A stretch of DNA of 34,407 bases from Nanobdellati archaeon (GTDB lineage: Archaea; EX4484-52; GLR71), in contig JAHYJO010000014.1 of the NCBI GenBank assembly GCA_019429125.1, forward strand, positions 10,335 to 44,741, written 5' to 3'. Shown piece by piece: positions 1 through 34,407 of the stretch. The position numbers were made by a program, and so were the translations under genes. The stretch's first letter is position 1. Each line of letters begins with the position of its first letter. The notes beneath the pieces are model-generated. The model had not been told where the DNA came from. It saw only the letters and a list, made by a program, of their open reading frames with translations, and did no database searches.

Positions 1-2
1 AT

Positions 3-1646
3 TCAAACCAAACCAACCTGGCCGACGGCATCTACACCTATTATGTCTGGGCAAATGACACTGCTGGAAACTCAAATAAAACCGAGATAAGAACAATAAC
101 AATAGATACAACCCCTCCACAAATAGAATTTGTAGCTCCGACAGAAGACAATAACACAGAATTAAAAGTCAATTATACTTTAATCAACTGGTCAACAATA
201 GAACTTTATCCGGATACCACAAGCCTAAACTGGAACGGCACATATTACACAATGTCACAATCTTATACAACTATTACAGATCTCCTTGAGGGAACATACA
301 CATATTACATCTGGATAAATGATACCGCTGGCAACTTCAACCAGACAGAAATTAGAACAATAATTATAGATTTATTACCCCCCTCAATAATAATTGAATC
401 CCCATTGAATAAGTCATACAATACAAGTATAATTGATTTCAATGTAACTGCAACAGACATTGTAACAAGAGTTGACACCTGTTCATATTCATTAGATAAT
501 GCCTCAAACATAACCCTATCAAATGATACTGGAACACATTTTTATGGAAAAAATTCCACAATGACTGATGGAAAACACACTGTAACAATATACTGCAATG
601 ACACCACGGGAAATATGAATTCAAAAACCCAATATTTCACAGTAGACACCACTCCTCCAAATATAATATTGATTTCTCCTAAAAATAAAATATACAACAT
701 ATCCTCAGTCTGGTTCAACGCAACAGTATCAGATATAACAACCTCTGTAAATTGGTGCGGTTATTCATTAGACAACAATATAAACATCACATTATCAAAC
801 AATACAATAACCAATTATTATTCATTAAACACAACAATGACAGATGGCGCCCACAATGTGACCATCTACTGTAACGACAGTGTCGGCAACCTAAATTATA
901 CCGAAAGTTTAGATTTCACAGTTGACACCACACCACCAATAATACAAGTAATATCTCCAAATAAACCCGAATATGCAACAAAAAACATATGGTTCCAATT
1001 TAATGTATTTGAACCCGAAAGTGCAATCTCACAGTGTAGTTATTCTTTTGATGGCGCAGAGTACATAATTCTTAATCCAAAAGATCCAAACTATTACAGC
1101 AAACTGTTATATAATTTACCAGATGGTACCCACAATGTAACTTACTATTGCGAAAACACAGTAGGTTTTTCAACTACCACACCTACAATATATTTCAACA
1201 TAACAACTACATCAGTATTAATAAAACTAGTGGGTGCGGGCTTCTTACCTGATGTAAACACCAAAGACAATTACATAGCATCCGAGCTTCCACAGAGAAC
1301 TGTCACAGGTCTTGTCCATGCAGACGGCGACTTCAAGGGAGTCTCAGATAACAACGGCATGACCTTAAGAAATTCAATAGGTTCAATAACCTATCTGGTT
1401 TATACACAAGGAACAACTGATGACATCAAAGACAGAACCGAACACATAAAATCTGGTGAATTTGAAAAGATGCCAAACCCAAGTTTCGGCTTCCCAATAA
1501 CAAATAAATACCTGATACAGATAGGTCTTGAATATAATCAAATAGATTTCAATGGTAAAGACCAGCTTAATGAAGGATTTTATGAATTTGAATTTAAAAA
1601 CATAGGAGTAATAGGAAACAAACTTTCAATTGAGATTAAACGTTAA
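3..1646 (+). CDS. Ig-like repeat cell-surface protein (5' end outside window)
   Basis: The frame is open from the window edge, so the ATG at 252 is only an internal Met and the gene begins upstream. The visible 547 residues hold tandem Ig/fibronectin-like repeats of roughly 80-100 residues. Each ends in a D-x-x-P-P linker (DTTPPQ, DLLPPS, DTTPPN, DTTPPI) and carries a GxHxVTIYCND-type strand before it. Later repeats have paired Cys (CSYSLD...YCND), probably intra-domain disulfides. N-x-S/T sequons are very dense, as expected for an N-glycosylated exported archaeal protein. The last ~115 residues (from about SVLIKLVGAGFLPD) are a different, non-repeated domain without a transmembrane anchor. 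It lies 55 bases before five pilin-like genes, which suggests an adhesin or pilus-associated role; that role is inferred. The same repeat type occurs in unrelated adhesins and surface enzymes. Confidence 0.8.
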   Translation, partial: SNQTNLADGIYTYYVWANDTAGNSNKTEIRTITIDTTPPQIEFVAPTEDNNTELKVNYTLINWSTIELYPDTTSLNWNGTYYTMSQSYTTITDLLEGTYTYYIWINDTAGNFNQTEIRTIIIDLLPPSIIIESPLNKSYNTSIIDFNVTATDIVTRVDTCSYSLDNASNITLSNDTGTHFYGKNSTMTDGKHTVTIYCNDTTGNMNSKTQYFTVDTTPPNIILISPKNKIYNISSVWFNATVSDITTSVNWCGYSLDNNINITLSNNTITNYYSLNTTMTDGAHNVTIYCNDSVGNLNYTESLDFTVDTTPPIIQVISPNKPEYATKNIWFQFNVFEPESAISQCSYSFDGAEYIILNPKDPNYYSKLLYNLPDGTHNVTYYCENTVGFSTTTPTIYFNITTTSVLIKLVGAGFLPDVNTKDNYIASELPQRTVTGLVHADGDFKGVSDNNGMTLRNSIGSITYLVYTQGTTDDIKDRTEHIKSGEFEKMPNPSFGFPITNKYLIQIGLEYNQIDFNGKDQLNEGFYEFEFKNIGVIGNKLSIEIKR

Positions 1647-1701
1647 TTTGAGGCAAATTCTAAGAAACAGATATATGTAAGATACAATACAATATCTTCA
1701 T

Positions 1702-2913
1702 ATGAGAAAAGGATATTTTTCACTTGATATGGTGGTTGGTTTTGTAATATTTATGTTAGTATTTATAACAGCCATATATTATATCGGTTACATTTTACGC
1801 CCTGAACTGAATTCTAATCAAATAAATAATGCAGGAGCTGATTTTGCTAGACTTATAGAAAATAATCTATCTTGGGAAGTCTACCTAGTCCCAATAGTTT
1901 TAACTTCTCAAAACACCACCCAAACAGTAATTGAAACAACTTTTTATCCTGATGATGACATAGACCTAAATTCTATAGTTGTTGAAGACGAAAATCAGAC
2001 TGAAATAAATTCATCATTTGTCAACAATACAATAATCTTCAACACTAAAATTATCAAAGGACAAAATAATTTTTATTTGATATACACAAAAGACACAAAT
2101 TTAGAAAAGAGGATATATTCAACCAATCTCACACAAACAGCAAATAACATAACCAACAGTATAATCAACACAACTTTTATATCAACAGGCATCAGTCAGA
2201 TAAATTTCAAAGGTACTGATTTCCTTGAGACACCCGGTATAAATCTTACAACCAGTACAATACTCACAATAACATCAGTACCTCACAGGTCCAAAGTTAC
2301 ATATCCTTTAGGTATAACTGCAAAAATATACAGCAACAGTTCAAAAATAATTATAGAATCAAACCACACATTCAGTCCCACAATATACCTCCCAAAATCA
2401 TTTTCAAATTATTATAATGGTACACAAAACACAATAACAACATCCGGATTACAGTTCACTGGAACAATAGATCTCCTTGACCTTTACAGCACAGAAGGTA
2501 TAGCAATAATCGGAAACAACCTAAATATCTCCTTATACAATAACACATACCTCGAAGTAACCCTGACAGATGTAACTAATTTTGAGATATATCTTCATAA
2601 TGGCGATTATACAAACGCACTTTTAGAAAGAGACACATATTTAACTCCTCAAACGACCTTATTATTAATTCCTGAATCAAAGACTGGTGTATCAATAGAT
2701 AGTCTTTCAATACTCAACCAGACATCATACCAAGACCTTAAAATTAAATTTTCAAAAGGCACAGAGTTCCATGTAGAAATAGATAATTACACATTAGGTC
2801 CTGATGCACCATTAGATACAGATGTTTTCGGCATGAAATATCCAGTATCCATATTAGACAGATTTGCAAAAACAAACATAACTACAATTGATATCCTTTT
2901 ATGGAGTGATTAA
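1702..2913 (+). CDS. Pilin-like surface protein 1 (403 aa)
   Basis: The protein begins MRKG-YFSLD followed by a ~20-residue hydrophobic stretch (about residues 10-31). This is the layout of archaeal class III (type IV pilin) signal peptides, where prepilin peptidase cuts after the Gly and leaves the hydrophobic helix on the mature protein. The remainder is a long beta-rich ectodomain with many N-x-S/T sequons, much larger than a typical major pilin, so a minor or tip pilin is more likely. A TATA-like gatatatg sits about 30 bases before the ATG, which fits a leaderless transcript. First of five consecutive genes with this N-terminal design. The pilin assignment rests on the N-terminus and context only; the ectodomain is not recognised. 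Confidence 0.7.
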   Translation: MRKGYFSLDMVVGFVIFMLVFITAIYYIGYILRPELNSNQINNAGADFARLIENNLSWEVYLVPIVLTSQNTTQTVIETTFYPDDDIDLNSIVVEDENQTEINSSFVNNTIIFNTKIIKGQNNFYLIYTKDTNLEKRIYSTNLTQTANNITNSIINTTFISTGISQINFKGTDFLETPGINLTTSTILTITSVPHRSKVTYPLGITAKIYSNSSKIIIESNHTFSPTIYLPKSFSNYYNGTQNTITTSGLQFTGTIDLLDLYSTEGIAIIGNNLNISLYNNTYLEVTLTDVTNFEIYLHNGDYTNALLERDTYLTPQTTLLLIPESKTGVSIDSLSILNQTSYQDLKIKFSKGTEFHVEIDNYTLGPDAPLDTDVFGMKYPVSILDRFAKTNITTIDILLWSD

Positions 2914-3571
2914 GATTAAAAAAAGAAAAGGTACCTTACATACACTTGAAGCACTTATCGCATTTTCAATAGTCTCAACTTTTATCTTGTTTGTCATGCC
3001 TTCTATTGATATATCACCCTCAAACGGACATAGAACTAATTATGTTTATAATACACTTGAAACTTTAGAGACTAAAGGAATCCTAAGAGCTTATGCCACT
3101 GAAAACAACTTGACAGGTATAAACACAACTCTTGCAAACTTACTCCCTGAGACCTATAATTTTGCAGTTGGCATGTCACGTTTAAATGCAACACATAAAA
3201 CTGTTTCGGGTAATTATTCATTCAATTACACAACAGACACAACAAAACTGGATTATGCAACCCTAGATTTAATTTTTGATACTGCGACCGATCCAACGAT
3301 ATACCTTAATGGAAATATAATATATTCGCAAGCAGATGATGCCTCAGGTGTCTTAGAATATATAGATTTAACGACAAGTAGTTTATCTGGCGAGAACTCA
3401 TTAGTTTTCAATTTCACAGGTAGTTCAACATTTGATTACCGTCTATCAATCTTGGAATCTGAGGACCTATCAATTCCGCCATCTCAAAAAAATATAGATA
3501 CTATCAATTATTTTGTTGCAGGTAAAGGCAGTACATTTTTACCAGTAAATGTGAGGGTGTACATATGGTAA
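2906..3571 (+). CDS. Pilin-like surface protein 2 (~221 aa)
   Basis: I prefer the GTG at 2906, giving VIKIKKRKG-TLHTLEALIAF. This is a basic leader, a Gly cleavage position and a Glu shortly after it, then a hydrophobic helix, the classic prepilin pattern with Glu near +5/+6. A TTG at 2888 would add six residues. The start overlaps the end of the upstream gene by 8 bases and its own end overlaps the next ATG, so these genes are probably cotranscribed. The rest is beta-rich with sequons and no second membrane segment. Family not recognised beyond the pilin-like N-terminus. Confidence 0.65.
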   Translation: MIKIKKRKGTLHTLEALIAFSIVSTFILFVMPSIDISPSNGHRTNYVYNTLETLETKGILRAYATENNLTGINTTLANLLPETYNFAVGMSRLNATHKTVSGNYSFNYTTDTTKLDYATLDLIFDTATDPTIYLNGNIIYSQADDASGVLEYIDLTTSSLSGENSLVFNFTGSSTFDYRLSILESEDLSIPPSQKNIDTINYFVAGKGSTFLPVNVRVYIW

Positions 3572-4158
3572 ATAGAAAAGGTCAAATGTTTTTAGTTGGT
3601 GCCTTAATATTATGTGCCGCAATTGTAGGCGCCGTTATCAGCACAAAATCCGTATATATTGCAACTTCCAGTAATTTTGCAGACGACATGTTCTCAAATA
3701 TGGAATATGAAAGTAAATATGTAGTGAACCTAATCGCAAAAGAAAACGCGACATCAAATAACATTGAGCATCGTATGATTGAATATATGTCATTTTTAGA
3801 TTATATGGCTCTTGAGCGAAACATAAAATATTCCGGATATTTAATAATCGCACTCCCTGTAGGCAATGACTTAAATGTGACCTTAATAAATTATAATAAC
3901 GCACTAATTAATTCCGCCGAGATAACAGTCGCGGGAACCACAAAATCAACAGCATCTCTACCTCATAAAGAAGCAACAACAATAACATTTGAAGATGTGC
4001 CTGATAACATGTTTTTAAATTATACAATATCCTATTATGATGGTTCTACCACAAAGACCAATACTGATGAGCTAAATATTACTCGTCGTTTATTTTCAGC
4101 TGTAAAAATACGCTTTGTATCAGGAGATAACATAAGGCAAAGTATATTTTTCAATTAA
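3565..4158 (+). CDS. Pilin-like surface protein 3 (197 aa)
   Basis: The N-terminus is MVNRKG-QMFLVGALILCAAIVGAVIS: a very short basic leader, Arg-Lys-Gly and one hydrophobic helix, so it looks like a prepilin peptidase substrate. The ATG overlaps the stop of the preceding gene (ATATGGTAA) and is preceded by a GAGGGTG ribosome-binding site, supporting this start and translational coupling. The ectodomain has a few sequons and predicted beta strands. It lacks the Glu at +5 seen in many pilins, so a minor pilin or pilus-membrane adaptor is possible. Confidence 0.65.
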   Translation: MVNRKGQMFLVGALILCAAIVGAVISTKSVYIATSSNFADDMFSNMEYESKYVVNLIAKENATSNNIEHRMIEYMSFLDYMALERNIKYSGYLIIALPVGNDLNVTLINYNNALINSAEITVAGTTKSTASLPHKEATTITFEDVPDNMFLNYTISYYDGSTTKTNTDELNITRRLFSAVKIRFVSGDNIRQSIFFN

Positions 4159-4189
4159 TCTTATATATACCCCTATACAAATAACATAT

Positions 4190-4912
4190 ATGGTCATACG
4201 AAAAGGTATATCTCCTCTTCTTTCAGGTGTAATGTATCTTGCAATAATCAATATTGCAATAATTGCTGTCATGCAAATAGGTATGCCTGCAATTGAAAAT
4301 ATGGAAGATGCAGCAGCAATTGACCAAGCAAAAAATACACTTTTAAGTATAGATCAAGTAATAACTGAGATTGCAGAACAAGGAAAAGGTTCCACACGCG
4401 TGGTTCCCATTCAGATAAAGAAAGGACAGTTATATATTGACAATGAATCAGACAGGATTTATTACTTAATTGAGACTAAATCCGAAATAATATCCCCCCG
4501 AACAAAGACCAAGATTGGAAATCTTTACATATCCTCAAACGCGAACGTTGACGTCACAGACAATGGTACTCATTTCATAATGCAGAACGAGCACGAAAAG
4601 ATAGTATTTCCAAAACTAGGGAATATAACTGATTTTGTATCAATTAATTCATCAAGACTTATGGAATCTATGTACCTTAAAGACACAGAGACATATCTTC
4701 CTGCAAACTTAACTATTCTGGTAGACAATGACCCAAATCAAGAATTCGGAAACGGCTACACTCTTGCAGAGAACACAGGCACAAGTCTTATGCGTGGCAG
4801 GATAATTGCTCACGTCAATCAGTCTATCTCAGACTATAACATCTATTTCACTTTAGAGGGTGGCGAAGATTTCATGCAGATAGAAGTTGTAAACTATAAT
4901 AATCATTTTTAA
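4190..4912 (+). CDS. Pilin-like surface protein 4 (240 aa)
   Basis: It starts MVIRKG-ISPLLSGVMYLAIINIAIIAVMQIG. The RKGISPL motif is characteristic of archaeal type IV pilins and archaellin-related proteins (compare RRGISPLIA in euryarchaeal pilins). A TATA-like ttatatatac sits about 25-30 bases before the ATG, suggesting its own leaderless promoter inside the cluster. The ~210-residue ectodomain is mixed alpha/beta and not recognised. No C-terminal anchor is visible. Confidence 0.68.
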   Translation: MVIRKGISPLLSGVMYLAIINIAIIAVMQIGMPAIENMEDAAAIDQAKNTLLSIDQVITEIAEQGKGSTRVVPIQIKKGQLYIDNESDRIYYLIETKSEIISPRTKTKIGNLYISSNANVDVTDNGTHFIMQNEHEKIVFPKLGNITDFVSINSSRLMESMYLKDTETYLPANLTILVDNDPNQEFGNGYTLAENTGTSLMRGRIIAHVNQSISDYNIYFTLEGGEDFMQIEVVNYNNHF

Positions 4913-4968
4913 TATTTATACAATTGGTGCCTAAATAGACTTATACACAAAATTTAAGCTGATATATT

Positions 4969-5421
4969 ATGGTAAACAAAAAAAGAACTGCGATGTCAAC
5001 CTTCCTAGCTATGGTACTTATGGTCTTATTCACCATGATAGTTGGTGGTTTTGTAGGTTCCTGGATGATTGACACTGCAAAATCCCAGACAGAAAATGCA
5101 ATAAACAACTCTGATTCAGGCTGTGTATATGCAAGCATAAATGTGAGAAATATATATTACAATGATTCTGGCACAGAAAAAATCAGATTCACAATAGAGA
5201 ACACAGGCACAAGAACTTTAACTATAAATAACATTCGTGTAATTGGAAACAATTCAAATTCCGCACTTTTTGAATCCATATATATGGTATATCCTGGTGA
5301 CGAAATACCAGTTATTGAACAGATTGATTCTTTGGCAATACCTAAAATATCTTCAATTAGAGTCATACCTTCAGAATGTCCCACAAAAGCAGTGACAATT
5401 CAAGGATATGAAATAAATTGA
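4969..5421 (+). CDS. Pilin-like surface protein 5 (150 aa)
   Basis: A basic leader (MVNKKRTA) precedes MSTFLAMVLMVLFTMIVGGFVGSWM, a single N-terminal hydrophobic helix of archaellin/pilin type, followed by a compact ~115-residue beta-rich domain (IRFTIENTGTRTLTINNIRVIG). That domain resembles the archaellin or late-embryogenesis-like beta sandwich found in small archaeal pilins. It is the smallest of the five and therefore the best candidate for a major pilin; this is inferred from size only. A TATA-like ttatacac lies ~25-30 bases before the ATG. The leader lacks the Lys-Gly cleavage pair of its neighbours and ends Thr-Ala. Confidence 0.62.
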   Translation: MVNKKRTAMSTFLAMVLMVLFTMIVGGFVGSWMIDTAKSQTENAINNSDSGCVYASINVRNIYYNDSGTEKIRFTIENTGTRTLTINNIRVIGNNSNSALFESIYMVYPGDEIPVIEQIDSLAIPKISSIRVIPSECPTKAVTIQGYEIN

Positions 5422-5528
5422 CAATAATATTAACGAAATATAAGAAAGATATATATTATTTTTTTCCGTATATTCAAGTTATAGAGGAGACAATCATATA
5501 CAGGTAGTATATAATTTTGTTGGTAATT

Positions 5529-6899
5529 ATGTATCTGAAAAAGATAAAAGACACACTTGAAACTAAAAAGATATCCGTAGGCACAAGGCTCGAAGTTACA
5601 AGAGAAAACAAAAAGATAGAAGGTATTCTTCTTCCAAACGCAGACGACAGCGCAAAAGATATAATCACTTTAAAGCTTGACAGCGGTTATAATATAGGTA
5701 TTAAGATTAGAGAGAACACAATTATAAACAAATCCAAAAATAACACGGCTGATGACTTAATATCTGAAGAAAATTACGAATTTGGAAAAAAAAGAGACAT
5801 CAAAAGCTTGGTGTTTGACAAAAAAAAGCCAAAAGCATCACTCATAGCAACTGGCGGGACAATCTCTTCTCGAGTTGATTATAAGACTGGCGCAGTCACC
5901 ATGCTTATGGAACCACAAGAAATACTTACCACAACCCCCGAACTAAAAGACATAATCAATCTTACCTCAATTTTATCACCATTTAGAATTGCAAGCGAAG
6001 ACATGACACCTTCAGAGTGGCAGAACATTGCAGAACTAGTAGCAAACGAATTAAACAGTGGTGCAGTCGGAGTTATAGTGACCCACGGCACAGATACCCT
6101 ACATTACACAGCTGCAGCATTGTCTTTCATGTTACCTGGCCTAAAGAAACCAGTAGCTTTGGTCGGTGCCCAAAGATCCCCTGACCGTGCAAGCTTTGAC
6201 GGTGCAATGAACCTTATCTGCGCATCAAGATACATAACTGGTAACATTGCAGAAGTTGCAATAGTCATGCACGCAACAATGAACGATGATTACTGCTTGA
6301 TAAACCGTGGCACCAAAGTGAGAAAGATGCACACGTCACGACGTGACGCATTCAGGCCTATAAACACCTTGCCGATAGGCGCAATTTATACCTGTGGCAA
6401 ACTGGACATAATAGATGACAATTATAAAAGACGAGATAACAAAGAAAAGACAGTCGCAGACACAAGGTTTGATAAAAAAATTGCAATGATAAACATCTAT
6501 CCGGGTATTAATCCTGAAATCCTAGACTGGCACATAGACAAAGGCTACAAAGGTATAGTACTTAACACGACTGCATTAGGTCATGTGCCTATAGATACAA
6601 TTGACAAAAATTTATCATGGGAAAAAGTACTTGCACGCGCAACTGACAAAGGCATAACAATAATAAGCGCATCCCAGACACTTTATGGCACAACACACGC
6701 CCATGTTTATAGGAGTGCAGTCAAGATGGACAAGTTAGGCGTAATATTCGCCAAAGATATGCTTCCTGAGACTGCTTACGTCAAATTAGGCTGTGTTTTG
6801 GGCAGGACAAAAGACAAAGCTGAAATAAGAGAGTTGATGTTGACCAATCTTGCAGGCGAATTTTCTGAAAAATTAGTGCCAAAATCGTTTTTATACTGA
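5529..6899 (+). CDS. gatD: Glu-tRNA(Gln) amidotransferase subunit D
   Basis: GatD is the glutaminase half of the archaeal GatDE enzyme, which converts Glu-tRNA(Gln) to Gln-tRNA(Gln). It belongs to the type I L-asparaginase family. From the ATG at 5529 (456 aa; a TTG at 5517 would add four residues) there is an N-terminal SH3-like domain of ~90 residues and then the asparaginase fold. All signature elements are present: ATGGTISS (around residue 108), HGTDT with catalytic Thr188/Asp189, VGAQRSPDRASFDGAMN, and RGTKVRKMHTSRRDAF with catalytic Lys266. Length matches known GatD (~430-450). Its partner gatE lies at 8548, separated by two HD-domain genes. Confidence 0.95.
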   Translation: MYLKKIKDTLETKKISVGTRLEVTRENKKIEGILLPNADDSAKDIITLKLDSGYNIGIKIRENTIINKSKNNTADDLISEENYEFGKKRDIKSLVFDKKKPKASLIATGGTISSRVDYKTGAVTMLMEPQEILTTTPELKDIINLTSILSPFRIASEDMTPSEWQNIAELVANELNSGAVGVIVTHGTDTLHYTAAALSFMLPGLKKPVALVGAQRSPDRASFDGAMNLICASRYITGNIAEVAIVMHATMNDDYCLINRGTKVRKMHTSRRDAFRPINTLPIGAIYTCGKLDIIDDNYKRRDNKEKTVADTRFDKKIAMINIYPGINPEILDWHIDKGYKGIVLNTTALGHVPIDTIDKNLSWEKVLARATDKGITIISASQTLYGTTHAHVYRSAVKMDKLGVIFAKDMLPETAYVKLGCVLGRTKDKAEIRELMLTNLAGEFSEKLVPKSFLY

Positions 6900-7021
6900 C
6901 ACATTTATGTCATTTAATTTGAATAGTTCAAATAGTCCAATTATATATGTCTAAAACACCAAAATAATGATAGATAAAAACATATTTATGCATTTGGTGT
7001 TCTTGAGTTAAAAAATAAACA

Positions 7022-7185
7022 GGCACGATTTAAAAACTGAGTGATTTTTAATAGTCATATGGAATTGAGATTTAATTAAAATCTCATAAATGTACATTAA
7101 ATACACATTTAAATAGTTTTTATGGATAATTTAGGTTGTGCTAAATTTTGATTTAGTTAAAGCACTCCTAAAAATGAACAGCCCC
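7022..7185. mobile_element. MITE copy A, degraded, IS6-like ends (164 bp)
   Basis: The left end (ggcacgatttaaaaactgag then tgattttta) and the right end (...aaaatgaacagcccc) are inverted and match the ends of the copies at 10786 and 26872. The flanking octamers AATAAACA (7014-7021) and AATGAACC (7186-7193) agree at six of eight positions, consistent with an old, mutated 8-bp target duplication. No ORF inside. It is more diverged than the other copies. Confidence 0.65.
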
Positions 7186-7232
7186 AATGAACCATTAAGT
7201 TTTTATATATGTTATACCTATTATAATCAAAC

Positions 7233-7320
7233 GTTTTTAAAACCCTGGATTTGATGGGGGGGAAATTACAATTCTATAAACCTCTCCTCATCGTCCACCC
7301 CCTAATTAAACACAGTTTTT
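7233..7320 (+). ncRNA. Candidate structured RNA (H/ACA-like hairpin)
   Basis: A G/C-rich patch in a very AT-rich gap, ~25 bases after a TATA-like ttttatatatg. GATGGGGGGG (7253-7262) can pair over ten positions, with three G.U pairs, to TCTCCTCATC (7283-7292); TGG/CCA (7246-7248/7295-7297) extends the stem. GTTT (7233) can pair with AAAC (7308-7311), immediately before ACA at 7312-7314, and a T-tract follows. The 14 bases between the upper stem and ACA match H/ACA guide spacing. No clear K-turn or K-loop for L7Ae is visible, so the class is uncertain; another small RNA is equally possible. Confidence 0.35.
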
Positions 7321-7393
7321 TAAACATAATTTAAGACAGTTATAATTTTGTTAACCAAACAATATTTATAATATCTAATACCTATATTTATCT

Positions 7394-7972
7394 ATGGATG
7401 ATATTATAAAAAAAGCAATGGCTATAGCACTTAAAGAGCTTGGATCCGATAAATTTTATGGTCTGCCTTATACTGAACGTGTAAAAGAAAAAGCATTAAC
7501 TTTGGCAGAAAAGTTTGGTGTAAAAGAATCAACATTAGTTCTAGCGTCTTATTTTCATACAATCTCACAAAAAGATAAACAGTTGTCCTTAATTACAATT
7601 CCTAATAAATCCTCCCTGTTACTTAAAAAAATTGGTTGTGATGATAAATTAAGGATACAAGTTACTAAGATCATACTATTGAGCGACCCAAATAATTGGG
7701 ATGTAACAAAAAGACCAAAAACAATTGAAGAAAAAATATTTTACGATGCAAAGACTTCTGAAGACATATCCTCAATTGGTATTATAAAAAAAATTATTTC
7801 CTTAAATGAACAAGATACACAAGATTCAGACATAATACCTTCAATTGAGAGTTTCATAAGAGAAAAGTATAGCTCACTATTTTTTGACAAGACAAAAAAC
7901 ATGATAGAATACGATTACAGGATGGTCACAGAATTCATAGCCAATGCAAAAAAACAAGGAGATGTCTTATAG
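7394..7972 (+). CDS. HD-superfamily-like protein lacking metal ligands
   Basis: 192 residues, all-helical, aligning by eye with the next gene along the HD-domain pattern. Every catalytic position is replaced: the first His is Tyr (YTERV against DHTRRI), the HD pair is His-Thr (YFHTI against WLHDI), and the distal Asp position reads DAKTSED instead of EADHIDRLG. I therefore call it a non-catalytic HD paralogue, possibly a partner of the active neighbour. The ATG lies ~25-30 bases after atatttataat, so a leaderless transcript is likely. Its stop directly abuts the next ATG. Function unknown. Confidence 0.6.
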   Translation: MDDIIKKAMAIALKELGSDKFYGLPYTERVKEKALTLAEKFGVKESTLVLASYFHTISQKDKQLSLITIPNKSSLLLKKIGCDDKLRIQVTKIILLSDPNNWDVTKRPKTIEEKIFYDAKTSEDISSIGIIKKIISLNEQDTQDSDIIPSIESFIREKYSSLFFDKTKNMIEYDYRMVTEFIANAKKQGDVL

Positions 7973-8542
7973 ATGGAATCAGTAATAAAGTCCTATGTAA
8001 TTAATGCATTTTCAAAAAAACCTGATTTTTTAGATCATACAAGACGCATAGCAGGCTACTCAAAGATAATTGGTGCTACTGAAAAGGTAGATATGGATGT
8101 CCTTATGATGTCTGCCTGGCTCCATGACATATACTGGTCAAATCACGAATTAAACACAGATACCTTAAAAAATCACGCGCAAGAATCTGCCATCATAGCA
8201 AAAGATATACTTGGGAAAATAAACATGTCTGACAAAGTGATAGATAAAGTATCAGGAACAATAGCAGCTCATGAACAGCTTCCAGACAATCCCACAATTG
8301 AGATGCGCATCCTATTTGAAGCAGACCACATAGACCGTCTTGGTGCAATCGGCATCTCGCGCATATTTTCTATCTGGGGTGTCAAGGCCGGCCTTGAACT
8401 GATAAACAAAAACATACTTCCACAGATGGAGACCTGGTTCGCGACAAAAAAAGGTTTTGATCTTGCCCATGAAAAGATACATTTTTTAAACATGTTTGCA
8501 GACTATTATAATACTGAAATTATAGTTTTACACAAAAGTTGA
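7973..8542 (+). CDS. HD-domain phosphohydrolase
   Basis: A 189-residue HD-domain protein with an intact metal set: His22 (DHTRRI), His51-Asp52 (AWLHDIYW), His68, His100 (AAHEQL) and Asp118 (EADHIDRLGAIGISR). Such proteins usually hydrolyse phosphomonoesters or phosphodiesters of nucleotides; the substrate cannot be told from sequence. The ATG has an AGGAGATG ribosome-binding site ~9 bases upstream, within the end of the preceding gene. Its TGA overlaps a possible TTG start of gatE, so the HD pair and gatE look like one operon. Close to the uncharacterised YedJ-like/HDIG group by layout. Confidence 0.8.
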   Translation: MESVIKSYVINAFSKKPDFLDHTRRIAGYSKIIGATEKVDMDVLMMSAWLHDIYWSNHELNTDTLKNHAQESAIIAKDILGKINMSDKVIDKVSGTIAAHEQLPDNPTIEMRILFEADHIDRLGAIGISRIFSIWGVKAGLELINKNILPQMETWFATKKGFDLAHEKIHFLNMFADYYNTEIIVLHKS

Positions 8543-8547
8543 TAGGT

Positions 8548-10428
8548 ATGGACATAGATTACAAAGCAATAGGGTTCAAATGCGGTCTTGAGATTCACCA
8601 AGCTCTAGACACTGGCAAACTATTCTGTAGCTGTTCAAGTGCACTTAATGAAAAAATAGAATTTACAGAGATTAAACGCCACCTACGACCAGTTGCAGGC
8701 GAGACCGGAACAGTTGACGCTTCCGCACTTTTTGAATCATTAAGGAAACGTAATTTTATCTATCATGCCTACAAAGATGAAGCCTGCCTTGTTGATATGG
8801 ATGCAGAGCCACCACATGACATAAACGAAAAAGCAAAAAAGACAGCACTACTTTTTGCAATGCTCCTTAATATGGATATACCTGACGTAATCCATGTGAT
8901 GCGAAAGACCGTGACAGACGGTTCCGCAACAAGCGGTTTCCAGAGGACTGCACTTGTTGCCACCGGAAATGAAACGTCCTATATTGATACAACTCAAGGC
9001 AAAGTCTATCTTGAAAACATGTCTCTTGAAGAAGATGCCTCAAAGATAATGGGGAAAGAAGGTAATAAGACACATTATTCACTAAGTCGCCTGGGTATCC
9101 CTTTGATAGAACTTGGCACCGCGCCAGACATAAAAGATGCAGACCATGTAAAGGAGACAGCTGCAATGATTGGAAGCCTTTTACGGTCCTTCCCCGAAAC
9201 AAAAAGAGGTATAGGTACAATACGCCAAGATATTAACATATCTGTGTTTGATGGTGCACGAACAGAGATTAAAGGCTGGCAAGATTTGTCCCGGATAAAA
9301 CTAATAACTGAAAATGAAGTAAAACGCCATCTATTCTTACTAGGACTGAAAACCGAGCTTGAAAGCAAAGGTATAAAAAAATTAGATATAAAACCGGTTG
9401 ACGTGACAGATATTTTTGTCCACACAAAATCGCGAGTTATATCAGACCTAATAAGACAAAATGCAATAGTCCTCGCAACTGTACTTCCAGGTTTCAAAGG
9501 AATCCTACAACGTGAAGTCTGCCCTAAAAAGACATTTGGCCGTGAACTTGCAGAATATGCAAAATCATTCGGTTCAAATGGCATGATACACACTGATGAA
9601 GACTTATCTAAATACAACCTTGCCCATGAGTTTAATCTATTGAAAAAGCTACTAAATGCACAACCTGATGACCTGATACTTATAATTGCCGAGACAAAGA
9701 CAATTGCAGAACAATCAATTGATGCAGTTATAATGCGCACAAAATACGTTCTTAAAGGTGTTCCTGAAGAGACCCGAATACCAAACCATGTAACTGCAAC
9801 CTCAAGCTATGCCCGGCCTTTGTCAGGCGCACACCGGATGTATCCTGAAACAGACGTCAAGACTATATGTATTGCACCTGGTTACTTAGATAGGATCCGA
9901 AAAGACATGCCTGAAACTCTAGAATCAAAAAGGTCACGATTCGAGAAAGAGCTGAAACTTAATGCCGAACTTGCATCAACTATAACTATATCCCATTATC
10001 TTTCAACTTTTGAGACATTGACAAAAAAATATAAAAACGTTGACGCAAAAGACATCGCAAACTTTTTCATAAACACATTATCTGACCTTAAAAAACGAGA
10101 AAGTATAGATATCTCAAGATTGTCTGAAACAGATTATGAAGACATGTTCGCGCAAGTTTCAGATGGCAGGCTACTAAAAGACACAATATCTCAATTTGTA
10201 AAAATAAAAATCAAGCATCCTGAACTTTTCGCAGATGAGATAATAACCAACTACAATCTTGCCCCTCTGACAGAATCTGAGGCAAAAAATATAATAGATG
10301 CAATTATTGCTGAAAATCCGAATACTCCTATTGGTGCAGTGATTGGTATGTCTATGTCGAAACTAAAAGGCCGTTTTGACGGCAAGAAAATAGCAATACT
10401 TGTAGGCAATATTCTTTCAAGAAAATAA
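8548..10428 (+). CDS. gatE: Glu-tRNA(Gln) amidotransferase subunit E
   Basis: GatE is the GatB-related half of the archaeal enzyme. It binds tRNA(Gln), activates the glutamyl gamma-carboxyl with ATP and transfers the ammonia supplied by GatD. I prefer the ATG at 8548 because MDIDYKAIGFKCGLEIHQALDT matches how other GatE proteins begin; a TTG at 8539 would add three residues. The catalytic cradle includes GLEIHQALDTGKLFCSCSS, RKTVTDGSATSGFQRTALVATG and LEEDASKI. The GatE-specific AspRS-like insertion lies near residues 270-410, and the last ~150 residues form the helical YqeY-like tail that contacts tRNA. The 626-residue length is normal for GatE. Confidence 0.95.
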   Translation: MDIDYKAIGFKCGLEIHQALDTGKLFCSCSSALNEKIEFTEIKRHLRPVAGETGTVDASALFESLRKRNFIYHAYKDEACLVDMDAEPPHDINEKAKKTALLFAMLLNMDIPDVIHVMRKTVTDGSATSGFQRTALVATGNETSYIDTTQGKVYLENMSLEEDASKIMGKEGNKTHYSLSRLGIPLIELGTAPDIKDADHVKETAAMIGSLLRSFPETKRGIGTIRQDINISVFDGARTEIKGWQDLSRIKLITENEVKRHLFLLGLKTELESKGIKKLDIKPVDVTDIFVHTKSRVISDLIRQNAIVLATVLPGFKGILQREVCPKKTFGRELAEYAKSFGSNGMIHTDEDLSKYNLAHEFNLLKKLLNAQPDDLILIIAETKTIAEQSIDAVIMRTKYVLKGVPEETRIPNHVTATSSYARPLSGAHRMYPETDVKTICIAPGYLDRIRKDMPETLESKRSRFEKELKLNAELASTITISHYLSTFETLTKKYKNVDAKDIANFFINTLSDLKKRESIDISRLSETDYEDMFAQVSDGRLLKDTISQFVKIKIKHPELFADEIITNYNLAPLTESEAKNIIDAIIAENPNTPIGAVIGMSMSKLKGRFDGKKIAILVGNILSRK

Positions 10429-10447
10429 GCGATAAAAATAAGTAAAC

Positions 10448-10729
10448 CTAAAGTCTATTTATAATTTTTTCAAAATCTTTTGCGATATTTTTACCTTTTT
10501 CTGTCAGGCTGACAAATTTGACTCTGCCTTTTTTATCAAAAGAGACTATACCCTCATTGTGAAATGCTTCAAGAATTTTCATAGTGTGTGAATACGTACA
10601 ATCAACAATCTTTGCCACGGTTGATGCATAATTTTCACTATTTGACTGTAATGCAATAAGTATTTGCACAGGTTTCATATGCATAAACAATTCGGGCATA
10701 CAGCTACTATTATTATTAATTTTTACCAC
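10448..10729 (-). CDS. Winged-helix DNA-binding protein (MarR/ArsR-like)
   Basis: A single winged helix-turn-helix domain: LIALQSNSENYASTVAKIVDCTYSHTMKILEAF is the HTH and IVSFDKKGRVKFVSLTEKGKNIAKDFEKII the wing and last helix. This matches a widespread small archaeal wHTH family (typical start ...PELFxxxKPVxIL). The longest frame begins with GTG at 10729; conservation suggests the ATG at 10699 (MPELFMHMKP) could be the true start, giving 83 residues. It is convergent with gatE and alone on its strand. Target genes cannot be inferred. Confidence 0.75.
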   Translation of the reverse strand: MVKINNNSSCMPELFMHMKPVQILIALQSNSENYASTVAKIVDCTYSHTMKILEAFHNEGIVSFDKKGRVKFVSLTEKGKNIAKDFEKIINRL

Positions 10730-10785
10730 CCTATTCTATTCTCATATTATTTTGTTGCTTGCCTATTTATATGTTTAGTTTTTTT

Positions 10786-10952
10786 GTACATTTAATTTTT
10801 CAAGTGATTTCAAAAAAATTGTAGTTAACATAATACTTCTATTTATTTTATAATTCATCATGAAATTAGTATATTAAACTGATATTTTATACGGTTTAAA
10901 AATGAACAATTATTAAAAAATATTTAAAATAACTATATTTTTGAACAGTGCC
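10786..10952. mobile_element. MITE copy B, IS6-like ends, 8-bp target duplication (167 bp)
   Basis: Upstream of the wHTH gene. The interior (caagtgatttc ... gtagttaa ... tgaaat.agtatattaaa ... atttttgaacagtgcc) matches the copy at 26872-27039 along its whole length, at roughly three quarters of positions by eye. The right end is the clean gaacagtgcc terminus; the left terminus is eroded (gtacatttaatt). An exact octamer GTTTTTTT flanks it at 10778-10785 and 10953-10960, although a T-tract can match by chance. No coding capacity. Confidence 0.75.
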
Positions 10953-11016
10953 GTTTTTTTAAAACTATATAGTCTAATATATCTTTTAAACTATATAAGT
11001 GTGTAGAACAATCTAA

Positions 11017-11451
11017 TCAGTCAATATAACTTGTATTTGCCTCTTTTTTTGTAGCCTTAGCACGAGGCAAAGGTATTGGTGGTGGTAGTCTCATCTGATT
11101 TGCAATTATGACAGCCATAACTGATGCTTCAGAAAGTATTATATTGATTATATTTTCGGAGTCTACAGGTTCCATCTTTTTTTCATTGTTCCACAAGTCT
11201 ATGATATTTTCATATCCTTCGCCGTTATAATAGACTTTTCCCGACAATTCTATATTACCTATATCAATCTCTTTGTTTAAGTACTTTGTATAATATTTGA
11301 ATCTGACAGAAATCCCAGAACTTCCATCTGGCATATCTTCATTAACAATTCCTGTAATCTGATTATTGCTTGAGATCTGTATTGGGCCAAATGGCTGTTT
11401 TTTCTTTTCACAAGATATCTTGTCTATGACAAGACTGAGTATTTGTTTCAT
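11017..11451 (-). CDS. Conserved archaeal protein, possible SecB-like fold (144 aa)
   Basis: Not firmly recognised. The N-terminal half is a run of beta strands (VIDKISCEKK, NNQITGIVNEDM, ISVRFKYYTKYL, IGNIELSGKVYYNG), followed by a long helix (ENIINIILSEASVMAVIIANQMRL) ending in PPPIPLPRAK. A beta sheet, then a helix and a proline-rich loop recalls the SecB chaperone topology and small archaeal proteins ending in LPPPIPLPR; this is only a resemblance. It is last in a three-gene minus-strand unit with a tail-anchored protein, which would fit a membrane or secretion-linked role. Confidence 0.5.
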   Translation of the reverse strand: MKQILSLVIDKISCEKKKQPFGPIQISSNNQITGIVNEDMPDGSSGISVRFKYYTKYLNKEIDIGNIELSGKVYYNGEGYENIIDLWNNEKKMEPVDSENIINIILSEASVMAVIIANQMRLPPPIPLPRAKATKKEANTSYID

Positions 11452-11476
11452 AGAAAAAATAGTTCCCTAAACTTAT

Positions 11477-11680
11477 TTAACTCTTTGCCTGTGTTTTAAG
11501 TTTTTTATCTTTTTTTGCCTGTTTATCTTTCTCAATTTCTCTTACGACTGCGCCCATCTCAAAACAGCCACGACTACCAAGATATCTGACAACTCTTTGT
11601 TTAGATTTGCCGTCTATCCACTTGTTTTCTACAAGATACCAGTATTCATGGCCTTTAATCATCTTTTTTCTAAGAAACAT
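11477..11680 (-). CDS. Small protein resembling the N-terminal domain of IS1634-type transposases (67 aa)
   Basis: The sequence MFLRKKMIKGHEYWYLVENKW followed by SKQRVVRYLGSRG has the same beta-strand plan as the first 40 residues of the transposase at 33071 (KGKKYRSAKIVESYW ... HRVLKTLGPV). No transposase core follows; instead a lysine-rich helical tail (EIEKDKQAKKDKKLKTQAKS) ends the protein. It lies 5 bases from the upstream gene's stop and 25 bases from the downstream start, so it is embedded in an operon and not obviously debris. It may be a stand-alone domain with a host role. Function unknown. Confidence 0.5.
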   Translation of the reverse strand: MFLRKKMIKGHEYWYLVENKWIDGKSKQRVVRYLGSRGCFEMGAVVREIEKDKQAKKDKKLKTQAKS

Positions 11681-11685
11681 ATCAA

Positions 11686-11970
11686 TCAGATTATTTCGTG
11701 GAATTTGAGTATCATAAATGCAAGGAATATTATGGTTGCAATCATAAAGATTATCTGTCCTATAGTATTTTTTGTAACCTTAACTTTAGGCAAAGATACT
11801 TTTTTTATTGCTTTTGGTGTTTTAGTCACGACTTTTTTTGGTACCACTATTGGTTTAGGTGCACTTACTTTAGCAACTGTATTAGTAGTCTTTCTTGCAG
11901 TTGTTTTTGTTGTAGCAGCAACCGCAGTCTTTTTCTTAATGCCTGTTGTCTTTTTTGTTTTTGTCACCAT
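11686..11970 (-). CDS. Lys/Thr/Ala-rich tail-anchored membrane protein (94 aa)
   Basis: About 68 residues of low-complexity basic sequence (repeated TKKTTGIKKKTA, KPIVVPKKVVTKTPKAIKK) are followed by one C-terminal hydrophobic segment, IGQIIFMIATIIFLAFMILKF. This suggests a tail-anchored membrane protein with a basic, disordered cytoplasmic part that could bind nucleic acid or membrane. The ATG is preceded by a GAGGTG ribosome-binding site (11979-11984 on the complement) and a TATA-like ttatatatataa at about 12016-12027. First gene of a three-gene minus-strand unit. No family recognised. Confidence 0.6.
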   Translation of the reverse strand: MVTKTKKTTGIKKKTAVAATTKTTARKTTNTVAKVSAPKPIVVPKKVVTKTPKAIKKVSLPKVKVTKNTIGQIIFMIATIIFLAFMILKFHEII

Positions 11971-12015
11971 TTCTGAAACACCTCAATTATGATAGTTGAT
12001 ATTATTTGGTTACAA

Positions 12016-12029
12016 GTTATATATATAAT
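12016..12029. promoter_or_regulatory. TATA element in a divergent promoter region
   Basis: The tract ttatatatataata is nearly symmetric. On the minus strand it sits ~45 bases from the ATG at 11970 with room for the GAGGTG site, so it most likely drives the minus-strand unit. For the CCA gene a second TATA-like aaatataaa at about 12075-12083 lies ~25-30 bases before its ATG. Confidence 0.5.
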
Positions 12030-12106
12030 AAGTGGTGCCTAACAAAGTCTCAAAATTAAACCAGACTGACCCAATAAATATAAACACAACCCCCCAATAT
12101 ATTATC

Positions 12107-13468
12107 ATGGAAGTCATAAAAACGATTTTTGATCACGCCTTGAAAAAGATACGCCCTGACACAGAAGAGATTATATCTAATCAGATGATGTTTGATGACA
12201 TACGAAAGTTCATAAAAGAAAAATTTAAGATTGAAGCACTTCTTATGGGTTCGGTTGCTAAAAACACATTCATTGCAGGTGACAAGGATCTTGACATATT
12301 CATATTTTTTCCTCCAAGCACAAAAAAAGAAGTTCTAGAAGTGAAAGGTCTTCTTATAGGTAAAACAGTTTTCAAGAAATTTGGTGGCACACATCAGGTA
12401 AGTTACGCTGAACACCCCTACACAAAAGGAAAGATTGGCAGTTTTGATGTTGAGATAGTGCCGGCCTACCAGATAACATCAACTGAAAAGCTAATGTCTG
12501 CCGTCGACCGCACACCGTTTCACACTAAATATGTCTTAGAGCACCTAAAAAATCAAGATGACGTGCGCCTCCTAAAAAAATTCATGAAGACTATTGATGT
12601 CTACGGTTCAGACCTTAAGACCACAGGTTTTTCAGGGTACTTATGTGAACTTATGATACTAAAATGTGGAACATTCAACAACCTATTGAAACACGCACAG
12701 AAATGGGGCTATCAAGAAATTATGGACATTGAGAACAGTTACAAAAAACAAGAATACAAGAGTGTGCAGATTAAATTTAAGGACCAGCCATTGATTTTCA
12801 TAGACCCGACCGACAAGAATAGGAATGTTGCAGCAGTCCTATCAAAAGACAAGCTTGCGCGATTCATATATTTTGCAGGCAAATTCATGGACAACCCATC
12901 AATTGATTATTTTTTCAAGATTGAGAAACCAAAAGACCAAAGACAGATACTACGGTCTGCAAAAGAGCGTGGCACATTCTACATTGCAATAACTTTCAAA
13001 AGACCAGATTTGATAGATGATATATTATACCCTCAATTAAGAAGATTCAGAAGGCGCATTTTTGACTACCTTGAACACGAAGGTTTTGTCATATTGTCCT
13101 TCTGGGAATTTGGCAACGACAATTGCGGTATCGCTTTCGAGCTGTTGAACCAGACAGTCCCACGATTCAGAAAGATGATAGGTCCAAGCATATTCGACCC
13201 GAAAAAGAACAGGGATAATTTTAATGACAAATATGACGACATCTGGTTTGAGGGTGATCGCATGGTTGCCGAAGTCAGAAGAAAGCATTTCGATATAATG
13301 TCAGTTCTTGAAGCATTCTTTGACGGAGATATAAAAGCGTTAGCTGATAAAGGTGTGCCTGCAAATCTAGCGCAAGAGCTTGCAAAGAACTATTCATTGG
13401 TTGAGGGCAAAGATCTGCTGGACATTGAAAGCGACGAATTCTGGAAAGGTCTGAGCAAAAAGATATAA
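12107..13468 (+). CDS. cca: Class I (archaeal) CCA-adding tRNA nucleotidyltransferase
   Basis: Adds C, C and A to tRNA 3' ends without a template. The N-terminal pol-beta-type domain shows LLMGSVAKNT and DKDLDIFIFF, with metal ligands Asp61 and Asp63 and the third carboxylate Asp114 in GSFDVEIVPAY; the archaeal CCA family continues to the C-terminus (KYVLEHLK, GFSGYLCELMI, FGNDNCGIAFEL). I chose the ATG at 12107 (453 aa) over a GTG at 12032, because an aaatataaa box lies ~25-30 bases before the ATG and the family starts here. This enzyme is needed for the tRNA gene at 14825, which does not encode CCA. Confidence 0.93.
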   Translation: MEVIKTIFDHALKKIRPDTEEIISNQMMFDDIRKFIKEKFKIEALLMGSVAKNTFIAGDKDLDIFIFFPPSTKKEVLEVKGLLIGKTVFKKFGGTHQVSYAEHPYTKGKIGSFDVEIVPAYQITSTEKLMSAVDRTPFHTKYVLEHLKNQDDVRLLKKFMKTIDVYGSDLKTTGFSGYLCELMILKCGTFNNLLKHAQKWGYQEIMDIENSYKKQEYKSVQIKFKDQPLIFIDPTDKNRNVAAVLSKDKLARFIYFAGKFMDNPSIDYFFKIEKPKDQRQILRSAKERGTFYIAITFKRPDLIDDILYPQLRRFRRRIFDYLEHEGFVILSFWEFGNDNCGIAFELLNQTVPRFRKMIGPSIFDPKKNRDNFNDKYDDIWFEGDRMVAEVRRKHFDIMSVLEAFFDGDIKALADKGVPANLAQELAKNYSLVEGKDLLDIESDEFWKGLSKKI

Positions 13469-13662
13469 AATATATAGGTCTGTCTGAAACTGATTTATAA
13501 TGCCTGATTACAAAATTATTTTATATTTTTCGTTACAACCCAACTTTGACATTTCTGACCTTTTTTATTTTTTTTATCGTTTTTAAATGCTGTATCTGAC
13601 AGGCATTAGTATACCTATTGATTTCGTTTATTATGTTTTTTCACTTATTTTTTAATACTCTA

Positions 13663-13960
13663 TTTGACAGTTTATATGCAAAAATTAAAATAAGTTATAT
13701 GGTTTGATTTATATTGAAATTCATATTTAATTTAGACTAAAAATCAAAAAAATTCACCAAAATTAGCTAAATGAATTTGACAGTTTGGCTAAAATTTAGA
13801 AAAAGTATAAAAAAGAGACATTTAGTCTTATTTTTATTTAAAAATGAGTCTATTTTTAGTAAAAAATCAAGAAATTGTATAATTTAATCAAGCAAAAATG
13901 CTCAATAATTGCCAACAGTCAAATAGTTTTTCAGAATAAAATAGACATTAAACTGTCAAA
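13663..13960. repeat. Inverted-repeat bounded element (298 bp)
   Basis: TTTGACAGTTTA at 13663-13674 is perfectly inverted at 13949-13960 (taaactgtcaaa). Two further near copies lie inside: ttgacagttt around 13778 on the plus strand and aacagtcaaa around 13914 on the minus strand. I see no convincing target duplication. It could be a decayed MITE, a nested pair of regulator sites, or chance in AT-rich DNA. Confidence 0.4.
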
Positions 13961-14111
13961 CGTAGGATATAATATTTATCTATAAAATCTTCTATCTTTT
14001 TTGATAATTCCTTTCCCTAAATTTTGGACATGTTATACAAAGATAACCAGCGTGCATCTTCTAAACCTATAAATGTTCTCATTTGGTCATATCTATAGCT
14101 CAATCTTAAGA

Positions 14112-14294
14112 TTAAAAACCTGAAAGTTTTGCAAAAATAAATGTACTGATAGTAACTAAAAGCTCGATATATTTAAGATTACCTGTTCTAGAGGATAAAA
14201 AGGATATTATTGTAAATAGGATTAAAGTAATAAATATACCATTAATTGCATAAATAGACTTCCTATACTCATATTTGAGCCATATACAAAATAA
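14112..14294 (-). other. Open frame encoding a hydrophobic peptide, no standard start
   Basis: Downstream of aEF-1beta on the same strand, 61 codons are open after a stop. They encode WLKYEYRKSIYAINGIFITL and then two hydrophobic segments ending FIFAKLSGF. The frame has no ATG, GTG or TTG before the first hydrophobic segment. It may be a remnant of a membrane protein, a gene with an AUU or AUA start, or chance. Confidence 0.25.
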
Positions 14295-14309
14295 TTAAAA
14301 AAGAAAGAA

Positions 14310-14567
14310 TCAGACAAGTGTACTGCTTATAGTTTCAATATCGCCCACACCATCAATTGCAGTAAGTGTGTTTTCAATATCATCCATGCCACCTTCTGAA
14401 TCTTCAGTAATGACCATGACAAGAAGTGCGCTCAGACCGAAAGCTATAGGTTCAACCTTCATATCAGCAACATTATGAACTTTATCTTTGATTTCTGCCT
14501 GTATCTTATCAAGATCAGTTTCAGCCGTGTCTGGCATAATCTTAAATGTTGTTGCAACTTTACCCAT
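14310..14567 (-). CDS. ef1b: Translation elongation factor aEF-1beta
   Basis: The archaeal guanine-nucleotide exchange factor for aEF-1alpha. 85 residues with the ferredoxin-like fold: GKVATTFKIMPDTAETDLDKIQAEI at the N-terminus, VEPIAFGLSALLVMVITED in the middle, and the C-terminal EGGMDDIENTLTAIDGVGDIE exchange segment. Length and order match archaeal aEF-1beta (about 88 residues). It follows a zinc-ribbon gene by 20 bases on the same strand, a pairing common in archaeal genomes and supportive of the call. Confidence 0.93.
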   Translation of the reverse strand: MGKVATTFKIMPDTAETDLDKIQAEIKDKVHNVADMKVEPIAFGLSALLVMVITEDSEGGMDDIENTLTAIDGVGDIETISSTLV

Positions 14568-14587
14568 ATTTTATCTACCTCGTTAAT

Positions 14588-14749
14588 TTAAGGTCCTACA
14601 AAACCACATTTAGGGCATTTGTATTCGTTTACAAGTATCTTGCAACTGTCACATCTGACAATCTCTGCGCCAAGGCATTTTGGGCACTTGAACTTAGAAA
14701 AATTAATCCCTGTAGTAACATCTTTTCCGCATGTAATACATTTAGCCAT
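14588..14749 (-). CDS. Small zinc-ribbon protein partnered with aEF-1beta (53 aa)
   Basis: Starts MAKCITCGKDVTTG and ends NEYKCPKCGFVGP. It has four CxxC pairs (CITC, CPKC, CDSC, CPKC), enough for two zinc ribbons. It is the small archaeal RNA-binding-type zinc-ribbon family (DUF1610, HVO_2753-like) normally found immediately upstream of aEF-1beta, as here. The exact function is not established; a translation-linked role is inferred from the conserved pairing. The frame is clear of overlaps and the start lies in a typical promoter gap shared with the divergent tRNA gene. Confidence 0.88.
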   Translation of the reverse strand: MAKCITCGKDVTTGINFSKFKCPKCLGAEIVRCDSCKILVNEYKCPKCGFVGP

Positions 14750-14790
14750 ATAATCACCATTTATATTGATGAATAGGTTTTAGTAGAAAT

Positions 14791-14800
14791 CTTTAAATAT
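14791..14800 (+). promoter_or_regulatory. TATA box of the tRNA-Arg gene
   Basis: ctttaaatat is centred ~30 bases before the first tRNA base, the normal archaeal TATA distance. Confidence 0.6.
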
Positions 14801-14824
14801 TAAACCTTCACTGTTATTGTATGT

Positions 14825-14944
14825 GCCCTTGTAGTTTAGCTTGGATAGGACATTAGGTCGCGGTCCTAATAACCTGGGTTCAAATTTCAAAAATCAGGAT
14901 ATTTAAATATTTCCAGAATTTGTCTGAAAATCCCAGCAAGGGTA
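14825..14944 (+). tRNA. tRNA-Arg (anticodon GCG) with a 46-base intron in the T-loop
   Basis: All arms fold. Acceptor GCCCTTG pairs with CAAGGGT (first pair G.U), D-stem GTTT/GGAC, anticodon stem TTAGG/CCTAA, T-stem CTGGG/CCCAG, discriminator A at 14944, no encoded CCA. The anticodon loop is TCGCGGT, giving GCG; A20 in the D-loop (GGATA) agrees with Arg identity. The T-loop TTCAAA|T is interrupted by 14885-14930. UUCA (intron side) pairs with UGAA near the 3' site and each junction reads AA^U, as in a relaxed bulge-helix-bulge site for the archaeal splicing endonuclease. Position 33 is C rather than the near-universal U, which is odd. Confidence 0.85.
14885..14930 (+). other. tRNA intron (T-loop, between positions 59 and 60)
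   Basis: 46 bases. The ends can pair (TTCA at 14886-14889 with TGAA at 14925-14928, leaving AAT bulges at both junctions) and the middle holds a self-complementary ggatat/atattt hairpin. Removing it restores a 7-base T-loop TTCAAAT and a 5-bp T-stem. Confidence 0.75.
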
Positions 14945-15054
14945 TACTTCATCCTTTAGAGATTTTTATAAATATTTAGGGGATTTCAGTCGAACCATAT
15001 TCTTTTTCAATACTTCTATTTATTTCAACAATTGTGGGTCTGAGCTGTATACTT

Positions 15055-15195
15055 ATGGAGATAAGGTTACGCCGTGACCATATCAAAAAATCAGACGGTC
15101 TGGATAATTATAGAGAATGCTGTCCTTACACATTTGAATGGGTTAATTTTCGAGAAATTATGGATTTCTGCCGACAAAAAATAGTTATTTATTAA
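15055..15195 (+). pseudogene. Short ORF, possible C-terminal gene fragment
   Basis: 46 codons from ATG 15055 (or GTG 15034) read MEIRLRRDHIKKSDGLDNYR, then ECCPYTFEWVNFREIMDFCR and a short tail. The frame is open without a start further back to the stop near 14976, encoding a hydrophobic stretch. The amino-acid make-up looks like genuine coding sequence, and PYTFEWVNFREIMDFCR recalls the end of SAM-dependent methyltransferase domains, but this is weak. Its position just behind a tRNA suggests a decayed insertion. Could also be a small functional gene. Confidence 0.3.
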
Positions 15196-15235
15196 ACAAT
15201 CTATACTGTACTTATCCTAAAAAAACATTAGAAAA

Positions 15236-16189
15236 TCAAATTTTTGATATCATTAGATATATACGTTTCAAGATACGCAAGCCAATTAGTATTGGTATTG
15301 CTAAGAATATAAAAAATATCACATATTTGGTTGTAGATACAAGTACTGTAATACTTCCAGTAACTATGTCCATAAGTGAATTTGCAATATTGCTTAAAGA
15401 ATTCTTGACCTTAAGTCTAAGTTGATCTCCTAAGTTTTCAGGCATTACAGTTATCATCTTTTTTTCCTGAAGCACAATGTTTATTGTAGAATATTCACTT
15501 ATATCTTCCTTACCTGAAAGTGATGTTGCATATTGTTTCTCAAGCCTTTTAAGTTCCAGCTCTTTTTCAGTAATCCTAAAAAGCAAGTTAATCTGGTTTT
15601 CATCAAGGGCTATCTTCATGGTTCTATCTCGCAATTCTTCATAGTCTGTGAATGCAGAACTTAAGATTTCAAGCTCTCCTGTCTCTCTTTGCGTTGATAC
15701 TCTGTAAAATGATACAGAAAAGCTTTTATCATCATATCTCTCTTTTAGGTTGTCTACAAATACCTGAAAACTAGATTCATGAACCCTAACTTTAATATTA
15801 ATATTTGTATTATAGCTGTCTTCATATTTCCTAAGATCTTCTATATATCCATCAGATGATTCCGCAAGAGCACGAATATCTTCCGCATCAGTTTCTGCAT
15901 TTTCAGTCTCAATAGTCATTGAACCTTCTTTCACTTCAACATATGAGCCAGACATTGTGGGTGCATTAGTTTGTACCATTCCACTAAATCTGGATTCCTC
16001 AGATAGACCCATATTATATCCTTTTGTTGCTGAATCACTTATTGAATTTGTTTGGCTCATAAATTTTATGCTAGTTGTCTGAATTAATACGTTTAAGACT
16101 AGAAGAATAACTGCAAAAATAATTATAATTCCTACAAAAGACAATATTTTATTGTTTTTGATAAAAGTGATTATCTGTTCAGAATTCAT
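15236..16189 (-). CDS. DUF4349 membrane protein
   Basis: 317 residues. An N-terminal membrane segment (SFVGIIIIFAVILLVLNVLI, about residues 17-36) is followed by an extracytoplasmic DUF4349 domain: KEGSMTIETENAETDAEDIRAL, GGYI-like SSDGYIEDLRKYED, VRVHESSFQVFVDNLK, then a coiled coil of helices rich in Glu and Leu (NQINLLFRITEKELELKRLE). A C-terminal membrane segment (YVIFFIFLAIPILIGLRIL) and a short basic tail end it. The family is widespread in bacteria and archaea and its function is unknown. The gene stands alone on the minus strand with a TATA-like element ~30 bases upstream. Confidence 0.8.
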   Translation of the reverse strand: MNSEQIITFIKNNKILSFVGIIIIFAVILLVLNVLIQTTSIKFMSQTNSISDSATKGYNMGLSEESRFSGMVQTNAPTMSGSYVEVKEGSMTIETENAETDAEDIRALAESSDGYIEDLRKYEDSYNTNINIKVRVHESSFQVFVDNLKERYDDKSFSVSFYRVSTQRETGELEILSSAFTDYEELRDRTMKIALDENQINLLFRITEKELELKRLEKQYATSLSGKEDISEYSTINIVLQEKKMITVMPENLGDQLRLKVKNSLSNIANSLMDIVTGSITVLVSTTKYVIFFIFLAIPILIGLRILKRIYLMISKI

Positions 16190-16285
16190 AATTTATTTTG
16201 GTCTTTTTTAATATATATAACTTCTTATTTTGGCACAATTAATTTTTTGCATAATTTCAATATAAATTATAGTCAATAATTAATC

Positions 16286-16510
16286 TTATTTTTTTCCAGC
16301 AGAATCAACAGATTTATCTTGAACATGTTTATCAATAAGTCTTTTAAGTTCAAATATATGTTCAGCGCGCAAGAACACCCGTGCAAGAGAATCAAATTGT
16401 ATCATGAAATCATTGTGTGGGCTTACAATTTTCTTTAGAAATACAGCTGAACCTTTACTAAGATGCACAGTGTCGTATCCAGTCATTAGAATTCCACAAA
16501 GGTTATACAT
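16286..16510 (-). CDS. Unknown small protein (75-94 aa)
   Basis: Not recognised. From the ATG at 16510 it reads MYNLCGILMTGYDTVHLSKG, then a beta-rich part (SAVFLKKIVSPHNDFMIQFDS) and a helical charged tail ending SVDSAGKK. A GTG at 16570 would give 94 residues. Frame and composition look coding, and the gene lies 68 bases downstream of the FAD reductase on the same strand, possibly in the same unit. Confidence 0.45.
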   Translation of the reverse strand: MYNLCGILMTGYDTVHLSKGSAVFLKKIVSPHNDFMIQFDSLARVFLRAEHIFELKRLIDKHVQDKSVDSAGKK

Positions 16511-16577
16511 TTTGGAAGTATATAAATGGATATGTTGTGTATGGTAAGTGAATATCTTAAGTCTGCGCACTTTATGA

Positions 16578-17591
16578 TTATTTATATATTTTCTTTAGTA
16601 TTTTTAAGGGGTGTTTTGTATTTTTACAGAGAATAAACATAATCAGATATGCATATTTACCAAATAATTCATAAATTCGCCTATTTCTTAATGATTTTTT
16701 CATTTGTTTGTTAAGATGTTTTTTAATTATTGTTTCGTAATTTTCATCAGTAATAAAACTTTGTGCTGCATAATTTGCAGTCTGAATTGCATATCTCATA
16801 CCGAATCCCCACAGATAATCCTGAAACCCTCCTGCCTCTCCGATAAGTAATGCACCCATATCATCTTTTAGATTTTTTTTAATTTCAAAATGACCAAAGC
16901 CACTGAATCTTTTACCATTTTTGATATCATCCATGTTTATAAAATCTGAGAAATAATCGAGGGTCCTATCTAAATATTCATCACATTTTTTTGCACATTT
17001 CTTATTTAATACAGTTGCGATAGTACCATGTCCTTTGCGTATAAGTAGATATGCGTAAAAATCTTTTGCAATTTTATTATTATGTGCCATGTGGAATGTA
17101 TCTTCTGATTTTGTAGTGAATGTAATACCTCTTACAAGTCCACTAATTTTTTTTGGTCCTGTAGCATTAATATTTATTTTTATACCCTTAATGTAATTTT
17201 TATCAATATTAAAAAATACATTAACACCAACTTTTTTAGCTTGTTTTAATAAGCAATTATCAAGTGAATTAGGTTTCATTCCTCTTTGGATTAAGTATGC
17301 AAGTGTGTTGGTATCTTTGAAAATAAATTTATTATTTATTTTACCAACATGAAAGTCAATAGTATTCAATGGTTCATAATAAAAATCAGTATTAATTCCA
17401 AAACTTCGTATTTCTTCAAGAACATCAATATCTTCAGACCAATTTTCTATAGCTTGCCAGTCATCATTGAATCTTGTCCCAACAGTATTCTGAGATTCAT
17501 AAACATTTACATTATAACCATTTTTTGCCAATATTATTGCACAAGAAAGACCACTTATCCCTGCACCAAGTATGTTTATTGTTTTTGTCAT
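16578..17591 (-). CDS. FAD-dependent oxidoreductase, geranylgeranyl-reductase-related
   Basis: 337 residues with an N-terminal dinucleotide-binding motif INILGAGISGLSCAIILAKN and acidic end NVNVYES, and the second FAD motif LLIGEAGGFQDYLWGFGMRYAI near residue 250. This arrangement is that of the GGR family of flavoproteins, which saturate isoprenoid chains of archaeal lipids, but the protein is ~50-60 residues shorter than typical GGR and diverged. A TTTGD-type CxxxG motif (FRVxxCG...) is not seen, so a different substrate is possible. It lies 30 bases downstream of scpB. A second family member is at 24624. Confidence 0.7.
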   Translation of the reverse strand: MTKTINILGAGISGLSCAIILAKNGYNVNVYESQNTVGTRFNDDWQAIENWSEDIDVLEEIRSFGINTDFYYEPLNTIDFHVGKINNKFIFKDTNTLAYLIQRGMKPNSLDNCLLKQAKKVGVNVFFNIDKNYIKGIKININATGPKKISGLVRGITFTTKSEDTFHMAHNNKIAKDFYAYLLIRKGHGTIATVLNKKCAKKCDEYLDRTLDYFSDFINMDDIKNGKRFSGFGHFEIKKNLKDDMGALLIGEAGGFQDYLWGFGMRYAIQTANYAAQSFITDENYETIIKKHLNKQMKKSLRNRRIYELFGKYAYLIMFILCKNTKHPLKILKKIYK

Positions 17592-17621
17592 AAAATCATC
17601 TCATTGTTATCATATTTATAT

Positions 17622-18563
17622 TCAATCTTTAATCACATCCTCAAACGAACTCTTAAATTTTTTCCCTGGTTTATGTTCATCATCATCAGTTGTATCATCA
17701 CAAGAGTCCTCACTCTCATCATCAACTACTTTATCCTTTGTATCGTCCGAATTTTCAACCTTATCAACAACTACTTCATCTTTTTTGACATCCAAATCGT
17801 CATCCATTTCCTCATCCAAATTTCTAACCTTCTCAGCAACACTTGAAACATCAAACCTCGCCTCTTCAGGCAGATACCCTGTCTTATCCCTTCTTTTAAG
17901 TATGACTTCTTTCTTCCTCTCAACAATCTCTCTCAATTTGGCTGGAAGCTCATCATCTTCAGAATAAGACACATCTCGTGCATCAATTGCCAAGACTTCT
18001 TCTTTCACTTCCTTACTCTCAGGCTTTTTCTCTTTCACCTTAATCACAACATCTTTTAAGACATCATCAATATTTGTAGTTCCAAAATATTCTTTAAGTT
18101 CAACTGCGCTCTCAATACCGAAATAATCAAGAAATTTTCGTGTTATATGTATTATATTAGTGTGTCCTGCCGCCTCACGCCGGATAAAACCTTTATCCTC
18201 AAGCTCATTTAAGTGATCATATGCTCTGTTTCCTCGCACCTCAACGACATTGCTCTGCTTGACCGGATTCTTGTACGCAATCAAAGAAAGTGTCTGTAGC
18301 ACAGCTTTAGGGAAATCTTTATGTGGTGCAAGTCCGCTAACATTACTTTCCATATCAGAATGAACTTTCATCTGATAAAGTCCGTCCAATTCAACAATCC
18401 TAAGTCCACGTTCACCGTACTGCTCGCGCATTTCATCAATCAATTTTTTAATCTTTAGTTTAGGTATTTTGACGACCTGATACAGTTCCGCAAGAGATAT
18501 AGGTTTGCCTGCAACAAAAAGAGCCGCCTCTATAAGTTTTTTATTATCTTGTTTCAACAACAA
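17622..18563 (-). CDS. scpB: Segregation and condensation protein ScpB with acidic tail
   Basis: ScpB is the winged-helix subunit of SMC-ScpAB condensin and binds ScpA. Residues 1-170 carry the two winged helices: KKLIEAALFVAGKPISLAEL, GLRIVELDGLYQMKVHSD, VLQTLSLIAYKNPVKQSNVVEVRG and the HLNELEDKGFIRREAAG turn. Bacterial and archaeal ScpB usually ends near 180-200 residues; here ~120 extra residues follow, a charged region ending in an Asp/Glu-rich, low-complexity tail (DESEDSCDDTTDDDEH). The gene is 16 bases downstream of scpA on the same strand, so they are cotranscribed. The smc gene is at 27094. Confidence 0.9.
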   Translation of the reverse strand: MLLKQDNKKLIEAALFVAGKPISLAELYQVVKIPKLKIKKLIDEMREQYGERGLRIVELDGLYQMKVHSDMESNVSGLAPHKDFPKAVLQTLSLIAYKNPVKQSNVVEVRGNRAYDHLNELEDKGFIRREAAGHTNIIHITRKFLDYFGIESAVELKEYFGTTNIDDVLKDVVIKVKEKKPESKEVKEEVLAIDARDVSYSEDDELPAKLREIVERKKEVILKRRDKTGYLPEEARFDVSSVAEKVRNLDEEMDDDLDVKKDEVVVDKVENSDDTKDKVVDDESEDSCDDTTDDDEHKPGKKFKSSFEDVIKD

Positions 18564-18579
18564 ACACCTTTACTTGCAA

Positions 18580-19317
18580 CTATTGTTGAGCAACAGTTAA
18601 ATATATTTCACCAAACATTTCAGGTTGATCTATAGATACTCTTCCCTGGTTAGATAGGTGAAGCATAGAATTAAAGTTCCTTATGACCTTTTTTTTGTCA
18701 GACACATCCACAATTGATGAGAATTTCAGAATATTGTCAACATTAATATTATCACAGATTTTTTCAAAAAGTTCTTCAATATTGTCAGTTATATCTTCAC
18801 CTAAAAGATCAATTTGGAAAACCTCACGTGCTTCTCTGCGGTTCTTGATAGTCATCGCATTATCAAGTGCATTTATAAGTTCATTAAGTGTGACTTTACC
18901 TTGCGGTCTTCTAAATATTGGCACACTAATTGGCGGAATCTTAATGTCTGACACATCAATCTTTTCATTGCATGTCTCAAGGTTATATGCTTCTTCTTGA
19001 GCATTTATACCTTCACCCGAATCATCTTCAACAATTTTAAACGTATCCACCTTCATCCTGTAAAGTATGGCTGCTGTAAGTATAATTTTTGCTGGTATCC
19101 TAAGGTCCTCTTTCTTAGTATTTTTGATGTAATCCATAAACCTCGCAGAAAGAACTACAAGGTCAATATCCCATGGGTTCATATCGCTTGTCAATGCAAG
19201 GAGCACGTTTTCCCATTTGCCAGAACTTATGTTTTCAACTATATTATCATGGCTCAATTTTTCAGGTTCTGAGAATGAATCCTCACGATTGATATCTATG
19301 TTTTTTATTTCTTCCAT
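18580..19317 (-). CDS. scpA: Segregation and condensation protein ScpA (kleisin)
   Basis: The kleisin subunit, which bridges the SMC heads. The N-terminal part shows WENVLLALTSDMNPWDIDLVVLSARFMDYI (the family motif with NPWDIDIV...), then LRIPAKIILTAAILYRMK, matching archaeal ScpA. The C-terminal winged helix covers DNINVDNILKFSSIVDVSDKKKVIRNFNSMLHLSNQGRVSIDQPEMFGEIYLTV. 245 residues is normal. It starts with ATG, has a divergent promoter gap before the PurF-like gene, and is followed by scpB. Confidence 0.92.
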   Translation of the reverse strand: MEEIKNIDINREDSFSEPEKLSHDNIVENISSGKWENVLLALTSDMNPWDIDLVVLSARFMDYIKNTKKEDLRIPAKIILTAAILYRMKVDTFKIVEDDSGEGINAQEEAYNLETCNEKIDVSDIKIPPISVPIFRRPQGKVTLNELINALDNAMTIKNRREAREVFQIDLLGEDITDNIEELFEKICDNINVDNILKFSSIVDVSDKKKVIRNFNSMLHLSNQGRVSIDQPEMFGEIYLTVAQQ

Positions 19318-19633
19318 AATATCAACCCTAAAAAGATTATGATACCTGATTTAAATAATTGAGGTCATTTATGTTGTTTGGCAGTGCATGGGACCAAAGC
19401 ATTGTTTGACGGATTACTACCGTGAAGTTTGTCCTGCATTCCACACATGTTATAAATGCCTCGATAAGTCCGATTGAAATCAACTTATTCGATTATTCTC
19501 ATCAGGCTTTTTATTGAACAATTATAATTATTGTTTTTAGGATATATATAAGTTTCGGTTTTTGAATATATAGTTTAGTTACAATAATTTAATCTTTAAT
19601 AACTTTCACAACCTTTCAATAATTAAGAAACAT
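19318..19633. other. Divergent intergenic region between scpA and the PurF-like gene
   Basis: 316 bases. The part from about 19378 to 19500 is clearly less AT-rich than the flanks and contains a candidate small Cys-rich ORF. A TATA-like gatatatataag at about 19540 faces the PurF-like gene, ~60-90 bases before its ATG. Confidence 0.45.
19388..19477 (+). CDS. Candidate Cys/His-rich micro-ORF (29 aa)
   Basis: The ORF reads MGPKHCLTDYYREVCPAFHT then CYKCLDKSD. It has four Cys and two His in 29 residues, like a minimal zinc finger, in a GC-raised island. The preceding codons add another Cys (WQC). No ribosome-binding site is obvious, and the opposite strand is also open over the same bases (a 44-residue frame with CVEC), so which strand codes, if either, is uncertain. 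An RNA gene is an alternative. Confidence 0.25.
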   Translation: MGPKHCLTDYYREVCPAFHTCYKCLDKSD

Positions 19634-21400
19634 ATGTGTGGTGTGATTGGAGGATTTAGGCTTGTAGCACCAATGGACCATTCTTATTCTGAGTTATGCA
19701 AAAATTCAATTACTGGAGAAATAATCTCTCAACTTCTAAAAGGTTTAAGTAACAGAGGTCACGAATCTGTAGGGCTTGTTATGGAATCCTCAAATGATAT
19801 TAGATTCGTCGAACAAGATACTGGAACTGTTTCAGATTTCCTAAATACTTATGGTGTAGATATAGACTATTTCTTAAAAAATATAGATCTCAAAGATTTT
19901 ATAGGGCACATACGTTATGCAACAAGCAGTGGCACAAAAATTGACAATAAAAGTACTGAAACAAACAATATACATCCTATTTTCATAGGGTCAGACAATT
20001 ACAATCTGATTCTTGCAGAAAATGGCCAGACTTATTCAGACACTATTTGTATTCACGATGAATGTGTGGATGGTTACCTAAAACCCGGTATGTTGAATCG
20101 TTACGGCGCAACAAATGACACTTCATTTAAAGGGATGCGGCTTCTTGATATCCTTGAGAACAGTAACACCTCTCAAAAAAGTTTTCATGACATTTTATTG
20201 TCAGGTCTTGATACTTTATATGATGAAACTTTTGACAATGGTATGTTTTCAACACTTGGGCAAATAAAAGATAAAGTCTCAGGAAAATCATATTTTGTTG
20301 TCATGCGCGACGGTGGCCGTCCATTATATCAGTTTGATCTTGATGGTTTTAGGATATTTTGTTCTGAATCTTCTGCAATAACTGATATTATGCAAAATCT
20401 TGAGATTAATCTTGATGCCAAAAACATTATGCAGTTCCCATCAGGGGGCATAAGTGTATATGATTTAGATTTAGGAACTAGTTTCAATCAACAAAAGGAG
20501 GCAAAACCAGACTGTTTTTTTGAATATGCATATCTGATGAATCAAAATACCTTTGTGCCTAATATTAATTATGATCTTGTTAAAGTTGATGACATCCGTG
20601 CAACTCTTGGTATCCAGACACTCGAAGAACATCCAGAAATTCTTAATCTTCTGAAAAATAATAAGGATTGTATGTTGTCATCTGTACCTAATTCAGGTCT
20701 TTCATATACAAAATTATTCAAAGATAAATATGGTATTGATGATACACAGTTCATAACAAGAAACCCAAATTACGATTACCGCACATTTATAGCAAGTGAT
20801 GACCCAAAAATAAGATTAAGCAAAGCAAACGATAAGTTTATAATAAGTCCTGATGTCAAAGGTAAAAAAGTAGTAATCTTTGACGACAGCCTGGTACGAT
20901 ATAATGTTGCCTCCGTCTTAAACAAAAAGTTAAGAAAAGCCGGCGCAGAAGAAGTATATTATCTTTTTGCCACACCACCAATAATAAGTCCCTGCTATGG
21001 TGGGATAAACACATACAGAAAAGATCTTGCAGTGACAGCTATTGAAAAACTTTCAAAAAGAAAAATCACTGCAAAAGCTATAGGTATAGATTATTATGGT
21101 ACTGGTGCACACAAAGGTTTTGAAAATGCACTAAAATCATTTGAACACGAGCAGGTTATAATGGACTATTTAGGTGGTCCTGTAAAGACAGATGGTGTTG
21201 GATTTTTGAGCATCGCCGGTCTTAATAAAGTATTTAATAATTTAAACCTTCCACCCCCATCACAATGTTGTGTCACAGGTAAATATCCATACAAGTTTGA
21301 TGGTATAGAAGACTGGGACTATGTACCTTCTAAGGTTTACAATGCAGCAATCACACATTTTAAGATATACAATGATAGTACTTGTTTAGCAAAAAAATAA
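19634..21400 (+). CDS. PurF-like glutamine amidotransferase / phosphoribosyltransferase-like protein
   Basis: 588 residues with the class II (Ntn) glutaminase domain: MCGVIGGF with nucleophile Cys2, NRGHESVG, GHIRYATSSG, LAENGQ (oxyanion Asn-Gly), and FCSESSAI. A PurF-type phosphoribosyltransferase fold follows (PNSGLSYTKLF, RTFI, KVVIFDDSLVRYNVASVLNK, AEEVYYLFATPPIISPCYGGI). PurF normally has DDSIVRGTTS in the PRPP loop; here GTT is replaced by YNV, so PRPP binding may be impaired or altered. It is also ~100 residues longer than PurF, with extra sequence around residues 130-190. I therefore do not call it purF. No other purine genes are nearby. Confidence 0.75.
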   Translation: MCGVIGGFRLVAPMDHSYSELCKNSITGEIISQLLKGLSNRGHESVGLVMESSNDIRFVEQDTGTVSDFLNTYGVDIDYFLKNIDLKDFIGHIRYATSSGTKIDNKSTETNNIHPIFIGSDNYNLILAENGQTYSDTICIHDECVDGYLKPGMLNRYGATNDTSFKGMRLLDILENSNTSQKSFHDILLSGLDTLYDETFDNGMFSTLGQIKDKVSGKSYFVVMRDGGRPLYQFDLDGFRIFCSESSAITDIMQNLEINLDAKNIMQFPSGGISVYDLDLGTSFNQQKEAKPDCFFEYAYLMNQNTFVPNINYDLVKVDDIRATLGIQTLEEHPEILNLLKNNKDCMLSSVPNSGLSYTKLFKDKYGIDDTQFITRNPNYDYRTFIASDDPKIRLSKANDKFIISPDVKGKKVVIFDDSLVRYNVASVLNKKLRKAGAEEVYYLFATPPIISPCYGGINTYRKDLAVTAIEKLSKRKITAKAIGIDYYGTGAHKGFENALKSFEHEQVIMDYLGGPVKTDGVGFLSIAGLNKVFNNLNLPPPSQCCVTGKYPYKFDGIEDWDYVPSKVYNAAITHFKIYNDSTCLAKK

Positions 21401-21720
21401 TCAATATGCTCAGGCCGTTATGGTATGATTTTCAATAAGTTATAATTGTTACAAAATCAATAGCTAACGCTTAAAAATGTGTTGTTAAAAAATCTTAAAA
21501 ATTATTTAATCGTATTCTTATAAAATCGATAGCTTGCACCCAACTTAAAAAAGTATAAATATAATTATTTCAAAAAATAGTAGTTATCTCTTAAAAAATC
21601 AAAATTAATCAAGACAAAAATTAGCTAAACAAATACCAATGATACAATTCCTCTAAAAATCATAATATAAAACATCACCAACATTTAAAAAATTATACAC
21701 AACATTATAAATTGATTTAA
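21401..21720. other. AT-rich intergenic region before aspS
   Basis: 320 bases with no gene seen. It holds two similar short blocks, aaaatcaatagct (21453) and aaaatcgatagct (21522), each followed by a ttaaaaa stretch. A TATA-like tttaaaaaatta lies ~25-30 bases before the aspS ATG, suggesting a leaderless aspS transcript. Confidence 0.4.
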
Positions 21721-23013
21721 ATGGAACGAACATATTCTTCAGACATTAAGGCAGGCGCAAAAGTACGACTCTCTGGTTGGGTTCATGAAAAAAGAGACTT
21801 AGGCAAACTTGTATTTCTCATAGTTCGAGATATGGAAGGTCTTTCGCAAGTGACTGCAAAAACCGGTGAGACTGACGATGCGCTAGTTGAACTGGTAAAA
21901 AAAATAGGCAAAGAGTTTGTAGTGGACATTGAAGGCACAGCAGAACAGAATGATCGCGCACCAAACGGTGTCGAGATAAAACCAACAAAGATAACAATAA
22001 TCTCCGAAGCACAATCACCTTTACCTATAGAATCAACAGGAAAAGTCCAGTCAGACCTTGACACAAGACTTGACAATCGATTCCTTGACCTTAGACGCCC
22101 TGAAGTAAGAGCAATATTCTCAATCCAGAACCAGATTATGCGCAGTTTCAGACGAACTTTAGATGATGCAGGTTTCCTAGAGATAACACCTCCTGGTGTA
22201 ATTGCAGCATCCTCTGAAGGTGGCGCAGAACTTTTCCCTATACCTTATTACAATAAAGAAGCATTCCTCGCCCAAAGTCCACAAATATACAAACAAATGG
22301 CAGTCATGGGTGGTATGGAAAAAGTATCCATGATAACTCCAGTCTGGCGGGCTGAAAGATCAAACACTACAAGACACCTATCTGAAGTAAGGCAGATGGA
22401 CATAGAGATGGGTTTTGCAACCGACAAAGAAGCGATGGATGTCTTAGATAATGTAATACTTAACATATTTTCAGATGTAAAGGCAAACTGCGAAACCAAA
22501 CTTAAACTTTTAGAGACCGATTTTAATGTCCCCAAACTACCTCTTAAAAGAGTAACATATACAGACACATTAAAGATGCTTGAAAAAGAAGGTATAAACC
22601 TCAAATGGGGCGAAGATTTATCCACGCCTGCTGAAAAGAAGATTTGTGAAATAATAGGCTGGGATACACCATTCTACATAACTGAATGGCCGACAGATGT
22701 GCGCGCATTCTATTCAATGCCTGATGAAAAAAATCCAAATATCTGCCACGCATTTGATTTGATGTTTAGGGGTGTTGAGCTATTGTCTGGTGCACAGCGT
22801 ATCCACATACCCGAACTATTAATCGAGCGCATAAAAGCAAAAGGTATGGACTCTGAAAACTTCAAGTTCTACATTGACACTTTCAGGTATGGAGCACCAC
22901 CTCACGCAGGGTGGTCCATAGGTCTTGAAAGAATAACAATGTTAATGACTAATAGAGATAACATAAGAGAAGCATGCCTGTTCCCAAGAGATCCGAAAAG
23001 GTTAACACCTTAA
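21721..23013 (+). CDS. aspS: Aspartyl-tRNA synthetase, archaeal type, likely non-discriminating
   Basis: Charges tRNA(Asp) with Asp. 430 residues, the archaeal/eukaryal AspRS layout: N-terminal OB-fold anticodon domain (VRLSGWVHEKRDLGKLVFLIVRD), TRLDNRFLDLRRPEV, then the class II core with motif 2 (VWRAERSNTTRHLSEVRQMDIEM) and motif 3 (HAGWSIGLERITMLM), ending LFPRDPKRLTP. The residues matching Trp26 and Lys85 of the discriminating Thermococcus enzyme are His22 and Pro81, the pair known from non-discriminating AspRS that also charge tRNA(Asn). That would require a GatCAB elsewhere. Its 3' end is the source of the direct repeats at 24431-24561. Confidence 0.95.
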   Translation: MERTYSSDIKAGAKVRLSGWVHEKRDLGKLVFLIVRDMEGLSQVTAKTGETDDALVELVKKIGKEFVVDIEGTAEQNDRAPNGVEIKPTKITIISEAQSPLPIESTGKVQSDLDTRLDNRFLDLRRPEVRAIFSIQNQIMRSFRRTLDDAGFLEITPPGVIAASSEGGAELFPIPYYNKEAFLAQSPQIYKQMAVMGGMEKVSMITPVWRAERSNTTRHLSEVRQMDIEMGFATDKEAMDVLDNVILNIFSDVKANCETKLKLLETDFNVPKLPLKRVTYTDTLKMLEKEGINLKWGEDLSTPAEKKICEIIGWDTPFYITEWPTDVRAFYSMPDEKNPNICHAFDLMFRGVELLSGAQRIHIPELLIERIKAKGMDSENFKFYIDTFRYGAPPHAGWSIGLERITMLMTNRDNIREACLFPRDPKRLTP

Positions 23014-23014
23014 T
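22977..23014 (+). repeat. Direct repeat DR1 (3' end of aspS)
   Basis: 38 bases beginning cctgttcccaagagatccg and ending at the aspS stop. Identical to 24509-24546, and the T-rich terminator after both matches too with one difference. It marks the left border of the ATPase-gene segment. Confidence 0.9.
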
Positions 23015-23027
23015 ATTTTTTATTTTT

Positions 23028-24284
23028 TTATTCCAATAACCATTTCCATATTGGTTTAATTGTTATTGTTTTTGTATTAATTTTTATTTCTTTTTCTTCA
23101 TCTTCTGTAAGTATCAGTCCTTCATTTAAATCATAAGAATTCATTGCATCTAAAAGTCCGTCAATCTCTCTATTTTTTGTATTTTCATCGTCCATATTTT
23201 GTGTCACTTGAATTGCCATTGTTATATATCTGCCATCCCTTATGACAAAATCACATTCTTTTTTACGTTTATGATAATATATCTCTTTATTTCTGCGTTT
23301 TAATTCTAAGAATACAACATTTTCTAATATTCGTCCATAATCACGAGATGTCCTAAAACCTAAAACATTTGCGAGTGCAGTATCTATAAGGTATATTTTT
23401 TTATTTGCGTATATCTGTTTTTTTAATGATATGTCAAATCGAGGAACTAAAAATGTAAGATAGCTGTTTTCCATATATTCTATATATTCTTTTATTGTAG
23501 TTGCACTTGTAAGACCTGTCATATTTTTAAGATTGTTGAAGCTTACTTCTTTACCTATATTGCTTGATATAAAATATATGATTTCTTTCAATGCTTTCTC
23601 ATTTTTTAAGTTATATCTTGTGATTATGTCGCGATATAATATATTTTCATATAATGCTTTAAGATACTCGACCTTTTCAGTTTTAACAAATTCAGGGAAT
23701 CCACCTTTTTCTATAAATTCATTAAAATACCGTTTGATATTACTTTTGTCAATCCCCGTTATCATTTTATCCGTTTTGACTTGATAATTTTTAAAATTTA
23801 AGAATTCTTTAAATGAAAATGGATAAAGGGTAAAATTAATATTTCTACCCGTAAGATGTGTCCCTAACTCACGACTCAACATGCTTGCATTTGAACCAGT
23901 GATATATATTTTTTTATCTGCATCATGTAATCGTCTTACAAAACGTTCCCATCCATTTATGTTCTGTATCTCATCAAAGAAAAATATATCAATTTCATCA
24001 TATAATTCTATAAGAACTTCATGCATTATCTTAAAATCATCAACATTAAAATTAATGAATCTTTCATCATCAAAGTTGACATAATAACTCTGAGCATGAT
24101 ACTTTTTTCTGATATCTTCCATCAATGTAGATTTACCACATCGTCTTATTCCTGAAATAATTAAAATAAATTTATCTTGTTCATAATTACATATAGTAGT
24201 TTCTAAATCTCTTTTTATTATATTCTCTGTTGCTTTTATCTGATTCTGTTCAATTAATAATTGTTTCAATTCCTCTCTATTCAT
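23028..24284 (-). CDS. AAA ATPase with DUF4143 (archaeal-type ATPase)
   Basis: From the ATG at 24284 (419 aa) the protein has Walker A GIRRCGKST (residues 45-53), Walker B IDIFFFDEIQN (about 98-108) with the typical NINGWERFVRRLHD, a sensor YITGSNASML, then TGRNINFTLYPFSFKEFLNF. A winged-helix and DUF4143 nuclease-like C-terminal part follows (YHKRKKECDFVIRD, a PD-(D/E)xK-like strand). The frame runs back to 24416, but the palindromic operator and TATA lie inside that part, so the start is downstream. These ATPases are numerous, mobile and of unknown function in archaea. Convergent with aspS and enclosed by duplicated aspS-tail sequence. Confidence 0.88.
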   Translation of the reverse strand: MNREELKQLLIEQNQIKATENIIKRDLETTICNYEQDKFILIISGIRRCGKSTLMEDIRKKYHAQSYYVNFDDERFINFNVDDFKIMHEVLIELYDEIDIFFFDEIQNINGWERFVRRLHDADKKIYITGSNASMLSRELGTHLTGRNINFTLYPFSFKEFLNFKNYQVKTDKMITGIDKSNIKRYFNEFIEKGGFPEFVKTEKVEYLKALYENILYRDIITRYNLKNEKALKEIIYFISSNIGKEVSFNNLKNMTGLTSATTIKEYIEYMENSYLTFLVPRFDISLKKQIYANKKIYLIDTALANVLGFRTSRDYGRILENVVFLELKRRNKEIYYHKRKKECDFVIRDGRYITMAIQVTQNMDDENTKNREIDGLLDAMNSYDLNEGLILTEDEEKEIKINTKTITIKPIWKWLLE

Positions 24285-24317
24285 ATTTTTATTTGGGTTT
24301 CTATTCTTTATAAACAT

Positions 24318-24333
24318 TTGGTCTGTCAAACCA
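24318..24333 (-). promoter_or_regulatory. Second, imperfect operator-like inverted repeat
   Basis: ttggtctgtcaaacca has TTGGT-like arms (TGGT/ACCA, 7-base centre) resembling the perfect palindrome 14 bases away. It lies about where transcription of the ATPase gene would start. Confidence 0.4.
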
Positions 24334-24347
24334 CAAAAAGTAATATT

Positions 24348-24370
24348 TATTTGGTTTATAAAACCAAATA
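24348..24370 (-). promoter_or_regulatory. Palindromic operator overlapping the TATA box of the ATPase gene
   Basis: A perfect inverted repeat with 10-base arms and a 3-base centre; the core is TTTGGTTTATAAAACCAAA. TTTATAAA in its middle is a good archaeal TATA box, ~75 bases before the ATG at 24284. A dimeric regulator bound here would block TBP. Autoregulation by the ATPase or its winged helix is inferred only. Confidence 0.65.
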
Positions 24371-24430
24371 CTCCGATTGATACTGATTTTATATAGGATT
24401 TAACTATGTCTTGCAAATTAAAGGTATCCT

Positions 24431-24461
24431 ATGTATAATCTACCTGTTCCCAAGAGATCCG
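24431..24461 (+). repeat. Direct repeat DR2 (partial aspS tail)
   Basis: 31 bases starting atgtataatctacctgttcc; identical to 24497-24527. Its last 19 bases are the aspS-tail sequence of DR1. After the shared part it diverges (caaaattgcgtcc). Confidence 0.85.
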
Positions 24462-24496
24462 CAAAATTGCGTCCAGATATGACGGTACTCTTATTT

Positions 24497-24561
24497 ATGT
24501 ATAATCTACCTGTTCCCAAGAGATCCGAAAAGGTTAACACCTTAATCTTTTTTATTTTTTT
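24497..24561 (+). repeat. Direct repeat DR3 (aspS tail plus terminator)
   Basis: Starts with the same 31 bases as DR2, then continues with the full aspS end (cctgttcccaagagatccg ... ttaacaccttaat at 24509-24546) and its T-rich terminator. This is the right border of the segment carrying the ATPase gene. Confidence 0.9.
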
Positions 24562-24611
24562 CTTGCATTAACTTTAAATAGAATTAATCAGAATTATTCT
24601 TATACTTCTTT

Positions 24612-24617
24612 AGGTGA
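24612..24617 (+). promoter_or_regulatory. Ribosome-binding site that points to an AUU start
   Basis: AGGTGA, complementary to the archaeal 16S 3' end, is followed after six bases by ATT at 24624. The same six-base spacing separates AGGTGA and ATG at 31508-31520. Confidence 0.55.
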
Positions 24618-24623
24618 AAATTT

Positions 24624-26021
24624 ATTGCAAAAGAATATGATTTAATAATTGTGGGTGCAGGAACCGCAGGTTGTACCTGTGCAATCCGTGCTGCGCGCAA
24701 AGGTTTAAATGTCGCAATCATTGAACGAAAAGAAAAAAAGAAGATAGGCGATAAAGTCTGTGGTGACTTAATAGGTTACGACCTTATAACCTGGATAAAA
24801 GATACACTTAACCTTGATTATTCAAAAAACAAATCAATAAATTATATAATTGATAACGTTAACACTTATTCTCCTAACAAAAAAACTGTCATGAAAACCA
24901 AATACAAATGCGCAATGATAAATCGTCACAGATTCGGTCAGAATCTCTTAAAAGACACCTTAAAAGAAGGATGCAAACTATATGATGCAACCATCTGTGT
25001 TGAACCCATAATTAATGATAATTTTGTATGTGGCATAAAAGTACGAGATGCTAAAACTGGAAAAACATCTACTCTCAATTCAAAAATTGTGGTTGATGCA
25101 AGCGGTGCAATACCTGCACTTAGAAATAAAATCAAGTTGAACAATTCTCATATAGATACAGTTATAGATGAATCTGATGAATCTTTCTCCTATCGTGAGA
25201 TACGCAGACTGAAAAAACCTTTAGACGACCCAAAGACTGCAAAAATCTTCATGTCTGGAACCTATGCGCATGGTGGATATTATTGGTATTTTCCAGAATC
25301 TAAAGACATAATCAACATAGGTATCGGTATACCACGAGATAAAGAGACTTACAAGTTAAAAGATATGCTAAAAACTATAATGGATAATGACTCAATATTT
25401 AAAGATTCTACAGTTATTAGTGCGGGTGGTGGTATGCTTCCTACAAGAAGACATTTAGACTCACTTGTAGCAAACGGTTTCATGTTTGTGGGTGATGCGG
25501 CTTCACAAATAAATCCTGTGACAGGTGGTGGTATTGCTCTATCTATGGGTGCCGGTCTCATCTGTGCTGATGTTGCATCTCACGCAATTAAAGAAGATGA
25601 CGTTTCTGAATCGGGCTTATGGAAATTTAATTATCTGTATGGTGGCAGAAAAGACATAAAATGGAAAGAGTTAAATGATTATGTCAATGATGGCGCACCC
25701 AATGCAGCAAGTGATCTTTTGAGGATATTTGCTAAAAATTTAAATGACAAATCCTTAAATTTCGCATTCAAAAATTTCCTAGATGTTACAATGCTTGCAA
25801 AAGTAAGTTATGGTCAAACACATAATCCAAAATTATCACAAAAGATGAAAATAATATTAAAAAGTCTTCCAAGGTTACCTCTTTTAATCAAATTCACACA
25901 TTTAATGAGTCTCATGGACAAGATTAAAAAATTATATATGATTTATCCAAAGACACCAAATGCATTCCCTGAATGGAAAAAGCGCCTTGATATAATCTAT
26001 GATGAGGTGTATAAGATATAA
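24624..26021 (+). CDS. Geranylgeranyl-reductase-family flavoprotein
   Basis: A GGR-type FAD enzyme, likely saturating the isoprenoid chains of archaeal membrane lipids. It has YDLIIVGAGTAGCTCAIRAA (FAD motif), IIERKEKKKIGDKVCGDLIG with the family's conserved Cys-Gly-Asp, GGYYWYFPES, and FVGDAASQINPVTGGGIALS (second FAD motif), near 465 residues. No ATG, GTG or TTG lies before the FAD motif; the GTG at 24651 would remove its first strand (YDLII). The frame is open to 24618 and an AGGTGA site precedes ATT 24624 by six bases, so I take ATT as start (MAKEYDLIIVGAG). Adjacent to the convergent decarboxylase, another lipid gene. Confidence 0.85.
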   Translation: MAKEYDLIIVGAGTAGCTCAIRAARKGLNVAIIERKEKKKIGDKVCGDLIGYDLITWIKDTLNLDYSKNKSINYIIDNVNTYSPNKKTVMKTKYKCAMINRHRFGQNLLKDTLKEGCKLYDATICVEPIINDNFVCGIKVRDAKTGKTSTLNSKIVVDASGAIPALRNKIKLNNSHIDTVIDESDESFSYREIRRLKKPLDDPKTAKIFMSGTYAHGGYYWYFPESKDIINIGIGIPRDKETYKLKDMLKTIMDNDSIFKDSTVISAGGGMLPTRRHLDSLVANGFMFVGDAASQINPVTGGGIALSMGAGLICADVASHAIKEDDVSESGLWKFNYLYGGRKDIKWKELNDYVNDGAPNAASDLLRIFAKNLNDKSLNFAFKNFLDVTMLAKVSYGQTHNPKLSQKMKIILKSLPRLPLLIKFTHLMSLMDKIKKLYMIYPKTPNAFPEWKKRLDIIYDEVYKI

Positions 26022-26024
26022 AAA

Positions 26025-26693
26025 TCATAATAATTTAGTTTTCGCAAGCACAGTATACCCGCCTTTTATCTTATCACCCTCTTTGACTAAGATATTTTCA
26101 ATCTTGGATAAGGGTATTATGACATCTGTCCGTGACCCAAACCTTATCAGTCCTATACGTCCGCCTTTGGGTACTATGTCTCCGATATTGACATTGCACA
26201 CTATACGTCTTGCAATGCTTCCTACCATCTGTATCACATGGATTGATATATCGTTGTTCTTTATGATTATATGATTTTTCTGGTTCTTATCTGCTTTTTT
26301 AAGATATGCAGGGAAAAAGGTTCCTCGATCATATTGCTTGTGTGTTATGACACCTTCAACTGGCGCCCTATTTATATGTACATTTAGTATTGATAAAAAA
26401 ACGACAATGCGCACTGCTGGCTCATTGAGAAATTTTGTGGACTTAAGATACTCTATCCGCTTTATAGTGCCATCTGAAGCTGCAAGTATGCTATTTTTTT
26501 CAATGCATCCATTTCTTACAGGGTCTCTAAAGAACCAAAGTGAAAAGATGGAAAACCCAAAAAATGGCATTGCAAATATCTGATTTATACTGTAATATAT
26601 CAATAATCCTGCCAGTAAAGATAAAAATGATATATAATATCCGTCCTTTGCGATATGTTTTGTAGATATTAACTTTCTTTTATTATGTACTAT
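26025..26693 (-). CDS. asd: Phosphatidylserine/archaetidylserine decarboxylase-like protein
   Basis: A pyruvoyl decarboxylase of the short archaeal Psd type, making (archaetidyl)ethanolamine. It has FFRDPVRN, AASDGTIKRIE, IVVFLSILNVHINRAPVEGVI, QMVGSIARRIVC and the self-cleavage/pyruvoyl site RFGSRTDVIIP (Gly-Ser). The N-terminus has one or two membrane segments. The first TTG (26603) would truncate the N-terminal AKDGYYISFLSLLAGLL stretch that family members start with; the frame is open to 26693 but has no ATG/GTG/TTG there. A GGTGA site five bases before ATA 26693 suggests a non-standard start; ATC at 26654 is the other option. It converges with the GGR gene. Confidence 0.82.
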   Translation of the reverse strand: MVHNKRKLISTKHIAKDGYYISFLSLLAGLLIYYSINQIFAMPFFGFSIFSLWFFRDPVRNGCIEKNSILAASDGTIKRIEYLKSTKFLNEPAVRIVVFLSILNVHINRAPVEGVITHKQYDRGTFFPAYLKKADKNQKNHIIIKNNDISIHVIQMVGSIARRIVCNVNIGDIVPKGGRIGLIRFGSRTDVIIPLSKIENILVKEGDKIKGGYTVLAKTKLL

Positions 26694-27093
26694 TTATCTC
26701 ACCATCTTTTTTCAATCGATATTATTCTTTGTTATATACATATATATATTTTTTTAAAATAATCAATGTCTAAAAATGACAATTATAATTTATCTTATTC
26801 ATTATATATACCCTACTTATGTTTTGATTAAAATTGAACATATGATAATAATTTATAATCCCATTCAATCCGGCACTGTCCATTTTTTGAGTGATTTCAA
26901 ACAAAATGTAGTTAATTAAATACCTTCATTTCTTTTGTAATTCGACGTGAAATGTGTATATTAAATAGATCTCTGCAGGAGTTTATAAACAAACAATATT
27001 TAAAACATATTCAAAATCACTCACTTTTTGAACAGTGCCTTCAATCCCTAAAACATTTAAACTATTCAATTCAATAATCATCAGGTAACGTCA
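26694..27093. other. Intergenic region between the decarboxylase and smc
   Basis: 400 bases. Very AT-rich first half with TATA-like runs (atatatatatt near 26740) for the minus-strand gene, then MITE copy C (26872-27039) with its target duplication, then the short smc promoter segment with catttaaac at about 27054. No gene seen. Confidence 0.5.
26872..27039. mobile_element. MITE copy C, IS6-like ends, 8-bp target duplication (168 bp)
   Basis: The best-preserved copy. Left end ggcactgtccattttttgag and right end ...ctcactttttgaacagtgcc are inverted repeats of ~26 bases with few mismatches. The flanking octamers TTCAATCC at 26864-26871 and 27040-27047 are identical. GGCACTGT-type ends plus 8-bp duplications are the hallmark of the IS6/IS26 family. 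No ORF. It ends ~55 bases before the smc ATG, so it now borders the smc promoter. Confidence 0.88.
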
Positions 27094-29595
27094 ATGGTGC
27101 ACATAAAAAAGCTTATTCTTCACGGTTTCAAATCATTCCAGAAAAAGACAGTCGTACCTTTATACCCCGGTTTCAATGCAGTAATAGGCCCCAACGGTTC
27201 AGGAAAATCAAATGTGATGGATGCCTTGACATTTGTATTGGGACGGAGGAGCCGTGAACTGCGCGCAGGTAGGATGGATCATCTACTTTTCAATGGTGGT
27301 CAAGGTAAAACACCGGCAGATTTTGCCCTAGTTACAATCGAGCTTGACAATTCAGACGGTGAGATCGAAAACCAAGAAGAAACGATAACTGTCACAAGAA
27401 AAGTAAACCGTATGGGTCTTTCAATCTACAAATTAAACGACAAGACGGTTAACAAGAGAGAGATTGACGAGATATTCAAGACCATCAACCTTGACCCTAA
27501 CGGTCATAACATAATTCAGCAGGGCGACATAACTCATGTAATCCAGATGAAACCTAAAGAGCGAAGAGAGATAATAGATGAGATTGCCGGCATAAAAGAC
27601 TACAACGAAAAAAAAGACAAGGCACTGACCGAACTGGCTATGGCAGAGATCAAGCTTAACGAATCAAAGATAGTCCTTGACCAGAAAAAAGTATACATAG
27701 ATAAATTGAAGACTGAAAAAGAGGCCGCAGAAAAGTTCATTGAACTTGAAACCAAACAGGATTTCCTTCTTGCTAGCATTGCCCACTCAAAAGTTGAAGG
27801 CATAAAGAGTGTCCTTGAAAATGTTACAAAAAACCTTAAGGTAAAAGTGGCTGAATACGGCGGGTCAAACAGTAAGGTTGGAAACTTTGACACAGACATT
27901 GACGGCTTTGAGCAGACTTTAGACAAGGTAGAAAAAGAAATATTTGAAAAAAGCATGGACAATGAATGCCGAAAAGAGATAGAAGACATAAATGAGCGAA
28001 TAATCAAACGCGCCGCAAAGATTGAAGGGTTCCATAAAGATATAGAACGTCTTAATGACATGATATCCCGTCTTGACGCTATAAACCGTTCAAAGGCAGA
28101 AGACGTATCCAACCGCTCAGTAAAATCCATACTAGAATCAGGTATAAATGGTGTTTTCGGGAGTATAGGTACACTTATGTCAATAGAAGGTCTGTACCAG
28201 ACAGCAATCGACATAGCTCTCGGCGGTCACGTTAATGATGTTATAGTAGACTCTGAAAACACAGCAATACAATGCATAAGTTACCTGAAATCAAACAACA
28301 TGGGTCGTGTACGGTTCTTGCCTATTCCAAGGCTCCGTGGACACACAGCTTCAGCAAAATCAGAGATTGCGCAAAAGATGCCCGGAATAATCGACTACGC
28401 ATTGAATCTCATTGATTATGAACCTAAATATGACATAGCTTTCCGTGAAGTGTTAAAAGACACACTCATTGCTGAGTCATCTGACGCTGCAAGAAAAGTC
28501 AAGGGTTTGCGCCTTGTAACATTAGAGGGCGACCTTTTTGAATCGGGTGGCGCGATAGTCGGTGGAAATACAAAAAGTTCTGGTACTACACAAAAACACG
28601 GTGCTGATATGTCAGCAATCCTTAACTATGAAAAAGAAAAAGGTAATGCTGAATTAGAAGTAAGGATGCTCAAAGAAGAGATAGGCGAACTAAACATTGC
28701 TCTTAATACCAAGAAAAAAGACATGGATACAAGTTCCGACGACATACAGAATCTAGATAAGAAAAGGCAGGACCTGAAAGAGAAGATATCAAAGATTAAA
28801 GATAACAGAAAGACAATCTATGAGCAGAACATCATGCTCCAGAGCGAGATTGAAGACTTACGTATCAGGAAAGCCAGGCTTGATGCAGAGCTTGAGAACC
28901 TTCTGTTTGCCTATGAAAAATACAAAGACCGTACCGACCTGAAAAAAGACGACCCAGAAGTGCTTCAGATGGGACTGAGAAAAATTGACCGTGATATGCG
29001 CGCACTAGGTCCTGTCAACCAGAAAGCGATTGAAGAATATAATGTGTTTGCTCAAGACTTTGACGATTTCAACGAAAAAGTAGAAAAGCTTGCAGAAGAA
29101 AGAAAATCAATAATATCTATGATTGAAGATATTGAGAACAAAAGACGAGATATATTTAGGGTAGCCTTTGAGAAAGTTGCAGAAGATTTCACACAAGTCT
29201 ATGCTGATTTAACAGATGGAAAAGCCAACTTGCGTCTTGAAGACCCCAAAGACATAGAGTCCGGACTAATAATTGAGGCAGAGCCTAAAGACAAGAAACT
29301 ATTGAGTATAGACTCACTTTCAGGCGGGGAAAAGACAATGGCTGCAACTGCATTTTTGTTCGCGCTCCAAAAATTTAGCCCTGCCCCGTTCTATATCCTT
29401 GACGAGATTGATGCAGCCCTTGACAAAAAAAATTCAGGTACAATAGGCGAGCTGATAAAAGAATATTCAGGCAATTCACAATTCTTAGTAATCTCGCACA
29501 ATGACGTCTTGGTCCACAACGCATTCAGAGTATATGGTGTATCAATGCAAAAGGGCGCATCCCAGATTGTCGGTGTTGAACTGGAAAATAAATAG
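27094..29595 (+). CDS. smc: SMC chromosome-segregation ATPase with shortened arms
   Basis: The ATPase of the SMC-ScpAB condensin. N-terminal head: GFKSFQKKTVV, Walker A GPNGSGKSNVMDAL (32-45), QQGDITHVIQMKPKERREIIDEIAGI. Coiled coil about 170-345, hinge about 345-490 (GVFGSIGTLMSI, ALGGHVNDVIVD, GRVRFLPIPRLRG, GGAIVGG), returning coil about 500-690, then C-terminal head: signature LSGGEKTMAATAFLFALQ (742 onward), Walker B FYILDEIDAALDKKN, LVISHNDV. All functional motifs are present, yet the protein has 833 residues against ~1150-1200 for usual SMC. Both arms are shorter by a similar amount (~170 residues). AGGT lies a few bases before the ATG. Confidence 0.93.
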   Translation: MVHIKKLILHGFKSFQKKTVVPLYPGFNAVIGPNGSGKSNVMDALTFVLGRRSRELRAGRMDHLLFNGGQGKTPADFALVTIELDNSDGEIENQEETITVTRKVNRMGLSIYKLNDKTVNKREIDEIFKTINLDPNGHNIIQQGDITHVIQMKPKERREIIDEIAGIKDYNEKKDKALTELAMAEIKLNESKIVLDQKKVYIDKLKTEKEAAEKFIELETKQDFLLASIAHSKVEGIKSVLENVTKNLKVKVAEYGGSNSKVGNFDTDIDGFEQTLDKVEKEIFEKSMDNECRKEIEDINERIIKRAAKIEGFHKDIERLNDMISRLDAINRSKAEDVSNRSVKSILESGINGVFGSIGTLMSIEGLYQTAIDIALGGHVNDVIVDSENTAIQCISYLKSNNMGRVRFLPIPRLRGHTASAKSEIAQKMPGIIDYALNLIDYEPKYDIAFREVLKDTLIAESSDAARKVKGLRLVTLEGDLFESGGAIVGGNTKSSGTTQKHGADMSAILNYEKEKGNAELEVRMLKEEIGELNIALNTKKKDMDTSSDDIQNLDKKRQDLKEKISKIKDNRKTIYEQNIMLQSEIEDLRIRKARLDAELENLLFAYEKYKDRTDLKKDDPEVLQMGLRKIDRDMRALGPVNQKAIEEYNVFAQDFDDFNEKVEKLAEERKSIISMIEDIENKRRDIFRVAFEKVAEDFTQVYADLTDGKANLRLEDPKDIESGLIIEAEPKDKKLLSIDSLSGGEKTMAATAFLFALQKFSPAPFYILDEIDAALDKKNSGTIGELIKEYSGNSQFLVISHNDVLVHNAFRVYGVSMQKGASQIVGVELENK

Positions 29596-29870
29596 AGACA
29601 AATAAATTAAAATCTCATATCTTTTTGATTTTTGTTCTGATTTGACAAAGTTATATTTATTTTGCGTTTTTTGAGATGTTTTATGCACTGAAGATTTAAC
29701 CACTCAAAAATAAATCAAGACACAAATCCTATTTTATGAAACCAACAATCCGTATTGGAAAACAATAAGATAAAAAATATTACATCATAACTCAAAACTA
29801 AGCATCCCCTTTCCTTGATTATGCTCACGATAAAAAGACATTTTATCTAAAACAAAAAATATAAAACCTA

Positions 29871-31223
29871 TCAATAACTAACTTTTTTTCCCACAAGAAA
29901 CTTACGCAACACAAAATACCCAACAACTCCAGAGACTATGTACGCGATTGACATCCCAATAAATATACCTTGAATCTCAAACATGTAAGACCCAATATAT
30001 ACGAGAGGTACATACAATATAAACATCTGAAAGACTGTAAGTGCAGCGGCAATCATTGGTTTGTTCAGCACATTAAGTGTCATTGTAGATATCATAAACA
30101 CACCATAGAACGCATAGCTTACAGGTAATATGTAAAGGAACATCACAATAGTTGATATGACTTCAGGGTCGCTACTGAAAATACCAGCAATTGGTCCACC
30201 TATCAAACCTAATACTGCAACCATCAGAACTCCCCAAAAGAGAGACAGACGATTACTGTAACTTATGCCTTTACTGACTCTTTCTTTCTTTTTAGAAGCC
30301 CAATTTTGTCCGACAAAAGGTCCGAGGACTGATGAAAGCGCCATCAGTGCTGCAAGCGCAAAAAATTCAATACGTGTTGCAACACCAAATGCTGCAACAG
30401 CTTTAGTCCCATAAGTTGCGATGATGCTGGTCGCAACACCGAGTGCGACAGGCACTATCATGCGCGTGAGTGATACAGGTATCCCAATATAAAGTATTTG
30501 TTTCCAAGATTCAACCATATGTTTGAACGATGGTATCTTAAAACAAATCATATTTTCACGATAGTGAAGTACCCATAACGCAAAAATCAATGTGACTGCT
30601 CGCGCAATTACGGTGGCGATTGCAGCTCCTGCAATTTCAAGGCGCGGAAATGGTCCGATACCAAAAATAAGCAAAGGGTCAAGAATTACATTTGCAATGA
30701 CTGCCACAAGCATTATCATGCTCGGTGTCTTCATATCTCCAGTTGCACGTATGGCACTGTTTCCTACCATAGGCACTATGACAAAAAGTACTCCAATATA
30801 CCATATATTCATGTATTCCTTAACAAGAGGCAATATAGTTGGGTCTGCGCCAAGCAGACCAAACAATAGTTCAGTTGTGAGAAGTCCAATTATTACAAAT
30901 ATTATAGTTAACAAAAAAGATAGTATGAGTGTGTCCGTAGTGAGTCTTTTGACTGTGTTTTCATCTCCATTGCCGATAGCTTTTGATATGACTGCAGATG
31001 CACCTATGCCTATTCCTAAAGATACACTTACAACTACCATGATTACAGGAAATGTAAAACTTAATGCTGCAAGTTCGTTAATACCGAGCTGACCTATAAA
31101 GAATGTATCTACAATGTTGAATGCGACCATGCCAACCATGCCAATCATCATAGCAAGCGTCATATTAACGATTGTCTTTCCGACAGGTCCTTTTGTAAGA
31201 ATTGCTTTTTTCTGTTTCTTCAT
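29871..31223 (-). CDS. MATE family efflux transporter
   Basis: A 450-residue polytopic protein of the multidrug and toxin extrusion family, probably a Na+- or H+-coupled exporter in the cytoplasmic membrane. Twelve hydrophobic segments can be followed. Family hallmarks include the N-terminal TIVNMTLAMMIGMVGMVAFNIVDTFFIGQLGINELAALSFTFPV and the second-half repeat RIEFFALAALMALSSVLGPFVGQNWASKK. Closest by pattern to the archaeal/DinF-NorM-like branch; the substrate cannot be told. Alone on its strand, with the divergent DUF5679 gene upstream. Confidence 0.92.
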   Translation of the reverse strand: MKKQKKAILTKGPVGKTIVNMTLAMMIGMVGMVAFNIVDTFFIGQLGINELAALSFTFPVIMVVVSVSLGIGIGASAVISKAIGNGDENTVKRLTTDTLILSFLLTIIFVIIGLLTTELLFGLLGADPTILPLVKEYMNIWYIGVLFVIVPMVGNSAIRATGDMKTPSMIMLVAVIANVILDPLLIFGIGPFPRLEIAGAAIATVIARAVTLIFALWVLHYRENMICFKIPSFKHMVESWKQILYIGIPVSLTRMIVPVALGVATSIIATYGTKAVAAFGVATRIEFFALAALMALSSVLGPFVGQNWASKKKERVSKGISYSNRLSLFWGVLMVAVLGLIGGPIAGIFSSDPEVISTIVMFLYILPVSYAFYGVFMISTMTLNVLNKPMIAAALTVFQMFILYVPLVYIGSYMFEIQGIFIGMSIAYIVSGVVGYFVLRKFLVGKKVSY

Positions 31224-31507
31224 AGTCTGTCACGTTCAGATGTATAGAATTATTTATATATTATTTAAATGTTTCTTAAATATAATGAGGTCATTCAGTT
31301 AATCTCAATTTTTCAATCCTTAACTATCTGTATCTGAACATTGCCACTGTTTTTGTGTGCTCAATACATCCTCATTGTTTTTCATATTCTCAAACAGTTT
31401 AAAGGGATTATATCAAATTCCAGATATCTTTATAATCCTCATATTCATCTCATAACTCATAAAATTCCCCTATACCTATATATACTCATAGTAAACCATT
31501 ATCAGAT

Positions 31508-31513
31508 AGGTGA
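31508..31513 (+). promoter_or_regulatory. Ribosome-binding site of the DUF5679 gene
   Basis: AGGTGA(T), fully complementary to the archaeal anti-Shine-Dalgarno sequence, six bases before the ATG at 31520. It fixes the start of this very short gene. Confidence 0.7.
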
Positions 31514-31519
31514 TATCTT

Positions 31520-31660
31520 ATGGTAGAAGCTTATTGTATGAAATGCAAAGAAAAACGAGAAATGAAAGATTCCGAAAAAGTAACAATGAAAAACGGAAGA
31601 CCTGCAACAAAGGGAACATGTCCTGTTTGCGGAACAAAGATGTTTAAAATTGGCGCATAA
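31520..31660 (+). CDS. DUF5679 zinc-ribbon protein (46 aa)
   Basis: Reads MVEAYCMKCKEKREMKDSEK, then VTMKNGRPATKGTCPVCGTK and MFKIGA. Two CxxC pairs (CMKC, CPVC) form a single zinc ribbon. The VEAYCMKCK start and the NGRPATKGTCPVCGTKMF core are those of DUF5679, a small conserved archaeal (and occasionally bacterial) family of unknown function; a role in nucleic-acid binding is inferred from the fold. Strong AGGTGA site and a TATA-like element ~45 bases upstream. Confidence 0.9.
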   Translation: MVEAYCMKCKEKREMKDSEKVTMKNGRPATKGTCPVCGTKMFKIGA

Positions 31661-31757
31661 GGTCATAAATACAAACATCCATAATCAACTTTTTTATTTT
31701 TTTATTCTCTTTCCAAAAACCCAAACACATAAATACCTGTATTGCGAATAATTCCTT

Positions 31758-32843
31758 ATGTCATTGAACGAGACTATTTCTAATTATATAACAACTGTTA
31801 TAGGTTCATCTCCTTTTGGAATCGAATATTCATTTATTGTTGCAATAATAATACTTTTTGCATCTTTCATCCTTGCCCTGATTATTGATTTCATATTTGA
31901 GAAGATTTTTAAGAGGATTACTGCAAAGACAAAATTCGAATTTGATGACCTTTTAATCTCTGCCCTAAAAAGACCGATTTTCAACACAGTCCTTCTTACA
32001 GGCACATACATTGCTCTTGAAATCATATATTTTTCAGGTAAAGGTCTTGTATTGATGGACAACATCCTGCTTTCAATTTTGATTTTTATCTGGATTTTTG
32101 CAGCAATAAAAGTCAATAAGATACTTTTTGAGAACATAATTCCTAAAATCACTGCAAAGACCAAAAGTGATATGGATGATGAGATTCTTCCATTAGTGAA
32201 AAGTATAACTACTCTAGTATTGATTTTTATAGGTATCATGATTCTTATGAAATCTGTCTGGAACTTTGATATAACACCTATTCTTGCATCAGCTGGTGTC
32301 TTAGGTTTTGCTGTAGCTTTTGCAGCAAAAGATGCAATCTCACAGCTTTTTGGTGGTATCTCAATATATTTTGATAAACCTTTCAAGAAAGGTGACAGGA
32401 TAGAGATAGGTGTGGGCGAAATAGGAATTGTTGATGAGGTAGGATTAAGAAGCACAAAGATACGCAATTTCTACAATAACATGATAATAATACCAAACAG
32501 CGTGATTGCAAACAGTAAGATAATAAACTACAACTATCCAAACGCGAAGATGATGGTAAAGGTCATGATTGGTGTGGCTTATGGTTCAGATGTTGCTAAA
32601 GTGAAAAAAGTTCTTTTAAATATTATAACTTCGATAGAGAAAGTACTTGACACTCCTGCACCCAACATAAGGTTTGACAATCACGGCGAATCAAGTCTGG
32701 ACTTTGCAATAATCATGTGGATAAGGCATCCAGAAGATAAGATGTCAATCATAGATCAGGTAAATACAGCAATCGACAAAGAATTCAAAAAGAACAAGAT
32801 TGACATACCATTCCCTACAAGGACAATAATCAGCAAGAAATAA
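31758..32843 (+). CDS. MscS-family mechanosensitive channel
   Basis: 361 residues. Hydrophobic segments lie near residues 22-45, 73-95, 97-118 and 150-168; the pore helix ILASAGVLGFAVAFAAKDAISQLFGGI is followed by the beta domain (KPFKKGDRIEIGVGEIGIVDEVGLRSTKIRNFYNNMIIIPNSVI) and the alpha/beta C-terminal domain (VGVAYGSD-like IGVAYGSDVAKVKKVLLNI). This is the canonical small-conductance osmotic-release channel pattern. It follows the DUF5679 gene by ~100 bases and is likely transcribed on its own. Confidence 0.93.
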   Translation: MSLNETISNYITTVIGSSPFGIEYSFIVAIIILFASFILALIIDFIFEKIFKRITAKTKFEFDDLLISALKRPIFNTVLLTGTYIALEIIYFSGKGLVLMDNILLSILIFIWIFAAIKVNKILFENIIPKITAKTKSDMDDEILPLVKSITTLVLIFIGIMILMKSVWNFDITPILASAGVLGFAVAFAAKDAISQLFGGISIYFDKPFKKGDRIEIGVGEIGIVDEVGLRSTKIRNFYNNMIIIPNSVIANSKIINYNYPNAKMMVKVMIGVAYGSDVAKVKKVLLNIITSIEKVLDTPAPNIRFDNHGESSLDFAIIMWIRHPEDKMSIIDQVNTAIDKEFKKNKIDIPFPTRTIISKK

Positions 32844-33070
32844 ATGATTTTTTCTTAATAAATATTTTAGTTAATATTTATATAATTTTTTAAAGAGTGT
32901 TATTTATAATTCAAAATATGATATGTATTGTTGAGTATATTAAACTCGACTTTAGGACTTGATGGTTTTTAAACCACTTCTGATTACTGCTGTTATTGAT
33001 TTTCTATAGGAAATCTGGCTACGAATTAGACACATAACTATATATACTTGCTCGACCCATATAATATTAT
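32844..33070. other. Leader region of the transposase gene
   Basis: 227 AT-rich bases. A TATA-like taactatatatac at about 33036 lies ~30 bases before the transposase ATG. A 14-base palindrome TGGTTTTTAAACCA occurs at 32963-32976. The left end of the insertion sequence should lie here, but I cannot fix it because the right end is outside the window. Confidence 0.4.
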
Positions 33071-34407
33071 ATGTATTTGACAATTACTACAAAAACAGTC
33101 AAAGGTAAAAAGTATCGTTCTGCAAAAATTGTAGAAAGTTACTGGGCAGATAATACCTGTAAACATCGAGTTCTAAAAACATTAGGTCCGGTTAATTCAG
33201 ATAGTGATGAGATTAAATTTCGTAAATTATTTGAAGAATATAAAAACGGCAACGATTTTGTTATGATTAATGATATTTCAATTAAGAATTCTAAAAATTA
33301 TGGTGTTTATCATACAGTAAATAAACTTTTTGAGAAATATGAAATCGATAGCATAATCAAGGATAATCTAAATAAAGGAAAACATAAATTCAATGTTTAT
33401 AGTATAATCAAAGCATTGATTATAAATCGTATTGAAAAACAAAACAGCAAACACAAAGCATTTGATTGGGTACAACACGATTATCCAGAAACAATAGATG
33501 CAAATTTAGATAATTTTTATTCATCATTAGATGTATTATTTAAGAATAAGGAAAATATTGAACTTGAAATATTCCAAAAACTTAAAGCAAAAATTAATAT
33601 TGATACATCTAAAGTTCATTATGATTTGACAAGTTCATATTTTGAAGGTAAACATTGCGAAATCGCAATGTTTGGATATTCTAGAGATCATAGAAGTGAT
33701 AGGAAACAAATAGTAATTGGTTTGGTTATGATAGATGGTATACCAGTATACCATGAGATTCATGAAGGAAATACAGTAGATAAAGCAACATTAGAAGGAC
33801 TGATTCTAAAATTAAAAGATAAATTTGAATTAAAAGCACCAACTATTATTGCAGATAGAGGGTTAATTACTGAAAATAATCTAGTATTTCTTGAAAATAA
33901 TAAGCAAAAGTATATTTTAGGATTTAGTAAAAGAAATAATAAAAAAACGAAAGAATTAATTGTAAATGAAATTGATTCTGGAAATGAAACGCATAATGCA
34001 AAAATAATTAAAACGGAAACAGTAGAACGAGATGATAAAAAATACACAAGAACGTATGTGTTATGTTTTGATAAAAATACACATAATGAACGACTTTTAA
34101 AACTCGAGAGTATTTGTGAAAATATAACAAAAAAACTTAAAGATCTAAAAACTAAAATCGATAATCCAACTAAGAAAATTAAAATATCTAAGGAATCACA
34201 GGTTTTAAAAGTTGATAAAATTCTGGGTAAAAATAAAAGATTGTTTTGTATTGAGTTTACTGACAAAACATTTACATACAAAATTAACGAAGAAAATAAA
34301 AAATATGAAGAAGAAGCTGCAGGTAAATTTTTACTGATAACAAACACAGATTTAGGCGCATTGGATCTAATGAAAAGTTACAAAGAACTTATCGTTGTTG
34401 AAAGTGC
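33071..34407 (+). CDS. IS1634-type (IS4 superfamily) DDE transposase, cut by window end
   Basis: 445 codons are visible and the gene runs off the edge. The N-terminal strand domain (KGKKYRSAKIVESYW ... HRVLKTLGP) is typical of IS1634 transposases. The DDE core shows VHYDLTSSYFEG (Asp185), IIADRGLITENN (Asp262) and a Y-x6-E arrangement at YKELIVVES (Tyr437, Glu444), near the YREK signature. A Lys/Glu-rich insertion (about 345-415) separates the last two, normal for this family. No frameshift in the visible part, so the element may be active. An ATG close to a TATA box suggests a leaderless transcript. Confidence 0.9.
   Translation, partial: MYLTITTKTVKGKKYRSAKIVESYWADNTCKHRVLKTLGPVNSDSDEIKFRKLFEEYKNGNDFVMINDISIKNSKNYGVYHTVNKLFEKYEIDSIIKDNLNKGKHKFNVYSIIKALIINRIEKQNSKHKAFDWVQHDYPETIDANLDNFYSSLDVLFKNKENIELEIFQKLKAKINIDTSKVHYDLTSSYFEGKHCEIAMFGYSRDHRSDRKQIVIGLVMIDGIPVYHEIHEGNTVDKATLEGLILKLKDKFELKAPTIIADRGLITENNLVFLENNKQKYILGFSKRNNKKTKELIVNEIDSGNETHNAKIIKTETVERDDKKYTRTYVLCFDKNTHNERLLKLESICENITKKLKDLKTKIDNPTKKIKISKESQVLKVDKILGKNKRLFCIEFTDKTFTYKINEENKKYEEEAAGKFLLITNTDLGALDLMKSYKELIVVES

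Follow-up and report, generated by a model that had tools for sequence, protein, structure and literature searches.

A T-loop-interrupted tRNA-Arg(GCG) gene and small introns that appear to jump between tRNA genes in a DPANN-type archaeal lineage

In this study we analyzed a 34,407-nt stretch of DNA (the window) from the genome of a Nanobdellati archaeon (the focal genome, G000; 93% complete) and compared it with six congeners (G001-G006); all of these genomes are draft assemblies. The window very probably contains a functional tRNA-Arg(GCG) gene, present as a single copy and split between tRNA positions 59 and 60 by one small mobile intron, which would be spliced by means of a motif formed between the exon T-loop (UUCR) and the intron (YGAA). 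Judging from its close copies, this intron most probably belongs to a mobile family, which has reached six or more tRNA genes of the genus. More generally, small introns appear to be moving from one tRNA gene to another in this archaeal lineage. The features of the locus are listed in Table 1.

Table 1. The interrupted tRNA-Arg(GCG) gene and its predicted splice elements (positions in the window)
Feature	Positions	Strand	Basis
Putative TATA-box-like promoter element TTTAAATA	14791..14798	+	~27-34 nt before the tRNA-Arg(GCG) gene; suggested by sequence reading
tRNA-Arg(GCG) gene, T-loop-interrupted	14825-14944	+	sequence reading and descriptor match
5' exon, tRNA positions 1-59	14825..14884	+	descriptor match; 98%, 98% and 87% identity in G003, G006 and G001
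Anticodon loop UCGCGGU (anticodon GCG, 14860-14862; C33, 14859)	14858..14864	+	identical in G003 and G006; UUGCGGA in G001
Exon T-loop U54-U55-C56-A57, predicted 5' strand of the central splice helix	14879..14882	+	covariation with intron YGAA
46-nt T-loop intron of family A, between 59 and 60	14885..14930	+	same position and borders in G001, G003 and G006
Inner intron stem-loop, CAAA (14888-14891)/UUUG (14919-14922) with a hairpin between	14888..14922	+	predicted fold; CGAA/UUCG in the copies of G001, G002 and G004
Intron UGAA, predicted 3' strand of the central splice helix, with the bulge AA^U after it	14925..14928	+	covariation
3' exon: U60, T-stem 3' strand CCCAG, acceptor CAAGGGU, discriminator A73	14931..14944	+	compensatory changes in G001

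Without the intron, the gene yields a complete cloverleaf, composed of the acceptor stem GCCCUUG/CAAGGGU, D-stem GUUU/GGAC, anticodon stem UUAGG/CCUAA and T-stem CUGGG/CCCAG (7/7, 4/4, 5/5 and 5/5 pairs, respectively, in the descriptor scan), with UUCAAAU as the spliced T-loop. Direct inspection and the descriptor scan thus agree with an earlier, sequence-only reading of this DNA, which had placed a 46-base interruption at 59/60 of a tRNA-Arg(GCG) with the same outer coordinates. Its warning that standard finders may miss the gene was also justified: in the window the gene was reported neither by ARAGORN, run with and without anticodon-loop introns, nor by Rfam at the gathering threshold, and the unspliced form obtained only 13.9 bits (E = 3.7) with the tRNA covariance model. 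A descriptor tolerating T-loop introns matched exactly once in the window, at this gene; in the control, 1.28 Mb of reversed sequence gave 0 matches against 56 distinct real ones. Since the same split gene is found in three other species, its occurrence is far beyond chance. An AT-rich stretch upstream of the gene is also seen at congener loci (L120/L136).

The three species are G003, G006 and G001, in which the intron (46-47 nt) occupies the same place. The copy of G001 is the most diverged, with a compensated T-stem (CCGGG/CCCGG) and the pair G1-C72. Intron-less Arg(GCG) genes were identified in the farther relatives G008 (same family) and G009 (same order). According to the sequence-only reading, a second, intact tRNA-Arg(GCG) would point to a pseudogene; we found none in the 93% complete focal genome, although absences are soft in all of these fragmented draft genomes. 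CGU and CGC together account for 95 of the 321 Arg codons in the main ORFs of the window. That C33 and the insertion mark a decaying, dead tRNA is hardly credible: C33 is uncommon (seen in 7 of the 165 distinct tRNAs examined) and the covariance score of the unspliced gene is low, but the stems are maintained in four species, no replacement copy was found, and C33 is common to three of these species and occurs in the otherwise ordinary tRNA-Ala(GGC). We therefore rejected the pseudogene reading, and the conservation pattern argues for a functional single-copy gene.

U33 is nearly universal in functional tRNAs, though not strictly defining, and the sequence-only reading had noted C33 as unusual for a functional tRNA. 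C33 is indeed present and rare, but it gives no sign of decay, being conserved in a subclade and found in another tRNA as well. The Arg(GCG) loop is UCGCGGU in G000, G003 and G006, and UUGCGGA (U33) in G001, while the AspRS tree places G000 with G003, G005 and G006, and G001 with G002 and G004; together, the grouping and the distribution of C33 indicate that C33 (with U38) is derived in one subclade. The seven distinct tRNAs lacking U33 represent the Arg(GCG) of this subclade, the Ala(GGC) of all examined congeners, whose loop UCGGCAU combines C33 with U32 and U38 (L011, L184, L197, L219, L234), and the Val(GAC) of G003 (loop UCGACAU); a lower-scoring Gln(CTG) of G004 likewise has C33. Because it recurs in Ala(GGC), G003 Val(GAC) and G004 Gln(CTG), C33 is evidently tolerated in these genomes, where it is found mostly alongside U32, G34 and U38. 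A literature search on C33 in archaeal tRNAs found nothing usable.

In the canonical geometry of anticodon-loop introns, two 3-nt bulges lie on opposite strands, with 4 bp between them. Our comparisons suggest that the T-loop introns represent this geometry moved to the T-loop, as their pre-tRNAs show the same order of elements: stem, 3' bulge AA^U, 4 bp, 5' bulge AA^N and intron helix. The exon T-loop (U54-U55-C56-R57) pairs with intron YGAA, and all 13 family A copies in the T-arm alignment retain this UUCR:YGAA complementarity. T-loop UUCA is accompanied by UGAA and UUCG by CGAA; position 57 covaries with the intron base that lies sixth from the 3' end. Across the order, the combinations at position 57 are A57:U (35), G57:C (11), G57:U (5) and A57:C (0), with three exceptions (Fisher P = 2e-7 on distinct sequences, uncorrected for relatedness). 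When splicing was set to occur at 59/60, all four central pairs could form in 49 of the 62 distinct T-loop pre-tRNAs and three pairs in another 12, while a four-pair helix arises in 2% of shuffled introns. In 20 of the 62 the intron helix follows directly, which completes the canonical bulge-helix-bulge. In family A the central 4 bp and the 3' bulge are present, with covariation, and a UU/UC mismatch adjoins the 5' bulge before the inner CAAA/UUUG helix, which itself covaries with CGAA/UUCG.

The sequence-only reading had offered another model, in which the junctions are separated by a UUCA/UGAA helix of the intron's own, forming a relaxed motif that requires a broad-specificity endonuclease; among known enzymes this would be the crenarchaeal or ARMAN type. 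Such a helix can be drawn in the focal copy, where the folding energies are close (-10.3, against -11.0 for the exon pairing and -11.4 with these bases left unpaired), and the model could also draw on a short lysine-bearing loop at the crenarchaeal-loop site of the splicing endonuclease EndA, together with a conserved 7-aa insertion between its catalytic Tyr and His. However, the intron-own helix breaks in the Gln(CTG) copies of G000 and G006 and in the Gln(TTG) copy of G005, whereas the exon helix is kept everywhere; the 20 complete canonical motifs also speak against it, as does the failure to find a second EndA subunit in the focal genome or any relative of the order. Covariation separates these alternatives, which the folding energies do not, and we consequently prefer the exon-intron helix, rejected the intron-intron one, and consider the model as a whole very unlikely. 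The description of the motif as relaxed holds for its intron side; the exon-side half is canonical, as the splice helix is built from the exon T-loop and the intron. With UUCR:YGAA pairing, the universal T-loop would itself supply half of the bulge-helix-bulge.

A search for the endonuclease type, suggested in the sequence-only reading, revealed one EndA gene (PF01974) of 189 aa in the focal genome, which also has an RtcB gene. Neither a gene for a second EndA subunit nor a fused three-unit protein was found, and no genome of the order gave more than one EndA match, from which a homotetramer is expected; a broad-specificity enzyme of several subunits is not evident. The EndA proteins of the order share the 7-aa insertion, and their short loop EEEK[VI][KS]YLQL near the crenarchaeal-loop site carries the lysine in most of the order (it is absent in G027, G029 and G033). 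We considered the 7-aa insertion as the crenarchaeal-specific loop and rejected this, since that loop sits in the N-terminal half of the protein (PMC12397907). The same insertion between the catalytic Tyr and His was observed in the EndA of G050 (L092), from another small-genome family. The alpha4 EndA has been described as narrow and the loop-bearing EndA as broad in specificity (PMC6379350, PMC12397907); the focal sequence is compatible either with a broad enzyme or with motifs that are canonical enough for a narrow one. EndA and RtcB would in any case be the candidate machinery for splicing of the T-loop intron.

The focal genome contains at least eight T-loop introns, including that of Arg(GCG), the others being located in Arg(CCT) (40 nt), Gly(CCC) (45 nt), Leu(TAA) (98 nt), Lys(CTT) (173 nt), Asp(GTC) (91 nt), Ala(TGC) (34 nt) and Gln(CTG) (46 nt). 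Clustering of the T-loop introns found in the seven congeners revealed two families that cross isoacceptors, each occurring in six of them. Family A (46-47 nt; 12 clustered copies) comprises near-identical introns, distributed over the seven congeners, in the T-loops of Arg(GCG), Arg(TCT), Gln(CTG), Gln(TTG), Glu(CTC) and Gly(TCC), and the intron in Glu(CTC) of G005 equals that in Arg(TCT) of G006 over 46/46 nt. When the genus was searched with the family A element, every full-length copy detected lay in a tRNA T-loop; among the weaker matches (E >= 0.08), those inspected were not tRNAs. Family B (about 99-173 nt) includes introns of Lys(CTT), Lys(TTT), Glu(TTC), Arg(TCG), Leu(TAA) of G005 and Gly(CCC) of G006, and is probably mobile like family A.

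Orthologous empty and filled sites, with flanks 74-94% identical, were identified for Arg(TCT), Glu(CTC) and Gly(TCC); in the case of Arg(TCT), the site is empty in G000 and filled in G003 (flanks 87-88%). Two Gln(CTG) genes occur in G006, one containing the intron and one lacking it: the exons and 39 nt upstream are identical, but the downstream flanks differ, so a strain mixture or a duplication is possible. Three sites are filled in one congener only, namely Glu(CTC) in G005, Lys(TTT) in G004 and Arg(TCG) in G006. Gain and precise loss were distinguished by parsimony, for some sites only, and gain is the simpler reading for Glu(CTC) and Lys(TTT). It is unlikely that the T-loop introns are instead static and vertically inherited, many of them present in an ancestor and lost in some species, with their likeness due to gene conversion between old introns. 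The introns of Arg(CCT) (40 nt) and Asp(GTC) (86-95 nt) are indeed each confined to one gene and vertical, and within-genome likeness (97% between Lys(CTT) and Lys(TTT) of G004, 94% between Glu(TTC) and Lys(CTT) of G005) could reflect conversion. However, with Glu(CTC) empty in G000-G004, several independent precise losses would have to be placed on the AspRS tree, the single filled sites of Lys(TTT) and Arg(TCG) also count against static introns, and full identity over 46 nt between different genes of different species is hard to keep without recent movement.

The members of family B (L192, L229, L250, L256, L257, L210 and others; G001-G006), located in Lys, Glu, Arg, Leu and Gly tRNAs, share a conserved core, and this intron may carry an RNA function of its own; Rfam searches of the loci with family B introns returned nothing credible besides the tRNAs themselves.

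Beyond the genus, we used a strict pattern (GGTTCRAA, 12-42 nt, GAAAATCC), which matched in 20 of 34 genomes of the order and phylum, compared with 3 matches for the same pattern read backwards. Of the matches inspected, 28 of 31 were tRNAs with T-loop introns. At least one match, the sole one in G007, is probably coding sequence. Over 394 archaeal genomes the pattern was sporadic, with a few other rich families; several matches were noted in G103, G039 (whose EndA has 387 aa), G262, G336 and G387. The phenomenon may thus reach beyond the order.

Some further unusual tRNA genes were observed. The focal genome encodes a tRNA with the anticodon UAU (Ile) and a 52-nt anticodon-loop intron (G000:C16:123028-123141; L029/L074), while most archaea use tRNA-Ile(CAU). 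Its tRNA-Leu(CAA) has a D-loop insertion that is probably another non-canonical intron (G000:C16:110222-110347; L075), and the anticodon-loop intron of its tRNA-Trp (G000:C13; L069/L003), 120 nt in length, has GATGA and CTGA boxes and resembles the guide-RNA intron known from other archaeal tRNA-Trp genes. A Leu-like tRNA body with a long variable arm and the loop CTCTGAA (anticodon CUG) is present in G006 (C113; L203 364-449).

The events described here bear on how introns enter archaeal tRNA genes and are apparently recent: sister species share an intron of 46 nt in different genes, the empty sites are exact, and one genome shows both states. In the transcript, the T-stem would be followed by the 4-bp helix between T-loop UUCR and intron YGAA. 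The 3-nt bulges flanking this helix, AA^U on its 3' side and A58A59^U on its 5' side, would both be cut by the single EndA, and RtcB would join the exons. As nearly every T-loop carries UUCRAA, any intron ending in YGAAAA could form the same motif in any tRNA, and such introns could consequently pass between genes while leaving the host tRNA functional. The pairing rule would thereby explain why the T-loop is the target. Transfer between tRNA genes would have been repeated within the focal genus, at the DNA level either by reverse splicing followed by recombination or by short gene conversion through the shared GGTTCRAA...TCC core. A bolder idea, which is possible but which we hold to be rather doubtful, is that the T-loop acts as a universal landing site: an excised intron terminating in YGAAAA might reverse-splice at 59/60 into any tRNA, because half of the splice motif is always present there as UUCRAA, and be copied back into DNA, with a single-gene EndA with lineage-specific active-site loops permitting this. 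In addition, the tRNA counts and completeness of such genomes are probably underestimated, because common finders miss T-loop-split genes. The intron models of tRNAscan-SE 2.0 were built from Crenarchaeota, Euryarchaeota and Thaumarchaeota.

The MAGs closest in sequence were deposited under the names Ca. Nanohaloarchaea, 'archaeon GLR71' and Ca. Aenigmatarchaeota. Our literature searches found no paper on the tRNA introns of this lineage and nothing usable on disrupted tRNAs in DPANN, and to our knowledge the jumping of small tRNA introns has not been described in it.

Position 59/60 is listed among the non-canonical intron positions of archaeal tRNAs (PMC4090602); the site here is the same, with at least eight T-loop introns in one genome. 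As regards the endonuclease, the closest parallel is the narrow alpha4 EndA of Methanocaldococcus jannaschii (PMC6379350), likewise encoded by one gene: the focal 189-aa protein aligns over its full length to PDB 1A79, but differs in the 7-aa Tyr-His insertion and in a slightly longer lysine-bearing loop at the crenarchaeal-loop site. The broad epsilon2 EndA of ARMAN-2 (PMC12397907) also has extra residues near the active site, including some between the catalytic Tyr and His; however, it is a three-unit protein of 390 aa, whereas the focal enzyme is single-unit and has no ARMAN-specific loop of equal length.

Transposition of tRNA introns has been reported in Thermoproteales (Fujishima et al. 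2010, as cited in PMC4033280 and PMC4090602), and its mechanism in archaea was called unknown (PMC4090602). As far as these citing accounts describe it, that system resembles the present one in having transposed introns and a splice motif of the bulge-helix-bulge kind, and the corresponding signs, similar introns in different isoacceptors and presence or absence at orthologous tRNA genes, were both found in the focal genus. On the same accounts, the differences are the lineage (here, relatives deposited as Ca. Nanohaloarchaea and Aenigmatarchaeota MAGs), the location of both families at the T-loop, the exon-intron covariation at position 57, which is seen directly here, and the single EndA gene, in contrast to the two-subunit crenarchaeal enzyme. 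The tRNA intron transposition known from Thermoproteales thus appears to occur also in a DPANN-type lineage.
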